A stretch of 64,000 nucleotides of DNA from an uncultured Gemmiger sp. Its GTDB lineage: Bacteria > Bacillota > Clostridia > Oscillospirales > Ruminococcaceae. The position numbers and the translations under genes were made by a program. Below are positions 1-64,000 of the stretch, piece by piece; the first letter of the stretch is position 1; the number at the start of each line of letters is the position of its first letter. The notes under the pieces are model-generated. The model did not search any database. It had not been told where the DNA came from and saw only the letters and a program-made list of their open reading frames with translations. The stretch covers positions 1 through 64,000 of the forward strand of contig CALWNP010000001.1 of NCBI GenBank assembly GCA_944382835.1, written 5' to 3'.

Positions 1-1238
<1,238 letters not shown>

Positions 1239-1300
1239 ATTTCGTTCCCCTTTGGTGAGAGTAAGGACGCCGGGCAAATCTGGCGGGGCGTGGGCGCGGG

Positions 1301-1882
1301 TCAGATGGTCAAGGACAACTCGGCGTTTTGCAGGAACCAGTCATGCTGGGCTTCCAGCCGGGATTCCAGGGTATCATCGGCTGCAAGGGCACCGTTTTCG
1401 GCGCGCAGGCCGCCCAACTGGATGTCCTGGGCGGTTTGCAGCGTCGCACCTGCGGGCAGCTTGCCCTGGAGCAGTGCCGCATCGGCCGCACGGGCATAGA
1501 GGACCGTCCCCTTGCCCAGCCGGGCCACCAGGGCCGCAGCGGCCTTGCACAGCCAGTCGGCATAGGCCGGGGTGGCGGTGAAGTCGGCCAGCTTGGCGCG
1601 AGCGTCGGCAAAGACGCCGTCGGCCAGCTCGCTGCGGTGGGCAGCCAGCTGGGTCCGGGCCTGCATGCTGGCCTCGCTCAGGGCGCGGTTGGCCTGGATG
1701 CGGGCACGCTCAGCCTCGAATTTCATGGTACGCTCGGCGCGGGCCTGCTCGGCCTGCCGGGTCTCCTCGAGGGTCTTGGCCACCTGTCGGTCGGTTTCGG
1801 CACGGATGGCGGCGCAGCTCTTTTCACCCTCGGCGCGGATGGAATGCAGAAACTGTTCTGCGCGTTCGTTCAGTTCGATCAT
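1301..1882 (-). CDS. atpE (ntpE): V/A-type ATP synthase subunit E
   Basis: Peripheral-stalk subunit of the V/A-type ATPase, 193 residues, close to the family length. The N-terminal ~100 residues are charged and Ala/Glu/Arg-rich (LNERAEQFLHSIRAEGEKS onward), predicted as a long helix that pairs with the G/H-type stalk protein. The C-terminal half forms the globular part that contacts the head. It lies between subunits F and A in the normal operon order, 15 bases after F ends and 62 bases before A begins. Sequence identity within E subunits is low, so the call rests on length, helix pattern and position. Confidence 0.88.
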   Translation of the reverse strand: MIELNERAEQFLHSIRAEGEKSCAAIRAETDRQVAKTLEETRQAEQARAERTMKFEAERARIQANRALSEASMQARTQLAAHRSELADGVFADARAKLADFTATPAYADWLCKAAAALVARLGKGTVLYARAADAALLQGKLPAGATLQTAQDIQLGGLRAENGALAADDTLESRLEAQHDWFLQNAELSLTI

Positions 1883-1897
1883 GGTATCCCCTCCCGC

Positions 1898-2209
1898 TTA
1901 AATCTTGATGCCGATGGCTTCCCGCACATAGCGGGTGATGCGATCCTTGCCTGCCGCGGAACCGCCGGTGGACGGCACGGTGACCAGCAGCGTACCGGTC
2001 TGGTCGCTGCCGCGCACCTCGTCCAGGATTTCCTGGTAGGCGTCGGAAATCTTCTCGGTGACCAGAACCATCCCGATGTCCTCGCTGTTCATGGCTTTGT
2101 CCAGCGCGGCGCGCAGATCGGCCTCGTTGCGGGCCACGACGCCCTCGATGCCGGCCAGACGCATGCCGTTCATGGCGTCGGAGTTGTCACTGATGAGAAA
2201 GAACCGCAT
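1898..2209 (-). CDS. atpF (ntpG): V/A-type ATP synthase subunit F
   Basis: Small central-stalk subunit, 103 residues, which sits on the rotor axle with subunit D. The opening MRFFLISDNSDAMNGMRLAG and the GMVLVTEKI segment match the Rossmann-like fold of the family, in which a beta strand and a glycine turn are followed by the conserved 'vlvte' strand. It starts only 4 bases after the K gene ends, so the genes are co-transcribed and probably translationally coupled. Confidence 0.93.
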   Translation of the reverse strand: MRFFLISDNSDAMNGMRLAGIEGVVARNEADLRAALDKAMNSEDIGMVLVTEKISDAYQEILDEVRGSDQTGTLLVTVPSTGGSAAGKDRITRYVREAIGIKI

Positions 2210-2213
2210 GGCC

Positions 2214-2591
2214 TTACACCAACTTGCTGAGGATCATGATGGAGATGACCAGGCCGTAAATGGCGATGGATTCGCCCAGGGCGACGAAGATCATGCTCTT
2301 ACCGAAGGTCTTGGGGTTCTCGCTGTTGGCAGCGATGGCAGCGGGGGCGCCGGAGGCAACGGCCAGGCCGCCGCCGATGCCGGCCAGGCCGGTGGCCAGA
2401 GCAGCGGCCAGCAGGCCGATGCTCATGCTGGAGTTGTGATCATTGGTCTCGCTCTGCTCGGAAACAGCGGTGGTCTCGGTGGTGGTGGCGTCGGTGGTCT
2501 CGTCGGCAGCAAAGGCAGTGAAAGCGCCGAAGCAGCTCACGGCAATGACCAGGGCCAGAACGGCAAACAGTTTACGCATGGTGGTTTTCAT
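2214..2591 (-). CDS. atpK (ntpK): V/A-type ATP synthase subunit K (rotor ring proteolipid) with N-terminal signal peptide
   Basis: Membrane rotor subunit, 125 residues. Residues 1-29 look like a Sec signal peptide (MKTTMRKLFAVLALVIAV... ending AFA-A). Residues 30-56 are a Thr/Glu/Ser-rich acidic tract. Only then comes one two-helix hairpin: helix 1 contains GLAGIGGGLAVASGAP and helix 2 contains the ion-binding Glu in FVALGESIAIYG. Many V-type K subunits are double hairpins; this is the single-hairpin form. The Gln ligands of the known V-type Na+ site are not seen in either helix, although the Ser after the Glu and the Tyr five residues on are present. The coupling ion is therefore uncertain. 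It lies between I and F in the operon. Confidence 0.92.
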   Translation of the reverse strand: MKTTMRKLFAVLALVIAVSCFGAFTAFAADETTDATTTETTAVSEQSETNDHNSSMSIGLLAAALATGLAGIGGGLAVASGAPAAIAANSENPKTFGKSMIFVALGESIAIYGLVISIMILSKLV

Positions 2592-2651
2592 AATGAAGTC
2601 CTCCCTGTTGTTTTTTAATGTATGATGATGTTGATAATGAAACGGCTGGGT

Positions 2652-4580
2652 TCAAGCGGTCTTGCCGCCCTTTTTGTGGACCACGTCCATGGCCTCGTAC
2701 TTGTGGCCGCCGCCCTGATAGCAGCGGCTGAACATCTCGTAGAATTCCAGACGGATGCCCTGAATGCCGGAGAGCAATGCCTCCAGGCAGATGACAATGC
2801 CGTTGCCGATGACAACCACAACGGGGTTGACCGGATCACCGGCCAGGGTGAAGACGACCATCATCATGCTGGCGTGCACGATGACGAAGGCGCCCACACG
2901 GAGGAAGGAAACGGTGTTGGAAAGATAGCTCAGGACGGTCTCCAGCAGTTCAAAGACGTTCTGCATGAAGTAATCGCCCCAGCCGTCGGCAGGCTTCCAG
3001 GGTTCGCCGTTGAACATCGGTGCCAGAACCCCCTGCATCAGCAGCAGGATCAGGCCGACGATGAGGATCACAACCGCCAGCAGGTCGGGGATGAAGGCGC
3101 GGCCGCCCATGAAGTCCGAAACCAGGCTGACGCCGGACAGGTAGGTCAGCATACCCACCACACCGTTGGTGCTGAAGATCACGTTGCCCCAGTGTTTGTG
3201 GCGGCTGTTGGTGTAGATGGAGAGCACCATGGCTGCCAGCACCAGCACTACACCGATGTAGATGGCCACCAGCAGGATGCCGTTGATGGACTCCATGACC
3301 GAAACCGGTTTGCCCGGCAGGCCCACAGCCTTGTACAGCGGATCCAGGACATCTTCAAAGCCGAAGACCGAACCGTAGACAAAGCCGAAGATAGTGCTGG
3401 AGATGCCGCAGGGGATCATCAGGTGGAAGAGCTCGTTGCCCTTGACCTTCCACATGAAGACGCTGAAGAGGGCCAGAACCAGACCTTGGCCCACGTCACC
3501 GAACATGATGCCGAAGAGGATGGTGAAGGTCAGAGCCACAAACGTCGTGATGTCGGTCTCACCGTAGCTGGGCAGACCGTACATCTCGACGAAAAACTCA
3601 AAAGGGCGGCTCCACCACGCATTCTTCAATTTCGTAGGAGGTGTGTGGAGGCTGGCGCTCTCGGGATCGTCGATGGTAAGACGGATGCCATTGATCTGGC
3701 GGGCGCGGTCGGCGATGGTTTCCACATCGTCAGCGGGCACCCAGCCCACACAGAAGAAGTGCTGGCCCTTGACGGCGGCAAAGTGGCGCAGGCTGAAGGC
3801 TGCGGAGAAATACCGCACGGTATCGTACAGAAGCAGGACCTTGGCCTGGTTTTCCTCCCACAGGCTGCGGATGCGGCTGTCCACCTCATCCACGCTCTTC
3901 TGGACCACTTCCAGGTTTTCCTTGAAGTGCTCCACAATCTCGGCAGGGCTGCCGGCCGCACCGGGCACATGCAGCGGCTCGAAGAAGAGCATCGAGAAGA
4001 TACCGTCGGTTTCCTGTGCCTTGCTGCGGGGGGTCAGATAGACGCCCCAATAGCCATCCTTGGTCTGGGTGCAGGGCACAAAGAGAATGTAGGGATCATC
4101 GGCGTAGCTGTGCATCAGCTTGTTGTAGCCGGCCAGGGGCAGAAAGCCGAACCGGACCTTGACATGTTCACAGCTGGTGATCTCGTCCACATTGGCTTTC
4201 AGGGTGGAGAAATGGCCGTACTGCTCGATGGCGTCGCTGCACAGCTGCTGCTGGTTGGTCAGGATTTCCCGCTCATCCCGCAGATCATCGAACTTGGCGA
4301 TCAGGTCGTCCAGGTAAGCGCGGGTTTCATCGTTGATGGTCGGAGAGTGCTGCTGTGCGGTGGGCAGATCCACCCCGATCTGTTTTGCCATCGTCTCGAT
4401 GCGCTGCTGAATCGGCGGATAAGGATTTTCCTCGTTCAGCGGTCCGTATCCAAGCGAGGCGGACATATACTGTGTGGCAGGTTCAAGGTCAAACTCACCG
4501 TCCATACAGCAAGTGGCCAGGAACTCGTCCAGATGTTCCAGGGTGCCCTGGACCTGGACCAGTTTCATTTTTTCTACCAA
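2652..4580 (-). CDS. atpI (ntpI): V/A-type ATP synthase subunit I (membrane stator subunit)
   Basis: Stator subunit of the V/A ATPase (equivalent of subunit a), 642 residues, which carries the ion half-channels next to the K ring. The N-terminal ~330 residues are soluble and helical (MVEKMKLVQVQGTLEHLDEF start). The C-terminal half has about seven or eight membrane helices beginning around ETDITTFVALTFTILFGIMFGDVGQG, a family hallmark, and ends near GIRLEFYEMFSRCYQGGGHKYEAM, which is also typical. Start ATG at 4580 lies 39 bases after subunit C. No frameshift or truncation. Confidence 0.96.
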   Translation of the reverse strand: MVEKMKLVQVQGTLEHLDEFLATCCMDGEFDLEPATQYMSASLGYGPLNEENPYPPIQQRIETMAKQIGVDLPTAQQHSPTINDETRAYLDDLIAKFDDLRDEREILTNQQQLCSDAIEQYGHFSTLKANVDEITSCEHVKVRFGFLPLAGYNKLMHSYADDPYILFVPCTQTKDGYWGVYLTPRSKAQETDGIFSMLFFEPLHVPGAAGSPAEIVEHFKENLEVVQKSVDEVDSRIRSLWEENQAKVLLLYDTVRYFSAAFSLRHFAAVKGQHFFCVGWVPADDVETIADRARQINGIRLTIDDPESASLHTPPTKLKNAWWSRPFEFFVEMYGLPSYGETDITTFVALTFTILFGIMFGDVGQGLVLALFSVFMWKVKGNELFHLMIPCGISSTIFGFVYGSVFGFEDVLDPLYKAVGLPGKPVSVMESINGILLVAIYIGVVLVLAAMVLSIYTNSRHKHWGNVIFSTNGVVGMLTYLSGVSLVSDFMGGRAFIPDLLAVVILIVGLILLLMQGVLAPMFNGEPWKPADGWGDYFMQNVFELLETVLSYLSNTVSFLRVGAFVIVHASMMMVVFTLAGDPVNPVVVVIGNGIVICLEALLSGIQGIRLEFYEMFSRCYQGGGHKYEAMDVVHKKGGKTA

Positions 4581-4619
4581 ATCAATTCACGCTCCTCTCA
4601 AGGGTTGTTGCGGTGTCTA

Positions 4620-5687
4620 TCAGGCGCTTTCCGCATCGCATCCCACCAGCAGCGGCAGGATATCATCGGCAGCCATCCCGTAGTGAACCCCCTCGATGAT
4701 ATGGCTGAGGTTGGTGACCTCGCTGCGGGCGAGGTAGACGTAACACAGCATCACGAGGGTCGGGTCGGTGGAAAAGCGCAGCCATTTGCGGCACCACTCG
4801 TACTGGTACCGTCTCAGCCGCTCCTTGAGCACATCATCCGGATATCGTTCCAGCGGCGCGCCGTACCGGGTTTGGGAAAGCCGCTCCTTGAAGGCGGCCA
4901 CATCGGCGCTGGCCAGCAGGTCCTTCCACTCTTCCTCATTGAGGGCGGTGCAGTCCCGCCGGGCAGCCCGGTCGATCTGTTTGAGGCTGGCGTGCATCCG
5001 GATCAGCCGTGCCGCATTGGACAAAGCCGCCACATCGCATTCCAGCTCAATATATTCCCGCACGCCGGGTCTGGCGTGGTAGCTGCCTTTTTTCTTGACG
5101 CCGGGCGCAAGCGCGACCAAGGCTTCGTGGCGGTATTGCTGGAGCAGAGGTTCCGCCTTGACCAGCAAGCCGCGGGCCGGGTCAGCGTCGCGCAGCGGCG
5201 CAAGCACCTTGGCATACGGTGTACCGCGCAGCGCCTTGAGCAGGCTGGCGGCGTCGGTGACCTTGGGGAGCTTGTACAGATCCACAAGGGTGCGCTGCTG
5301 CAGAAAATCCGGCAACTTATAAAGGTAGTCGCCGGGGTTGCCTGCATCCAGGCAGCGCAGACAGGTTGTGATTTCATCAATGTCGCAGCACAACGCAAAG
5401 TACCGGTACACTTCATCTCCGGCGCTCATATCAAAGCGGCACAGACTGTCATAGCGGTCGAAGATACTCTCCCGCAGCTGTGCCTCCAGCTGGGCACGGC
5501 GGGCAAAAACCGGATTGACACCCGCAAGTGCCGGCGCGTACAGCGGCAATGTTTTGAGAGCCAGCGCCAGTTCCGGCATGGTGCGGCAGGCAGCCAGACG
5601 GCGGTAGTCGTCTTCGAGAAGGCGGCGTCCGTACAGCGCCCGTGCCTTGGCCAGAACAGCGTTGCTGGCTTTACTGGGCACCGGCAT
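4620..5687 (-). CDS. atpC (ntpC): V/A-type ATP synthase subunit C
   Basis: Subunit C (d-like) couples the central axle to the K ring, 355 residues, usual for the family. It is all-helical and shows the repeated three-part pattern of C subunits. It opens with NAVLAKARALYGRRLLEDDYRRL and includes the DNLKNALR-equivalent region around MSAGDEVYRYFALCCDIDE. The ATG lies one base after the stop of the upstream coiled-coil gene, which implies coupled translation. Low family identity makes this call depend partly on operon position. Confidence 0.88.
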   Translation of the reverse strand: MPVPSKASNAVLAKARALYGRRLLEDDYRRLAACRTMPELALALKTLPLYAPALAGVNPVFARRAQLEAQLRESIFDRYDSLCRFDMSAGDEVYRYFALCCDIDEITTCLRCLDAGNPGDYLYKLPDFLQQRTLVDLYKLPKVTDAASLLKALRGTPYAKVLAPLRDADPARGLLVKAEPLLQQYRHEALVALAPGVKKKGSYHARPGVREYIELECDVAALSNAARLIRMHASLKQIDRAARRDCTALNEEEWKDLLASADVAAFKERLSQTRYGAPLERYPDDVLKERLRRYQYEWCRKWLRFSTDPTLVMLCYVYLARSEVTNLSHIIEGVHYGMAADDILPLLVGCDAESA

Positions 5688-5688
5688 C

Positions 5689-6030
5689 TCAGTTCACCTC
5701 GCTGGCATCCGCCTGGTCCAGGGCACGGCGGCAGAGCTCCTCCACCCACTGCTGCCGGTGGGCAGCCACATGGGCATCGAGGGTCTGGGCCGCAGCCTGC
5801 TGCCGGTTCTTCAGCTCGGCCAGTGCGGCGGCATTGTCGGCCTGGGCCCGCTGGGCAGATTCCTGCCCTGCCTGTTGGGCTTTGGCGGCGAACTCATCGG
5901 CGATTTCCTTCTTCTGGCTTTCCAGCTCGGCCAGCTTGGCCGCGCGCTCCTCCTTGGCTTCCGCCGTGGCCTTGCGCTGCGCTGTATCCATATCCAGAAT
6001 CGCCTGCATCAATTCGTTGAGGTCTTTCAT
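5689..6030 (-). CDS. V/A-type ATP synthase stalk coiled-coil subunit (G/H-like), first gene of the operon
   Basis: A 113-residue, almost entirely helical protein rich in Ala, Glu, Lys and Gln, with a continuous coiled coil from about residue 10 to 100 (for example AEAKEERAAKLAELESQKK). This is the profile of the small G/H-type peripheral-stalk subunit that pairs with subunit E. I chose ATG 6030 because GAGGTG sits 7 bases upstream. A GTG at 6039 would add three residues but overlaps that ribosome site. It is the first gene after the promoter at 6099-6126. Function is inferred from composition and position rather than conserved motifs. Confidence 0.78.
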   Translation of the reverse strand: MKDLNELMQAILDMDTAQRKATAEAKEERAAKLAELESQKKEIADEFAAKAQQAGQESAQRAQADNAAALAELKNRQQAAAQTLDAHVAAHRQQWVEELCRRALDQADASEVN

Positions 6031-6098
6031 CCAACACACCTCGCATTCGCAGTTCTTTCAATGAAACAATTTGGAAACATCCTTCGCTTCTTCGCGTT

Positions 6099-6126
6099 AT
6101 TATAGCACTCTCGCCAAATTTTGCAA
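6099..6126 (-). promoter_or_regulatory. Sigma-70-type promoter of the V/A-ATPase operon
   Basis: On the minus strand: -35 TTGCAA at 6121-6126, a 16-base spacer and a perfect -10 TATAAT at 6099-6104, about 70 bases before the first gene. The surrounding gap (6031-6249) is strikingly AT-rich compared with the genes. Confidence 0.75.
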
Positions 6127-6211
6127 GTGCTTTTTGTGCAAACTTTCGTTTTTGTCTGAATCCGTCATATTTCTTACAATATTAGCAGTTTTTACGATAC
6201 AGCAAGAAAAT

Positions 6212-6247
6212 CACAGCATATTTTCTGCAACAAAAATCACTGCTGTG
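6212..6247 (-). terminator. Weak terminator candidate after the pullulanase gene
   Basis: On the minus strand CACAGCA (6247-6241) pairs with TGCTGTG (6218-6212) across a long loop and is followed by ATTTTCTT. The stem is only 7 base pairs and the loop about 22 bases, so this is weaker than the other terminators here. Confidence 0.35.
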
Positions 6248-6249
6248 TC

Positions 6250-8175
6250 CTACTCCATCCGCAGGATGGTGACGCTCACCGGGGCCAATTCTATACTTTC
6301 GTTCAGGACGGGGCCAAAGGGTTCCGCCCTTGCCACCGTCCCGTCACAGAGCATCCTCCACCGTCCCATTGGCAGCGGGACCCCCTGGGGTGTGGTTTCG
6401 GGATTGTAAAAAATTGCAAGTTCACCGTGGCGGTCTTCGCCCTCATGCTCCGCCACAAACCCGATGATCCATCCGGGCATGGCCAGCAGGATGGGCGCCG
6501 CCTGCCCCTCGGCGCCCGAAAGCTCGGGATAGGCGCGGCGGATGGCCAGCAACCCCCGGTAAAAATCCACCAGCGGCTGCATGGCGGCGGCGCGGCGCCA
6601 GTCCAGCAGATTGGTGGAAAGAGGGCCCCTGTAACTGTTGTGATCGCCGTTTTTGGTCCGGCCGAACTCCTCCCCCGAAAGCAGGAAGGGCAGCCCCTGG
6701 CAGGTCAGGTAGATGCCGGCGGCCATCCGGTTCTGGGCCAGGATTTCGGGGTTGACGGCGGCAAAGTCCTGGGTCTGGTTGGCCACCAGTTTGAGTTTGT
6801 CCCAAAGGGTGTAGTTGTCGTGGGCCGAGACATACTGCACCACCTGCCCCGCCTTCTGAGGACGGAAACCACCCTCCCCGTCCAGCCAGGCGCCCAGGGC
6901 GTGGAGCAGCGGCACACCGTAGTAGGGGCCGCCGTTCACATAGCCGGCGGAATGAGCATCAAAGACACCACCCTTGATGGCGTCCCGGGTGTTGTCGCAG
7001 AAAAAGCCGATCCGGTCGCTGAGCAGATCCAGCGCCCCCTTGTCGGCGGGGCGGGCGCCGGGGGCCATCCGGGTGGCACCGCCCTGCCAGGGCTCGCCGT
7101 ACATCAGGATGTCCCGGCCGCCGGGCAGCTGATCCAGCGCGGCGCGGATGGCGTTCATCGTCTCCACATCGTAGAGGGCCATGAGGTCAAACCGGAACCC
7201 GTCCAGATGATACTCCCGGGCCCAGTACAGACAGGAGTCCACAATGTATTTGCGCACCATCGTCCGCTCGGTGGCCAGATCGCAGCCGCAGCCCGACCCG
7301 TTGGTCAGGCTGTCGTCCGCCTGCCGCCGCAGCCAGTAGCCCGGCACCGTCCGTTCCAGCCAGCTGTCGGCGTAGTAGGTGTGGTTGTAAACCACATCCA
7401 TCACCACCCCGATGCCGGCTTTGTGCAATGCGGCCACCATGGCCCGGCATTCCCGCACCCGCACCTCCCCATGGTAGGGGTCGGTGGAATAGCTACCCTC
7501 GGGCAGATTGTAATTGAGGGGATCATAGCCCCAGTTGTATCCGGTGTTTTTGGTCTCGTCCACCGTGGCAAAATCATACATCGGCATGATCTGCACATGG
7601 GTGACACCCAGCTGCTTGAGGTAGTTCAGGCAGGTGGGGTGCTCCCCCGCCCCGTCCAGAGTGGTATCGGGCTGGGTGAAGCCCAGAAATTTTCCCCGCC
7701 ATTCGGGGCGGACGCCGCTGTGGGGATCGGCGGAAAAATCCGCCACATGGGTTTCCCAGACACAGCGGGCGTGGGCCGGAATCCGGGGGCGGCGGTCCTC
7801 CTGCCAGCCCTCGGGCATGGCGGTTTCCGGGTTCAGCACCATGGTCCGGGCGCCGTTGGCGCCGCAGGCCCGCCCGTAGGGATCGGCGGCGGTGAGGGTT
7901 CTTCCTTCCTGGAAAGTCAGTTCATACTGATAATACCGTCCCGCCCAGTCCCCTGCCAGGGTCAGCTGCCAGACCCCACAGTCGGTGCGCTGCATGGGGC
8001 GGGTGCCCAGATCCCGGGCCCCGGGTTCCCGGTCGGTGCCGGTGGCATAGAGGTGGAGCTGCACCTGTTCTGCTGTGGGTGCCCAGAGCTGAAAGGCGGT
8101 CTGACCCGGGGCCCAGCGGCAACCCAGGTCCTCGCCAGCATAGGTAGGCAGCGCCGCTGCCTGTGCGTCGTTCAT
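6250..8175 (-). CDS. pulA: Type I pullulanase / glycogen-debranching GH13 enzyme
   Basis: Hydrolyses alpha-1,6 branches in pullulan, starch or glycogen. It is 641 residues with no signal peptide, so it is intracellular and probably handles glycogen or imported maltodextrins. The N-terminus is a CBM48-like domain (about residues 10-110, RWAPGQTAFQLWAPTAEQV). The GH13 barrel follows with the type I pullulanase signature YNWGYDP, VMDVVYNHT, the nucleophile Asp in DGFRFDLM, the acid Glu in LMYGEPW and the third Asp in YVSAHDN. I chose ATG 8175 because GGGGGAC lies just upstream; a TTG at 8220 has no better support. It is a single-gene unit with its own promoter at 8297-8325. Confidence 0.93.
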   Translation of the reverse strand: MNDAQAAALPTYAGEDLGCRWAPGQTAFQLWAPTAEQVQLHLYATGTDREPGARDLGTRPMQRTDCGVWQLTLAGDWAGRYYQYELTFQEGRTLTAADPYGRACGANGARTMVLNPETAMPEGWQEDRRPRIPAHARCVWETHVADFSADPHSGVRPEWRGKFLGFTQPDTTLDGAGEHPTCLNYLKQLGVTHVQIMPMYDFATVDETKNTGYNWGYDPLNYNLPEGSYSTDPYHGEVRVRECRAMVAALHKAGIGVVMDVVYNHTYYADSWLERTVPGYWLRRQADDSLTNGSGCGCDLATERTMVRKYIVDSCLYWAREYHLDGFRFDLMALYDVETMNAIRAALDQLPGGRDILMYGEPWQGGATRMAPGARPADKGALDLLSDRIGFFCDNTRDAIKGGVFDAHSAGYVNGGPYYGVPLLHALGAWLDGEGGFRPQKAGQVVQYVSAHDNYTLWDKLKLVANQTQDFAAVNPEILAQNRMAAGIYLTCQGLPFLLSGEEFGRTKNGDHNSYRGPLSTNLLDWRRAAAMQPLVDFYRGLLAIRRAYPELSGAEGQAAPILLAMPGWIIGFVAEHEGEDRHGELAIFYNPETTPQGVPLPMGRWRMLCDGTVARAEPFGPVLNESIELAPVSVTILRME

Positions 8176-8293
8176 TCCCAAGTCCCCCCTTTTGCCCGCA
8201 AGCAAAACAAGCGGGCGCAACTGAAGTCACGTCCGCTTGTCTTTCGCTCGGTATTCCGCAGTTCAATTGACGGTGCGGAGTTGCTGTGCTGTT

Positions 8294-8310
8294 AATATTG
8301 TAACAATATT
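8294..8310. promoter_or_regulatory. Perfect 17-bp palindrome over the pulA -10 box (operator candidate)
   Basis: AATATTGTAACAATATT is a perfect 8-1-8 inverted repeat that contains the -10 element of the pulA promoter. This is a typical position for a repressor site. It does not match the CcpA cre consensus. The regulator is unknown. Confidence 0.5.
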
Positions 8311-8325
8311 TTTGCTGCAATGCAA
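8297..8325 (-). promoter_or_regulatory. Promoter of pulA
   Basis: Minus strand: -35 TTGCAT (8325-8320), 17-base spacer, -10 TACAAT (8302-8297). It lies between the end of the mutS-like gene and pulA, about 120 bases from the pulA start. Confidence 0.7.
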
Positions 8326-8329
8326 GGGG

Positions 8330-10021
8330 TTATGGCGATGTACGGTGTTCTTTGTAAGGGGGCCAGCGGTTGGTGCGGGAAAAGGCATCGGCCAGCCCTT
8401 CTGCCTGGTCCACCATGACAGTTGGGAAGCCGAAATCCCGCAACAGGGCCAGGGCGTTTTTGGTGCGGCTGGGGCCGCTGCGCAGCTTGTAGTCGAAATG
8501 GATTTTGCCCTCCCGGCTTTCCTCGCTGAAGTGGAGCATCTGATACTCCCGGTCCAGGATATCGGTGAGCTCCATATCATGGGTGGCGGTAACGCACATG
8601 GAATCGGTCTTTTCCCAGAGCATCTGCAGCATGGCCGCCGAGGCCGCCACCCGTTCCAGAGTGTTGGTGCCCCGGAAGATCTCATCAATAAAGAGGTGAC
8701 AATACCCCTGCTCCGCCAGTCTGGCCAGCCGCCGCAGGGCCTGGGCCTCGTTGACAAAGTAGCTGTTGCCGCTCCGCAGATCGTCGGCGTTGTTCATCGA
8801 GCTGGCCACCCCGCCCAGTCGCATCCGGAACTGCCGGGCGGTGCAGAAGCCGAAGGTCTGGGCCAGCACACAGTTGAGCCCTACCGCCCGCATGAAGGTG
8901 GATTTGCCCGAGGCGTTGGAGCCGGTAATCAGCACGCAGCGGTCCAGCGCGGCGTCGTTGGGAACCGGGTTGTCGATCATGGGGTGGTAAAGGGAGGTGG
9001 TTTCGATCCCGGGTTCCTCGCTGTAAGTGGGGTCACAGAGAAAAGGCAGCCCCTGCCGGAAGGAGACCTCGGCACAAGCCAGGTCCACCTGGCCCAGGGC
9101 ATCCACCAGCTTTTGGATGTCGGGCTGCTTTTTGCGGATCAGGCTTTCCAGCCGCAGGTAGGCCAGCAGCCCCAGCCCGATGAAGTTGCCCAGGTTGAAG
9201 CCCATCTCGTCGGTGGCGGCATCGCTGGCCAGCAGGTTGAGCGGAAGGCGGAAGGGCCGCATCCCCTGCAACGCCCCGTCCAGGCGTTTCCCCATTCCCG
9301 GGTCCAAAGACCGGACGGCGGGGAGCAGCTTTTCCGCCACATTGACAAAGACGCCCAGGGAACGACCCGCCCGGAAGGTGGGGATCTTGCCCTTGAGAAT
9401 CATGCTGCCGATCATGTTGAGGATGATGGTGCAGAGAAAGAGGAGGACGCCTTCCTCCGGCGCCAGCGGGATGGCCAGCAGACAGAGCAGCGGCAGCGGG
9501 GCAAAAATCAGGATGGGCACCCGGTAGGGCGTGGCAAAAATCTCGCCTCCCCGGCAGAGCAGCTGCATGTCCTGGAAATTGCTGCTGCCCGGGCGGTCCC
9601 CCAGCTGTCCAAACAGTGCCTGCAGATGCAGAACGGTCTCCTCGTCCAGGGCCTGGCGCAGGGTGCGGCGCTCCTCCCCTGCCGTGCCGTCGGTGTGCAG
9701 GGTGCGCAGGGTATCGTAGAGCGCGGCCTTGCCCATCACCGACTGGCAGTGGTCCAACGCCCGGTAAACCTCGTCCAGCTCCATATCGTCCCAGGTGATG
9801 TCATCCAGCAGAAAACGGCCGGGCTCTGCCGGGTGCTCTGCGCTGTGCCAGTACTCCTCGGCGCGGGCCAGCATCGAGCCATCCCCGCCCCAGCAGCCGA
9901 ATTTCTGCCGCAGTGCCGCCAGCTGCCGCTGCTCCCGCCGGAACCGGCGGCAGAGCTCGTAGATGGTACCCGCCAGCAGCAGAATGGGCAGCCACAGTGC
10001 CAGAAACAGGACTTCGTTCAT
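8330..10021 (-). CDS. Membrane-anchored MutS-family ATPase
   Basis: A 563-residue protein whose C-terminal third (about 350-563) is a MutS-type ABC ATPase: Walker A GSNASGKST (367-375), a following SSMNNADDLRSGNSYF segment and Walker B LFIDEIFRGTN (443-453), then a T-A-T-H-D switch. It lacks the MutS mismatch-recognition and connector domains. Instead there is an N-terminal membrane helix (residues 3-22) and a second pair of hydrophobic segments (about 166-209). It is a homologue of a poorly studied Firmicute MutS-like membrane family, so mismatch repair should not be assumed. ATG 10021 has AAGGAGG at good spacing. Confidence 0.85.
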   Translation of the reverse strand: MNEVLFLALWLPILLLAGTIYELCRRFRREQRQLAALRQKFGCWGGDGSMLARAEEYWHSAEHPAEPGRFLLDDITWDDMELDEVYRALDHCQSVMGKAALYDTLRTLHTDGTAGEERRTLRQALDEETVLHLQALFGQLGDRPGSSNFQDMQLLCRGGEIFATPYRVPILIFAPLPLLCLLAIPLAPEEGVLLFLCTIILNMIGSMILKGKIPTFRAGRSLGVFVNVAEKLLPAVRSLDPGMGKRLDGALQGMRPFRLPLNLLASDAATDEMGFNLGNFIGLGLLAYLRLESLIRKKQPDIQKLVDALGQVDLACAEVSFRQGLPFLCDPTYSEEPGIETTSLYHPMIDNPVPNDAALDRCVLITGSNASGKSTFMRAVGLNCVLAQTFGFCTARQFRMRLGGVASSMNNADDLRSGNSYFVNEAQALRRLARLAEQGYCHLFIDEIFRGTNTLERVAASAAMLQMLWEKTDSMCVTATHDMELTDILDREYQMLHFSEESREGKIHFDYKLRSGPSRTKNALALLRDFGFPTVMVDQAEGLADAFSRTNRWPPYKEHRTSP

Positions 10022-10044
10022 CCTTGCTCCCTCCTTATTATGAC

Positions 10045-10069
10045 AAAACCGCCGGCGGGAAGCCGGCGG
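10045..10069 (-). terminator. Terminator after the FkbM-like gene
   Basis: On the minus strand CCGCCGGC pairs with GCCGGCGG around a TTCC-containing loop and is followed by TTTTGT. It lies 16 bases after the stop of the upstream gene and just before the mutS-like ribosome site. Confidence 0.7.
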
Positions 10070-10084
10070 CAAGCTGTCATGGGA

Positions 10085-10981
10085 TCAGCCCTGATCCGGC
10101 AGATTCCAGCGGCCCAGCTCCACCTCGGCGCGGTCAGCCAGGCAGGGCTGGTCCAGGGCGGTAGGGAAGATCAGGGTCGAGGGCCGGAAACGGTAGGAGG
10201 CCCGGCGGACAAAGGTCACCTCCAGCAGGCTGGGCATCATCAGATCCCCGCAGTAGGCCACCTCGCCGCCGTTGTTGGGATGGACATAGACCAGCTGATG
10301 GGTCTTGTTCAGGGCGCGCAAACCGGCCAGGATCTGCTCCCGCTTTTCCATCCGCAGAAAATCATGGAATTCGCCCACAATCTGGTCAAAGCAGTCCAGG
10401 GTCTCGGTCCCGGCGTTGGCCAGGGCGTCCCACTCAAAGCCCTCAATGTCCATCTTGAGGACCAGGTCCCTCTGGCCGGTATGACCGTTGCGGGCCAGCA
10501 GTTCCGGCAGGGTTTTCAGCTCGTCCGCCACCCCGGCAATGCCGCTGACCCCCAGCTTTTCCCAGTGGTAATGGGGGTCCTGTTCCGGCAGGTGCTGGAT
10601 GGTGTGGTCATACATATAGATATCAAAGCCCCGGCACACCATCTCCCGGTCCCAGGAGACATCCCCCGCAATCCCCAGGGAATAGGCGATTTTTCCCGGG
10701 AAATGGTCCACCATGGCATAGCCGCCGTCGTAGGGGCGGCCGATGCGGCAGTAGTGCACCTGGGGGTCGTCGATCTCCTGCACCGTCAGCAGCCGGTGCA
10801 GCTCGGCAAAATAGCGGTATTTGTCGGTCTGGGTCAGATCCAGGCCCTGGCTTTTCAGAAATTCATTCTGGCAGTAGGAAAACAGGGTTTCCAGCCGGGA
10901 ATGGGTGTCGTTGTGGTGGAGATCTGCCACCAGCTCCACATCATTGTGCCATTTTTTGCGGATTTTGCGGAACGTTTCCAT
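10085..10981 (-). CDS. FkbM-family SAM-dependent methyltransferase (solitary)
   Basis: A 298-residue protein with the FkbM/Methyltransf_21 hallmark LKMDIEGFEWDAL in the middle and a Rossmann-like arrangement around it. The SAM-binding glycine region (SLGIAGDVSWDREM) lies near residue 110. Family members methylate sugar hydroxyls or small molecules, but nothing nearby shows a glycan or antibiotic cluster, so the substrate is unknown. Two adjacent ATGs exist; 10981 is preferred because GGAGG is 7 bases upstream, against 4 bases for 10984. Its promoter is at 11043-11071. Confidence 0.75.
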   Translation of the reverse strand: METFRKIRKKWHNDVELVADLHHNDTHSRLETLFSYCQNEFLKSQGLDLTQTDKYRYFAELHRLLTVQEIDDPQVHYCRIGRPYDGGYAMVDHFPGKIAYSLGIAGDVSWDREMVCRGFDIYMYDHTIQHLPEQDPHYHWEKLGVSGIAGVADELKTLPELLARNGHTGQRDLVLKMDIEGFEWDALANAGTETLDCFDQIVGEFHDFLRMEKREQILAGLRALNKTHQLVYVHPNNGGEVAYCGDLMMPSLLEVTFVRRASYRFRPSTLIFPTALDQPCLADRAEVELGRWNLPDQG

Positions 10982-11042
10982 CATCCAACCTCCGTGTTCT
11001 GCATCACCCGCACCAATCCGGTTCCGATGCAGTATTTTATAC

Positions 11043-11071
11043 ATTATACCCCCGCCGCACCGGGTTTGTAA
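11043..11071 (-). promoter_or_regulatory. Promoter of the FkbM-like gene
   Basis: Minus strand -35 TTACAA (11071-11066), 17-base spacer, -10 TATAAT (11048-11043), about 60 bases before the start codon. Confidence 0.65.
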
Positions 11072-11087
11072 AGGCGGCGCAAACGGC

Positions 11088-11121
11088 AAAAGGGACGCTG
11101 CGGCAGCAGCCGCGGCGTCCC
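11088..11121 (-). terminator. Terminator of the F-type ATP synthase operon
   Basis: On the minus strand GGGACGC pairs with GCGTCCC, extended inside by GCGGC/GCCGC around TGCT, and is followed by TTTT. It starts 13 bases after the epsilon stop codon. Confidence 0.8.
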
Positions 11122-11134
11122 CTTGGATCGGAAA

Positions 11135-11536
11135 TTATTTGGCCACCGAGGTGCGGACCAGCGCCCGTTTGAGCCGGGCCTGGGCCAGCTCCAGCTCCCG
11201 GGCATCCAGGTTTTTCTGGGCCAGAAGCTTCTCCGCCCGTTCCCGGGAGGCCTCAGCCCGGGCCTTGTCGATCTCCTCGGCCCATTCCCAGGTGGTGGCC
11301 ATCAGGTGTACATCCCCCTTGAGAACACTGAGCATCCCGCCGATGCAGGCGGCATGGCGGACGGTGCCGTCCTCAAAACAGATGTGTGCGTCTCCCATAC
11401 CCAGGGCGGTGCAATAATCGCTGTGCCGGGGCAGAATGCCCACATCCCCGCAGATGGTGCGGCAGAAGAGTTTCTGGGCGCGGCCGTCAAAGATGCAGCC
11501 GTCGGGGGTGACGATTTTCAGTGCAAAGGTTTCCAT
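11135..11536 (-). CDS. atpC: F-type ATP synthase epsilon subunit
   Basis: Central-stalk subunit of F1, 133 residues. The N-terminal beta sandwich (METFALKIVTPDGCIFDGRA, CGDVGILPRHSDYCTAL) matches the family motif 'G.fGILpgHap', and a C-terminal helical hairpin (about 90-130) can act as the ATPase brake. It is the last gene of the operon, 11 bases after beta. Confidence 0.95.
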   Translation of the reverse strand: METFALKIVTPDGCIFDGRAQKLFCRTICGDVGILPRHSDYCTALGMGDAHICFEDGTVRHAACIGGMLSVLKGDVHLMATTWEWAEEIDKARAEASRERAEKLLAQKNLDARELELAQARLKRALVRTSVAK

Positions 11537-11547
11537 AACGGCCCCCT

Positions 11548-13011
<1,464 letters not shown>

Positions 13012-13866
13012 TTAATCTCCGCCGCCGGCCCCGGCCACGATCTCGGTGATCTCCTGGGTGATGGCCGCCTGGCGGGCGCGGTTGTAGTACAGATTGAGAT
13101 GGTCGATCATCTCTCCGGCGTTTTTGGTGGCCGAATCCATGGCGGTGCGCCGGGCACCCAGCTCGCTGGCCACGCTCTCGCACATGGCGCCATAGACGAC
13201 GCCGGCGATGTATTCGGGGATGATGGCGTCAAAGACCTCCTCGCTGTTGGGCTCGTAGAGGATCAGGTTGCGCGCCGCCTTGCCCCGCTCCGGCCGCGGC
13301 GCATCAAAGGGCAACAGCTGCAGCACCGAGGGGGTCTGGGTCAGCATCGAGACAAACTGGGTAAACCCGATCTTGATGGAGTCAAACTCCCCCTTGAGGA
13401 ACCCGTCACAGACCAGGCGGGAGATCTCGAAACTGTCCCCCACCGAGAGGTCAGCCACCACCGGGTAACCCTCGGTGAGCAGCTGTGCCCCGGTGTGGCG
13501 GAAATGCTCCACCGCCTTTTTGCCGATGGGCAGCACACAGAATTCCCGGTCCCCGGCATCGGCGGCCACCGCCTTGAAGATGTTGGTGTTGTAGCCACCG
13601 GCCAGCCCCCGGTCCCCCGCAATGACGATGTAGCAGGTCCGTTTGTTCTCCCGCTGGGTGAGGTAGCGGCTGCTGAACTCGGTGTTGGAGGCGGCAATCT
13701 CGTACAGGGTCCGGTAGAGGGTCTCGAAATAGGGGCGGCTCTGCTCCACCCGCTCCTTGGCGCGGCGCAGCTTGGAGGAGGCCACCAGTTCCATCGCCTT
13801 GGTGATCTGCATGGTGCTCTGCACGCTCTTGATGCGCAGCTTGATGTCCTTCATCGAACCGGCCAT
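13012..13866 (-). CDS. atpG: F-type ATP synthase gamma subunit
   Basis: Rotor axle of F1, 284 residues. The N-terminal helix MKDIKLRIKSVQSTMQITKAMELVASSKLR and the C-terminal RRTAMDSATKNAGEMI... ITQEITEIVAGA match the two conserved coiled-coil helices of the family. A first ATG at 13866 gives MAGSMKD with GGAGG upstream. The gap to beta (66 bases) contains only the beta ribosome site. Confidence 0.97.
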   Translation of the reverse strand: MAGSMKDIKLRIKSVQSTMQITKAMELVASSKLRRAKERVEQSRPYFETLYRTLYEIAASNTEFSSRYLTQRENKRTCYIVIAGDRGLAGGYNTNIFKAVAADAGDREFCVLPIGKKAVEHFRHTGAQLLTEGYPVVADLSVGDSFEISRLVCDGFLKGEFDSIKIGFTQFVSMLTQTPSVLQLLPFDAPRPERGKAARNLILYEPNSEEVFDAIIPEYIAGVVYGAMCESVASELGARRTAMDSATKNAGEMIDHLNLYYNRARQAAITQEITEIVAGAGGGD

Positions 13867-13878
13867 GCAATTTCCTCC

Positions 13879-15414
13879 TTAGTGTGCCGCGGCAAATCCG
13901 GCGGTGTAGTCGGACAGGACCTGTTTCAGCCCGGTCTCGGTTTCGGCGCTCAGGGCGCCGGTGGTGCGGATCTGTTCCATCACCGCGGCGGCCGCGGCGT
14001 TCTGGTCCAGATATTCGTAGAGGCTGCGCTCATACTCGGCAATCTGCTCCACCGCAATCTCCTTGAGGTAGCCGTTGATGGTGGCGTAGAGAATGGCCAC
14101 CTGCTTTTCCACCGGCACCGGGCTGTTGCGGTTCTGCTTGAGCACCTCCACAATCCGCTCGCCCTGGGCCAGACGCGCCTTGGTGTCGGCGTCCAGGTCG
14201 GAGCCGAACTGGGCAAAGCCCTGGAGTTCCCGGTACTGGGAGTAGATCAGCTTGAGGGTGCCGGCCACCTTCTTCATCGCCTTGATCTGGGCGTTGCCGC
14301 CCACCCGGGACACCGAGATGCCAGGGTTGACGGCGGGCATGATGCCGGCGTGGAAGAGCTCGGTCTCCAGGAAGATCTGCCCGTCGGTGATGGAGATGAC
14401 GTTGGTGGGGATATAGGCCGAGACATCGCCGGCCTGGGTCTCGATGATGGGCAGGGCGGTCAGCGAACCGCCGCCCAGCTCGTCGCTGAGCTTGGCCGCC
14501 CGCTCCAGCAGGCGGCTGTGCAGATAGAAGACATCGCCGGGGTAGGCCTCCCGTCCCGGAGGACGGCGGATCAGCAGCGACAGGGCACGGTAGGCCACCG
14601 CATGCTTGGACAGATCATCATAGATGATCAGCACATGCTTGCCCTGGTGCATGAAATACTCGCCCATGGCACACCCGGCGTAGGGGGCGATATACTGCAG
14701 CGGCGAGAGTTCCGACGAGGTGGCCGAGACCACAATGGTGTAATCCATGGCGCCGTTGCGCTCCAGGTTTTCCACCAGGCTGGCCACGGTGGACCGCTTC
14801 TGGCCGATGGCCACATAGATGCAGATGACATCCTGGCCCTTCTGGTTGATGATGGTATCGGTGGCCAGGGTGGTCTTGCCGGTCTGGCGGTCCCCGATGA
14901 TCAGCTCGCGCTGGCCGCGGCCAATGGGGATCATCGAGTCGATGGCCTTGATGCCGGTCTGCAGCGGCTGCTTGACCGGCTGGCGCTCGATGATGCCGGG
15001 GGCCGGGGATTCGATGGGGCGGTATTCGGTGGTTTCGATGGGGCCCTTGCCGTCGATGGGCTGACCCAGGGCGTTGACCACCCGGCCGATCATGGCCTCC
15101 CCCACCGGGACCGAGACAACCTTGCCGGTCCGCTGGACGGTGTCCCCCTCGCGGATGCCGACATCGCTGCCCAGCAGCACGATGGAGACCGAGTTTTCCT
15201 CCAGGTTCTGGGCCATACCGAACTCGCCGTTGGTAAACTGCACCAGCTCACCCGCCATGCAGTTGTCCAAGCCGGAGGCACGGGCGATGCCGTCACCTAC
15301 CATAATGACGGTGCCGGTCTCGCTCTGCTCGATGGCATTCTGGTAATGCTTGATCTGGGAGCGGATGATTTTGGAGATCTGTTCAGGTTTCAGTTGCACG
15401 TTATGATTCACCAC
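13879..15414 (-). CDS. atpA: F-type ATP synthase alpha subunit (GTG start)
   Basis: Regulatory nucleotide-binding F1 subunit, 511 residues, with P-loop [15 protein letters not shown] and the alpha signature [14 protein letters not shown]. There is no in-frame ATG near the expected N-terminus. The likely start is GTG at 15414 (or the next GTG, 15411), with only a weak GGAATGAG upstream. It lies 27 bases after delta, so translation may rely on re-initiation by ribosomes leaving delta. Confidence 0.96.
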
Positions 15415-15441
15415 TCATTCCATATTACTGTGGGATGCGCG

Positions 15442-15981
15442 TCACAGCATCACGTTGGCGATGTCGGCGCGCAGTGCGTCCAGACGGTGGCGCACGGTGC
15501 CATCCAGGCGGGTGCCCTCCATGTCCAGGCGGATGCCGCCCAGCACCGAGGGTTCCACCCGGACGGTGAGTTCGATGGTTTTGCCGGTCATGGCGGCCAG
15601 CTTGGCCCGCAGTTTTTCCCGGGCGGCATCCTCCAGCTCCACCGCCGAAACCGCGGTGACCTCCAGGATGCCATGGTCATGGTTGTAGCGGACCCGGTAG
15701 GCCCGGGCGCAGCCGGACAGTTCCCGCAGCGCCCCCTCGTCACAGAGGATCTTGAGGAAATTGACGAGGTACAGATGGACGCTGCCGCCGAATGCCTGGT
15801 CCAGCAGGGCGGTGCGCTCCTTTTTGGGGATGCTGGGGGTGGAGAGCAGCCGCAGATAGTCCGGTTCCCGGCGGAAGATCTCCGCCGCCAGGTCCAGCTC
15901 CTGCAGCAGGCAGCTTTCCAGCCCCTCCTCCACTGCCAGATCATAGAGGCTGCCGCCATAGCGTTTTGCCAGTTCGGTCAC
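15442..15981 (-). CDS. atpH: F-type ATP synthase delta subunit
   Basis: Stator subunit linking the b stalk to the top of F1, 179 residues. The N-terminal helical bundle begins MTELAKRYGGSLYDLAVEEG, and the C-terminal LGGIRLDMEGTRLDGTVRHRLDALR matches the family motif 'lgG.v....ld.Sl...l..l'. It starts with GTG that overlaps the atpF stop (GTGA, 4 bases), indicating tight translational coupling with b. Confidence 0.95.
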   Translation of the reverse strand: MTELAKRYGGSLYDLAVEEGLESCLLQELDLAAEIFRREPDYLRLLSTPSIPKKERTALLDQAFGGSVHLYLVNFLKILCDEGALRELSGCARAYRVRYNHDHGILEVTAVSAVELEDAAREKLRAKLAAMTGKTIELTVRVEPSVLGGIRLDMEGTRLDGTVRHRLDALRADIANVML

Positions 15982-16487
15982 GATGCGTCACCTACATTCC
16001 GGATAAACTCGTCGATGAGGTCGCGGTGGTCCTCCTCCCGGATTTCCCGCTCCACCACCTTGCTCGCAATGTCCATGGCGATGCCGCCGATCTCGTTTTT
16101 GAGATCATTGACCGCTTTCTTGCGCTCCTGGGCGATGTCCTCCTCGGCCTTCTGCTTGATCTGGGCTGCCTGGCTCCGCGCCTCCCCGATCAGCTCCTCG
16201 CTGCGGGCGGTGGCGGTTTTCTGGGCGGCTGCCACGATGGCGTTGGCCTGGGCCTTGGCATCGGCCATGTTCTGCTCATATTCCGCCTTCATGGTTTCGG
16301 CGTCGGTGCGGGCATTGCGGGCCTCGGTCAGCTCGGCCTCGGCGGCCTTGCGGCGGGCGTCCAGTACCGCCATCACCTTGTCGAAGAGAAAGTGCTTGAA
16401 CAGAAAGATCTGGATGAACAGGTTGCAGATGGTGCAGATCAGGGTAATGGGGTCGATGGTTACCAGCGACTGGTAGATAGCCGACAT
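15978..16487 (-). CDS. atpF: F-type ATP synthase b subunit
   Basis: Peripheral-stalk subunit, 169 residues. One N-terminal membrane helix (about 10-30, IDPITLICTICNLFIQIFLF) precedes a long charged helix rich in Ala/Glu/Lys (about 35-165) that forms the stalk. Overlaps delta by 4 bases. Confidence 0.95.
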   Translation of the reverse strand: MSAIYQSLVTIDPITLICTICNLFIQIFLFKHFLFDKVMAVLDARRKAAEAELTEARNARTDAETMKAEYEQNMADAKAQANAIVAAAQKTATARSEELIGEARSQAAQIKQKAEEDIAQERKKAVNDLKNEIGGIAMDIASKVVEREIREEDHRDLIDEFIRNVGDAS

Positions 16488-16532
16488 TTCATGTCCTCCC
16501 TTCCTGGTAAGATACGGCCGGCGTGGCCGGGA

Positions 16533-16826
<294 letters not shown>

Positions 16827-16863
16827 CTAAAATGCGTCGTCGTATTGTTCAAGGCGGCTCGGC

Positions 16864-17757
16864 TCACGGGTCGCCGGCAGCCTGTTTGATGAAGATGGTG
16901 GTCAGGGTGCAGAAGATAAAGGCCTGGATGCAGCCGCTGAACCAGTCAAAGTAGAGGCTGGCCAGGGCCGGAATGCCGATGTCCAGCCAGGGGAACTGCC
17001 CGGCCAGGCCGCCGGTCAGCTTGGTGAGCAGGGCCAGAACCCCCAGCACCAGCAGCACCGCGCCGAGGATCTTGGGGAAGGTCTGTTTTTTGCTGCGTCC
17101 CAGCACCGAGAACAGGATGCCGGCCAGCAGCACCATCGCTGCAACGACCAGGTTGGCCCCCAGCGCCCCCAGCAGGGCGTAGCTGGCCGCCGCCAGCGCC
17201 GCATAGATCAGGGCGCTGATGACGGTGCCGGAGAGGATGTTGCCGAAGTGACGGCAGGCCATGCTCACCGGGGTGGCAAACTCGGAGATCACGTTGAGGG
17301 GGGCAAAGAGGAAGATGGGGTCCAAAAAGCCCTTGAGATACCCCACCAGGCCGCTGGACTTGAGCTTGTAGTAGGTGATGAGGACAAAGACCACCAGCGC
17401 CCAGCCCAGCTCGGTGGACAGGTCGGCGGTGGGGCTCCACATCCCCACCAGCCCCATCAGGTTGGAGACAATGCTGGTGGCAAACAGCGCCCCCACCAGA
17501 GGGATGTATTTGTCAAACTCGCTGCCCATGTTGCCGCGGACGAACTCCACCAGCTTGGTCACCAGCAGTTCGGCCACCGCCTGCCTGCGGCTGACGTTTT
17601 CCACCTGAAGCCCATGCCCGAGCCAGATACACAGCCCGGTGACGATGAGCAGGACAATCCAGCTCATCACCAGGGTCTGGGTAATGTGGATGGTGCCGAA
17701 AAGGGGTACATCGGTGAAGGTGTACAGGATTTTGGCACCGTTGATTGAAATATCCAT
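16864..17757 (-). CDS. atpB: F-type ATP synthase a subunit with an extra hydrophobic insertion
   Basis: Membrane stator subunit with the ion half-channels, 297 residues; family members are usually about 220-260. The essential Arg is R169 in MACRHFGNILSG. The last helix contains DWFSGCIQAFIFCTLTTIFI (271-290), as expected. Between them, residues about 186-262 form an enlarged segment with two further hydrophobic stretches (about 203-220 and 230-249). These could be an additional helical hairpin not present in standard a subunits. It follows atpI and precedes c. Confidence 0.95.
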   Translation of the reverse strand: MDISINGAKILYTFTDVPLFGTIHITQTLVMSWIVLLIVTGLCIWLGHGLQVENVSRRQAVAELLVTKLVEFVRGNMGSEFDKYIPLVGALFATSIVSNLMGLVGMWSPTADLSTELGWALVVFVLITYYKLKSSGLVGYLKGFLDPIFLFAPLNVISEFATPVSMACRHFGNILSGTVISALIYAALAAASYALLGALGANLVVAAMVLLAGILFSVLGRSKKQTFPKILGAVLLVLGVLALLTKLTGGLAGQFPWLDIGIPALASLYFDWFSGCIQAFIFCTLTTIFIKQAAGDP

Positions 17758-17766
17758 GGGTCAAAA

Positions 17767-18234
17767 TCACCTCTCTTGTCCGGGGGATTGTTCCGGGGAT
17801 TGGCCGGGCTGCGCCGGGGCCGGCCCCGAACCCGTCCGCCCGGTTCGCTGCATGAGAAAGATGGCAACACGGGGAAACAGCAGGGGCAGAATCCCCGCCA
17901 CCGGCTGAAAACAGGGCAGCACCAGGGCCAGCACACACCACAGTCCCTGGAGCATCATCCGGGCGTTGTAGCTGCTCTGCATGGCGGCGCGGGCATTTTT
18001 GCCGTTATCCCCCATCTCGGCCACCTTCTGCACCGTCAGGCAAAGCAGTGCAAAATTGAGGATGGCCACCGCCGAGCCGCCCAGAGCGGCCCAGATCACC
18101 GAGAGGGTGAAGGGGAAAATGCCTGCCCGATCGAGCAGGGCGAACACCCCCACCATGACGGCGGCGCACAGCAGGGTGCCCACCGCAATGTGGCGCAATT
18201 CTTTTTGGGAAGCGGGCTGTAATTTCATCGTCAA
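17767..18234 (-). CDS. atpI: ATP synthase-associated membrane protein AtpI
   Basis: A 155-residue membrane protein with four predicted helices (about 20-36, 44-67, 93-107, 110-126) and a Pro/Gly/Gln-rich C-terminal tail. It matches the AtpI family, which sits at the head of F-type operons and helps c-ring assembly. It ends 9 bases before the a subunit. Sequence conservation of AtpI is weak; position supports the call. Confidence 0.8.
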   Translation of the reverse strand: MTMKLQPASQKELRHIAVGTLLCAAVMVGVFALLDRAGIFPFTLSVIWAALGGSAVAILNFALLCLTVQKVAEMGDNGKNARAAMQSSYNARMMLQGLWCVLALVLPCFQPVAGILPLLFPRVAIFLMQRTGRTGSGPAPAQPGQSPEQSPGQER

Positions 18235-18259
18235 AGGTCCTTCTATTCAGTATTGACCG

Positions 18260-18508
18260 CTAATGGCGGTTGAATCCGGCGGGCGGTTTGTCTTCCTTGC
18301 GGATGCGGCCCAGCCACATCCGGGCGAACCGGCGGAAGGTAGCGGCCCCGGTGGCCAGTCCCAGCAGCACCGCCGGCAGGAACACCCAGCTGCCGATCCC
18401 CCAGTGCACCGTCAGCCAGAAGGCCAGTGCCATACAGGCGATCAGAGGCAGCAGAAGGCTGAGCCCCAGCTGGGTGACCCAGACCAGGTTTTCCAGCGCA
18501 GCATACAT
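18260..18508 (-). CDS. atpZ: AtpZ/AtpI-like small membrane protein, first gene of the F-type operon
   Basis: An 82-residue protein with two membrane helices (about 10-31 and 34-56) joined by a short WGIGSW turn and a basic C-terminus (FARMWLGRIRKEDKPP). This is the AtpZ pattern (ATPase gene 1 type), often linked to Mg2+/Ca2+ movement or c-ring assembly. ATG 18508 is 16 bases from the nearest good ribosome site (GGAGGG, 18530-18525). An in-frame CTG at 18517 would have ideal 7-base spacing and would add three residues. The true start is therefore open. Confidence 0.75.
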   Translation of the reverse strand: MYAALENLVWVTQLGLSLLLPLIACMALAFWLTVHWGIGSWVFLPAVLLGLATGAATFRRFARMWLGRIRKEDKPPAGFNRH

Positions 18509-18546
18509 TTTTTTCAGTGCGGTTCCCTCCCTGCCTAATTACGTTT

Positions 18547-18577
18547 AGTATAGCCGTAAAGAGCCGGCATTTGTAAA
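18547..18577 (-). promoter_or_regulatory. Promoter of the F-type ATP synthase operon
   Basis: Minus strand -10 TATACT (18552-18547) with -35 TTACAA (18576-18571) at 18 bases or TTTACA at 19 bases. The gap 18509-18722 is AT-rich and holds only this promoter and the citrate synthase terminator. Confidence 0.55.
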
Positions 18578-18713
18578 TGCTTTCCTTGTAATTTTTTGCG
18601 CCATTTTTATCCAATTCGTTAAAAAATTATCCACTTTAGAGGAAAATTTCGCGCAAAAATTACACAATCTGGCGCCTTGCTGTCCTTTTTTGTTGCAATC
18701 CGGGCCAAGGCAC

Positions 18714-18740
18714 AAAAAAGGGCAGAGTCCGAAGGCTCTG
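18714..18740 (-). terminator. Terminator of citrate synthase 1
   Basis: On the minus strand CAGAG...CTCTG closes on a C(TTCG)G tetraloop and is followed by a run of six T. It begins 35 bases after the stop codon. Confidence 0.75.
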
Positions 18741-18774
18741 TCGCTTTTTGAACTGTTCAGATTTCCGGCCGGGA

Positions 18775-20130
18775 TCAGCGGTCCTCCAGCGGGATATACT
18801 CCCGGGGTTCCATGATGCTCTGGTAGGCGGGACGGATGATCTTGTCCACGTTGACCAGCTCCTCCATCCGGTGGGCGCTCCAGCCCACAATCCGGGCGAT
18901 GGCAAAGATGGGGGTGTACAGCTCCAGGGGGATGTCCAGCATGTTGTAGACGAACCCGCTGTAAAAGTCCACGTTGGTGGAAACGCCCTTATAGATGTGG
19001 CGCTTTTCGGCAATGACCTGGGGCGCAATCCGCTCGATGGCGTTGTAGAAGTCGAAGTCGGCACGGCGGCCCTTGGCCTCGGCCAGCTGCTGCACAAAGC
19101 TCTTGAAGACCACTGCGCGGGGGTCGGACAGGGAGTAGACCGCGTGGCCCATGCCGTAGATCAGGCCCTTGTGGTCAAAGGCTTCCTTGTCCACGATCTT
19201 GCCCAGGTAGGCGTGGATTTCCTCGTCGTCAGTGGGGTCGGAGACGTTCTGCCGGATGTGGTTCATCATCTCCACCACCTTGATGTTGGCGCCGCCGTGT
19301 TTGGGGCCCTTGAGGCTGGAGAGGGCAGCCGCCATCACCGAATAGGTATCCGAACCCGAGGAGGTGACCACCCGGGTGGTGAAGGTGGAGTTGTTGCCGC
19401 CGCCGTGCTCCATATGCAGCAGCAGGGCGATGTCCAGCACATGGGCTTCCAGATCGGTGTAGCTGCGGTCGGGGCGCAGCATCTGCAGCAGGTTTTCGGC
19501 GCTGGAAAGCTCGGGCTGGGGACGATGGATGTACATGCTGCCGTCGCAGAGATAGTAGTTGTAGGCGTGGTAGCCGTACACCGCCAGCATGGGGAAGACA
19601 CTGATAAGCTTGAGGCACTGCTCCATCTGGGTTTCCAGCCGGTTGTCCCCGATGGAATCGTCGTAGGAGGCCAGGGTCAGCACGCTGCGGGTGAGGCTGT
19701 TCATCAGGTCCCGGCTGGGTGCCTTCATGATGACATCCCGGATGAAGTTGGTGGGCAGATCCCGGCAGCGGGTCAGCACATCGCTGAAGGATTTCAGCTG
19801 TTCCCGGTTGGGCAGGTCCCCCATCAGCAGCAGGTAGGCCGCCTCCTCAAAGGCAAAGCGCTTGCCCCGCAGCCCCCGGATCAGGTCGTAGACGTTGTAG
19901 CCGCGGTACCACAGCTTGCCCTCGCAGGGGACCTTCTTGCCGTCCACCTGGGCAAAGGCATCGATGCGGGAGATGTTGGTGATGCCGGCCAGAACGCCCT
20001 TGCCGTCCTTGTCGCGCAGACCGCGCTTGACGCCGTAGGCATCAAACAGAGCGGGATCAATCCGGTCATTTTTCAGACATTCCTCGGTAAAGATCTTGGC
20101 CTCTTTTTCAATCGCTGCATAGCCTGCCAT
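18775..20130 (-). CDS. gltA (cs1): Citrate synthase 1
   Basis: Condenses acetyl-CoA and oxaloacetate to citrate, 451 residues. Catalytic positions are visible: His in MEHGGGNNSTFTTR, His in LKGPKHGGANIK and Asp in STNVDFYSGF. ATG 20130 has CAGGAGG upstream. A second citrate synthase in this window (29235-30608) has the same three motifs but differs widely elsewhere, so the two are diverged paralogues. A 2-methylcitrate synthase role for one of them cannot be excluded. Single-gene unit with promoter at 20224-20253. Confidence 0.94.
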   Translation of the reverse strand: MAGYAAIEKEAKIFTEECLKNDRIDPALFDAYGVKRGLRDKDGKGVLAGITNISRIDAFAQVDGKKVPCEGKLWYRGYNVYDLIRGLRGKRFAFEEAAYLLLMGDLPNREQLKSFSDVLTRCRDLPTNFIRDVIMKAPSRDLMNSLTRSVLTLASYDDSIGDNRLETQMEQCLKLISVFPMLAVYGYHAYNYYLCDGSMYIHRPQPELSSAENLLQMLRPDRSYTDLEAHVLDIALLLHMEHGGGNNSTFTTRVVTSSGSDTYSVMAAALSSLKGPKHGGANIKVVEMMNHIRQNVSDPTDDEEIHAYLGKIVDKEAFDHKGLIYGMGHAVYSLSDPRAVVFKSFVQQLAEAKGRRADFDFYNAIERIAPQVIAEKRHIYKGVSTNVDFYSGFVYNMLDIPLELYTPIFAIARIVGWSAHRMEELVNVDKIIRPAYQSIMEPREYIPLEDR

Positions 20131-20171
20131 TCTGCAATCCTCCTGTTCCTGATCGTTTTACGGAAAGCAAA

Positions 20172-20190
20172 GGGGGCGCCATGCGCCCCC
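20172..20190 (-). terminator. GC-rich hairpin in the citrate synthase 1 leader
   Basis: GGGGGCGC and GCGCCCCC form a perfect 8-bp stem with a 3-base loop, followed on the minus strand by TTTGCTTT. It lies downstream of the citrate synthase promoter and before its start. It could be an attenuator, or a terminator for readthrough from the upstream pyrophosphatase gene. Confidence 0.5.
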
Positions 20191-20223
20191 CGCGGTCATT
20201 CCACTTTGTTGCGATATAAGAGC

Positions 20224-20253
20224 ATTATACCAAGAATTTGAACGCTCTGTCAA
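20224..20253 (-). promoter_or_regulatory. Promoter of citrate synthase 1
   Basis: Minus strand perfect -35 TTGACA (20253-20248), 18-base spacer and perfect -10 TATAAT (20229-20224). It leaves a leader of about 85 bases. Confidence 0.8.
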
Positions 20254-20291
20254 ATTACGGCTGGTAAAATTTATGTGAACAACCGGTTTGC

Positions 20292-21950
20292 TCAGCCCTG
20301 CTGCTCCTCCTGGAGCGCTGCCATCAGAGGCGGAATCAGCTGCTTTTTGCGGCTGACCACACCGGGCAGGGTGGCCTTGCCATCCTCCGGTTCGACGCCG
20401 AAAGCCGCCCGGACAATCTTGTCTGCATCCTTGCCGCAGAACATCAAATCGGTGGCCTGGCGCTGCATGTCGGTGAACATATAGAAGACCATGGGCAGGC
20501 CTTCCCGGCCGATGGCTTCGGGCAGGTAGGGGCCCACCAGTGCCTCGGCGGCCTGGCGGGATTTTTCGGTCATATAGCTGGACTGTCCCACCCCGAACTT
20601 CACGTCGCCGCGGCTGAACACCTTGAAGTCGGAGAGGAAGACCTCCTCGGCGGTGCGGCCGGTCAGGTCGGCCCCCGCCTCGAACATCTGCTCGGCGTAG
20701 CTGGGGATGTCCTCGCCGGCGATCCCGGCCAGGGCCTTGGCCGCGGCCTCATCCAGCGGGGTGGAGGTGGGAGAGCGGAACATCAGGGTGTCGGACAGGA
20801 TGGCCGACAGCAGCAGGCCCGCGATCTTCTGGGGGATCTCCACCCCCTGCTCGCCGAACATCTGGTAGATGATGGTGGCGGTGCAGCCCACCGGCACATT
20901 GCGGAAATAGACCGGGCCGGAGGTTTCCAGGTTGCCGATCCGGTGGTGGTCGATGATCTCCAGAATCTCGGCCTGCTCCAGGCCGTCCACCGCCTGGGTG
21001 CGCTCGTTGTGGTCCACCAGGATGATCTGCTTGCGGTGAAGGTTCAGCAGGTTCCGGCGGCTGACCACACCGCAGTATTTGCCCGCCTCGTCCAGGATGG
21101 GGAAATACCGGTGGCGGACGCTGGCCATCACCCGCCGGGCATCGTCGATGGGGGTGTTGACGCTGAACTTGAGCAGGTTCTTCTCCCGCATAAAATGGCG
21201 CACCGGGGCGGCGGTGGAGATCAGGCGAGCGGCGGCATAGGTATCGTAGGGGGTTGTCATGATCCGGCAACCCTTTTCCTGGGCGCGGGCCAGGATGGTC
21301 CGGGGCACCGCCGAACCGCAGCAGACGATGATGCAGCCGGCGCCGCAATCGATGGCGCACATCTGGCTCTCGTACCGGTTGGTCACCAGCACCAGGTCCC
21401 CCTTGCCAACCACGCCGTCCATGGCTTCAGGGCTGGTGCCGATGAAGATCCGTCCCTCGGTGATCCGGTCGTCGGGGTTGCCCACCACCATCTCGGCTTC
21501 CAGGGTGCTCAGCAGATTGCGGTAGCTGGTGCCGGCCTTGGCCAGAACGCCGGTGTCGAACAGATCCATGTTGGCGTTGGCGATGTCCTTAATGGTGATC
21601 AGCCCCAGCAGTTCCTGGTCAGCGTCGGTGATGCAGAGGGTGTCGATCTCCACATCCCGCATCAGGTTCCAGGCGGCGCGCACGCTCATCTCGCCGTCGA
21701 TTCCGGGCTGCTGACGGATGTCGATGTCCTTGATCTGGGGGCTGACATCGGTGCACAGGCGGGGTGGCTCCACCCCGAAATGTTCGAGGACAAAGCGGGT
21801 TTCCCGGCTGATGTGGCCGGCGCGGCGGGCCTCGTAGACCGCACCGCCCACCTTGTTCTTGAGATAGGTATAGGCAATGGCCGAACAGATGGAGTCGGTG
21901 TCCGGATTTTGATGGCCGATGATATTGACCTTATGACGGGTATTTGACAT
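20292..21950 (-). CDS. ppaC: Manganese-dependent inorganic pyrophosphatase with CBS-DRTGG-CBS insert
   Basis: Family II (DHH) pyrophosphatase, 552 residues, hydrolysing PPi to phosphate in the cytosol. The DHH core is seen at both ends: GHQNPDTDS (12-20), LVDHNE (311-316) and IIDHHRIGN (332-340), with the C-terminal DHHA2-type half after it. An insert of about 230 residues holds CBS 1 (~72-125), a DRTGG domain (~135-245) and CBS 2 (~248-305). Such inserts make the enzyme respond to adenine nucleotides. ATG 21950 has AAGGAGG at 7 bases. Confidence 0.95.
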   Translation of the reverse strand: MSNTRHKVNIIGHQNPDTDSICSAIAYTYLKNKVGGAVYEARRAGHISRETRFVLEHFGVEPPRLCTDVSPQIKDIDIRQQPGIDGEMSVRAAWNLMRDVEIDTLCITDADQELLGLITIKDIANANMDLFDTGVLAKAGTSYRNLLSTLEAEMVVGNPDDRITEGRIFIGTSPEAMDGVVGKGDLVLVTNRYESQMCAIDCGAGCIIVCCGSAVPRTILARAQEKGCRIMTTPYDTYAAARLISTAAPVRHFMREKNLLKFSVNTPIDDARRVMASVRHRYFPILDEAGKYCGVVSRRNLLNLHRKQIILVDHNERTQAVDGLEQAEILEIIDHHRIGNLETSGPVYFRNVPVGCTATIIYQMFGEQGVEIPQKIAGLLLSAILSDTLMFRSPTSTPLDEAAAKALAGIAGEDIPSYAEQMFEAGADLTGRTAEEVFLSDFKVFSRGDVKFGVGQSSYMTEKSRQAAEALVGPYLPEAIGREGLPMVFYMFTDMQRQATDLMFCGKDADKIVRAAFGVEPEDGKATLPGVVSRKKQLIPPLMAALQEEQQG

Positions 21951-22037
21951 GGCATTTCCTCCTTGGTGACAGCTTTCCGGGCCCGCGGCTGGGAAAATTG
22001 TCCAGAATTTTATACATTCCACCCTTTTAGCTTTTCC

Positions 22038-22043
22038 ATTATA
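22038..22043 (-). promoter_or_regulatory. Possible -10 of the pyrophosphatase promoter
   Basis: TATAAT on the minus strand about 85 bases before the start; no convincing -35 is seen. It sits back to back with the typA promoter. Confidence 0.4.
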
Positions 22044-22069
22044 CCACGGGAAAAACCGCATTACGATTC

Positions 22070-22098
22070 TTGACAATGTTCACGCGCTGACGTACAAT
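22070..22098 (+). promoter_or_regulatory. Promoter of typA
   Basis: Perfect -35 TTGACA (22070-22075), 17-base spacer, -10 TACAAT (22093-22098). Confidence 0.8.
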
Positions 22099-22174
22099 TA
22101 TAACTGTATGTTTATTGGTCCGCATTGCGGATGAAAAAGGCACATGAAAGTATAATAAAGAGGTATCGTTTTTT

Positions 22175-24004
22175 ATGATCCAAGAAAATCTTCGCAATGT
22201 CGCTATCATTGCCCACGTTGACCACGGCAAGACCACCCTGGTTGACCAGATGCTCAAGCAGTCCGGTGCTTTCCGCTCCAACCAGCAGGTTGCCGAGCGT
22301 GTCATGGACTCGGGGGATATCGAGCGTGAGCGCGGCATCACCATCCTGGCGAAAAACTGCTCCTGCGTCTACAACGGCGTCAAGATCAACATCGTGGACA
22401 CCCCGGGCCACGCCGACTTCGGCGGCGAGGTGGAACGGGTACTCAAGATGGTCAACGGCGTTCTGCTGCTGGTGGACGCCGCTGAAGGCTGTATGCCCCA
22501 GACCCGTTTCGTGCTGCAGAAGGCGCTGCAGCAGAACCTGTCCCTGGTCATCGCGGTGAACAAGATTGACCGTCCCGATGCCCGCATTGCCGAGGTCATC
22601 GACGAGATTCTGGAACTGCTGATGGACCTGGGCGCCACCGACGAGCAGCTGGACAGCCCCATGGTCTTCTGCTCCGGCCGCAACGGCACCGCCAGCTACG
22701 ATTGGACCCATCCCGAACAGGGCACCGATCTCAAGCCCCTGTTTGATACCATCCTGAAATATGTGGCACCGCCCGAGGGCGAGCCCGACGCTCCCATGCA
22801 GATGCTGGTCTCCAGTGTGGACTACAACGAGTTTGTGGGCCGCATGGGCGTGGGCCGCGTCCAGAACGGCGTCATCAAGGTGGGCCAGAATGTCCAGGTC
22901 TGCGACTGGCACAACCCCGACGTCCATCTGACCGGCCGCATCACCAAGCTGTTTGACTTCAAGGCCAACGGCCGTGAGCCCATCGAGCAGGCTTCCGCCG
23001 GCGACATCGTCGCCTTTGCCGGCCTGCCCGACATCACCATCGGCAACACCGTCTGCGATCCCGCCAAGGTGCAGCCGCTGCCCTTTGTCAAGATCAACGA
23101 CCCCACCGTGGAGATGACCTTCTCGGTCAACGACAGCCCCTTCGCCGGCAAGGAGGGCAAGTACGTCACCTCCCGCCAGATCCGGGACCGTCTGTTCCGC
23201 GAGCTGCTGAAGGACGTGGCCCTGAAGGTGGAGGATTCCGCCACCAACGATTCCTTCCGGGTCATGGGCCGCGGCGAAATGCACCTGTCCATCCTCATCG
23301 AGACCATGCGCCGGGAAGGCTACGAACTGCAGGTCTCTCCCCCGCACGTCCTGACCCACGAGGAGGACGGCAAGACCATGGAGCCCATGGAGCGGGTTGT
23401 CATCGATGTGCCTGAGACCTATCAGGGCGCTGTGATGACTGCTCTGGGCGCCCGCAAGGCCATCCTGATGAACATGCAGATGATGAACAGCCGTTCCCGT
23501 CTGGAGTTCCGGATGCCCAGCCGCGGCCTCTTCGGCTACCGCAGCCAGTTCCTCACTGACACCCATGGCGAGGGCATCATGAACACCATCTTTGACGGCT
23601 ACGAAGAGTGGTGCGGCGACATCGCCACCCGTTCCACCGGCTCTCTGATCAGCTTTGAGACCGGCGACGCGGTGACCTACGGTCTGTTCAACGCCCAGCA
23701 GCGGGGCACCCTGCTGGTGACCCCCGGCGAAAAGGTGTATGCCGGCGAGGTTGTGGGTTACACCCCCACCGGTGAGGACATCACCGTCAACGTCTGCAAG
23801 ACCAAGCATCTGACCAACACCCGTGCTTCGGGCAGCGACGATGCCCTGCGCCTGACCCCGGTCAGCAAGCTGAGCCTGGAAGGCTGCCTGGAATTCCTGG
23901 CCCCCGACGAGCTGCTGGAAGTCACCCCCGAGAATCTGCGCATCCGCAAGCGGATTCTGGACCATGACCTGCGCATGAAGGCCGCCAGCAAGAAAAAGCA
24001 GTAA
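22175..24004 (+). CDS. typA: Translational GTPase TypA/BipA
   Basis: Ribosome-associated GTPase of the EF-G superfamily, 609 residues, important in stress and ribosome assembly. The G domain has AHVDHGKTT (13-21), the RERGITI switch, [16 protein letters not shown] and NKIDRPDA. It is followed by the EF-G-like domains and the TypA-specific C-terminus ([21 protein letters not shown] and later [15 protein letters not shown]). A single gene with its own promoter and a strong terminator. Confidence 0.98.
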
Positions 24005-24021
24005 TTGCCCAAGAATGCACA

Positions 24022-24059
24022 ACAGCCTTTCCGGTTTGGTGCCGGAAAGGCTGTTTTTT
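24022..24059. terminator. Bidirectional terminator between typA and the GNAT gene
   Basis: ACAGCCTTTCCGG and CCGGAAAGGCTGT form a perfect 13-bp stem with a 7-base loop and five T after it on the plus strand. The reverse direction also follows the convergent gene, whose stop overlaps the T run. Confidence 0.9.
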
Positions 24060-24552
24060 ATCTCAGCGGCCGGGCGTAGGCGATCCGCGGCGAGCCCGAG
24101 GCCAGATGAATGATGCCGCACCGCACAAAACCATTCTGTTCCAGCAGATGCTGCATGGGATGGTTGTCGGCATGGGTATCCGCCCGCAGCGGCAGTCCCC
24201 AGGCGGCACACCAGTCAAAGCAGGCCCTGGCCACCCCATGGCAGTGCCCCGCCGAGGCCAGCCGGTGGATGGTGGCATAGGGCTTGTCATCCGGCCAGGC
24301 GCCGTCGTAGATCACATCATAGGTGGGGTCCCGCCCCGGAATGTAGCAGAAGGTGCCCTGCACCATCCCCTCCCCTTCCATGAGGTAGCAGACCCCGCGG
24401 TCAATCTCCCCCAGCATCAGCTCCGCCGAGGGGTAGCCCCCCACCCACTGGTTGGGGTTGCCGTTGGCCGCCATAAAGGCACGGGCCCGGTCAAAGACGG
24501 GCAGGATCCGCGGCAGATCCTCCCGTTTTGCTTTGCGTATGGTCAGTTCCAT
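24058..24552 (-). CDS. GNAT-family N-acetyltransferase
   Basis: A 164-residue acetyltransferase-like protein: the N-terminal TIRKAKREDLPRILPVFDRARAFM is the usual GNAT opening. The acetyl-CoA-binding glycine segment appears as RLASAGHCHGVARACFDW, and the HADNHPMQHLLEQNGFVRCG motif is the typical C-terminal strand-helix. The substrate is unknown. It converges with typA and has its own promoter. Confidence 0.85.
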   Translation of the reverse strand: MELTIRKAKREDLPRILPVFDRARAFMAANGNPNQWVGGYPSAELMLGEIDRGVCYLMEGEGMVQGTFCYIPGRDPTYDVIYDGAWPDDKPYATIHRLASAGHCHGVARACFDWCAAWGLPLRADTHADNHPMQHLLEQNGFVRCGIIHLASGSPRIAYARPLR

Positions 24553-24602
24553 TGTCTCGTCCTCCCCGTTTGCCCCGATCTTGCATCTGGCAGACGAATT
24601 TT

Positions 24603-24631
24603 ATTATACGACCTGATAAAATCAAAATCAA
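24603..24631 (-). promoter_or_regulatory. Promoter of the GNAT gene
   Basis: Minus strand -35 TTGATT (24631-24626), 17-base spacer, perfect -10 TATAAT (24608-24603). Confidence 0.65.
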
Positions 24632-24655
24632 TCCATATTATTTCACTGTGGTATC

Positions 24656-24684
24656 TTGTACTTTTCCCGGCAACGTGGTATAGT
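24656..24684 (+). promoter_or_regulatory. Promoter of the sufCB operon
   Basis: -35 TTGTAC (24656-24661), 17-base spacer, -10 TATAGT (24679-24684). It lies about 60 bases before sufC and is divergent from the GNAT promoter. Confidence 0.65.
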
Positions 24685-24741
24685 ATGAACGCAGACAAAT
24701 CTGGCAATTCTTGCCTTATCTTAATTTTTTGGAGGAAAGCC

Positions 24742-25488
24742 ATGTTAGAGCTTCGACACGTCGGTTATGAAACCGATGATAACAAAAAAGAAATCCTGCA
24801 CGACATCAACCTGACGGTCCAGGATCGTTTTGTGGCCATCACCGGCCCCAACGGCGGCGGCAAGTCCACCCTGGCCAAGGTGATTGCCGGCATCTACCAG
24901 CCCACCGCAGGCCAGATCCTGCTGGACGGCCAGGACATCACCCACCTTTCCATCACCGAGCGGGCCAACCTGGGCATCAGCTATGCCTTCCAGCAGCCGG
25001 TGCGGTTCAAGGGGCTGCAGGTCAAGGACCTGCTGAACCTGGCCGCCGGCAAGAACACCAGCGTCAACGACGCCTGCTCCTACCTGAGCGAGGTGGGTCT
25101 GTGCGCCCGGGATTATATCGACCGGGAAGTGAATGCCAGCCTCTCCGGCGGCGAGCTCAAGCGCATCGAGATCGCCATGGTGCTGGCTCGGGGCACCAAG
25201 CTCTCCATCTTTGACGAGCCGGAAGCCGGCATCGACCTGTGGAGCTTCCAGAACCTGATCCGGGTCTTTGAAAAGATGTACGAACAGACCAAGGGCAACA
25301 TCCTGATCATCAGCCATCAGGAGCGCATCCTGAACATTGCCGACACCATTGTGGTCATCAAGGACGGCCATGTGGAAAAGATCGGTCCCCGTGCCGAGAT
25401 TCTGCCCGCCCTGCTGGGCAGCGCCGATGCCACTTCGGCGGCGTGCAGCGTTCTGACCGACAAAGTAGAGGGGGTTTCCAACAAATGA
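24742..25488 (+). CDS. sufC: Fe-S cluster assembly ATPase SufC
   Basis: ABC-type ATPase of the SUF scaffold, 248 residues, cytosolic. It has Walker A GPNGGGKST, signature LSGGELKR and Walker B LSIFDEPEAGIDLWS, where the 'EPEAGID' form is typical of SufC. The D-loop and H-loop (IISHQERIL) follow. ATG 24742 is chosen because GGAGG precedes it; the reading frame is open much further upstream but without starts of merit. Its stop overlaps the sufB start (ATGA), so the two are coupled. No sufS, sufU or sufE is adjacent. Confidence 0.92.
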   Translation: MLELRHVGYETDDNKKEILHDINLTVQDRFVAITGPNGGGKSTLAKVIAGIYQPTAGQILLDGQDITHLSITERANLGISYAFQQPVRFKGLQVKDLLNLAAGKNTSVNDACSYLSEVGLCARDYIDREVNASLSGGELKRIEIAMVLARGTKLSIFDEPEAGIDLWSFQNLIRVFEKMYEQTKGNILIISHQERILNIADTIVVIKDGHVEKIGPRAEILPALLGSADATSAACSVLTDKVEGVSNK

Positions 25489-26405
25489 TCGACGCCATTG
25501 AAAAAAATCTGCTGAAAGAGGTTGCCGAGCTGGACTCGCTGCCGGTGGGCGCCTACAACATCCGCGCCAACGGCCAGTTGGCCGGGCGCAGCACCACCGC
25601 CAACATTGACATCGTCACCAAGACCGACAAGCCCGGCATCGACATCTTCATCAAGCCGGGCACCAAGAACGAGAGTGTCCACATCCCGGTCATCATCAGC
25701 CAGACCGGCCTGAAGGACCTGGTGTACAACGACTTCCACATCGGGGACGACGCCGATGTGACCATCATCGCCGGCTGCGGCATCCACAACTGCGGCAACG
25801 GGGATGATCAGCACGACGGCATCCACACCTTCTACCTGGGCAAGAACGCCAAGCTGCGCTATGTGGAAAAGCACTACGGCGAGGGCGAAGGCCGGGGCAA
25901 GCGGGTGATGAACCCCACCACCATCGTTCACCTGGGCGAGGGTGCCCAGATGGAGATGGAAACCACCCAGATTTCCGGCATTGATGACACCCTGCGCAAG
26001 ACCAGCGGTGACCTGGCCGCCGGTGCCAGCCTGGTGATCAAGGAAAAGATCATGACCACCGGTGACCAGCACGCGGTGACCGACTTTGACGTGGACCTGA
26101 ACGGCGACGGCTGCTCGGCCAACGTGGTCTCCCGCAGTGTGGCCAAGGACAACAGCAAGCAGGAGTTCATCAGCCGGATCAACGGCAACAGCGCCTGCGC
26201 CGGCCACACCGAGTGCGACGCCATCATCATGGACCACGGCTGCGTGCTGGCCAGCCCCCAGCTGACCGCCAACAACGTGGACGCCAGCCTGATCCACGAA
26301 GCCGCCATCGGCAAGATTGCCGGTGAGCAGCTGATCAAGCTGATGACCCTGGGTCTGACCGAGAAAGAGGCCGAGGACCAGATCGTCAACGGCTTCCTGA
26401 AGTAA
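25485..26405 (+). CDS. sufB: Fe-S cluster assembly scaffold SufB/SufD-like protein
   Basis: A 306-residue beta-helix scaffold, much shorter than classical SufB (about 470-490). It keeps the C-terminal core: GHTECDAIIMDHG, the DASLIHEAAIGKI segment and EQLIKLMTLGLTEKEAE. With sufC it forms a two-gene system like the minimal SMS/SmsCB systems described in anaerobes. Start ATG 25485 overlaps the sufC stop by 4 bases. The N-terminal helical domain of long SufB is missing, as expected for the minimal type. Confidence 0.9.
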   Translation: MIDAIEKNLLKEVAELDSLPVGAYNIRANGQLAGRSTTANIDIVTKTDKPGIDIFIKPGTKNESVHIPVIISQTGLKDLVYNDFHIGDDADVTIIAGCGIHNCGNGDDQHDGIHTFYLGKNAKLRYVEKHYGEGEGRGKRVMNPTTIVHLGEGAQMEMETTQISGIDDTLRKTSGDLAAGASLVIKEKIMTTGDQHAVTDFDVDLNGDGCSANVVSRSVAKDNSKQEFISRINGNSACAGHTECDAIIMDHGCVLASPQLTANNVDASLIHEAAIGKIAGEQLIKLMTLGLTEKEAEDQIVNGFLK

Positions 26406-26428
26406 TCCTCCCAGAATCCCATAAAAAT

Positions 26429-26476
26429 GGCGTGACCGCCAATGCCCTGTTGCAGGGCGGCGGTCACGCCGTTTTT
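26429..26476 (+). terminator. Terminator of sufCB
   Basis: GGCGTGACCGCC (26429-26440) pairs with GGCGGTCACGCC (26459-26470), with an inner GCCCTG/CAGGGC stem, and is followed by GTTTTTT. Confidence 0.9.
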
Positions 26477-26511
26477 TGTTATTTTCGATTTTTGAAAAGA
26501 CCGGAAGTCTC

Positions 26512-28758
26512 TCAGTTGTTCTTGTAGTAGTTGATCAGGCAGCCATCGGCCAGAATCTGGCGCTCGGCATCGGTGAGGGCACCCAGACGGACCTGGATGG
26601 TGTTCACGCTGCCGTCCGCCTTGACCACCACCGCCGGCATGGTATCGGCGGCTTCCAGCAGGGCCTTGCGGACCCCGGGCAGGAAGACGTAATCCCCCAG
26701 AGCCAAGGCGGAGGGGTCCTCCACCAGGAAGGGCAGCATACCCCAGTTGATGCAGTTGGAGCGATAACGCTTGGTGGCGTACTCTTTGGCAAAGTTGGCG
26801 GCGCCGCCCAGCACACGCTGGCAGCTGGCGGCCTGTTCCCGGGCGGAACCGTCGCCGGGCTTGTTGGCAAAGATGGCCGAGCCGATGTTGGTGGCCGCGC
26901 CGTCGGCGGCGTAGCCGGCCTTGTGCAGGGCGTCGTAGACCTGGGCCACCGCGGGCTCCAGGGTGCCGGCCTTGCGGGCCTCGTCCAGCGCCTTGACCGC
27001 CTTGGCCCGGGGCACATAATCCGGGTCCTTGCGGGAGAGGGTGAACTCGGCCAGGCGAAGCGGGTTGGAGCGGAAGGAGGAGGTCTCGCCCGAGGGGATC
27101 AGCTCATCGGTGGTGGTCACCGGATCGGTGATGTAGCTGACCACCTTGACCAGCAGGTCCTCGGTCAGGGCGGGCTGTTCCGGCCAGTCCTTGATGTTGG
27201 GGCCGAACTTCAGCGCATAGTCGGGTTCAGCATGGCCCCAGCCGTTATACACCCGCTTGTCGTAGACACTCTTCTCAAAGTGGTAGGCCGGCGCGGTAAA
27301 TTCGTGGTCGCAGACCTCACTGGCGGCGGTCAGCACACCGCCGTTGGCTGCGGTGGCCGCAATGCTGCGGGCATCCATGAGGGCCACCCCCGAGATCTGC
27401 CCCTCGCCGGGCTTGGAACCCTCGCGGTTGGGGAAGTTGCGGGTGGTGTGGCGGATGGAGAACTCGCCGTTGGCGGGGGTGTCGCCGGCGCCGAAGCAGG
27501 GGCCGCAGAAGCTCTCCCGGAAGATGCCGCCGGCCAGGACGATGTCGGCCACCACACCGTTCTTGACCAGTTCCAGGTAGGTGGGCATGCTGTCGGGGTA
27601 GGCGCTGAACTTGAAGACGCCGTTGCCGCAGCTCTTGCCCCGCAGGATGTCGGCCACGGCGCAGAGGTTCTCGTAGGTGCCGCCGGAGCAGCCCGCCACG
27701 ATGCCCTGGTCCACATGGATCTTGCCGTCGGGGCCGATCTTGCTCATCAGGTCCATCTTGACCTTGCCGCCCAGCTGTTCGTTGGCGCGGGTCTCGATCT
27801 CGTGCAGGATGTCCGCCGCGTTGGCCTGCAGCTCCCGGATGGGATAAGCGTAGCTGGGGTGCATGGGCAGAGCGATCATGCACTCCACGGTGGACAGATC
27901 CAGCTCGATGACCGAGTCATAGTAGGCCACCGGCGCCGGACTGAGCTTTTTATAGTCCTGGGGACGGCCATGACCGGCCAGGTATTCCTCGGTGACCTCA
28001 TCGGTCTGCCAGATGCTGGACCAGCAGGTGGTTTCGGTGGTCATGCAGTCGATGCCGTTGCGGCAGTCGGCGGACAGCGAGGCAACGCCGGGGCCGATGA
28101 ACTCCATGACCTTGTTCTTCACAAAGCCGCTGGCGTAGGTGGCGCCCACCAGGGCCAGCGCCACGTCGTGGGGGCCCACACCGGGGTTGAGCTTGCCGGT
28201 CAGGTAGACCGCCACCACCCCGGGATAGGCCATATCATAGGTGCGGCCCACCAGCTGTTTGGCCAGCTCGCCGCCGCCCTCGCCCACCGCCATGGTGCCC
28301 AGGGCACCGTAACGGGTGTGGCTGTCGGAGCCCAGAATCATCCGGCCGCAGCCGGCCATCATCTCCCGGTTGTAGCTGTGGATGACCGCCATGTTTGGCG
28401 GAACATAGATGCCGCCGTATTTGTGGGCAGCAGAAAGGGCAAACTGGTGGTCATCCTCGTTGATGGTACCGCCCACCGCGCACAGGCTGTTGTGGCAGTT
28501 GGTCAGTACATAGGGCAGCGGGAATTTGTCCATGCCGGAAGCCCGGGCGGTCTGGATGATGCCGACATAGGTAATGTCGTGGCTGGTCATGGAATCAAAC
28601 TTCAGCCGCAGGTCAGTCATATCCTCCACGGTGTTGTGGGCCTTGAGGATGCCGTAGGCGATGGTCCCCTTGCGGGCTTCGGCCTCGGTCACCCCGGCAG
28701 GCGCCGTCTCGGACAGCTTGCCGTCAATCAGGTACATTCCCTTTGAGTGGAGCTTCAT
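26512..28758 (-). CDS. acn: Aconitate hydratase (aconitase-superfamily)
   Basis: Converts citrate to isocitrate through a [4Fe-4S] cluster, 748 residues. Cluster cysteines are visible in VAGCSGGTYENL and in SFCGPCFGAGDTP, and substrate/active-site segments include ILGSDSHTRYGALGTMAVGEGGGE and SIRHTTRNFPNREG. ATG 28758 has GGAGG 6 bases upstream. It is divergent from citrate synthase 2, which supports a joint citrate-to-isocitrate role. Related family members with other hydroxyacid substrates exist, but context favours aconitase. Confidence 0.9.
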   Translation of the reverse strand: MKLHSKGMYLIDGKLSETAPAGVTEAEARKGTIAYGILKAHNTVEDMTDLRLKFDSMTSHDITYVGIIQTARASGMDKFPLPYVLTNCHNSLCAVGGTINEDDHQFALSAAHKYGGIYVPPNMAVIHSYNREMMAGCGRMILGSDSHTRYGALGTMAVGEGGGELAKQLVGRTYDMAYPGVVAVYLTGKLNPGVGPHDVALALVGATYASGFVKNKVMEFIGPGVASLSADCRNGIDCMTTETTCWSSIWQTDEVTEEYLAGHGRPQDYKKLSPAPVAYYDSVIELDLSTVECMIALPMHPSYAYPIRELQANAADILHEIETRANEQLGGKVKMDLMSKIGPDGKIHVDQGIVAGCSGGTYENLCAVADILRGKSCGNGVFKFSAYPDSMPTYLELVKNGVVADIVLAGGIFRESFCGPCFGAGDTPANGEFSIRHTTRNFPNREGSKPGEGQISGVALMDARSIAATAANGGVLTAASEVCDHEFTAPAYHFEKSVYDKRVYNGWGHAEPDYALKFGPNIKDWPEQPALTEDLLVKVVSYITDPVTTTDELIPSGETSSFRSNPLRLAEFTLSRKDPDYVPRAKAVKALDEARKAGTLEPAVAQVYDALHKAGYAADGAATNIGSAIFANKPGDGSAREQAASCQRVLGGAANFAKEYATKRYRSNCINWGMLPFLVEDPSALALGDYVFLPGVRKALLEAADTMPAVVVKADGSVNTIQVRLGALTDAERQILADGCLINYYKNN

Positions 28759-28949
28759 AAAGCACCTCCGTATTGATCTTATCTCTCCGTGCCGGCGTAT
28801 CCTCTGCACGCCGGGGAAGTCGGTGTCGGATTTTTCAGCGCGAGCCCGCCCCGGACACAAAAACACCTTTCCATGGTCTTTTTTCCCGCTTTTTCTCAAA
28901 AGGCGAAACGGAATTGATCCGGGGGATTCCCATGCCGTAGAATAGTATC

Positions 28950-28978
28950 AGTATACCTGTTTTGGCCCCCCTTGTCAA
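28950..28978 (-). promoter_or_regulatory. Promoter of aconitase
   Basis: Minus strand perfect -35 TTGACA (28978-28973), 17-base spacer, -10 TATACT (28955-28950). Confidence 0.8.
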
Positions 28979-29073
28979 CGAAGATTCTAAATACAAAGGC
29001 CAAAATCCGGCAAGAAAACTTTATTTTGTAAAGTCTTGCTTTGGTGAAATTATCACTTTTTTAAGATATGGGC

Positions 29074-29102
29074 TTGACGTCCGGTGCGATATACTATAAA
29101 AT
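29074..29102 (+). promoter_or_regulatory. Promoter of citrate synthase 2
   Basis: -35 TTGACG (29074-29079) with -10 TAAAAT (29097-29102) at 17 bases, or TATAAA (29095-29100) at 15 bases. Confidence 0.65.
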
Positions 29103-29234
29103 CTTAGTAATAGGCGCTTTGCGCGCCCCGGATGGAAAGAGAGCTTTACCGCGCCGGTAAACGTTCCTGACCAGCGCCGGGGCTGTGCGGTCCTGCCCGC
29201 AGCCCTGCCGCAATTCAAAAGGAGGCGGATTCCG

Positions 29235-30608
29235 ATGTACTATCCCGACGTTCCGGCCCTGGAGCCGCAGGACATCCAGCTGCTTTGCAGCGAATATCTG
29301 AGCCACAATGCCCATCTTGACCCCCATATGGCCGACCGGCTGGGGGTCAAGCGCGGCCTGCGCAATCCCGACGGCACCGGTGTTCTGGCCGGCGTCACCA
29401 ACGTGTCCAGCGTCATCGGCTACGAGAAGCTGGAGGACGGCACCATCCGCCCCATTCCCGGCCGGCTGGTCTACCGCGGCATCGACATCGACACCCTGGC
29501 CGCCGAGGCGGATGCCCACGACCGGTTCATGTTCGAGGAGGTTGTCTGGCTGCTTCTGTTCGGCTCGCTGCCCAACAAGGACCAGTATGCCCGTTTCTGC
29601 AAGCTGATGGAAAGCCATCGGGAGCTGCCCCACGGGTTTGCCGACGACATGATCATGAACTCCCCCTCCCCCAACATCATGAACAAGATGGCCCGCAGCG
29701 TGCTGGCCATGTACAGCTACGATGAGCACGCCGAGGATCTCTCGCTGCCCAACATCCTGCGCCAGAGCATCAACCTGATTTCCGAGATGCCCACCATGAT
29801 GGTCAACGCCTACCAGATCAAGCGCCGGGTCTATGACCGGGACAGCATGTACTTCCACCTGCCCACCGAAGGGCAGAGTACGGCCGAGCACATCCTGTCC
29901 ACCTACCGGGCCGATCAGAAGTTCACCCACGAGGAAGCCCGGCTGCTGGACCTCTGCCTTCTGGCCCACGCCGACCACGGCGGCGGCAACTGCTCCACCT
30001 TCACCTGCCGGGTGCTCTCCAGCTCCGGCACCGATACCTATGCCGCCATCTCGGCGGCCATCGGTGCCCTCAAGGGCCCCAAACACGGCGGCGCCAACCT
30101 GAAGGTCATGCACCAGCTGGACTACATTCTGGAAAATGTGGAGAACCCCTCGGATGACGACGAGGTGCGGGAGTTCCTGCGCAAGATTCTTCGCAAGGAG
30201 GCCGGCGACGGCAGCGGCCTGATCTACGGCATGGGCCACGCCGTCTACACCCTCAGCGATCCCCGGGCCCAGATCCTCAAGACCCACGCCCGCCACCTGG
30301 CCTACGAGAAGGGCTTTGACGAGGAGTTCGAGATGCTGTGCAGCATTGAGCGGCTGGCTCCCGAGATCTTCGCCGAGGAAAAGCATGGTCCCAAAAAGGT
30401 CTGCGCCAACGTGGACCTGTTCAGCGGCCTGATCTACCGGATGCTGGGCATCAGCGAGGATCTGTACACCCCGCTCTTTGCCATCGCCCGTGTGCCCGGC
30501 TGGTGTGCCCACCGGGTGGAAGAGGTGGAGTTTGCCAACCGCATCATCCGCCCCGCCTACAAATACCTGGGCACCCCCCAGAAATATGTCCCGCTGGCCG
30601 ACCGCTAA
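29235..30608 (+). CDS. gltA (cs2): Citrate synthase 2
   Basis: Second citrate synthase, 457 residues, with the catalytic triad motifs ADHGGGNCSTFTCR, LKGPKHGGANLK and CANVDLFSGL. It shares the opening LGVKRGLR and the closing RIIRPAYKYLGTPQKYVPL pattern with the copy at 18775-20130, but much of the rest has diverged. The ribosome site AAAGGAGG is strong. It is divergent from aconitase and shares its control region, so this copy is the better candidate for the main citrate-forming enzyme. Confidence 0.94.
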   Translation: MYYPDVPALEPQDIQLLCSEYLSHNAHLDPHMADRLGVKRGLRNPDGTGVLAGVTNVSSVIGYEKLEDGTIRPIPGRLVYRGIDIDTLAAEADAHDRFMFEEVVWLLLFGSLPNKDQYARFCKLMESHRELPHGFADDMIMNSPSPNIMNKMARSVLAMYSYDEHAEDLSLPNILRQSINLISEMPTMMVNAYQIKRRVYDRDSMYFHLPTEGQSTAEHILSTYRADQKFTHEEARLLDLCLLAHADHGGGNCSTFTCRVLSSSGTDTYAAISAAIGALKGPKHGGANLKVMHQLDYILENVENPSDDDEVREFLRKILRKEAGDGSGLIYGMGHAVYTLSDPRAQILKTHARHLAYEKGFDEEFEMLCSIERLAPEIFAEEKHGPKKVCANVDLFSGLIYRMLGISEDLYTPLFAIARVPGWCAHRVEEVEFANRIIRPAYKYLGTPQKYVPLADR

Positions 30609-30622
30609 GCCGGACAAACTGC

Positions 30623-30667
30623 AAAAAAATCGGAGTGCGTTCCCCTAGGGGTTCGCACTCCGTTTTT
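30623..30667. terminator. Bidirectional terminator between citrate synthase 2 and tcdA
   Basis: CGGAGTGCG and CGCACTCCG with an inner CCCC/GGGG form a near-perfect stem (30631-30662), with five T on the plus side and seven A on the other (a T run for the minus strand). Confidence 0.9.
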
Positions 30668-30688
30668 GCTTGGAAGAAAAAGTTCCGT

Positions 30689-31441
30689 TCACCGGCCTCG
30701 GCAGAGATCCCGGGCTCGCAGCAGGTCCTTGACCGCCTCACTCCCCACCACTAGGCCGCAGGCGGCAGGCACAAAGGCGTTGGAGGCCGGCACAGTGCGC
30801 CGGGATGCGGTGGGCTGCTCGTTGCTCTGGTCCTCCAGCGGTGCCAGGGGTACCTCCTGGGAATAGACCACCTTCAGCTTGCCCAACCGGCGCTTGCGAC
30901 ACTCGATCCGGATGATCTTGGCCAGCGGGCAGACGCTGGTCTTGGAGATGTCTGCCACCCGAAAGGCGGTGGGATCCATCTTGTTGGCCGCCCCCATGCT
31001 GGACAGGATGGGCACGCCGGCCTCCTTGCAGCGCTGGATCAGCAGCAGCTTGGCCGAGACCGTGTCAATGCAGTCCACCACATAGTCAAATTCGGCCAGG
31101 TTGACCTGGTCCGCTGTCTCGGCGGAATAGAACATCCGATAGGGGTGCACCTCGATGGAGGGGTCGATGTCCCGGATCCGGTCCGCCATCACATCCACCT
31201 TGTACTGCCCCAGGGTGGAATGGAGGGCCACCAGCTGGCGGTTGAGGTTGGAGGGGGCGACGGTGTCGCTGTCAAACAGGCTCAGGCGGCCCACCCCGCT
31301 GCGGGCCAGCACCTCGGCGGCGTGGCCCCCCACCCCGCCAATGCCGAACACCGCCACATGGGCAGCGGCCAGGCAGTCTAACGCCTGCTGCCCCAGCAGC
31401 CGGCGGGTACGGTTGTATTGTTCTGTGGTACGATCTTTCAT
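30689..31441 (-). CDS. tcdA: tRNA threonylcarbamoyladenosine dehydratase (ThiF/E1-like)
   Basis: Cyclises t6A37 in tRNA to ct6A using ATP. It is 250 residues with an E1-type nucleotide fold: FGIGGVGGHAAEVLARSGVG (32-51), DSDTVAPSNLNRQ and VVDCIDTVSAK, followed by ILSSMGAANKMDPT and SVCPLAKIIRIECRKR typical of the YgdL/TcdA branch. The start is 15 bases after the rlmD-like gene, so both RNA-modification genes form one operon. Confidence 0.9.
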   Translation of the reverse strand: MKDRTTEQYNRTRRLLGQQALDCLAAAHVAVFGIGGVGGHAAEVLARSGVGRLSLFDSDTVAPSNLNRQLVALHSTLGQYKVDVMADRIRDIDPSIEVHPYRMFYSAETADQVNLAEFDYVVDCIDTVSAKLLLIQRCKEAGVPILSSMGAANKMDPTAFRVADISKTSVCPLAKIIRIECRKRRLGKLKVVYSQEVPLAPLEDQSNEQPTASRRTVPASNAFVPAACGLVVGSEAVKDLLRARDLCRGR

Positions 31442-31456
31442 CTTTTTCTCCTGGTC

Positions 31457-32596
31457 TCACCGGGTCAGCAGTGAGACATTTTCCAAATGGTTTGTGTGGG
31501 GGAACAGGTCCACCGGCTGGAAGGCCCGGGCCCGGTATCCCTGCCGGCCGAACAGCGTTACATCCCGGGCCAGCGTCTCGGGGTCGCAGCTCACATAGAC
31601 CACCCGCCGGGGTTCCATCCGGGCCACCGCCTCAATGCAGGCAGGAGTGCTGCCCGCCCGAGGCGGGTCCAGGAAGACCACATCCGGCCGGAAGCCTTCC
31701 GCTGCAGCCCGGCACATCCAGTCGGTGGCATCGGCACAGACGAACCGGGCATTGGTGATCCGGTTGCGGCGGGCGTTGGCCACCGCGTCCTGCACCGCTT
31801 CGGGGGTACGCTCCACCCCCACCACCTGGCGGGCCGTGGCCGCCGCGCAGAGGCCGATGGTCCCGGTGCCGCAGTAGGCATCCAGCACCGTCTCCCGGCC
31901 GGTGAGGGCGGCAAATTCCAGCGCTTTGCGGTAGAGCCTTTCGGTCTGGTCGGGGTTGACCTGGTAAAAGCTGCGGGGACTGATGGAAAAGGTCAGGCCA
32001 CAGAGGGTATCGGTAATTTTGCCGGGGCCGAACAGCACCCGCACATCCCGCCCCAGCACCGCACTGGTGCGGCGGGGGTTGCAGTTGTGCACCACCGTGG
32101 TGACCCAGGGGGCCTGTTGCCGCAGCGCTGTCACAAAGTTGCGGCTGCCGGGCAGCCGTTCCTGCCCCGTGACCAGCACCACCATGACCTGGCCGCTGCG
32201 CTTGCCGCACCGGACCACCAGATGCCGCACCAGACCGGTGCCCCGGTCCTCGTCATAGGCGGGCCAGCGGCAGGCCCGGGCCGCCTCCAGTGCCGCCGCG
32301 ATGGTGCGGTTGAGCAGGGTGTCCTGCAGCAGGCAGTCGGCCTCGGGCAGCACCCGGTGGGTGCCCTCGGCGTAGATGCCGCAGCTCAGTTTTCCCTGGC
32401 GCATGGTGAAGGTGGCAATGGCCTTGTTGCGGTAGTGCCAGGGGTCCTGTTGCCCCAGCACCGGGGCCACCGGGGCAAAACGCCCCAGCAGGGTTTCGGC
32501 CTGCTGCTGTTTGCGGGCCAACTGTTGGGGATAGGGGGTCTGGATCAAGGGGCAACCGCCGCAGTTGCGGGCAACGAGAGGACAGACAGCAGTCAT
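31457..32596 (-). CDS. rlmD: 23S rRNA (uracil-C5)-methyltransferase, RlmD/RlmCD type
   Basis: SAM-dependent m5U methyltransferase of the TrmA/RumA family, 379 residues. An N-terminal Fe-S cysteine cluster is visible (C5, C12, C15 in CPLVARNCGGC). The methyltransferase domain has DAYCGTGTIGLCAA, FLDPPRAGSTP and the nucleophile Cys in VYVSCDPETLARD. It lacks the TRAM domain of the longer forms. ATG 32596 has AAAGGAG 6 bases upstream. The exact uracil methylated cannot be told from sequence. Confidence 0.9.
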   Translation of the reverse strand: MTAVCPLVARNCGGCPLIQTPYPQQLARKQQQAETLLGRFAPVAPVLGQQDPWHYRNKAIATFTMRQGKLSCGIYAEGTHRVLPEADCLLQDTLLNRTIAAALEAARACRWPAYDEDRGTGLVRHLVVRCGKRSGQVMVVLVTGQERLPGSRNFVTALRQQAPWVTTVVHNCNPRRTSAVLGRDVRVLFGPGKITDTLCGLTFSISPRSFYQVNPDQTERLYRKALEFAALTGRETVLDAYCGTGTIGLCAAATARQVVGVERTPEAVQDAVANARRNRITNARFVCADATDWMCRAAAEGFRPDVVFLDPPRAGSTPACIEAVARMEPRRVVYVSCDPETLARDVTLFGRQGYRARAFQPVDLFPHTNHLENVSLLTR

Positions 32597-32635
32597 ATTG
32601 TACTCCTTTGTGGGCAGGCGGGGGCTTGCCGCGTA

Positions 32636-32644
32636 TGATATAAT
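32636..32644 (+). promoter_or_regulatory. Extended -10 promoter of the Fe-S flavoprotein gene
   Basis: TGA-TATAAT, an extended -10 (TGn), 37 bases before the start; no clear -35. Confidence 0.55.
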
Positions 32645-32680
32645 GAAAAAGTACCAAAACGAACGGAGGCGTTTGACAAG

Positions 32681-33301
32681 ATGAATGTTTTGTTGATCAA
32701 CGGCAGTCCGCACAAGAACGGCTGCACCTACACCGCCCTGGCCGAGGTTGCCAAAACCCTGGAAGCCGAAGGCATCGAAACCACCATCTTCCACATCGGC
32801 GCTGCGCCGGTGGGCGGCTGTGTGGGCTGCGGCGGCTGCGCCAAGGCCGGCAAGTGCGTCTTTGGCGGCCCGGTGGTGGATGTACTGCCGCTGCTGGAAA
32901 AGGCGGACGGCGTTGTCTTTGGCGCGCCGGTTCACTACGCCACGGCGGCAGCCGGGATGCTGGGCTTTATGCACCGGCTGTCTTACAGCGCCGGGCGGTA
33001 TCTGCGCCACAAGCCGGCAGCCATCGTGACCAGTGCCCGCCGGGCCGGCACCACCACCGCCCTGGAAGCGATGGAGAAGATCCCTCAGTTCTATGAGATG
33101 CCTCTGGTTAACTCCACCTACTGGCCGATGGTCCACGGCAGCAACGCCGCCGAGGCTGCCCAGGATCTGGAAGGCATGCAGATCATGCGCAATCTGGGCC
33201 GCAACATGGCCTGGATGCTGCGCTGCATCGAAGCCGGCAAGGCCGCGGGCATCCAGCCGCCGGAGGCCGAATCTGCTGCCCGCACCAACTTCATCCGCTG
33301 A
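32681..33301 (+). CDS. NAD(P)H-dependent FMN reductase-like iron-sulfur flavoprotein
   Basis: Flavodoxin-fold protein, 206 residues. The FMN phosphate loop is INGSPHKNGCTYTAL (6-20). The compact cysteine motif C47-X2-C50-X2-C53-X5-C59 is the pattern of iron-sulfur flavoproteins that bind [4Fe-4S]. The GAPVHYATAAAGMLGFMHR segment is the flavin-contact region. It probably moves electrons from reduced pyridine nucleotide or ferredoxin to an unknown acceptor. Single gene. Confidence 0.85.
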   Translation: MNVLLINGSPHKNGCTYTALAEVAKTLEAEGIETTIFHIGAAPVGGCVGCGGCAKAGKCVFGGPVVDVLPLLEKADGVVFGAPVHYATAAAGMLGFMHRLSYSAGRYLRHKPAAIVTSARRAGTTTALEAMEKIPQFYEMPLVNSTYWPMVHGSNAAEAAQDLEGMQIMRNLGRNMAWMLRCIEAGKAAGIQPPEAESAARTNFIR

Positions 33302-33315
33302 TCTCACAGCAAAAA

Positions 33316-33365
33316 GCCCTGTGCCCCAGGCGCGCAACCCACGCCGCGGCACAGGGCTTTTTTGT
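33316..33365. terminator. Terminator between the flavoprotein and PAP2 genes
   Basis: GCCCTGTGCC (33316-33325) pairs with GGCACAGGGC (33348-33357), followed by a long T run; the left side carries five A, so it can serve the convergent PAP2 gene too. Confidence 0.88.
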
Positions 33366-33385
33366 TTCCTGCCGGGCGCTGCTGC

Positions 33386-33892
33386 TCATTGGAGCAGATT
33401 CCAGGCCCAGAAGCCCAGACCGGCCACCGCAGCGCCGTAGACCAGCCCTACCACTACGTCAGAGGGATAGTGTACCCCTTCCAGCACCCGGGAAAAGGCG
33501 ATGACCAGGGCCAGACCCCCCAGCACCACCCCCAGCAGCGGGACGTTCATCCCCGCCGTCACCGCGATGGCGGCGGCCGAAAAACAGTGACGGCTGGGCA
33601 TACTCTTGCCCCGGGTATCTTTGGGGAAGAGCGGCTGAAACGACAATGCCTCGTAGGGGCGGGGGCGGTTGATCCCCGCCCGCAGCGCGGTGCCGCTGAG
33701 GAATGCCACGGCAGGTACCCCCAGCCCGGGCCAGATTGCCGGGCTGCGCTGCCAGGCCAGCAGAACCAGCAGGGCGGCATACAACAGATACACCGCGGCC
33801 ACACTGCCCCGGGCTGCCAGGTGCAGAAGTTGCCTGGCGGTGGGGTGCTCTTCAAACCAGCCGATGATTTTGCGGTACTGCGCTGCTTTCAT
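33386..33892 (-). CDS. PAP2-superfamily membrane phosphatase
   Basis: A 168-residue integral membrane protein with the three PAP2 motifs: INRPRPYE (variant KX6RP), SMPSRHCFSA (PSRH) and SRVLEGVHYPSDV (SRX5HX3D). Such enzymes dephosphorylate lipid phosphates such as undecaprenyl pyrophosphate or phosphatidylglycerol phosphate. ATG 33892 has GGGAGAAG upstream. It is divergent from the Wzy-like gene, and the two promoters abut. Confidence 0.88.
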   Translation of the reverse strand: MKAAQYRKIIGWFEEHPTARQLLHLAARGSVAAVYLLYAALLVLLAWQRSPAIWPGLGVPAVAFLSGTALRAGINRPRPYEALSFQPLFPKDTRGKSMPSRHCFSAAAIAVTAGMNVPLLGVVLGGLALVIAFSRVLEGVHYPSDVVVGLVYGAAVAGLGFWAWNLLQ

Positions 33893-33958
33893 GACATTCT
33901 TCTCCCTGCGCCGTCCGCTGCCGGAAGGAGCGGACGGTGTCACGATATACTCCAATAT

Positions 33959-33987
33959 AGTATATCATCCGGCCAGGGCCCCGTCAA
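33959..33987 (-). promoter_or_regulatory. Promoter of the PAP2 gene
   Basis: Minus strand -35 TTGACG (33987-33982), 17-base spacer, -10 TATACT (33964-33959). Confidence 0.7.
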
Positions 33988-33994
33988 ACCCGCC

Positions 33995-34023
33995 TTGCGG
34001 CAGAACGCCTTTCCGGGTATAAT
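33995..34023 (+). promoter_or_regulatory. Promoter of the first Wzy-like gene
   Basis: -35 TTGCGG (33995-34000), 17-base spacer, perfect -10 TATAAT (34018-34023); only 7 bases from the divergent PAP2 promoter. Confidence 0.65.
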
Positions 34024-34093
34024 GACAGTATCCGCCGGGATGCCCGGCGAAAAACGCCGGCCCCCCATGGGCCGTGCAAGGAGGGTTTCCTTC

Positions 34094-35410
34094 GTGTTTG
34101 AATTTGCAAACGGGCTGTTGCTGGCCCTTTTTGCCGCCGCGGCGGTGGATGCGGTCCTGGGCTTCCGGGCGGTGCCCGCCGGGCCGGGGCGGCTGCGCCG
34201 CGCCTTTCTGAGCTTGTGGCGCCAGGATCACCTGCTGTTCGGGTCCTGGTGCGCCGGCAGGCGGATTGCCGTGGGGAGCTGGCTGTTCACCCTGGGGCTG
34301 GTCTGCTACGAGATCAGCGTGACCTTCTGCAACAGCATGGCCCGGGAAAACTGGGCCTGGGTGGACGGGGTACTCTCCCCTGTGCTGGACTGGACCGCCT
34401 TCCTCTGTTTCGGGGCCAAGATTCTGCTGGGCACCCGGTACACCTGGCGCAGCATGGGGGTGGCGGGCTGCCTCTACTTCATCGCCCGGTGGACCTATTT
34501 CAACAGCCAGAACATCTGGTGGATCGGCATTGCGGTGGCAGTGCTGGCTGCCAAGGATCTGCCCCTGCGCCGCCCGCTGCGGGCCTTTCTGGTCAGCGGT
34601 CTGCTGTCGGTCTGCCTGGTGGCCGGGCTGCACTTTGCCGGCATCGTCGCCCCCGATATGGTCAGCGAGCGCAGCGGCCTGCTGCGGGGCACCTACGGCT
34701 ACGGCCACCCCAACACCTTCGGCGGGCTGGTCTTCGGGCTGGTTCTGGCCTATGCCCTGCTCCGGGCCAGGCGGGTCCGGTGGGGGGATGCGGCGCTGCT
34801 GGCCGCGGTGGGGATCTTTCTCATGGTGGGGCCCGCCTCCCGCACCGCCGCCCTCTGCACCCTGCTGCTGGCCTTGCTGCTGGCACTCTGCCGGCTGCGG
34901 CAGAACCGTCTTCTGCCCCGGTTTGCCCGCTGGAGCGCCCCGGCCTTAGTACCGGTGATGGCCGCCGTCAGCTATCTGCTGCCCCTAAGGCTAGTCAAGA
35001 TCGGCCCCTGGAACAGCGATTTCGGCCCCGCCTGGCTGGCCAAAATTGACGCGCTGCTGACCTATCGTCTCTCGCTGATCTGGACCGCTTACCGCCACTA
35101 TGACATCAAGATTGCCGGCCAGGTGCTCAACGACTGGCCCCCGCTGGACAACAGCTTCGCCTTTGCCCTCTACCAGTTCGGGCCGGTGGTGGCCATCCTT
35201 CTGGGGATTCTGGTGATGGCGGCGCTGTGGGGGATGGCCCGGCAGCACCGCCGGGTGGAGTTTTTCTGTCTGCTGACCATGCTGGTCTACGCCTTTATGG
35301 AGATGCAGAGTTTCCACCTGACCACCAACCCGGTGGCACTGCTGCTCTGCGGTGCGGTCTACTGCCTGCCGCCCGAGCGATGGCCCGGGCTGGATGCCCC
35401 CGAACCCTGA
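34094..35410 (+). CDS. Polytopic membrane protein, Wzy/O-antigen-ligase-like (copy 1)
   Basis: A 438-residue membrane protein with about ten helices. Recognisable features are YGYGHPNTFGGLVF, GPASRTAALCTLLLALLL, a periplasmic-type loop with RLSLIWTAYRHY, LDNSFAFALYQFG and FMEMQSFHLTTNPVALLL. This is the layout of Wzy polymerases and O-antigen ligases, although no glycan cluster is near. A similar gene lies at 47223-48458. GTG 34094 is chosen because AAGGAGG lies 9 bases upstream. It may join glycan units or polyprenyl-linked sugars at the cell surface. Confidence 0.7.
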   Translation: MFEFANGLLLALFAAAAVDAVLGFRAVPAGPGRLRRAFLSLWRQDHLLFGSWCAGRRIAVGSWLFTLGLVCYEISVTFCNSMARENWAWVDGVLSPVLDWTAFLCFGAKILLGTRYTWRSMGVAGCLYFIARWTYFNSQNIWWIGIAVAVLAAKDLPLRRPLRAFLVSGLLSVCLVAGLHFAGIVAPDMVSERSGLLRGTYGYGHPNTFGGLVFGLVLAYALLRARRVRWGDAALLAAVGIFLMVGPASRTAALCTLLLALLLALCRLRQNRLLPRFARWSAPALVPVMAAVSYLLPLRLVKIGPWNSDFGPAWLAKIDALLTYRLSLIWTAYRHYDIKIAGQVLNDWPPLDNSFAFALYQFGPVVAILLGILVMAALWGMARQHRRVEFFCLLTMLVYAFMEMQSFHLTTNPVALLLCGAVYCLPPERWPGLDAPEP

Positions 35411-35414
35411 CGCA

Positions 35415-35449
35415 AAATGCCGTCCGCAACTTCCGCGGACGGCATTTTT
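35415..35449 (+). terminator. Terminator of the first Wzy-like gene
   Basis: AAATGCCGTCCGC (35415-35427) pairs with GCGGACGGCATTT (35435-35447), with TTTTT in its tail. Confidence 0.88.
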
Positions 35450-35455
35450 GTTGTC

Positions 35456-35782
35456 TCAGAACACCACCTGTACCAGAACCATGTACAGGGCGGTTCCGGC
35501 TGCAATGCTCAGCAGGGTGTTGTGTTTCCACAGGTGCAGCCCCACCACCACCGCACCGGCCAGCAGCTCCGGCAGTCCATGGCTGGCGCCCCACAGATCC
35601 ACATTGCGCAGACAGTAGATCACCAGCATCCCCATGATGGCACAGGGCAGCACCCGGGCCAGGTAAAGGATGATCCGTGGGGTGGGGCGTCCCCCGCCGA
35701 AGGCCGCAAAGGGCAAAAATCGCAGCACCGCCGTCACCCCGGCGATGACCGCCACCAGCAAAACACTGTGCAGTTCAGCCAT
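35456..35782 (-). CDS. azlD: AzlD-family small permease subunit
   Basis: A 108-residue, four-helix membrane protein (for example AELHSVLLVAVIAGVTAVLR and the RVLPCAIMGMLVIYCLRN segment) of the AzlD family. It pairs with AzlC to export branched-chain amino acids and analogues. It overlaps azlC by 8 bases, so the two are translated together. Confidence 0.9.
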   Translation of the reverse strand: MAELHSVLLVAVIAGVTAVLRFLPFAAFGGGRPTPRIILYLARVLPCAIMGMLVIYCLRNVDLWGASHGLPELLAGAVVVGLHLWKHNTLLSIAAGTALYMVLVQVVF

Positions 35783-36479
35783 GGGCGGCCTCCTTCCGGC
35801 GCTCCAGCCAGGGGCGCAGCAGGATCAGCAGCAGGGTCATCAGGACCATGGCGGGAATCAGGAAATCCGACGGGCCAAAGACCGCCAGGCAGACCAGGGA
35901 GGCTCCCAGCCCCACCAGGGCCGCCGTGTGATCCTGGCTGCCCCGCCACTGTTCGGTAAAGACCACCAAGAAGAGGGAGGTCATGGAGAAATCAATCCCG
36001 GTGGCATCAAAGGGTAGGGCCTGGCCCACCAGCGCCCCCAGCACGCTGCCCGTCACCCAGTAGATGTGATCCAGAAGCGAGATGAGAAAAAACACCCACC
36101 GGCGGTCCAGATCAGCCGGCGGGTCCTTGCTGCACACCAGGGAATAGGTCTCGTCGGTGAGGGCAAAGATCAGATAGGGCTTGACCGGTCCCATTCCCCG
36201 ATACCGCTCCAGCATGGACACCCCGTAGAAGAGATGCCGGGCGTTGACCATCAGGGTCATCAGCGCCGCCGAGATCAGCGAGGCGCCGCCGGCCAGCAGG
36301 TCAATGGCCACATACTGCATCGACCCGGCGTAGATCAGTGCCCCCATGGCGAAGGCCCAGCCCACGCCGTAGCCCTTGCTTTGCAGCAGCACACCAAACC
36401 CCAGTCCCAGCACCAGATACCCCGCCATCACCGGCAGGGTCTGGAGCAGGGCATATTTTACCGTTTTCATCCCAAGCAT
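35775..36479 (-). CDS. azlC: AzlC-family branched-chain amino acid exporter
   Basis: A 234-residue membrane protein with the AzlC hallmarks: LPVMAGYLVLGLGFGVLLQSKG near the start, YAGSMQYVAIDLLAGGAS, TLMVNARHLFYGVSMLERY and FALTDETYSL. Forms the large subunit of the AzlCD exporter. The ATG at 36479 has AAAGGA close upstream; a second ATG at 36470 is possible. Confidence 0.92.
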   Translation of the reverse strand: MLGMKTVKYALLQTLPVMAGYLVLGLGFGVLLQSKGYGVGWAFAMGALIYAGSMQYVAIDLLAGGASLISAALMTLMVNARHLFYGVSMLERYRGMGPVKPYLIFALTDETYSLVCSKDPPADLDRRWVFFLISLLDHIYWVTGSVLGALVGQALPFDATGIDFSMTSLFLVVFTEQWRGSQDHTAALVGLGASLVCLAVFGPSDFLIPAMVLMTLLLILLRPWLERRKEAAHG

Positions 36480-36508
36480 ACATCCTTTGTTCCAACAGTG
36501 TCCCAGAA

Positions 36509-36537
36509 ATTATAGCACATCCATTTTGACGTTTCAA
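36509..36537 (-). promoter_or_regulatory. Promoter of azlCD
   Basis: Minus strand -35 TTGAAA (36537-36532), 17-base spacer, perfect -10 TATAAT (36514-36509). The -35 overlaps the end of the YkvI-like gene. Confidence 0.75.
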
Positions 36538-37553
36538 CGCCGGGGCCGGGCCGAAACTGCCAACCCCGCGGCCAGCAGCAGCCCCAGCCAGCCGATCACC
36601 GGGTACAGCGCCCCCACCAGCCGGGAAAAGGGCAGGGCCGAGCAGCCCCAACCCATCAGCGCCACCCCCACCCGCCGGGCCGGCGGGCAGGGGTTCTTTC
36701 CGGTTCCGGCACAGGCCGACCAGAGCAGCGGCACCGCGGTGGTGTAGACCCCCACGGCCAGTACCGGTGCCGCCAGCCCCGCGGCCACCGGCCAGAGCAG
36801 ACTGGCCAGGGCCACCGCCGGCGCCTCCTGTGCCAGCACCTGGGGGTGGGTGCACAGCGCCAGGTGCAACAGCAGCACCGCCGCCCCGAACCCACCGCAG
36901 CCCAGCACCGCCGCCAGACGGGCTTCCCGCTGTCTCCTCTCCCCCGCCGGCAGGCTGCCGGACAGCGCCAGCAGAAAGGGAGCCAGCAGCAAGCCATTGT
37001 AGCCCCCGTAGTTCAAAGCGCTGAGCCACCACACCCGGCCTGCCCGAGGCAGGTTCTGGGGAAGCTCCGGCCAGGGAGGCGCGGTCCCCAGCAGGGCCGC
37101 CCCGGCGGTGAGCAGCACAAAGACCACAATCACCGGCCCCGCCAGCCCCAGCACCCGGGTCAGCCGGTCCAGCCCGGTCAGGACGCTGCCCAAGGTCAGG
37201 CAGAGCATGGCGGTGCGTCCCCAGAAGGCCGGAAGCCCCACCGCCTGTTCCAGCAAGGCCCCCGCCCCGGCCAGCATCACCCCGTAGACCCCCAGGCAGA
37301 CCACCGGCATCAGCCGCTGCAGCAGCTGGCCCAGCACGGGGCCGCAGCAGGCGGAGAAACTTCCCCGCAGCGGCACCGCAGCCGCCAGAGGCACCAGCAC
37401 CATCAGCATCAGCCCAGCCCCCAGGGCCCCGCGCAGCGGGCCGTAGGCGGAAAAAAACTGCACCACCTCCTGCCCGCTGGCAAACCCCGCTCCGATCAGG
37501 CACCCCACCACAGCCCCCGCCACCGACAGGGTCTGCCGCCTCTCTTTGTCCAA
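36534..37553 (-). CDS. YkvI-like membrane transporter (APC/LeuT-fold)
   Basis: A 339-residue protein with about ten membrane helices. The first helix carries the unwound LeuT-type segment GAVVGCLIGAGFASGQEVVQFF, typical of the YkvI family; the substrate is unknown. I prefer the TTG at 37553 (DKERRQTLS start) because earlier in-frame ATGs (37598, 37607) fall before the dnaK terminator and lack a ribosome site. The GGGGGTG near the TTG is part of that terminator stem, so expression may depend on whether the hairpin forms. Confidence 0.78.
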   Translation of the reverse strand: MDKERRQTLSVAGAVVGCLIGAGFASGQEVVQFFSAYGPLRGALGAGLMLMVLVPLAAAVPLRGSFSACCGPVLGQLLQRLMPVVCLGVYGVMLAGAGALLEQAVGLPAFWGRTAMLCLTLGSVLTGLDRLTRVLGLAGPVIVVFVLLTAGAALLGTAPPWPELPQNLPRAGRVWWLSALNYGGYNGLLLAPFLLALSGSLPAGERRQREARLAAVLGCGGFGAAVLLLHLALCTHPQVLAQEAPAVALASLLWPVAAGLAAPVLAVGVYTTAVPLLWSACAGTGKNPCPPARRVGVALMGWGCSALPFSRLVGALYPVIGWLGLLLAAGLAVSARPRR

Positions 37554-37590
37554 AAAATCACCCCCGTCCCAGCCTATGCCGGGACGGGGG
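37554..37590 (-). terminator. Terminator of the dnaK paralogue, abutting the YkvI start
   Basis: Minus strand CACCCCCGTCCC pairs with GGGACGGGGGTG and is followed by ATTTTTTG. The T run runs directly into the TTG start of the next gene. Confidence 0.8.
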
Positions 37591-37619
37591 TGTTTCATGT
37601 GTTGCAATCTTGGGGATTT

Positions 37620-39419
37620 TTACCGCTGTTGGGAACGGCGGGCCTGTTCCTCGCTCTCCCACCGGGTGACCAGGTCCCCGGCCAGGGATGCCAGGGCTTC
37701 CCGCGCCGTGTTGAGGGCGGCGGTGTCCTGCGGGGTCATCTTCTCCGCCTTTTTGTGGCGGGCCGCCCGTTCCAGGTTCCGCACTCCCTCCTTGATCCGG
37801 GAGCGGCTCTCCCGGTCCAGTTCCTTGCCGGTCTTGCTGCCCAGCGCCGAGTTCACCCGGTAGAGCATGCTCTCCGCCGCGTTGAGGGCCTCGATGGCAG
37901 CCTTGCGCTCGGCATCCTGGCTGGCATACATGGCGGCATCCCGCATGGCCCGCTGGATCTGCTCCTCGCTGAGGTTGGAGGTGCCCGAAATGGTAATGCT
38001 CTGTTCCTTGCCGGTGTCCAGGTCCTTGGCGCTGACCTTGACGATGCCGTTGGCGTCGATGTCAAAGGTCACCTCGATCTGGGGCACCCCGGCCCAGGCA
38101 CGCTTGATCCCCCGCAGGGTGAAGGTGCCCAGCAGCTTGTTGTCCTTGGCAAATTCCCGCTCGCCCTGGAGCACCTTGATTTCCACCGTGCTCTGGAAGG
38201 GAGCGGCCGTGGTAAAGACCTTGGAAAACCGAGTGGGGATGGTGGAGTTGCGCTCAATCAGGTGGGTGGCCACCCCGCCCACCGTCTCGATGGAGAGGGT
38301 CAGCGGGGTCACATCCATCAGCAGCAGGCTCTCCCCGCCCGAGGCCAGCACCTCGCCGCCCAGGCGTCCGCCCTGCACCGCCGCCCCCAGTGCCACACAT
38401 TCGTCGGGGTTCAGCGCCTTGGAGGGTTCCAGGTCAATCATCCGCATGACCTTGGCCTGCACCGCCGGGATGCGGGTGGACCCACCCACCAGCAGCACCT
38501 GGTCTAGGTCGTTGGCAGCCAGCCCGGCATCCTGCAGGGCGTTGCGCACCGGCAGAGCGGTGCGCTCCACCAGATCGGCGGTCAGCTGGTCAAAGTGGGA
38601 CCGGGTCAGCACCGCCTCCAGATGGAGCGGTCCCTGGGGGCCCACCGTGATAAAGGGCAGATTGATCTCGGTCCGGGTGGCCACCGAGAGCTCCTTCTTG
38701 GCTTTTTCGGCCTCCTCCCGGATCCGCTGCATCGCCACCATGTCCCGGCTGAGGTCCACCCCGTGCTGGTTCTGGAACTCCTGTACCAGCCAATCGGCGA
38801 TGCGGGCATCAAAATCATCCCCGCCCAGATGGTTGTCCCCGCAGGTGGCCAGCACCTGGACGATGCCGTCCCCGATCTGGATCAGCGAGACATCAAAGGT
38901 GCCGCCGCCCAGATCGTAGACCATCACCGTCTGGGCCTTGCCGTTGTCCAAGCCGTAGGCCAGGGCGGCAGCGGTGGGTTCGTTGATGATCCGCCGGACA
39001 TTGAGCCCGGCAATCCGCCCGGCATCCTTGGTGGCCTGGCGCTGGGCATCGTTGAAATAGGCCGGCACCGTGATCACCGCCTCGGTCACCGGTTCGCCCA
39101 GATAGGCCTCGGCGTCGGCGCGCAGCTTTTGCAGGATCAGCGCGCTGATCTCCTGCGGCGTATAGCATTTGCCGTCGATGGGGATGCGGGTTTCCTCCCC
39201 CATCTTGCGCTTGACGCTGCTGATGGTGCGAGGGGCATTGGTCACGGCCTGGCGCTTGGCCGGCTCCCCCACCAGGCGCTCCCCGGCCTTGGTAAAGGCC
39301 ACCACCGAAGGGGTGGTGCGCTGGCCCTCGGCGTTGGGGATCACGACCGGTTTGCCGCCCTCCACCACCGCGACACAGCTGTTGGTGGTGCCAAGATCAA
39401 TTCCGATGATTTTGCTCAT
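37620..39419 (-). CDS. Solitary DnaK/Hsp70 paralogue
   Basis: An Hsp70 chaperone, 599 residues. The ATPase domain has [44 protein letters not shown] and [13 protein letters not shown]; the substrate domain has [18 protein letters not shown]. The C-terminus is short and basic ([10 protein letters not shown]) and lacks the Gly-rich EEVD-like tail of housekeeping DnaK. There is no hrcA, grpE, dnaJ or CIRCE element nearby. It is therefore probably a second, specialised Hsp70, though a sole DnaK moved from its operon is possible. ATG 39419 is supported by family alignment. Confidence 0.93.
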
Positions 39420-39548
39420 TCCTGCAAGGTCCTTTCCTGAACAATAAGGGATCTGCTTTCCCTGCATTCCGGTTTTATTGTATCGCGGAAAGAACCGCAA
39501 TGTGTTGCAAATTCGTAAACTCTCTGCGAAAAACCCCCGTCCTGCCGG

Positions 39549-39577
39549 TTGACGGGGCGGTTTTGGGGTGGTATAGT
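39549..39577 (+). promoter_or_regulatory. Promoter of hisB-glyA
   Basis: -35 TTGACG (39549-39554), 17-base spacer, -10 TATAGT (39572-39577), leaving a leader of about 95 bases. Confidence 0.7.
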
Positions 39578-39678
39578 CTGTATATGCTCTTTAGCCGATT
39601 AAAGCATTCCCGCCGGGAGGCCGGCTTTTGGAGCATACATTGCCCCGGCGCACCGCCGCGGGAAAGAGAGGGACTGTG

Positions 39679-40266
39679 ATGGAACGCATAGCAACGGTGA
39701 CCCGCAACACCCGGGAAACCCAAATTACCCTGACATTGAACCTGGACGGCAGTGGTAAGACCGATCTGCACAGCGGCATCGGCTTTTTTGACCACATGCT
39801 GGACGGGTTTGCCCGCCACGGCCTGTTTGACCTGCAGCTGCAGTGTCAGGGGGATCTGGTTGTGGACTGCCATCACACCATCGAGGATACCGGCATTGCG
39901 CTGGGCACCGCCATCCGGCAGGCCCTGGGGGACAAGGCCGGCATCCGGCGGTACGGCAGCTGCATGCTGCCCATGGATGAAACCCTGGCCCTGTGCGCGG
40001 TGGACCTGGGCGGGCGGCCCTACCTGGTGTATGACGCCGCCTTTGCCGGGCCCAGCTGCGGCGGGATGGACACCCAGATGGCGCGGGAGTTTTTCTACGC
40101 CATCAGCTACGCCGCCATGATGAACCTGCATCTGAAGGTGCTGTACGGCGAAAACGACCACCACAAGCTGGAGGCGATGTTCAAGGCCTTTGCCAAGGCG
40201 CTGGACGCGGCCACCCAGAAGGATGAACGGATCCAGGGGGTTCTGTCCACCAAGGGAACCCTGTGA
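39679..40266 (+). CDS. hisB: Imidazoleglycerol-phosphate dehydratase
   Basis: Histidine biosynthesis step 6 enzyme, 195 residues, monofunctional form. Metal-binding motifs are visible: [31 protein letters not shown] and the second-half [21 protein letters not shown] 39679 has a GAGAGG ribosome site. No other his gene is adjacent, so this is a dispersed his gene. It is followed by glyA after 49 bases. Confidence 0.96.
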
Positions 40267-40315
40267 GGACCGGTTTCAGAAGACCAACTTTTGTATTGAC
40301 GAGAGGAGTGTAAGT

Positions 40316-41569
40316 ATGTACCAGGATATGATGGACACCATTGGTTTTGTCTGCGGCCAGGACCCCGAGGTGGGGGCCGCCATGAACCGCGAGCTGGAAC
40401 GTCAGCGCCAGAACATCGAACTAATCGCCAGCGAAAACATTGTCTCCCCCGCTGTCATGGCTGCCATGGGCAGCGTGCTCACCAACAAATATGCCGAAGG
40501 CTATCCCGGCCACCGGTACTACGGCGGCTGCCGCTATGTGGATGAGGTGGAGAACATCGCCATCCAGCGGGCCTGCCAGCTCTTCGGCGCCAAGTACGCC
40601 AACGTCCAGCCCCATTCCGGCGCCCAGGCCAACCTGGCCGTCTACTTTGCCCTGCTGGATGTGGGGGACACCGTCATGGGGATGGATCTGTCCCAGGGCG
40701 GCCACCTGACCCATGGTTCCCCGGTGAACATGAGCGGCAAGAACTACAACTTTGTTGCCTACGGCGTGGGCGAGGACGGCCGCATCGACTACGATGCCCT
40801 GGCCAAACAGGTCAGCAAGGTCCGGCCCAAGCTGCTGGTGGCCGGTGCCTCGGCCTATCCCCGGGCCATTGACTTTGCCCGCCTGGCCGAGATTGCCCAT
40901 GGCTACGGCGCCATGCTGATGGTGGATATGGCCCACATCGCCGGTCTGGTGGCCGGCGGCGTGCACCAGAACCCGGTGCCCTACGCCGACGTGGTGACCA
41001 CCACCACCCACAAGACCCTGCGCGGGCCCCGGGGCGGCCTGATCCTGACCAACAACCCCTACCTGATCAAGCGGATCAACTCGGCCATCTTCCCCGGCAC
41101 CCAGGGCGGCCCGCTGGAGCACATCATCGCCGCCAAGGCGGTCTGCTTCGGGGAGGCGCTGCAGCCCTCCTTCCGGGAGTACGCCCAGAAGATCGTCGCC
41201 AACGCCGCCGCCATGGCCGATGCCCTGACTGCCCGCGGCGTCAAGCTGGTTTCGGGGGGCACCGACAACCACCTGCTGCTCATTGACCTTTCGGATGAGG
41301 ACTGCACCGGCAAGGATCTGGAGCACAACTTGGACGAGGTGCACATCACCGCCAACAAGAACACCGTTCCCGGCGAGAAGCGCAGCCCCTTCGTGACCAG
41401 CGGCGTCCGGGTGGGCACCCCCGCCGTGACCACCCGCGGCATGGGTCCCGAGGAGATGAAGGTCATCGCCGACTGCATTGCCGACTGCATCTTTGACTTT
41501 GACAACCGCAAGGAAGCGGTGGCATCCACGGTAGCCGATCTGGTGGCCCGGTTCCCGCTGTACGAATAA
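40316..41569 (+). CDS. glyA: Serine hydroxymethyltransferase
   Basis: PLP enzyme that interconverts serine and glycine with tetrahydrofolate, 417 residues. PLP-binding Lys is K233 in [15 protein letters not shown]. Other family landmarks are [32 protein letters not shown] and [16 protein letters not shown] 40316 has GAGAGGAG upstream. Likely co-transcribed with hisB. Confidence 0.98.
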
Positions 41570-41587
41570 TCCTCTCAACTGCTGATG

Positions 41588-41616
41588 GCCCTGCCGGAAC
41601 CCCCGGCAGGGCTTTT
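41588..41616 (+). terminator. Terminator of glyA
   Basis: GCCCTGCCGG (41588-41597) pairs with CCGGCAGGGC (41603-41612), followed by TTTT. Confidence 0.85.
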
Positions 41617-41665
41617 GTATTTGTAAAAACCCTTTATTTTGCTACCCAAAGACTGGAAAACTGTG

Positions 41666-41671
41666 TATAAT
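41666..41671 (+). promoter_or_regulatory. Possible -10 of the CapA-like gene
   Basis: Perfect TATAAT about 65 bases before the start; the -35 is not clear. Confidence 0.45.
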
Positions 41672-41737
41672 AGAGATAGTTTCTTTTTCTGGGGCGACCC
41701 GCCTCGTCTAATTTGACTGATAACAAAAGGATCTTTT

Positions 41738-42907
41738 ATGAAAACCAATTTATCCAAACTGACCGCCCTGGCCTGTGCTGCCGGGATGGCCCTTGCCCTG
41801 ACCGGCTGCCTGCGGGGGGACCAGGGCACCGTGATCGGCGCGGTCCCCACCCCCACGCCGACGGCCACACCGGAATCCACCCCTAAACCCACACCCGAGG
41901 CCACCCCCACCCCGGCCAACTGGCACACCATCGAGGCCGCCAGCCCCGACAGCGTCACCCTGGCCTTCACCGGCGATGTGAACTTTGCCGACGACGGGGA
42001 GATCATGGCAAACTATCTCGGCAGCGGCCGCACCGATTTTTCCGAGAACTTCTCGGCGGATCTGCTGGCCGAGATGCAGGGCGCCGACCTGCTCTTCTGC
42101 AACAATGAGTTCTGCATCTCCGACCGGGGCGAGCCCCTGGAAGGCAAAGAAGACACCTTCCGCGCCGCCTCCGCCGATACCGGATACTGGCAGGCTGTGG
42201 GTGCCGACATCGTCTCGCTGGCCAACAACCATGTGGGAGACTTTGGGCTGGATGCCCTGACCGATACCCTGGACAATCTCTCGGCCGCCGGCATCGCCAC
42301 GGTGGGGGCCGGGCGCAACCTGGCCGAGGCCCAGCAGGCCCAGTACTACCAGGTCAACGGGATGACCATCGCCTTTGTGGCGGCCACCCGGGTGGAAAGT
42401 GATGTCCTGACCCCGCAGGCCACCGCCGACAGCCCCGGGGTGCTCTATGCTTATGACCCCGCCGAAACCCTGGACGCCATCCGTCAGGCCAAGGAAAATG
42501 CCGATTTTGTCGTTGTCAGCCTCCACTGGGGCACCGACGGGACCACCGATCTGGAACAGGAGCAGATCGACCTGGCCACCGCCTGTGCCGACGCCGGCGC
42601 CGACCTGATTGTGGGTTCCCATCCCAACCTGCTGCAGGGGGCCGGCTGGCGGGGAGATGTGCCGGTCTTTTACAGCCTGGGCAACTTCTGGTTCAACATG
42701 GAGGTGGACAACACCGCCCTGCTGAAGGTCACCCTGCGCAGCCCCGATGATTTCAGCTGCCAGATTCTGCCCTGCCAGCAGCAGAGCGGCACCACCGGGT
42801 TGCTGACCGACGAGACCGACCGCGGCTGGGTGCTGACCACCATGAACGACGCCATGGAGGAGGGCGCCTACCTGGACGGCGACGGCATCCTGCAGCACGC
42901 CGAGTAA
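41738..42907 (+). CDS. CapA-family metallophosphoesterase-like lipoprotein
   Basis: A 389-residue surface lipoprotein: signal peptide with lipobox LTGC (Cys24), then a Pro/Thr-rich linker (about 36-60). A PGA_cap (CapA/Wza-like) domain follows with FTGDVNFADDGE, FCNNEFCISDRG, SLANNHVGDFG, SLHWGTDG and VGSHPNLLQG. The family includes poly-gamma-glutamate capsule proteins but also enzymes of unknown role. No capB/capC is near, so a capsule function is not implied. Confidence 0.88.
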   Translation: MKTNLSKLTALACAAGMALALTGCLRGDQGTVIGAVPTPTPTATPESTPKPTPEATPTPANWHTIEAASPDSVTLAFTGDVNFADDGEIMANYLGSGRTDFSENFSADLLAEMQGADLLFCNNEFCISDRGEPLEGKEDTFRAASADTGYWQAVGADIVSLANNHVGDFGLDALTDTLDNLSAAGIATVGAGRNLAEAQQAQYYQVNGMTIAFVAATRVESDVLTPQATADSPGVLYAYDPAETLDAIRQAKENADFVVVSLHWGTDGTTDLEQEQIDLATACADAGADLIVGSHPNLLQGAGWRGDVPVFYSLGNFWFNMEVDNTALLKVTLRSPDDFSCQILPCQQQSGTTGLLTDETDRGWVLTTMNDAMEEGAYLDGDGILQHAE

Positions 42908-42921
42908 CCCCTACATAACAG

Positions 42922-42955
42922 ACAAGGGACGGGAACACTTCCCGTCCCTTGTTTT
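42922..42955 (+). terminator. Terminator of the CapA-like gene
   Basis: ACAAGGGACGGGAA and TTCCCGTCCCTTGT form a perfect 14-bp stem with a 3-base loop, followed by TTTT. Confidence 0.9.
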
Positions 42956-42965
42956 GGGCCTGGGG

Positions 42966-43238
42966 TCAGCCGTAGGGCGCCTCTCTGCGCCAGCGCGCCA
43001 GCCGTTCCACCGTCTCATCGTCCTCCACCCAGCCCTCGGTTTTGCTGGGCTTGGCGTTGGGGGCGTAGCTCTGCTGAACGCCGGGGCACTGCCCTTTCAG
43101 GTAGGCCTTGGCCAGCCGCTGCCGGTCCGGCAGGGTATGGCGCAAAAATCCATCCTCCCGGGGCACCCTGCCCCGCAGGTCGATGGCGTTGTCCGCCCGG
43201 TTCGGGTTCTCCGGTCCGCTGTGCTGCGTGTTCTTCAT
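42966..43238 (-). CDS. Small hydrophilic protein of unknown function (90 residues)
   Basis: I do not recognise this gene. It starts MKNTQHSGPENPN and is rich in Arg, Asp, Asn and Pro, with no membrane helix or metal motif. GGGAGGTG lies 8 bases before ATG 43238. It converges with the CapA-like gene and ends just past that terminator. A strong palindrome (43252-43279) lies immediately upstream and its 3' arm runs into the ribosome site on this strand. Codon use is like that of its neighbours. The ribosome site and lack of a better alternative frame make it probably real. Confidence 0.65.
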   Translation of the reverse strand: MKNTQHSGPENPNRADNAIDLRGRVPREDGFLRHTLPDRQRLAKAYLKGQCPGVQQSYAPNAKPSKTEGWVEDDETVERLARWRREAPYG

Positions 43239-43251
43239 GGTTATCACACCT

Positions 43252-43279
43252 CCCTGTCTCCCCGCGGGGAGATCCAGGG
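43252..43279. repeat. GC-rich inverted repeat before the 90-residue orphan gene
   Basis: TCTCCCCGCGGGGAGA is a perfect 16-bp palindrome (43257-43272), flanked by CCCTG and CAGGG, which extend the stem past a 2-base bulge. On the minus strand the 3' arm overlaps the GGGAGG ribosome site of the orphan gene. Confidence 0.6.
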
Positions 43280-43324
43280 TTAGTGTGCGCCGCCGAGGCT
43301 CCGGTATCCAAACGCCGGAAAATA

Positions 43325-43333
43325 TGCTATACT
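43325..43333 (+). promoter_or_regulatory. Extended -10 promoter of the NdpA-like gene
   Basis: TGC-TATACT (TGn plus -10), 32 bases before the start; no good -35. Confidence 0.5.
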
Positions 43334-43364
43334 GAAAGCCAGTCCAAAAGAAGGAGCAACATCC

Positions 43365-44369
43365 ATGGAAGTCAAGCTGAACCAAGTCATCTATCATATT
43401 CTGGACAACGGCGCCTCCGAGCCGCTGCTCTCCGACCGGCCGATGGATCTGGACGCCGATCTTTACGACTATTTCATCACCTGCATCGAGAAGGCCTTTG
43501 CCACCGATGACGGCAAGAACTGCCGTTTTCTGCCCGACTCCGCCTTTTTGCAGGAGATGCAGGCCAACCAGGATTTCATCGATCTCTCCCGCCGGATTGC
43601 CGGGGTGATCTTTGACCAGATGCTGCAATACCCTGCCATCCCCGCCGGGGACCTGGCGGTGGCGGATTTCACCGCCGACGGGGTTCCCTTTTATGCGGTG
43701 CTCAAGCTGAACTACCGCCCCGGCTTCACCCATCTGACCAACGAATTGGGCAACGGCCGGTGCAGCACCATCGCCCCCCAGCGCACCCTGCTGCCCGGCA
43801 GCGGAAAGGCGGACGAGGCCGCCCTCATCGACCGGGCCAACCTGACCATCCGGCTGATTGAAAAGAAATACCAGCTGGATGAAAAGAAGGATTTCTATCT
43901 GTCCAGCCGGGTCTTTTCCTGTGCCCAGGCCCTGCCCGAGAAGGAAAAGCTGAAGGCGGTGTGCGAGACCGCCGTGGCCGCGGTCCAGCAGGCCTACCCC
44001 GAGCCGGAATCCCTGGAGGATGTACCTCCTTTTGACGGCGGCACCGAGACGGCGGTGGAGCTGATGGTGCGCAACCAGGCGGTGGACAACACCATTGCAG
44101 TGGAGGATGTGCGTGCCCGGATGGAAGAAAACTACCCCCTGGCGGTGCCCGCCTTTGAGCAAGCTCTGGCCGAAACCGGCGTGGAGGCCAACGACCGGGT
44201 CACCGTCTCCCCCGCCCGGATCCGCAAGCTGGAAAGCCGCAGTTTCAAGACCGAGAGCGGTATTGAGATCAAGATTCCCGCCGAGCTGTGCAACAGCGAT
44301 GACGCGGTGGAGTTCATCCACAGCGCCACCGGCGGCCTTTCGCTGCTCATCAAGGACGTTCTGGTATAA
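43365..44369 (+). CDS. Nucleoid-associated protein, NdpA (37-kDa) family
   Basis: A 334-residue protein matching the NdpA/YejK family: the N-terminal VKLNQVIYHILDNGASEPLLSD, the VLKLNYRPGFTH strand region and the C-terminal ESGIEIKIPAELCN segment are recognisable. E. coli YejK associates with the nucleoid; the molecular role in Firmicutes is not established. Single gene with a clear terminator. Confidence 0.82.
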   Translation: MEVKLNQVIYHILDNGASEPLLSDRPMDLDADLYDYFITCIEKAFATDDGKNCRFLPDSAFLQEMQANQDFIDLSRRIAGVIFDQMLQYPAIPAGDLAVADFTADGVPFYAVLKLNYRPGFTHLTNELGNGRCSTIAPQRTLLPGSGKADEAALIDRANLTIRLIEKKYQLDEKKDFYLSSRVFSCAQALPEKEKLKAVCETAVAAVQQAYPEPESLEDVPPFDGGTETAVELMVRNQAVDNTIAVEDVRARMEENYPLAVPAFEQALAETGVEANDRVTVSPARIRKLESRSFKTESGIEIKIPAELCNSDDAVEFIHSATGGLSLLIKDVLV

Positions 44370-44371
44370 AA

Positions 44372-44409
44372 ACAGGCCGCAGTCCTCACAAAAGGGGGCT
44401 GCGGCCTGT
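44372..44409 (+). terminator. Terminator of the NdpA-like gene
   Basis: ACAGGCCGCAG pairs with CTGCGGCCTGT; TACTGTTTTACT follows. The opposite side carries an A run for the convergent psiE-like gene. Confidence 0.75.
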
Positions 44410-44415
44410 ACTGTT

Positions 44416-44919
44416 TTACTGGATGGATTCGATCTCGTCCTCGTCGGTCTGCCCGGCTTCCTCCTCCATGTGGGAACGGCCGGAGCCGAAGGAGGGCACA
44501 AAACAGAACTTGCGGATCAGGAAAATCAGCCCGATGGCGGCAACCCCCAGCAGGTTGTCCACCGCGGTGCCGTGGCCCAGAATCATATAGCGGGCAATGG
44601 CGTAGAGCAGCACCTCCAGCGCGCTGCCAGGGCTGTGCTTGGCCAGCATCTTGATGAACTCGATGCCAATGACCAGGTTGAAGGCGTGCCCCAGAAAGGT
44701 CTGGAAGGTATCGGTGTTGTCGCTGCTCCAGAGGGTGAGCATCTCCCGGGCCACCGGAACGGCGCTGATCAGCAGGCCGATCAGCACCAGGCAGGAGAGC
44801 ACCACCTCCAGCAGGCTGGCGGCTTCGGCGATCTGGTCCCGCAGGGCATGTTTGATCCGCTCCTCCATATTATGTACCCGGATCCGGGTAATGCGTCTTG
44901 TTTGAGGGGTGGTTTTCAT
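44416..44919 (-). CDS. psiE: PsiE-family membrane protein
   Basis: A 167-residue protein with four membrane helices and the PsiE core: IGIEFIKMLAKHSPGSALEVLLYAIARYMILGH. This matches the phosphate-starvation-inducible E family, whose function is unknown. The acidic C-terminal tail (EEEAGQTDEDEIESIQ) is a species feature. It is divergent from ktrB. Confidence 0.88.
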   Translation of the reverse strand: MKTTPQTRRITRIRVHNMEERIKHALRDQIAEAASLLEVVLSCLVLIGLLISAVPVAREMLTLWSSDNTDTFQTFLGHAFNLVIGIEFIKMLAKHSPGSALEVLLYAIARYMILGHGTAVDNLLGVAAIGLIFLIRKFCFVPSFGSGRSHMEEEAGQTDEDEIESIQ

Positions 44920-44980
44920 GGGCAGTCCTTTCTTCTCTTAGCCGGCAAACGGTTGCCGCCCGCAGGCGGACCTGTTGTTT

Positions 44981-45010
44981 ATTATACTAGATTCCCTGTG
45001 GCCTTGTCAC
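44981..45010 (-). promoter_or_regulatory. Promoter of the psiE-like gene
   Basis: Minus strand -35 GTGACA (45010-45005), 18-base spacer, perfect -10 TATAAT (44986-44981). Confidence 0.65.
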
Positions 45011-45131
45011 CCGAAATTTGCCTTTCCCGCGAAAGTTTTCCCTTTGTTGCCCGAGTCTTTCCCTGTTCTGGCCTTCTCCCCAAAAAGAAAGTCACACTTT
45101 TTTCTTTCTTCTTTCCTTTTGGGACGGAATA

Positions 45132-45140
45132 TGATACAAT
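45132..45140 (+). promoter_or_regulatory. Extended -10 promoter of ktrBA
   Basis: TGA-TACAAT about 30 bases before ktrB. A long pyrimidine tract (about 45095-45118) lies upstream. No c-di-AMP riboswitch features are seen. Confidence 0.55.
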
Positions 45141-45170
45141 AGACTGAATGAACACACCGGAGGCTTTTTT

Positions 45171-46529
45171 ATGTCACCACGCAAAGTTTCCCATCGCCGG
45201 AGATGGTTTACCCCGTCCCGGGTCATCGCTCTGGGATTTCTGGTCATCATCCTGCTGGGCGGGCTGCTGCTCAGTCTGCCCATCTCCAGCCGGGACGGCA
45301 GCTTTACCCCCTTTATCGAGTCCCTCATGACCGCCACCTCGGCCACCTGCGTCACCGGCCTGGTGGCCTACGACACCTACACCCACTGGTCGCTGTTCGG
45401 CCAGATGGTGATTCTGGTGCTGATCCAGGTGGGCGGTCTGGGGTTTGTGACCATCGCCATCCTCATCAACATGCTGCGGGGCTCCAAGATCGGGCTGCGG
45501 CAGCGGTTCCTGATGCAGGAGTCGGTGGGCCTGCCCCAGATAGCCGGCATCCTGCGGGCCACCAGCTTCATCCTGCGCTGCGCCGCCCTCTTTGAGGGGA
45601 TTGGTGCTTTGCTGCTGGCCACCCAGTTTGTGCCGCGCTACGGGCTGCTGCGGGGGGTGTGGTTTTCCATCTTTCACAGCATCTCGGCCTTCTGCAACGC
45701 CGGGTTTGACCTGATGGGCCGGGATGTCCCCTACTCCTCCCTCACCGATTTTGTGGCCAACCCGCTGGTCAACCTGACCATCATGGCCCTCATCATCATC
45801 GGCGGCCTGGGCTTTGCGGTCTGGACCGATGTCTACGAGCGCCGCACCCGTCTGCACACCTACCGGCTGCAGACCAAGCTGGTGCTTTCCACCACCGCCA
45901 TCCTGCTGGTCTTTCCCTTCCTCTTCTTTTTGCTCTACGAGTTCCAGCTGCCCCAGTGGATGGGGATGAGCATCGGGGACAAAATCTGGGCATCCCTGTT
46001 CCAGTCGGTCACCCCCCGCACCGCCGGTTTCAACACGGTGGATTATGCGACCTTCAGCGGCACCAGCCTGATGCTGACCATCGTCCTGATGCTCATTGGC
46101 GGTTCCCCGGGGTCCACCGCCGGCGGCGTCAAGACCACCACGGTGGCGGCGATCTTCCTCTCCATCCGGTCGGTGCTGCGCCGCAAGCCGGACACCGAGG
46201 CCTTCGGCCGCCGGCTGGACGAGGAGGTGCTGGGCCGTGCCACCGTGCTGGTCTTCCTCTACCTGGTGCTGTTCCTGGCCGGCGGCGCGGCGCTCTCCAT
46301 GCTGGAAGCCGTTCCGCTGAACCAGGCCCTGTTTGAGTGCGCCAGCGCCATCGGTACCGTCGGACTTTCCCTGGGGCTGACCCCCACCCTGTCCGCTCCC
46401 TCCCATCTGATTCTGACCTTCCTGATGTATTTCGGCCGTGTGGGCGGTCTGACCATGATCTACGCCCTGGCCAACCCCAACGAGACTTCGCCCCGCCGTC
46501 TGCCGGTGGAGCGGGTCATCATCGGCTGA
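45171..46529 (+). CDS. ktrB: Potassium uptake channel subunit KtrB/TrkH
   Basis: Membrane K+ (often Na+-dependent) uptake subunit, 452 residues, with four pore repeats whose selectivity-filter glycines are visible in TCVTGLVAY, AFCNAGFD, TPRTAGFN and IGTVGLSLG. GSPGSTAGGVKTTT forms the gate-loop region. GGAGG lies 7 bases before ATG 45171. It forms an operon with ktrA 30 bases downstream. The short length fits KtrB rather than enteric TrkH. Confidence 0.95.
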   Translation: MSPRKVSHRRRWFTPSRVIALGFLVIILLGGLLLSLPISSRDGSFTPFIESLMTATSATCVTGLVAYDTYTHWSLFGQMVILVLIQVGGLGFVTIAILINMLRGSKIGLRQRFLMQESVGLPQIAGILRATSFILRCAALFEGIGALLLATQFVPRYGLLRGVWFSIFHSISAFCNAGFDLMGRDVPYSSLTDFVANPLVNLTIMALIIIGGLGFAVWTDVYERRTRLHTYRLQTKLVLSTTAILLVFPFLFFLLYEFQLPQWMGMSIGDKIWASLFQSVTPRTAGFNTVDYATFSGTSLMLTIVLMLIGGSPGSTAGGVKTTTVAAIFLSIRSVLRRKPDTEAFGRRLDEEVLGRATVLVFLYLVLFLAGGAALSMLEAVPLNQALFECASAIGTVGLSLGLTPTLSAPSHLILTFLMYFGRVGGLTMIYALANPNETSPRRLPVERVIIG

Positions 46530-46559
46530 GAGACAGCCATCGAAAGGAGAACATTATTT

Positions 46560-47204
46560 ATGAAATCCATTCTGCTGATCGGCCTGGGCCGCTTCGGCCG
46601 TTACATGGCGCTGAAGCTGCAGGAGCTGGGCCACGACGTCCTGGCGGTGGACATTGACGAGGAACGGGTCAACGAGGCCCTGGCCGATGTGACCGACGCC
46701 CAGATCGGGGACGCCACCAACGAAGCCTTTATCAAGACGCTGGGGGCCCGCAACTTTGATCTCTGTGTGGTGGCCATTGGGGATGATTTCGAGAGCTCCC
46801 TGGAAGCCACCGCCCTGCTCAAGGACAACGGCGCCCAGGTGGTGCTGGCCCGCGCCGCCACCGACATCCACGCCAAGCTGCTGCTGCGCAACGGCGCCGA
46901 CCATGTGATCTACCCGGTTCAGCAGGCGGCCAACTACGCGGCGGTGCGCTACACCACCGACCATGTGCTGGACTTCACCGCCTTGGGGGAGGATTACTCC
47001 ATCTGCGAGATCGACGTTCCCGAAGAGTGGGTGGGCAAAAGCATCCTGGAGCTGAAGGTGCGCACCCGGTACCAGCTCAACGTCACCGCCATCAAGCAGA
47101 ACGGCAAGCTGCAGCCCATGCCCAACCCCGAACACGTCTTTACCAAGGACCAGACCGTGCTGGTCATGGGCCGCAACGACGACCTGCGGAAGTTCCTGCA
47201 ATGA
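46560..47204 (+). CDS. ktrA: Potassium uptake regulatory subunit KtrA/TrkA
   Basis: Cytosolic gating ring subunit, 214 residues. RCK_N domain has the nucleotide-binding LIGLGRFGRYMALKL (6-20) and DIDEERVNEAL; RCK_C, which may bind c-di-AMP, occupies about 135-214. GAAAGGAG precedes the start. Works with KtrB. Confidence 0.96.
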   Translation: MKSILLIGLGRFGRYMALKLQELGHDVLAVDIDEERVNEALADVTDAQIGDATNEAFIKTLGARNFDLCVVAIGDDFESSLEATALLKDNGAQVVLARAATDIHAKLLLRNGADHVIYPVQQAANYAAVRYTTDHVLDFTALGEDYSICEIDVPEEWVGKSILELKVRTRYQLNVTAIKQNGKLQPMPNPEHVFTKDQTVLVMGRNDDLRKFLQ

Positions 47205-47222
47205 GAAGCAAACAGAAAGGCG

Positions 47223-48458
47223 GTGGTCTTTCTGCGCCCACCTTTTGACCGGGAATCCAGGCTCCGCTGGGGCGAACCGGTGTTCTGCCTGGGCATGGCG
47301 CTGCTGCTGGTGCTGTCCGAGGTGTTCAGCTCCAACCTCCAGAGCACCCTGCCCGGCTTCAGCCATCTGGCCCGGCTGGCCCTCACCGGCGGCGGCGTCC
47401 TGCTGCTGGGGGGCAAGTGCCTGTTTCTGACCCGGTACGCCGCCCGCTGGCAGCCCGCCGTGATCGCTGTCTGCCTGGCCTATGCCGGGTTTGCGTCCTG
47501 GTACGGGGATGACATCTGGTTCTTTCTGGTAATGCTGGCCGGATTTGCCGCCTACGGGGTGAACCTGCGCCGTGCACTGCAGGTCTATCTGGCGGTAGCG
47601 GTGGTCGGGCTGCTGCTGGTGCAACTGCTCCATCTGCTGACCCCGCTGGTGCCCTTCGGCTTCTACTGCCGCAACTGGGATTACGGCTACGGCCACTACA
47701 ACGGCTACGGCGCCCGGCTGTGGGGCATCTTCCTGGCCTGGGGCTGGCTGCGCTGGCCGCGGCTGCGGTGGTTTGACTGGGCCGGGATGGCTGCGCTGCT
47801 GCTCTACACCACCCTGGGTCCCGGAGCCCGGGGCGCCATGGGCGCCATGTTGCTGCTGTTGCTGCTCTTTGTGCTGAGCCTGCTTCTGCCCCGGTGGTTT
47901 GAGAGCAAACTCTGGGGCGGGCTGGTCCTGCTGCTGGCGCCGCTGTTCACCCTCTTCAGCGGGATCACCGGCTACCTCTTTGATCCCGAACAGCCGGCCG
48001 TCACCCCGCTGCTGGCCAGGATCAACAGCCTGTTGTCGGGACGGCTGGAAATCTGGCACCACGTTTTCTGGGCCTTTCCCTATACCCATCCCGAGGAAGA
48101 CGGGGTAGCCGCCTGGTATCACGGCGACATGCCCAACACCTTGACCCTGCTGGGCGGGCTGGCCACCGACTCCGATGTCCACCACGCCATGGACAACACC
48201 TTCCTAGGCCAGATCATGAACAAGGGGCTATTGGGCGCTGTGCTGCTGCTGGCGGGTCTGCTGCTGCTGATCGGGCGGCTGGCCCGGCGGCGCCGCACCG
48301 GGGAGCTGCTCTGCCTGGCCGCCCTACTGGCCTATCTGGTCATGGAGAACAAGCTCTTCCTGATCTCGGCCAACCCGATGTTTCTGCTGCTGCCGGTGCT
48401 GCTGGTGCCCCGCGGGGCGCCGTTGCCTCTCTTGCCCGGCGATTCCAAGACCTCCTGA
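47223..48458 (+). CDS. Polytopic membrane protein, Wzy/O-antigen-ligase-like (copy 2)
   Basis: A 411-residue membrane protein of about ten helices. It shares a motif plan with the gene at 34094-35410: YGYGHYNGYGARL, TLGPGARGAMGAML, LSGRLEIWHHVFW, AMDNTFLGQIMNKG and VMENKLFLISANPMFLLLP. The GTG start lies 18 bases after ktrA with AAAGG close by, so it may be read from the ktr promoter. It is not obviously connected to potassium uptake. Likely a surface-glycan ligase or polymerase; substrate unknown. Confidence 0.68.
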   Translation: MVFLRPPFDRESRLRWGEPVFCLGMALLLVLSEVFSSNLQSTLPGFSHLARLALTGGGVLLLGGKCLFLTRYAARWQPAVIAVCLAYAGFASWYGDDIWFFLVMLAGFAAYGVNLRRALQVYLAVAVVGLLLVQLLHLLTPLVPFGFYCRNWDYGYGHYNGYGARLWGIFLAWGWLRWPRLRWFDWAGMAALLLYTTLGPGARGAMGAMLLLLLLFVLSLLLPRWFESKLWGGLVLLLAPLFTLFSGITGYLFDPEQPAVTPLLARINSLLSGRLEIWHHVFWAFPYTHPEEDGVAAWYHGDMPNTLTLLGGLATDSDVHHAMDNTFLGQIMNKGLLGAVLLLAGLLLLIGRLARRRRTGELLCLAALLAYLVMENKLFLISANPMFLLLPVLLVPRGAPLPLLPGDSKTS

Positions 48459-48464
48459 AAAGAC

Positions 48465-48500
48465 AAGAGCCTCCGTGCTGCACGCACGGAGGCTCTTTTG
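48465..48500. terminator. Terminator between the second Wzy-like gene and the peptidase
   Basis: AAGAGCCTCCGTGC and GCACGGAGGCTCTT form a perfect 14-bp stem with a 5-base loop, followed by TTTTGTG. It also lies just past the convergent opp operon. Confidence 0.9.
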
Positions 48501-48503
48501 TGT

Positions 48504-49340
48504 TTAGAAGTAGCTGCCCACCGCCGTGATCTGTTCGGGCAGATCGGCGCGGTAGAGGGGGGACTTTTTGTCAAAGCTGTTGATGGTAACCCCGTTGTCC
48601 CCGGCCCGGCCGGTGGAGTGGATGTACTTTCCGCCGCCCAGATACATGGCCACATGCCCGGGGAAAAAGATCAGGTCCCCTTCCCGCATCTCGGAAAGAG
48701 GGATTTCATGGAGGGCAAAACCCTCCCGGATGGAGGCGTCCCGCCAGATGATGATGCCGCAGAGCAGGTAGGCCATGCTGCAAAGGCCGGAACAATCGAT
48801 GCCGGCGGGGGTCTTGCCACCCCAGCGGTACTGGGTGCCCAGATACAGCCGGGCGGTGTCGGTCAGGGCACGGCGCAGGGCCGGGGCTTCCTCCTGGCAG
48901 GGCTGTTCCCACAGCGGGGCCAGGGCGCTGGCGCAGAGATACCCGCTGCGGCCGTCGGGCAGGGTTGCCTTCTGCCAGCCGTCCACCGGGTCTCCCTCCA
49001 CCGCCACGCAGGCTCCCATGGGCAGGGCCGCCTCCACAAAGGCGCCCTGCACCTTGGGCTGGGCCAGGAGATCCACGCAGTGCTTGTTGCGGATGACCTT
49101 TTTGGGCAGGCTGCGCCACTTTTCCGCCCCTTCCCCGGTGACCAGGGCCGAGGCGGGCACCCAGCCCTCGTATCGGTAAAAGGTACGCACCGGCACCCAG
49201 CCGTCCACTGTCTCACCGGTGATCTCCACCGGCATGCCCAGCAGCACCTCGTCCTCCAGGCAGGAGAGGGACGGCGACTGGTTCTGCTGTTCCACCGGCT
49301 GTTTGAGGGGGCAGATCGGAAGATTGATGATTGCTTGCAT
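48504..49340 (-). CDS. Cytosolic NlpC/P60 peptidase (YkfC-like dipeptidyl-peptidase VI type)
   Basis: Cysteine peptidase, 278 residues, with two SH3-like regions (about 25-70 and 88-145) and a C-terminal NlpC/P60 domain. The catalytic Cys is Cys183 in AGIDCSGLC, with His229 in FPGHVAMYLG and a third His241 in KYIHSTG. There is no signal peptide, so it acts in the cytosol, as YkfC does on murein tripeptides (L-Ala-gamma-D-Glu-diamino acid). It is the last gene of the peptide-transporter operon, which supports this role. Confidence 0.88.
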   Translation of the reverse strand: MQAIINLPICPLKQPVEQQNQSPSLSCLEDEVLLGMPVEITGETVDGWVPVRTFYRYEGWVPASALVTGEGAEKWRSLPKKVIRNKHCVDLLAQPKVQGAFVEAALPMGACVAVEGDPVDGWQKATLPDGRSGYLCASALAPLWEQPCQEEAPALRRALTDTARLYLGTQYRWGGKTPAGIDCSGLCSMAYLLCGIIIWRDASIREGFALHEIPLSEMREGDLIFFPGHVAMYLGGGKYIHSTGRAGDNGVTINSFDKKSPLYRADLPEQITAVGSYF

Positions 49341-49359
49341 GGACGACTCCTTCCCAGAT

Positions 49360-50298
49360 TCAGCGTGTCAGCATCTTGCGGTAGCCTTCCAGCTCCCGCT
49401 GGTTGCCCAGCACGAAATGGCCCGGCTCCACCTCGGTCCACACCGGCTTGTCCACCCGATAATCGTGGCAGGACGGGTCGTAGACCAGCAGTTTTTTCTG
49501 CCGCTCGGCAATGGGGTCGGGCTGGGGAATGGCCGAGAGCAGTGCCTGGGTATAGGGATGCAGCGGATGGGCAAAGAGCTGTTCGCTCTCGGCCAGCTCC
49601 ACAATATCCCCCTTGTGGATGACCGCGATGCGGTCGCAGATGAACCGCACCACCGAAAGGTCATGGGCGATGAAGAGATAGGTCAGCCCCCGCTCCTTCT
49701 GCAGCGCAGCCAGCAGGTTGAGCACCTGGGCCCGGATGGAGACATCCAGCGCCGAGATGGGCTCATCCGCCACAATGAGCTTGGGCTCCAGGATCAGCGC
49801 CCGGGCGATGCCGATGCGCTGGCGCTGCCCACCCGAAAACTCGTGGGGGAAGCGGGAGGCGAATTCGGGCAGCAAACCCACATCCGAGAGGGCCTTGGCC
49901 ACCTTCTGCCGCCGTTCCTCCTCGGAGCAGTGGCGGCCGGGAGCGTACAGGCCCTCCGCCACGATGTACCCCACCTTGGCTCGCTCGTTCAGTGAGCTCA
50001 TGGGGTCCTGAAAGATCATCTGGATGTCCCGGGTCACCTGGCGGTCCCGGGCGGCACTCAGACGGCCCGAAATCCTCTGTCCTTCAAAACGGATCTCCCC
50101 CGCCGCCAGCGGGTTGGCCCGGATGATGGCCCGGCCGATGGTGGTTTTGCCCGAGCCGGACTCCCCCACCAAGCCGAAGGTTTCCCCCTTGTAGATGTCA
50201 AAGGAGACATCCCGCACCGCCACAAAGGGATGGCGCTTTTTGCCGAACTGGACCCGGATGTGGTCCACTTCCAGCATCTTTTCCCGCGGATCAGCCAT
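49360..50298 (-). CDS. oppF: Peptide ABC transporter ATPase OppF
   Basis: ABC ATPase, 312 residues: Walker [10 protein letters not shown], signature [15 protein letters not shown], Walker [15 protein letters not shown], and the OppF-type C-terminal extension with [15 protein letters not shown] followed by the CxH-containing [11 protein letters not shown] region. It overlaps oppD by 8 bases. Confidence 0.95.
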
Positions 50299-51367
50299 GG
50301 GATGTCACCTCCCCCTGTTGTCTCAGTGCGCGGCCCCGCTCCCGCAGGGCGCGGATGTGTTCGGGCGGTTCCACCTTGGGGGCCCGGGGGTCCAGCAGCC
50401 AGGTGCGGGCGCTGTGGGTGGGGCTGACCGCCAGCATGGGCGGCCGCTTGACAAAATCAATCTTGAGGGCCTGGGGATTGCGGGGGGCAAAGGCATCCCC
50501 CTTGACCTCGTGGAAGAGGTTGGGCGGGGTGCCCTGGATGGCGTAAAGCGGCTGCCCCTTGACCCCCAGCTGGGGCAGGCTGGAGAGCAGCGCCCAGGTG
50601 TAGGGGTGGCGTGGGTCGTAAAAAACCTCCTCGCACCGGCCGATCTCCACAATGTCGCCGGCATACATCACCGCGATGCGGTCGGCCACATTGGCCACCA
50701 CCCCCAGGTCGTGGGTGATGTAGATGGTGGTCAGATCGTATTTCTTCTGCATCTCCTTGATCAGCCCCAGAATCTGGGCCTGGATGGTCACATCCAGGGC
50801 GGTGGTGGGCTCGTCGCAGATCAGGATTTTGGGCCGGCAGGCCATGGCGATGGCAATGACCACCCGCTGGCGCATGCCGCCGGAGAACTCGTGGGGATAC
50901 TGTTTGTACCGCCGCTCGGGGTCGGAGATGCCCACCTCGGCCAGCATCTCGCAGGCCGCCTTGCGGGCCGCCTCGCCGTGCAGATTCTGGTGCAGCTCCA
51001 CCGCCTCCCGGATCTGCCAGCCGATGGTCTTGAGAGGGTTGAGGCTGGTCATGGGGTCCTGGAGCACCATGGCGATCTCCCGCCCGCGGATGCTCTGCCA
51101 TTCGGCATCGGTGTGCAGAGTGGCCAGGTCCCGGCCGCCATAGAGGATCTGCCCGCTCTCGATGAAGCCGTTCTGGTCGTTGAGGCCCATGAGGGTCTTG
51201 ACCAGAACGCTCTTGCCAGAGCCGGATTCCCCGACGATGGCCAAGCTCTCCCCCCGCATCACGTCCAGCGAGATGCCCCGGATGGCGTGGAGCACCTGGC
51301 CGCGGAGGGTGAATTTGAAATGGAGATCCCGGATGGAAAGGAGGACTTCGCTCTGTTGAGTTTCCAT
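50291..51367 (-). CDS. oppD: Peptide ABC transporter ATPase OppD
   Basis: ABC ATPase, 358 residues: Walker [11 protein letters not shown], signature [15 protein letters not shown], Walker [14 protein letters not shown] and [13 protein letters not shown] in the C-terminal region, which also carries a Pro-rich extension. ATG 51367 has GGAGG at 7 bases. Confidence 0.95.
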
Positions 51368-51380
51368 GGCGATACCTCCT

Positions 51381-52409
51381 TTACACATGGTTTTTGGGGT
51401 CGGCAGCGTCGGCAAAGGCGTTGCCCACCACATACAGACTGATGGTGATGATGGCCAGCACGGTGGTGGGGAAAAGCAGCTGATACCGCAGGCTGGGCTG
51501 GCTCATGAGCAGACGGCCGGCCTGGACCAGGTTGCCCAGCGAAGGGATGTCGGTGGGCAGGCCAATGCCGATGTAGGTGACAAACACCTCGTTGCCGATG
51601 GCTGCCGGGATGGCCAGAGACATCCGCAGGGCGATGACCGACACCAGGTAGGGCAGCAGATTCTTGGTGACGATGCGGCCGGTGGTGGTGCCCAGGCAGC
51701 GGGAGGCAAGGTTATAGTCCCGGTCCCGGATAATGACAATCTGGTTGCGGATGAAGCGGGCCATGTCCAGCCAGCCGGTGAGGCAGAGGGCGAAGATGAT
51801 GGTGCCGATGCTGGGGTGCATGATGTAGGAGACCAGGATCAGCACCAGGGTCTGGGGCACATTGTCAAAGATGTTGTACAGCTCGGTGAAAAAGCCGTCC
51901 AGCTTGCGCACATAGCCCCACAGCACCCCCACCAGGGTGCCCACCACCGCCTCGAAGCAGGCCACCGCAAAGCCGATGCCCAGCGAGGTACGGGTGCCGG
52001 CCCAGGTGCGGGCCCACAGGTCCTGGCCGATGGAGTTGGTGCCGAACCAGAACTCAGAGTCGGGGGAACGGTTGATGATCTGTACCCCGGTCAACGGGTC
52101 GTTGTTGATGGTCTTGGGGTCGTGCTGGTTGGGCAGCAGCGGCTGAATGAAGGTAAAGAGCAGTACCACCGCAATCAGGCAGAGGAAAAACACCGCAATG
52201 CGGTTTTTGAAGAAGGCCCGCAGGGTGGCCCCCCAGTAGGAATAGTTGGAGTAACCGCCCCGCTCGGCCTGGCTGTGGTCGAAATCGGCCAGGGTGAACA
52301 GCTCCTCCTCCGGTAGATCCGCATAGGCTGCGGCGGGGTCCAGCTGCTGTTCCAGCGCCCGGTTCAGGCTGTCCTCCAGCTGACCGGCTTTCATCTTGCG
52401 ATAGGTCAT
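51381..52409 (-). CDS. oppC: Peptide ABC transporter permease OppC
   Basis: Inner-membrane permease, 342 residues, with an acidic N-terminal cytosolic extension of about 75 residues and about six helices. The EAA-type loop near DYNLASRCLGTTTGRIVTKNLLP contacts the ATPase. FGTNSIGQDLWAR is a DppC/OppC landmark. Start ATG shares one base with the oppB stop (TGATG). Confidence 0.95.
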   Translation of the reverse strand: MTYRKMKAGQLEDSLNRALEQQLDPAAAYADLPEEELFTLADFDHSQAERGGYSNYSYWGATLRAFFKNRIAVFFLCLIAVVLLFTFIQPLLPNQHDPKTINNDPLTGVQIINRSPDSEFWFGTNSIGQDLWARTWAGTRTSLGIGFAVACFEAVVGTLVGVLWGYVRKLDGFFTELYNIFDNVPQTLVLILVSYIMHPSIGTIIFALCLTGWLDMARFIRNQIVIIRDRDYNLASRCLGTTTGRIVTKNLLPYLVSVIALRMSLAIPAAIGNEVFVTYIGIGLPTDIPSLGNLVQAGRLLMSQPSLRYQLLFPTTVLAIITISLYVVGNAFADAADPKNHV

Positions 52410-53359
52410 CAGCGTGCACCCTCCTTCCCGGTAAAGCTGATCCGCGGGTCCACCAGCGCCATGAGCAGGTCGCCGAAGAGCAGCCCCAGCACCGAGACGG
52501 CGGCGTAGAGCAGCACCAGCGCCTGGACCATGGTGTTGTCCTGGAGCTTGATGACCTGCACCAACAGGCCCCCCATGCCCGGGATGGAATAAAGGCTTTC
52601 CACATAGAGGGAGCCCATCAGGGTGAAGAGGATGGAGTTGGGGATGTACTGGACCAGCGGCACCACCGCGTTGCGGAAGACATGGCGGCGGCTGATGACG
52701 GCGGCCGGCACTCCTTTGGCCCGGGCCAGCCGGATGTAGTCCTTGTTGGCCTCGTCCACCATGTAGCGGCGCAGCCACATGGCGTAGTAGGCAATGTTGC
52801 CGATGGAGAGGGAGAAGATGGGCAGGATCCAGGTGGCGGGGCGGTCATCCTTGAAGAGCATGGAGACCCCCAGCAGCTCGCTGCCGTAGAGCTGGATCAG
52901 CAGGTGGTAGACCGCCGAGGGCACCGCCTGGACAATGACGATGATGACGGTGCCGAACTTGTCCCAGAGCTTCCACCGGGTGCGGGTGGAACGGGCCATC
53001 AGGATGCCCAGCGGCATGCCGATGGCCAGCGAGATCACAAAGCTGATCAGGCCGATCTCGATGGAGATGGGGGCCTTCTGGGCGATGATCTTGGCAATGG
53101 AATAGCCCTGCCGGTATTTGTTGGAGACCCCCAGATCCCCCTGGAGCAGCTGCAGGAAGTAGTTGAGAATCTGCTGCGGGATGGGCTGGGTCAGGCCAAG
53201 CTTTTGCAGGCCGGCCTGGATCTGGGCGTCGGTGAGCTTTTCAAAGTTATTGAAATAGCCCTCGATGGGCATCTGGCGCAGCAGCACAAAGACGATAATG
53301 ATGATCACGCAGAGTGCAATCAACGCGTGCAGCACCCGTTTGAGGATGTATTTGGCCAA
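52409..53359 (-). CDS. oppB: Peptide ABC transporter permease OppB
   Basis: Permease, 316 residues, opening AKYILKRVLHALIALCVIIIIVF and with the loop DYIRLARAKGVPAAVISRRHVFRNAVVP, a DppB/OppB hallmark. I chose TTG 53359 because GAAGGA is upstream and the family N-terminus begins here. A strong intercistronic hairpin (53438-53493) lies between it and the binding protein gene. Confidence 0.94.
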   Translation of the reverse strand: MAKYILKRVLHALIALCVIIIIVFVLLRQMPIEGYFNNFEKLTDAQIQAGLQKLGLTQPIPQQILNYFLQLLQGDLGVSNKYRQGYSIAKIIAQKAPISIEIGLISFVISLAIGMPLGILMARSTRTRWKLWDKFGTVIIVIVQAVPSAVYHLLIQLYGSELLGVSMLFKDDRPATWILPIFSLSIGNIAYYAMWLRRYMVDEANKDYIRLARAKGVPAAVISRRHVFRNAVVPLVQYIPNSILFTLMGSLYVESLYSIPGMGGLLVQVIKLQDNTMVQALVLLYAAVSVLGLLFGDLLMALVDPRISFTGKEGAR

Positions 53360-53437
53360 TGGGTCCTTCCCCTTTCCTGTGGATTTTACGGTCTTGCCGG
53401 GGGGTCCGTACCGCCACAGCCGCACGGGCCGCCCGGC

Positions 53438-53493
53438 AAAACCGCAGACACCGCGCCGGCATCGGGACGCCGGCGCGGTCGGAATGCGGTTTT
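53438..53493 (-). terminator. Two-tier hairpin between the binding-protein gene and oppB
   Basis: Outer stem AAAACCGCA/TGCGGTTTT and inner stem ACCGCGCCGGC/GCCGGCGCGGT nest in one structure. On the minus strand the 3' arm ends in TTTT. It looks like a partial terminator or mRNA-stabilising hairpin that would give more binding protein than permease. Confidence 0.75.
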
Positions 53494-53512
53494 GTTGTAG
53501 AGGAATCGGAGG

Positions 53513-55468
53513 TTATTCGGCAGCCTCTGCGATGGACTTGGTCCGGGCCTCCTCCCACTCAGCGTAGGCGGTGTCAAACTCCTCCATGCTCATCGAGGTG
53601 TCGTAGAGCTTCTGGTACTTATAGCGCTGCAGCGCCACACCGTAGGGAGCGAACTCCCCTTCCATGGGGTTCAGGTCGGAGATCAGGTACCCGTCGCCGC
53701 TGGAGATGCTGAAGGGGATCACCACGGCGTGGTCGATCAGCAGGGCCTCGGCCTGGGCAAAGGCGTTGTAGCGGGCCTGGTCGTCGTCATAGATGGAAGC
53801 GGCCTGATCCACCATCGAGATGTACTGGTTGTACAGATCCTGGGTGGTGGGATCCTCGCTCAGATCCCAGAACATGTAGGTGCCGTCGGCCACAAAGGGC
53901 TCGGTCCAGGTCTGGGGATCGGCGTAGTCAGCGCCCCAGTTGCACTTCATCAGGGCGTAGTCGCCGCTGCTGCGGACCGCGGACAGGAAGCCGGTTTCGG
54001 GGCCTGCTTCCACAATGATGTCGATGAAGTCGCTGCCCAGCACCCCTTCAATCTGCTGTTCCACAACCTGGCACTCCTTGTCCCAGTTGGCGGTGGAGGG
54101 GTTGTAGGGCATCAGCACCTTGATGGGGAAGGTGGCGCCTTCGGCCTCCAGCTCGGCCCGGGCGGCGTCGCGGTACTCCACCGCCTTGGTGGCGTCAAAG
54201 CTGTCGCCGTCGGTGTAGCCTTTCAGCGGCTCGTACTGGGTGTAGTCCAGGCCGGCCGCAGTGGCAAAGTTGGCGGGGGTGATGGTGTTGTTCAGCAGGG
54301 ATTCGGGGTCATAGGGCTGCAGGACGGTCAGAGCCTTGACCCGGTCCAGCGAAGCCATGACAGCCTTGCGGAAGTTTTCGTTGTTGACGGCCAGCTTCCA
54401 GTTTTCCGGCTCGTAGGCCTCGTCGAAGTTGGGGTCAAAGTTGAAGCAGTAGAAGTAGCTGAAGGAGTTGTCGGGGCGGGAGCCATGGACCAGGTTCTTG
54501 GTGCTCTCGTCGGCCAGCATGGAATCCAGCAGATCGGCGCTGACCTGGGCATAATCCACCTCGCCGCTCTGGTACATCGAGACGCCCACGCTCAGGGCCT
54601 CGGCGTTGTAGATGGAGTCGATCTCATCGATGAAGACGTTGTCCTTGTCCCAGTAGCTCTGGTTCTTGGTCAGCACCCGCTCCTGCTGGGGCTCGTAGCT
54701 GGAGAGGATGTAGGCGCCGTTGTAGAGCAGGTTCTCGTTGTCCAGACCGAACTGGTCACCGCACTCCTCCAGGAAGGGGCCGTACACCGGCATGTAGGAG
54801 GTGTAGGACAGCACGCTGAGGAAGAAGGGGCAGGGCTGATCCAAGGTGTAGACCAGGGTGTAGTCATCCTTGGCGGTGACGCCGATGCTGCTGGCGTCCA
54901 CCGGATCCACCACCTCGATGGGCTCGCCGTCCTCGTCCACGGCATTCTCACCGGTGGAGATGCCCAGGGTTTCCAGGGTCAGCAGATAGGCGGTGTAGTC
55001 GTAATAGGCCTCGGCGTTGTGGACCACGGCGCCGGTGTTGTACATGTACTGGGTGGAGGAATCGTTGCGGGCGTCGTTGACGTATTGGGCAGTGGAGACC
55101 CAGTCATTGGCGGTGACATCGGCCACCTCCTTGCCGTCCTTGTCCACCCATTTGACCCCCTGGCGAATGTGGAAGGTCCACTCGGTCATATCCTCGTTGT
55201 GCTCCCAGCTCTCGGCCAGGGAGGGAATGATGTTGCCGTAGTTGTCGTACTCCACAAGGCAGTCCACCACGTTGGCGCCCACCTTGTATTCCACCTGCTT
55301 GGAGGTGATGAGGTAGTTCAGGGTGGTTACCTCACTGGAATACAGTTCCCGGTAGACGCTGGCGTTCTCGGCGGTGGCATCGTCGCTGCCGGCGCCGCCG
55401 CATCCTGCCAGCGAAAGCGCCATGGCGCCTGCCAGCCCCAGGGCGGTCAGTTTCCTACTTACATTCAT
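53513..55468 (-). CDS. oppA: Peptide-binding lipoprotein (SBP_bac_5 / OppA type)
   Basis: Extracellular substrate-binding lipoprotein, 651 residues. Signal peptide with lipobox LAGC (Cys23) is followed by an SBP_bac_5 fold: PSLAESWEHNEDMTEWTFHIRQGVKWVDKDG near residue 80 is the family signature. ATG 55468 has AAAGGAAG upstream. It is the first gene of the opp operon. The family takes up oligopeptides; the terminal NlpC/P60 peptidase suggests murein peptides as one ligand. Confidence 0.94.
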   Translation of the reverse strand: MNVSRKLTALGLAGAMALSLAGCGGAGSDDATAENASVYRELYSSEVTTLNYLITSKQVEYKVGANVVDCLVEYDNYGNIIPSLAESWEHNEDMTEWTFHIRQGVKWVDKDGKEVADVTANDWVSTAQYVNDARNDSSTQYMYNTGAVVHNAEAYYDYTAYLLTLETLGISTGENAVDEDGEPIEVVDPVDASSIGVTAKDDYTLVYTLDQPCPFFLSVLSYTSYMPVYGPFLEECGDQFGLDNENLLYNGAYILSSYEPQQERVLTKNQSYWDKDNVFIDEIDSIYNAEALSVGVSMYQSGEVDYAQVSADLLDSMLADESTKNLVHGSRPDNSFSYFYCFNFDPNFDEAYEPENWKLAVNNENFRKAVMASLDRVKALTVLQPYDPESLLNNTITPANFATAAGLDYTQYEPLKGYTDGDSFDATKAVEYRDAARAELEAEGATFPIKVLMPYNPSTANWDKECQVVEQQIEGVLGSDFIDIIVEAGPETGFLSAVRSSGDYALMKCNWGADYADPQTWTEPFVADGTYMFWDLSEDPTTQDLYNQYISMVDQAASIYDDDQARYNAFAQAEALLIDHAVVIPFSISSGDGYLISDLNPMEGEFAPYGVALQRYKYQKLYDTSMSMEEFDTAYAEWEEARTKSIAEAAE

Positions 55469-55568
55469 ACGCACGTCTTCCTTTCTGTGCCGGATTTCCC
55501 GGCGTAGTGAAGCAGCCCGGCGCCGCAGAACAACAGGGAGGCGGTCACCGGCGCCCCATACCTTTGCC

Positions 55569-55620
55569 CAAATAAAGCAAAAGGCAAACAAGCCACCGCA
55601 TTGTGGAGGTTTGTTTGCCT
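55569..55620 (-). terminator. Strong hairpin in the oppA leader (attenuator candidate)
   Basis: AGGCAAACAA (55582-55591) pairs perfectly with TTGTTTGCCT (55611-55620) and the stem continues inward past small mismatches. On the minus strand TTTTGCTTTATTT follows. It lies between the promoter and the oppA start, so it may end transcription early. Confidence 0.6.
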
Positions 55621-55677
55621 GGGGTGAGATACCCCGCAACGTGGGTTGTACTTCATTGTGCAAAAGTGAATATTGAC

Positions 55678-55706
55678 AGTATACCAAATCCCACCTGAAC
55701 TGTCAA
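55678..55706 (-). promoter_or_regulatory. Promoter of the opp operon
   Basis: Minus strand perfect -35 TTGACA (55706-55701), 17-base spacer, -10 TATACT (55683-55678). The leader to oppA is about 200 bases. Confidence 0.8.
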
Positions 55707-55708
55707 CG

Positions 55709-55753
55709 AAAAAGCGCCCCTCGGGCGGCGGGAAGCCGGACCCGAAGGGCGCT
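55709..55753 (-). terminator. Terminator of guaB
   Basis: AGCGCCC/GGGCGCT with inner TCGGG/CCCGA; on the minus strand TTTTT follows. It starts a few bases after the guaB stop. Confidence 0.8.
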
Positions 55754-55759
55754 GGAAGA

Positions 55760-57262
55760 TCAGTTGTTGGGGTTGTTTTTCAGGATGACATCGTGGCTGC
55801 CGCCCTCCACAATGGAGGTGGAGGAGACCACCGTCAGACGGGCCTTCTGCTGCAGCTCGGGGATGGACCGGGCACCGCAGTTGCACATGGTGGAGCGCAC
55901 CTTGTACAGGGTGGTCTGGACGCCGTCGGCCAGCGGACCGGCGTAGGGCACGTAGCTGTCCACGCCTTCCTCGAAGCTCAGCTTCTGGGCGCCGCCCAGG
56001 TCATAGCGCTGCCAGTTGCGGGCGCGGTTGGAACCTTCGCCCCAGTACTCCTTGACGTAGTTGCCGCCGATGCGCAGCTTGTTGGTGGGGCTTTCGTCAA
56101 AGCGGGCGAAGTAACGGCCCAGCATGACGAAGTCGGCGCCCATGGCCAGGGCCAGGGTGATGTGATAGTCGTGGACGATGCCGCCGTCGGAGCAGATGGG
56201 CACATAGATGCCGGTCTGGCGGTAGTACTCGTCCCGGGCCTGGGCCACCTCGATGACGGCAGTGGCCTGGCCGCGGCCAATGCCCTTGGTCTCGCGGGTG
56301 ATGCAGATGGAACCGCCGCCAATGCCGATCTTGACAAAGTCGGCGCCGGCCTTGGCCAGGAAGAGGAAGCCGTCGCGGTCCACCACGTTACCGGCGCCCA
56401 CCTTGACCTTGTCGCCGTAATGTTCCCGAATCCAGTCCAGGGTGCGGGACTGCCACTCGCTGAAGCCCTCGGAGGAGTCGATGCAGAGCACGTCCACACC
56501 GGCCTCCACCAGAGCAGGCACCCGCTCGGCATAGTCCCGGGTGTTGATGCCGGCGCCCACCACATAGCTCTTGTTGGCGTCCAGCAGCTCGTTGACGTTT
56601 TCCTTGTGGCTGTCGTAGTCCTTGCGGAAGACCATATACTGCAGGCGGCCTTCCTCGTCAACCAGGGGCAGGGAGTTGATCTTGTTGTCCCAGATGATGT
56701 CGTTGCAGTCATGCAGACTGGTGGTGGCCGGCGCGGTGATCAGCTTGTCCAGCGGAGTCATGAACTCGGTGACCTTGAGGTCGGTGGACATCCGGGAGAG
56801 GCGGTAATCACGGGAGGCCACAATGCCCAGCAGCTTGCCGTGGGCGGTGCCGTCGTCGGTGACGGCAACGGTGGAATGGCCGGTGCGGGCCTTCAGGTCC
56901 AGTACATCGGCCAGGGTTGCCTCGGGGGGCAGGTTGGAATCGCTGGTGACAAAGCCCTTCTTGTAGGCTTTGACACGGCGGACCATATCGGCCTCATCCT
57001 GGATGCTCTGGGAGCCGTAAATGAAAGACACGCCGCCCTGCTTGGCGAGGGCAATGGCCAGTTTTTCACCCGAAACAGACTGCATGATGGCACTGACCAT
57101 CGGGATGTTCATTTCGAGGGGGCACTCTTCCTCCCCTTTGCGGAACTTGACCAGCGGGGTCTTGAGGCTGACCGAGTTGGGCACGCATTCCGAAGAGGAA
57201 TAGCCCGGGACCAGCAGATACTCACCAAAGGTACGGGACGGTTCCGAAAAATAATACGCCAT
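55760..57262 (-). CDS. guaB: Inosine-5'-monophosphate dehydrogenase
   Basis: Oxidises IMP to XMP in GTP synthesis, 500 residues. The catalytic Cys is Cys320 in [21 protein letters not shown] (given as two parts: GGGSIC and ITRETKG). NAD/IMP-site landmarks are [20 protein letters not shown] and [11 protein letters not shown]. Two CBS domains occupy about 105-215. The flap and C-terminal segments differ from the common bacterial type, placing it in a less common branch. ATG 57262 has AAAGGAG at 8 bases. Confidence 0.94.
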
Positions 57263-57343
57263 ACGATATTCTCCTTTACCCATTTTGTGTTGCAGGATAC
57301 CCGCGCGGCGGCAAGACCTTGCTACACCTTACTCTTAGATTTT

Positions 57344-57372
57344 ATTGTATCATACCCGGTACAGAAATACAA
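57344..57372 (-). promoter_or_regulatory. Promoter of guaB
   Basis: Minus strand -35 TTGTAT (57372-57367), 17-base spacer, extended -10 TGA-TACAAT (core 57349-57344). The leader is about 75 bases, too short for a purine riboswitch. Confidence 0.7.
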
Positions 57373-57466
57373 AATTTTTCAGTATAGAATCTGCTGAACC
57401 ACCCGCCGAAAAAGTTGGGTATTTTGCATGATTTTTGACGAAAAAAGTCGTACTATCTCCTCTGTT

Positions 57467-58540
57467 TCAACTCTGGAAGGTGATTTCGCCCTTTCCGGTG
57501 CCGATCTCCACCTGGATTTTGCGGGGCTGGTCTCCATTCTTTTGGTAACTTCCGACCGGGACCGGCTGCCCGTCGATCTGCAGTGCCCCGGTATTGCAGG
57601 TCGAGTCCACCGCATACTGGCTGGCGCCCCCTTCCAGCTCTGCCTGCAAAGTTCCCACCTCACAGCTCAGCTCCACACCCTCGGCGCCGGCAATCCGGTC
57701 GATGTCCACCTGCCCCAGCAGATTGTCCACCGTCACTTCGCTGGCGGTGAGAACGCCGGCTTTCAGGGTGCCGGTCTGCACCTCCACCGAGATGTCCTCC
57801 GCCTGCAGGTCCCCCAGTGTCACCCTGCCCACAGCCATCTGGATGTCCAGTGTTTCCAGGCCGGCATCGGCGGGCAGGGTCACCTCGATGCGGGGATTCT
57901 TTCCCTCCTCATGGTTGCTCCCGGTATAGCGGATGGCATAGCCGTCGGTCTTCTGTTCCACCGTAAAACGCCCGGGCTGCAGGTCCTCGGTACGGACCTC
58001 CATCTGGGTCAGACTGGGGTCCTGTTCCACGATCAGAGTCCCCTCCTGGACCTCCATCGACAGGGTGTTTTTCTGCCCCTGCATGGGATACAGCCCGTTC
58101 CCTTCCTCCGACGCCGCAGGTTCTGACGACGCGGTGGGAAGCGGCCCCTCGGCGGTGCCCGAAGGCTCTGCAGGCAGGCTGCCGGCCGCCGGCGGGGTGA
58201 TGGATTTCCCGGAAGATTGTCCGGTGACCAGGCCGGCCCCCAGTGCCACCACAAGCAGCAGAAGGGCCAGCACCACCACCCCGAAAATCACCCCAAAAAA
58301 GAGGCGGCGGTCCGGGTTGCCAGCGGCGGGCAGGGCGACGGCGGCGTTGAGACCGGCCCCCTCCAGAATCTTCTGGGCCACCTGTTCGGGGCTTCCCAGC
58401 TCCTCCATCGTCTGTTGTTCCTTGTCCAGGCCGGCTGCGTCAAAATAATCTTCATAATAGTTCATCGCATCCTGGCGCTCCTGCTCCGGCAGTGCTGCCA
58501 GCAGCGCTTCCAGGCGATTCAGATACTCCCGTCTTCTCAT
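57467..58540 (-). CDS. DUF1700/DUF4097 membrane protein of a PadR module
   Basis: A 357-residue protein in three parts. The N-terminal helical HAAS/DUF1700-like domain (about 1-60, YLNRLEALLAALPEQERQDAMNYY) is followed by one membrane helix (about 81-106). A Ser/Pro-rich linker then leads to a C-terminal DUF4097-type beta-helix (about 135-357) with repeated strands. Such proteins are paired with PadR regulators. The start overlaps the padR stop (ATGA). Its role may be envelope-stress sensing, but that is inferred. Confidence 0.82.
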   Translation of the reverse strand: MRRREYLNRLEALLAALPEQERQDAMNYYEDYFDAAGLDKEQQTMEELGSPEQVAQKILEGAGLNAAVALPAAGNPDRRLFFGVIFGVVVLALLLLVVALGAGLVTGQSSGKSITPPAAGSLPAEPSGTAEGPLPTASSEPAASEEGNGLYPMQGQKNTLSMEVQEGTLIVEQDPSLTQMEVRTEDLQPGRFTVEQKTDGYAIRYTGSNHEEGKNPRIEVTLPADAGLETLDIQMAVGRVTLGDLQAEDISVEVQTGTLKAGVLTASEVTVDNLLGQVDIDRIAGAEGVELSCEVGTLQAELEGGASQYAVDSTCNTGALQIDGQPVPVGSYQKNGDQPRKIQVEIGTGKGEITFQS

Positions 58541-58857
58541 GGTTGTTCCCCTCCCAACAAACTGTTCACCGCCCGGGTGTAGGCCTGCCAGGTACGGCGG
58601 CATTCCTCCAACTGGGTTCTTCCTTTTTCGGTCACCTGATAGTAGCGGCGGTTGCGGCCGTTGCAGGGCTGGTCATACACCGACAGGCAACCGTCCTTCT
58701 GCAGCCGCCGCAGCACCGGATAGAGGGTGGATTCCGAGACATCCAGGACCTGCTTGATCTCCTGGGTGATCCGATACCCGTAGGTTCCCTGCGCCTCCCG
58801 GCTGACGACGGCCAGGACAATGCCGTCCAGCAGCGCCGCACTGGTTGTAAATCCCAT
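58537..58857 (-). CDS. PadR-family transcriptional regulator
   Basis: A 106-residue winged-helix repressor of the PadR-s1 type: LLDGIVLAVVSREAQGTYGYRITQEI, SESTLYPVLRRLQKDGCLS and GRNRRYYQVTEKGRTQLEE are the family signature. ATG 58857 has GGGAGG upstream. It is coupled to the DUF1700 gene and probably represses its own promoter at a palindrome over the -10 (58893-58913). Confidence 0.93.
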   Translation of the reverse strand: MGFTTSAALLDGIVLAVVSREAQGTYGYRITQEIKQVLDVSESTLYPVLRRLQKDGCLSVYDQPCNGRNRRYYQVTEKGRTQLEECRRTWQAYTRAVNSLLGGEQP

Positions 58858-58892
58858 AGGTCCTCCCTTCCGCATATGTTGTATGGTCTTAT

Positions 58893-58913
58893 ATATTATA
58901 TATCATATAATAT
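58893..58913. promoter_or_regulatory. AT-rich palindrome over the padR promoter (PadR operator candidate)
   Basis: ATATTATAT and ATATAATAT form a perfect 9-3-9 inverted repeat covering the padR -10. Confidence 0.6.
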
Positions 58914-58925
58914 TATTGATTGCAA
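58897..58925 (-). promoter_or_regulatory. Promoter of the padR operon
   Basis: Minus strand -35 TTGCAA (58925-58920), 17-base spacer, -10 TATATA (58902-58897); a TATAAT lies 2 bases further on. Confidence 0.6.
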
Positions 58926-58944
58926 TGGGTCATGGCAAAAATGC

Positions 58945-59067
58945 CCGGAAAAACAGCGAAAACCCCGCCTGAGGGAAAGGCGGGGTTTTCTGAAAGGAGG
59001 AGAAGAACACATGAAAAAGTGGGAAATGTTTTGTTTAAGGGTTTTACTTGGGGTTTGTTTAGCTTGC
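58945..59067 (-). ncRNA. Candidate small RNA (about 120 nt) antisense to a 20-residue ORF
   Basis: Driven by the promoter at 59074-59102. The transcript would start near 59067 and cross the plus-strand peptide ORF and its ribosome site, exposing a C/U-rich CTTCTCCTCCTTTC tract. It would end in a strong hairpin GAAAACCCCGCC/GGCGGGGTTTTC (58990-58958) with a further T run. No protein frame of note is on this strand. It may base-pair with the peptide mRNA or with other ribosome sites. Predicted only; no expression evidence. Confidence 0.5.
58958..58990. terminator. Perfect 12-bp hairpin at the end of the candidate small RNA
   Basis: GAAAACCCCGCC (58958-58969) pairs with GGCGGGGTTTTC (58979-58990) around a 9-base loop. 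On the minus strand GGGGTTTTC is followed by GCTGTTTTT. Confidence 0.75.
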
Positions 59068-59073
59068 AATTAA
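59011..59073 (+). CDS. Possible 20-residue hydrophobic peptide
   Basis: ATG at 59011 with AAAGGAGG 10 bases upstream, ending at TAA 59071-59073. The peptide starts MKKWEMF and continues with a hydrophobic, Cys-containing stretch (CLRVLLGVCLAC). It is far more AT-rich than its neighbours. A strong promoter on the other strand begins one base past its stop. No clear plus-strand promoter is seen; a TATAAT at 58906-58911 is the best guess. It could be a type I toxin-like peptide, a decayed lipoprotein start, or not translated at all. Confidence 0.35.
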   Translation: MKKWEMFCLRVLLGVCLACN

Positions 59074-59102
59074 ATTGTAACCATTTTGAAACCAATTGTC
59101 AA
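59074..59102 (-). promoter_or_regulatory. Strong promoter of the candidate small RNA
   Basis: Minus strand perfect -35 TTGACA (59102-59097), 17-base spacer, -10 TACAAT (59079-59074). There is no protein gene directly downstream on this strand before the hairpin at 58958-58990. Confidence 0.75.
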
Positions 59103-59145
59103 GGGTGATTTGTTAATAAGTTGTAACTTTTACAGGACAAATCTC

Positions 59146-59889
59146 TCATTGCCGGGGACAAAAGGTCAGACTGGTTTCAAAACAGATCTTCTCCTCCCGC
59201 ATCCCACAGAAATACCACTGGTTGGGGGCAGTCTGGACACGGTAGAGTGCAAAACTCTCCCCCCGCGGGACCTCCTTGTGATAATAGATCACCAGATCCT
59301 CCAGCCGCCATTGGTCCCACCAGTCCCAGGGCAGGGCATCGCAGACCACATCGATGTACCGGGTGTTGTTCATATGGCCGTTCATGTCGCACAGGCTGTA
59401 CACCGCGGTCCGGGTGCCCAAAGGCTCGCAGCTCTCAAACTTGGCCTTGGTCATCTTCATGGAAAGGGAGCGCTCCACGTCGTGGTCCCACAGGGCAATC
59501 TCGGGGGGATGCTTGCGCAGAATCATCCGCTTGTCCACGTCGATGAGGACCCAGCGGCTGTCCACCACCGCCTCCTCCTGGCCCTGGGCGTCACAGAGGG
59601 TGGTGATCCGCTTGTTCACCGCATGTTTCAGCCGTTCCGGCTCGGTGATCAGGGTCACCGTCTCGTCCACGTGGGGCATCCGGGTGATGTGCATGGCAAT
59701 CTTGGCCAGCACATAGGCGGTGTGGGTGCGGGCGTAGACCTCATCGGTGACCCCCATATGGTAGGCATGGGCGGTGGACACCTGCTGCACATACCGCAGG
59801 ATGGAGGCCGGCTTGATGTCGCCGTAAAAATCGCCGTCGTGGCGGTTGACCAGCCACTGTTCGGAATACTGGTTTGTTGTCAGTTCCAT
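59146..59889 (-). CDS. Acyl-ACP thioesterase
   Basis: Hot-dog fold thioesterase of the plant FatA/FatB-like bacterial family, 247 residues, which releases fatty acids from acyl-ACP. The N-terminal half has YGDIKPASILRYVQQVSTAHA, and the second half DMNGHMNNTRYIDVVCDALP carries the family Asn-His (NGHMNNTRY) motif. ATG 59889 lies after GAAGGGAA. No promoter of its own is evident, and a terminator (59939-59962) lies upstream, so it may depend on readthrough. Confidence 0.88.
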   Translation of the reverse strand: MELTTNQYSEQWLVNRHDGDFYGDIKPASILRYVQQVSTAHAYHMGVTDEVYARTHTAYVLAKIAMHITRMPHVDETVTLITEPERLKHAVNKRITTLCDAQGQEEAVVDSRWVLIDVDKRMILRKHPPEIALWDHDVERSLSMKMTKAKFESCEPLGTRTAVYSLCDMNGHMNNTRYIDVVCDALPWDWWDQWRLEDLVIYYHKEVPRGESFALYRVQTAPNQWYFCGMREEKICFETSLTFCPRQ

Positions 59890-59938
59890 GATGGTTCCCT
59901 TCTCTCTGATGATCCGCCCGCAGGCGGGGCAAAACAAC

Positions 59939-59962
59939 AAAGCCCGGCAGGTTCCGGGCTTT
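59939..59962 (-). terminator. Terminator after the exonuclease gene
   Basis: AAAGCCCGG and CCGGGCTTT form a 9-bp stem around a 6-base loop; on the minus strand GTTGTTTT follows. Confidence 0.75.
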
Positions 59963-59969
59963 GGATGGT

Positions 59970-60935
59970 TCAGGTGGTTTCGGCGGCCTTTTCGGCCCGT
60001 TTGCGGATGCGTTCCCGCTGGGCAGCTTCCTGGCGTTTCCACCGGGCCAGGGTTTCGGGGCGGACCGTCTCCAGGCAGCGGGCAAAGTTCCAGTGCAGCC
60101 CGTCCCGGCGGGAGAGCTTGAACCGCAGGAACCAGTCCCCATGGGCGGGGCAGTGGGCCAGGGTGTAATACCCGGTGTTGCCCCGCTTGAGCCAGATGTC
60201 CCCCACCGTCAGCGGCGCGCCGCAGACCGGGCAGTGCACCGTGAACAGGGTGGGGTCGGTTTTGTAATCGTCGTGCTCCATCCGGCCCAGGAAGGTCTGG
60301 ACATCATGGTATTCCGCCTCGGGGTCGGTGAGCAGCGCCTCGATGAGCTGGCTTTCCTCGTCGGGATAGGCGGCCAGCCCCTTGGCCAGGGGCAGCTCCC
60401 GGCAGATCTTGACGGTGTAGAGGGCATCGTCCAAGGCGTTGTGGAAGGGCTCCTCCTTGGGGATGCCCAGACGGTCCACCACGCTCTCCAGCGTCATGCC
60501 CTCCCCTTCCTTGCGGGGATAATACTGCAAAAAGATCCGCTGCAGGTCGTACCAGCGGTTGGGCCAGCTCTCGTCCAGGCCGTAGAGGAAGAGGTTCTGT
60601 TTCAGCACCGGCACATCGTCCAGTCCCCACTCGGCAAACTCGGCGTCGGGACCGGCCCACTCCACAAAGCGGGTCAGACCTTCCTTCATGGGCACCCCAG
60701 CCTCCAGGTCCCCCTGGGAAAGTCCGGTCACCTGGGCAATGCGGTGCTGCAGCTTGCGGAAGATACGGGGCCGGAGGTTGATTTCAAAGGTATCCAGCAC
60801 CTCGCCGCGGTCGTCAATCTTGACGGCGCCGATCTGGATGATCTCCCCCCGCAGGGTCAGCTCCACACCATGGTACTGAAAGGTCTTGGGCTGGTACCCG
60901 ATGTTCCACTCCAGGTCAAAAACGATCAAACTCAC
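59970..60935 (-). CDS. DEDDh 3'-5' exonuclease (RNase T/DnaQ-like) with zinc-ribbon-like tail
   Basis: A 321-residue protein. The exonuclease domain has the first acidic pair in VFDLEWN (Asp7, Glu9), a middle EFAEWGLDD region and HNALDDALYT with the catalytic His and Asp. After residue 230 comes CPVCGAPLTV ... HCPAHG, a possible zinc ribbon, then a basic C-terminus (RKRAEKAAETT). Substrate RNA or DNA is unknown; it is of the KapD-like type. It starts with GTG that overlaps the HAD stop (GTGA). Confidence 0.85.
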   Translation of the reverse strand: MSLIVFDLEWNIGYQPKTFQYHGVELTLRGEIIQIGAVKIDDRGEVLDTFEINLRPRIFRKLQHRIAQVTGLSQGDLEAGVPMKEGLTRFVEWAGPDAEFAEWGLDDVPVLKQNLFLYGLDESWPNRWYDLQRIFLQYYPRKEGEGMTLESVVDRLGIPKEEPFHNALDDALYTVKICRELPLAKGLAAYPDEESQLIEALLTDPEAEYHDVQTFLGRMEHDDYKTDPTLFTVHCPVCGAPLTVGDIWLKRGNTGYYTLAHCPAHGDWFLRFKLSRRDGLHWNFARCLETVRPETLARWKRQEAAQRERIRKRAEKAAETT

Positions 60936-61753
60936 CGTGCATCCTCCTGCAGAATAAACTTCTCCACCGCCAGACCCACGCCGTCGTGGTCATTGTCTGC
61001 GGTGACATAGTTGGCGGCCGCCTTCACCGGCGGAACCGCGTTGCCCATGGCCACCCCCATGCCGGCGAACTGGATCATGGGCAGATCGTTCCAGCCATCG
61101 CCGCAGGCCATCAGGTTCTGGGGGCCCAGCTGCATCTTCTTGAGCAGCAGATCCAGCGAGGCCGCCTTCTCCACCCCCAGGGGCATGGTCTCGATAAAGA
61201 AGGGCTGGGAGCGGTAGATGGAGAGCTTGCCGGCAAATTCCTGCTGCATCAGCTCCTCCACATGGGGCATGTCCACCGGGTCCCCCACCAGCAGCAGCTT
61301 GTTGATGGGATAGGTGACCTCGGCGGGCAGGTCGGGCACCTGGCGCACTGGGATGCCGTTGATCCGGGCTTCCTCCTGCACATAGGGATTGTCCGCCACC
61401 TCGGTGACGATGCCGTTGGCATCATAGGTCAGGGCTACCGCATTCCAGTAACGGGCAAAGGTACAGACTGGCCCGATCAGCTCAGGGGGAAAGGGGTGCT
61501 GTACCAAGGTCTCGCCACTGGCGCAGTCCAGGATCTTGCCCCCGTTGTAGCTCAGGATACAGCCGCCCCGGCGATCCAGTTCCAGCTGCTGAGCCAGCGG
61601 GCGGATGCCCACGGTGGGGCGGCCGCTGGCCAGCACAATCCGTACCCCCTGGTCGGCCGCCCGACACAGGGCTTCCCGGGTGCGCGGGGTGATGATCTTC
61701 TCGCTGTTGGTCAGAGTTCCGTCCAGATCCAACGCCAGGACCTTGTATTGCAT
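60932..61753 (-). CDS. Cof-type HAD-superfamily phosphatase
   Basis: A 273-residue phosphatase of HAD class IIB. Motif I is LALDLDGTLT (Asp9, Asp11), motif II lies at VLASGRP, and motif IV is MACGDGWNDLPM. The cap domain occupies about 85-190. It probably dephosphorylates sugar phosphates or a vitamin intermediate. First gene of an operon with the exonuclease. Confidence 0.93.
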   Translation of the reverse strand: MQYKVLALDLDGTLTNSEKIITPRTREALCRAADQGVRIVLASGRPTVGIRPLAQQLELDRRGGCILSYNGGKILDCASGETLVQHPFPPELIGPVCTFARYWNAVALTYDANGIVTEVADNPYVQEEARINGIPVRQVPDLPAEVTYPINKLLLVGDPVDMPHVEELMQQEFAGKLSIYRSQPFFIETMPLGVEKAASLDLLLKKMQLGPQNLMACGDGWNDLPMIQFAGMGVAMGNAVPPVKAAANYVTADNDHDGVGLAVEKFILQEDAR

Positions 61754-61784
61754 CGTTATCGTTCCTCTCCGAATATTTGCATCT

Positions 61785-61813
61785 ATTGTACCCCAAAGCG
61801 ACGTTTTGTGCAA
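61785..61813 (-). promoter_or_regulatory. Promoter of the HAD-exonuclease operon
   Basis: Minus strand -35 TTGCAC (61813-61808), 17-base spacer, -10 TACAAT (61790-61785). It is divergent from the manganese riboswitch promoter. Confidence 0.7.
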
Positions 61814-61825
61814 CGGTATTTCTGC

Positions 61826-61855
61826 TTGACATCCGCGCCGCGGCCATGGTATGAT
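61826..61855 (+). promoter_or_regulatory. Promoter of the mntP riboswitch transcript
   Basis: Perfect -35 TTGACA (61826-61831), 18-base spacer, -10 TATGAT (61850-61855). Confidence 0.75.
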
Positions 61856-61859
61856 AGGC

Positions 61860-61972
61860 AGCAATAAGGGAGTAGTCGGCGCAGGGATCTCGGAGGAAAC
61901 CTGCGCAACATCGCCAACACAATGGGTTTTTCCCTGGCTTTGTTTTAATTGACGAGACTTATCCGCCTGCGG
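61860..61972 (+). ncRNA. yybP-ykoY manganese riboswitch
   Basis: Leader RNA upstream of mntP with the motif's conserved features: AAGGGAGTAGTCGGC near the 5' end, CGCCAACACAATGGG in the middle and GGCTTTGTT then GACGAGACTTATCC at the 3' end. AATAAG (61863-61868) can pair with CTTAT to close P1. Its genetic neighbour is a manganese exporter, as in many bacteria. Mn2+ binding should keep P1 and block the terminator that follows. Confidence 0.88.
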
Positions 61973-61995
61973 GCCGGATAGGTCTCGTTTTTTGT
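61953..61995 (+). terminator. Terminator of the manganese riboswitch (expression platform)
   Basis: CGAGAC-T-TATCCG pairs with CGGATA-G-GTCTCG and is followed by TTTTTT. Its 5' arm re-uses the riboswitch 3' side (GACGAGACTTAT), so the two folds exclude each other. Confidence 0.88.
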
Positions 61996-62042
61996 TGTCT
62001 GTTCCCTTGTGGTACTTATTTAAAAAAGGAAGGACAGATTGT

Positions 62043-62603
62043 ATGGATGCGCTGGATTTGTTTTTGATCGGGGTGGCCCTGTCCATGGATGCCTTTGCGG
62101 TGTCCATCTGCAAGGGGCTTTCGGTGCGGCGGCTCCGGCCGCGGCACGCCGCCCTCTGCGGACTGTATTTCGGGCTGTTCCAGATGCTGATGCCGCTGCT
62201 GGGGTATTTTCTGGGCAGCCGCTTTGCCGACATCATCACCCGGGCCGGCTGCTGGATTGCCTTTGTACTGCTGGCCCTCATCGGCAGCAACATGATCCGG
62301 GAGAGTTTCGGGGAGGAGGAAGAGCTCAACGATGACTTCTCCCCCGCCGCCATGCTGCCGCTGGCTGTGGCCACCTCCATCGACGCCCTGGCCGTGGGGG
62401 TCAGCTTTGCCGCCCTGCAGGTGCAGATTCTGCCCGCCGCCTCGCTGATCGGCTGCACCACCTTTGTGCTGTCGGCGGTGGGGGTCAAGGTGGGCGCATT
62501 GTTCGGCGCCCGGTACCGGGCCCTGGCCGAGCGGGTGGGCGGCGTCGTCCTGCTGCTGATCGGGGTGAAAACCCTGCTCAGCGGGCTGGGAATCCTGGGC
62601 TGA
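62043..62603 (+). CDS. mntP: Manganese efflux pump MntP
   Basis: Membrane Mn2+ exporter, 186 residues, six helices in two repeats. Signature segments are GVALSMDAFAVSICKGLS and AVATSIDALAVGVSFAAL, each with the metal-contact Asp. AAAAGGAAGG precedes ATG 62043. Control by the upstream Mn2+ riboswitch is strongly suggested. Confidence 0.95.
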   Translation: MDALDLFLIGVALSMDAFAVSICKGLSVRRLRPRHAALCGLYFGLFQMLMPLLGYFLGSRFADIITRAGCWIAFVLLALIGSNMIRESFGEEEELNDDFSPAAMLPLAVATSIDALAVGVSFAALQVQILPAASLIGCTTFVLSAVGVKVGALFGARYRALAERVGGVVLLLIGVKTLLSGLGILG

Positions 62604-62673
62604 CCAAATTCTGCGCTTTCCACAAAGGAGTTGTAAATTTTTACCACAACTGGATGATTTTCCGGTTTTTCGC

Positions 62674-62702
62674 TTGTCCTTTTGCCGAGGACCCGGTATA
62701 AT
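62674..62702 (+). promoter_or_regulatory. Promoter of the DUF4214 secreted protein
   Basis: -35 TTGTCC (62674-62679), 17-base spacer, perfect -10 TATAAT (62697-62702). Confidence 0.65.
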
Positions 62703-62759
62703 GGGGACATACGTCGGGTTCAAGTGAACCGTTTCCACATCCCGAAAGGAGCGATTGTT

Positions 62760-64000
62760 TTGAAAAAGTTTTTATCCCTGTTGCTCGCTGCGGCGCTGGC
62801 CATGTCCTGCGCGGCAACGGCATTTGCCGAGGATACCGGCCTGGAGCTCAACGCCTCCGGCCCCGATGGCCAGACCAGTGAGACCACCGATCTCCCCGAC
62901 GACAACAGCCTCCTGCCTGCCATTGAAGATTACTCTGCATACAGCGATCCCACGCTGCAGGCGGAGATTGACGCGCTGCTGAGCAGCCTGAGCACCGAGG
63001 AGGAGTCCTCGGACAGCTACAACGCCGACGCTTACACGGCCCAGACCTACGATGCCAACCTGGATCAGTATTCCAAGGATCTGCAGGGTTTTGTCACCCG
63101 GATGTACAAGCTGGTTCTGAACCGTGATCCGGACAAGGCCGGCCTGGACCACTGGGTCACCACCCTGCGCAACGGCACCGACAAGGGCGCCGACATCATC
63201 AACGGCTTCTTCAACTCCAACGAGTACAAGAGCCGCAACCGCACCAATGAGCAGACCGTCACCGACTGCTACAACGCCATCCTGGGCCGCAGCCCTGACG
63301 CTTCCGGCATGAAGGACTGGTGCGACGCCATGGCCTGCGGTGCCACCGCCATGGGCATTGCCAACGGCTTTGTGGGCAGCCAGGAGTTCATCAAGCTCTG
63401 CGCCAGCTACGGCATCACCGCCGGCAGCATCCCCACCGAGCGGCTGGAATGGCGTGACCGCAACACCGGCGTGACCAAGTTTGTCTCCCGCCTGTACACC
63501 AAGTGCCTGGGCCGTTCCTACGATGTGGCCGGCCTGAACAACTGGACCCAGCAGCTGATCACCGGCGCTTCCACCGGTGCCAGCGTGGCCTCCGGCTTTG
63601 TCTTCAGCAGCGAATATCTGAGCAAGCATGTCTCCAACCTGGATTACGTGGTCATGCTCTACTCCACCTTCTTTGACCGCAGCCCCGACAGTGCCGGTCT
63701 GATGGACTGGGTCACCAAGCTGAACTACACCAGCAGCCGTGAGTCGGTTCTGAACGGCTTCCTGGGCAGCCAGGAGTTCGCCACCCTCTGCCGTCAGGCC
63801 GGGATCGCGGTGGGCAACATGATTTCCACCCCCGACGGCAGCGATGCCTGGAAGGCCAACATCAGCATGCTGGCCCTGATCAACGGCCAGCGCGTGGGCG
63901 CCGGTCTGTCCATGCTGACCCTGCGCCAGGATCTGTACGACGTGGCCAGCCTGCGCGCCAGCGAGCTGCCCACCCGCTACAAGAGCAGCGGCAAGAACGA
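62760..64000 (+). CDS. Secreted protein with four DUF4214 repeats and a C-terminal CAP-like domain start (partial)
   Basis: TTG start with AAAGGAG 8 bases upstream; 413 residues are visible before the right edge. A Sec signal peptide (about 1-23, ending ATAFA-ED) and an acidic spacer come first. Four tandem DUF4214 repeats follow (about 104-155, 160-215, 235-290, 292-347), each with a Y-x3-L-x-R-x2-D-x2-G-x2-W pattern such as YKLVLNRDPDKAGLDHW. The last visible part, NGQRVGAGLSMLTLRQDLYDVASLRASEL, looks like the start of a CAP/SCP domain. Probably a surface or secreted protein; role unknown. Confidence 0.85.
   Translation, partial: MKKFLSLLLAAALAMSCAATAFAEDTGLELNASGPDGQTSETTDLPDDNSLLPAIEDYSAYSDPTLQAEIDALLSSLSTEEESSDSYNADAYTAQTYDANLDQYSKDLQGFVTRMYKLVLNRDPDKAGLDHWVTTLRNGTDKGADIINGFFNSNEYKSRNRTNEQTVTDCYNAILGRSPDASGMKDWCDAMACGATAMGIANGFVGSQEFIKLCASYGITAGSIPTERLEWRDRNTGVTKFVSRLYTKCLGRSYDVAGLNNWTQQLITGASTGASVASGFVFSSEYLSKHVSNLDYVVMLYSTFFDRSPDSAGLMDWVTKLNYTSSRESVLNGFLGSQEFATLCRQAGIAVGNMISTPDGSDAWKANISMLALINGQRVGAGLSMLTLRQDLYDVASLRASELPTRYKSSGKN

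Follow-up and report, generated by a model that had tools for sequence, protein, structure and literature searches.

A predicted Gemmiger small RNA with a core complementary to translation start sites, likely an arm-less variant of an orphan RNA family

The locus studied here raises the question of what is encoded where a tiny hydrophobic open reading frame (ORF) and a strongly promoted RNA on the opposite strand overlap: a toxin with its antitoxin, or a small RNA (sRNA) that acts on other genes. The window, by which we mean the whole 64,000-nucleotide stretch that was analysed (contig CALWNP010000001.1 of an uncultured Gemmiger sp.), has on its plus strand AAAGGAGG followed by an ATG at 59011 and a 20-codon ORF running to 59073, just as described in a first-pass annotation. 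That annotation had favoured an Ibs/Sib-like type I toxin-antitoxin unit and had held in reserve an sRNA with a C/U-rich tract complementary to ribosome-binding sites. Comparison with related genomes speaks against the first idea and supports the second well. The minus-strand element is very probably a real and conserved sRNA gene; it likely represents a new, arm-less form within an orphan RNA family, its likely job being to block translation initiation. The reading as a whole, that of an Hfq-free, trans-acting sRNA that blocks translation starts and is the arm-less Gemmiger ortholog of the IMPDH RNA family, we regard as fairly probable. The features on which the argument turns are the following.

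58948..59067, minus strand: predicted sRNA gene, starting near 59067 and ending in the T tail past the terminator
59111..59127, minus strand: upstream tandem pair GTTACA-N5-TTAACA, from a pattern match
59074..59102, minus strand: sigma-70-type promoter TTGACA-17-TACAAT, from a consensus scan and its presence in same-genus loci
59019..59066, minus strand: 5' segment of the sRNA, varying in length and sequence across the genus except for its GCAAG start
58992..59018, minus strand: sRNA core UUUUUCAUGUGUUCUUCUCCUCCUUUC, made up of an anti-AUG (CAU), an 8-nt spacer and an anti-SD (CUCCUCC)
58958..58990, minus strand: terminator hairpin with an invariant UCCCUC loop, from a terminator scan and the alignment of loci
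59011..59073, plus strand: 20-codon ORF, the proposed toxin; 3–32 codons long over 30 loci and judged probably no gene
59146..59889, minus strand: acyl-ACP thioesterase (Pfam PF01643/PF20791), the upstream neighbour and most constant synteny partner
58537..58857, minus strand: PadR-family regulator (Pfam PF03551), downstream of the sRNA in part of Gemmiger
57467..58540, minus strand: HAAS/DUF4097 protein (Pfam PF22564/PF13349), the partner of PadR
55760..57283, minus strand: guaB, IMP dehydrogenase (Pfam PF00478, E 1e-109)

The minus-strand unit sits between the acyl-ACP thioesterase gene and padR. Its promoter, called near-perfect in the first-pass annotation, has a −35 box TTGACA at 59102-59097, a 17-bp spacer and a −10 box TACAAT at 59079-59074, together matching the consensus at 11 of 12 positions, and it is the best of the four promoter-like sites found between 58400 and 59700, where shuffled sequences give a mean of 0.7. 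The same annotation had the promoter starting just past the ORF stop; the −10 box is indeed there, but the start site is predicted near 59067. Transcription from it is predicted to yield an RNA of ∼110–120 nt (about 115) that crosses the ORF and its ribosome site, in agreement with the earlier figure of some 120 nt. The RNA would end in the hairpin at 58990-58958, which is present as claimed, although it has 13 pairs, 8 of them GC, rather than being a 12-bp GC hairpin, and a T-rich tail lies behind it. Terminator-like sites numbered two against a mean of 1.1 in shuffles, and the fold of the sRNA has a z of −4.1 relative to shuffles, nearly all of which is owed to the terminator. The element is single copy in its own genome, and the window gave no Rfam match at gathering score. 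It is conservation across loci that sets the unit apart from chance.

A DNA search of 61 genomes traced the sRNA across the genus, and 30 same-genus loci, one per genome, were read. A model of it, R1, found the sRNA in 30 of 35 genus genomes with a single strong match each; it is present in 19 of 19 good-quality genomes (completeness of 90% or more, contamination of 5% or less), and the five genomes with no R1 match are 68–86% complete. The 30 loci share an invariant run of 25 consecutive bases (TTTTCATGTGTTCTTCTCCTCCTTT), and mean pairwise identity is 1.0 in the core, 0.60 in the columns before the core and ∼0.32 outside the sRNA unit. The promoter follows TTGACN-17-TACAAT/TATAAT in 29 of the 30 loci; the odd one out, L020, is truncated by a contig end, and two loci with a different promoter interior (L022 and L031) have yet kept TTGACG-17-TATAAT. 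All 29 loci long enough to show a terminator-like hairpin have one. Its UCCCUC loop is invariant in 27 aligned sequences (L009, L026 and L028 being left out of the 30), its stem sequence varies among loci as judged by reading alignment A1, and its U tail is weak in some species; RNAalifold on A1 returned just 6 pairs, the hairpin being misaligned there. Thus, of the three elements that the first-pass annotation had singled out for comparison with relatives, promoter and hairpin are retained rather than lost, and only the peptide is not kept.

The exact 24-mer core occurs in 27 records among 84,980 species genomes, all of them from this genus (24 labelled Gemmiger and one each Faecalibacterium sp. 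UBA1360, Subdoligranulum sp. and Oscillospiraceae bacterium), and has no exact match in a viral genome collection. In one genome (G022), contigs C6 and C44 both end inside the sRNA with overlapping sequence (L026 and L117), and the apparent second copy is most simply explained by a single locus broken across the two. An order-wide search of 394 genomes with the short model R1 gave weak matches in 88 besides the sRNA's own; most of the 29 other loci that were read resemble ordinary gene starts in antisense and were rejected as homologs. A weak match outside those 29, in genome G388 (L126), is a true relative.

Longer forms of the RNA are found in sister genera. We looked for the thioesterase in 61 genomes of the family, 39 of which gave a match, and then read the DNA downstream. 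Eight of the first 11 sister-genus loci have the same promoter and start region (mostly TTGCAAGAAAGTTACAA), most of the eight also a CUUUUUCAUGUGUU block, and behind these a stem arm and terminator; at the remaining three (L129, L131 and L133) the sRNA is absent from that place. A further sister-genus locus, L138, carries the long form, and the promoter pattern was not found at the distant thioesterase loci L139–L154. The sister-genus promoter aligns with that of Gemmiger ungapped from the −35 box to the start site. A promoter-only model, R2, built from 22 loci, scored above 42 bits in 42 of 297 family genomes, 27 of the 42 lying outside the building set, and by our count these matches fall in 15 genera. 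The scores show a gap between 42 and 35 bits, and the matches at 35 bits or less resemble AT-rich background.

The 30 best R2 loci, five of them from Gemmiger, were read and 29 could be anchored: all 29 have the UUUUUC(A/U)U block and 28 have UCCUCC. The thioesterase accompanies the promoter in 23 of the 30 loci, and in 22 guaB follows downstream, on the same strand. Twenty-five arm-bearing loci from 11 genera were folded, and in 24 of the 25 minimum-energy folds UCCUCC stays single-stranded, with a stem enclosing it and a hairpin after it; the same arrangement arises in 682 of 5000 motif-preserving shuffles, and the 25 loci are not independent of one another. A joint alignment of the arms, with L135 left out, was poor, and sequences were instead folded singly and compared with shuffles. 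Nine of ten arms folded alone gave a z below −2, the tenth (L138) having a z of −1.0. Two loci of genus g194, L177 and L186, show an extra hairpin before a later terminator, from which we predict that their RNAs may be longer than 200 nt.

One sister-genus locus gave a weak match to RF02994, "IMPDH RNA", an entry that Rfam types as Gene; sRNA. This model scores above its cut-off in three of the 297 family genomes, all from genus g32, which we take to be possibly Faecalibacterium, and in each case between the thioesterase and guaB; a fourth g32 genome (L158) reaches 47.8 bits. The four g32 loci (L155–L158) have the same promoter as the window sRNA and the same place between thioesterase and guaB, with guaB downstream on the same strand in all four, and L158 mixes both forms: it shares UUUUUCAUGAG with the others and has an apical loop that is RF02994-like. 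Six other weak matches (L159–L164) are located elsewhere and were rejected as unrelated by reading. The RF02994 model spans the arm and some 3' sequence, while promoter, 5' block and terminator lie outside it. The window has no match to it at gathering score or at E up to 5, nor have five Gemmiger genomes (G000 included), and the stem arm with its unpaired UCCUCC is absent from both the window fold and the genus alignment.

The window sRNA resembles IMPDH RNA in its place between acyl-ACP thioesterase and guaB, in promoter type and start region, and in an unpaired UCCUCCUCC with a terminator-like hairpin behind it; it differs in that it has no arm and fails the RF02994 model. Because of this failure it is an ortholog by place, promoter and motifs and not a model-defined member, and the reading that we favour on these sequence comparisons is that it represents the Gemmiger ortholog of IMPDH RNA without the arm. 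RF02994 appears in turn to be one lineage of an RNA common to about 15 genera of the family, usually encoded between thioesterase and guaB. In a tree of 28 GuaB proteins, which we rooted on g203, Gemmiger joins g32 with a support of 0.98, and the next neighbours are the arm-bearing g179 and g41 (support 0.72 and 0.82). With arm-bearing genera as its neighbours in this tree, loss of the arm in Gemmiger is the simplest account. A literature search, with most subscription journals outside its reach, found no paper on this RNA.

What the invariant core may do is suggested by its layout. The anti-AUG and anti-SD motifs are predicted to be single-stranded and are 8 nt apart, which is within the usual SD-AUG range. 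In a 400-kb sample of the related genome G026, a simple rule picked out 100 of 312 ORFs as having a strong SD and an ATG; among the 87 spacings measured, 8 nt occurs most often (17), and 6, 7 and 9 nt are almost as frequent. Duplex energies were calculated for 111 start regions, drawn from the G026 sample and the window genes, and for 111 internal SD-like sites. With the start regions the core has a mean of −16.3 kcal/mol, compared with −14.95 kcal/mol when its anti-AUG half is shuffled, and the real core beats 494 of 500 shuffled versions, 6 being as good. At the internal SD-like sites, 181 of 500 shuffled versions are as good as the real core. The contrast between start and internal sites is matched by 21 of 500 shuffles, which we take as modest to moderate support for recognition of start sites. 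Cores with longer spacers fit the start regions even better, probably owing to their length; since the spacing variants differ in length, these energies do not speak for a tuned spacing.

We searched the sRNA's own genome for the complement of the 20-mer core, allowing up to 3 mismatches, and found no site but its own, so a single extended target within that limit was rejected. The lack of a near-complete second complement fits an sRNA with several imperfect targets. Two genes in the G026 sample, one methyltransferase-like (−29.9 kcal/mol) and one ABC-permease-like (−26.4 kcal/mol), both named by reading, are candidates that we do not claim as targets. Hfq was found in none of the 35 genus genomes by a search that was positive in 5 of 14 controls.

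We propose that a sigma-70 promoter overlaid by direct repeats would drive the sRNA and an intrinsic terminator would end it. The single-stranded core would then offer an anti-AUG and an anti-SD spaced like a translation start site, and the terminator loop a second C-rich motif, UCCCUC. Pairing with the start regions of several mRNAs would block ribosome binding and lower translation without Hfq. In this way the sRNA probably silences mRNAs whose ribosome-binding sites and start codons it can pair with, although trans action, repression and targets are all matters that we infer.

The alternative that survives best is that the sRNA titrates an RNA-binding protein by means of its polypyrimidine core, the complementarity to start sites being incidental. 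An RNA that pairs at many short sites would not usually keep 25 contiguous bases invariant, and the own genome is without an extended target, both of which titration would accommodate. However, the anti-AUG half outdoes its shuffles, which have the same composition, at start regions and does not do so at internal sites, and in the sister genera the two motifs are found in different structural settings. We therefore consider titration unlikely and retain the reading of an sRNA that pairs with translation start regions.

The closest known RNAs in function, by analogy and with no claim of sequence homology, are the CiaRH-dependent csRNAs of streptococci. These carry anti-SD and anti-AUG motifs in unpaired regions, have promoters with the response-regulator direct repeat TTTAAG-N5-TTTAAG at an 11-bp period, and are encoded by two to six genes per streptococcal genome (PMC3091779); they act at the comC start region (PMC4507080). 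The likeness consists of an unpaired anti-SD and anti-AUG and of a repeat-bearing promoter with an 11-bp period, whereas the window sRNA differs in having TTACAA/TTGCAA-type repeats in place of TTTAAG-N5-TTTAAG and in being a single sRNA gene rather than one of several. Several C-rich sRNAs of Firmicutes, among them RsaE/RoxS and LhrC, pair with SD sequences through C-rich single-stranded motifs. The window sRNA has such a motif, complementary to SD sequences, in common with them; it is set apart from them in that the window has no Rfam match at gathering, LhrC scoring 19.3 bits against a cut-off of 110.

How far the RNA is tied to its neighbours was judged from 27 named Gemmiger loci, each of up to 8 kb. 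The thioesterase is the usual upstream neighbour. Downstream, 6 loci show guaB on the same strand and 5 show it on the opposite one; the other 16 show no guaB within the stretch read, and padR follows on the same strand in 13, directly in 11 of these. In Candidatus Gemmiger faecavium (L005/L078, one contig) the sRNA is inverted relative to thioesterase and guaB with promoter and core intact, which suggests a local inversion. With neighbours that vary and an inversion, the sRNA is therefore an autonomous gene and no leader of guaB or padR; it has a promoter and terminator of its own that are kept independently of the neighbours. The ancestral downstream neighbour is probably guaB.

These loci also bear on the possibility that the RNA is a cis-acting leader, or a riboswitch or attenuator, of guaB or of the PadR operon. 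The same-strand guaB downstream in 22 of 30 promoter-model loci and in 4 of 4 g32 loci would suit such a leader, but in Gemmiger guaB was seen in this position in 6 of 27 loci of at most 8 kb and padR in 13, and the sRNA is inverted in L005/L078. The RNA moreover ends in a terminator-like hairpin, Rfam types RF02994 as an sRNA gene, and padR has a promoter-like site of its own with 9 of 12 consensus matches. Together these make a cis-acting role quite unlikely.

A very improbable reading is that we are looking at a mere terminator and 3' untranslated region of the thioesterase gene, with the promoter unused. The thioesterase gene does end only ∼43 bp upstream of the −35 box, and no terminator was seen between the two in the window. 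Against this, conservation of the promoter and start region extends across genera, in L126 the thioesterase is parted from the sRNA promoter by a T-tailed hairpin, and in three of the five loci labelled Gemmiger formicilis (L072, L075 and L080) the thioesterase is 3–4 kb away.

Two further observations concern the flanks of the autonomous sRNA gene. An AT-rich, palindrome-like element (TATATATTATATATCATATAATATTATT) at 58890-58917, just upstream of padR, recurs nearly unchanged 3' of the sRNA in, for example, L015, L016, L017, L018, L024 and L027, and is perhaps a PadR operator. An RNase T/exonuclease-domain protein is encoded at 59970-60935 on the minus strand, adjoining the thioesterase; in L015/L085 a 73% identical protein adjoins the sRNA, and the thioesterase was not found there.

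The plus-strand ORF behaves quite differently from the sRNA opposite it. Read from the same ATG, it has 3–32 codons in the 30 same-genus loci (one being cut by a contig end), six of which encode MKKWL alone, and beyond MK nothing is common to all the peptides. The window peptide is absent from the other 29 loci, and similar peptides occur only in close relatives. The nearest, in L026, shares the last residues CLACN with the window ORF because this stretch falls in the conserved start region of the sRNA, just as the ribosome-binding site and ATG are constant because they are the complement of its invariant core. A consensus scan of the plus strand from 58450 to the ORF gave no promoter-like site, which bears out the annotation's own remark that a clear plus-strand promoter is lacking, and the peptide has no match in Pfam or PHROG. 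Ibs/Sib systems consist of a small ORF with an overlapping antisense RNA; the window resembles them in these two components and differs in having no conserved toxin ORF. The toxin peptide is probably not a gene. A type I toxin-antitoxin system, in which the minus-strand RNA would silence a hydrophobic toxic peptide, can point to a ribosome-binding site, ATG and hydrophobic 20-codon ORF overlapped in full by the antisense RNA, but with no peptide conserved across the loci, no promoter-like site seen near the ORF and a stem arm between the two core halves in sister genera, we drop it as scarcely credible.

The sRNA promoter contains repeats that may point to its regulator. Units ending in CAA run through the −35 box, the −10 box and the start site and on beyond it as a direct-repeat array with intervals of 10–14 bp, mostly 11 bp; relative to the −10 anchor, they peak in 35 promoters at −42 (25 promoters), −31 (26), −17 (18), −7 (34), +4 (35) and +15 (30). 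Direct repeats with a period of ∼11 bp are the geometry of OmpR-family response regulators. The upstream tandem DTWACA-N5-DTWACA is clear in Gemmiger and g32 promoters and not in L126, L127, L128 and L130, and its GTTACA-N5-TTAACA form in the window is presumably a PhoP/WalR-type box. It is our guess that the promoter is probably bound by an OmpR-family response regulator of the PhoP/WalR/CiaR type. The tandem pattern as a route to this regulator was tried and rejected: genome-wide it has 6 sites, the same as the reversed-pattern control and thus no enrichment, and the five other sites have no obvious shared context.

A bolder proposal, which we advance tentatively and would expect to fail somewhat sooner than to hold, is that an Hfq-free sRNA mimicking start sites is under a dedicated response regulator in ∼15 gut genera, and that its Gemmiger form is a bare 25-base complement, the scaffold being dispensable and the paired anti-AUG and anti-SD being the function. 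If the sRNA works as we propose, Gemmiger and its relatives, organisms with no detectable Hfq, would have a conserved post-transcriptional regulator, the orphan IMPDH RNA of Rfam would gain a testable function, and the genus would provide a natural experiment in which a structured sRNA loses its scaffold but keeps its seed.

A separate sRNA candidate, for which we claim no homology, was seen in a locus from another family of the order (L034). It lies on the minus strand upstream of the match at 1501-1568 and has the promoter-like sequence TTGACA-17-TATACT, two UCUCCUUU/ACUCCUUU stretches and a strong terminator.
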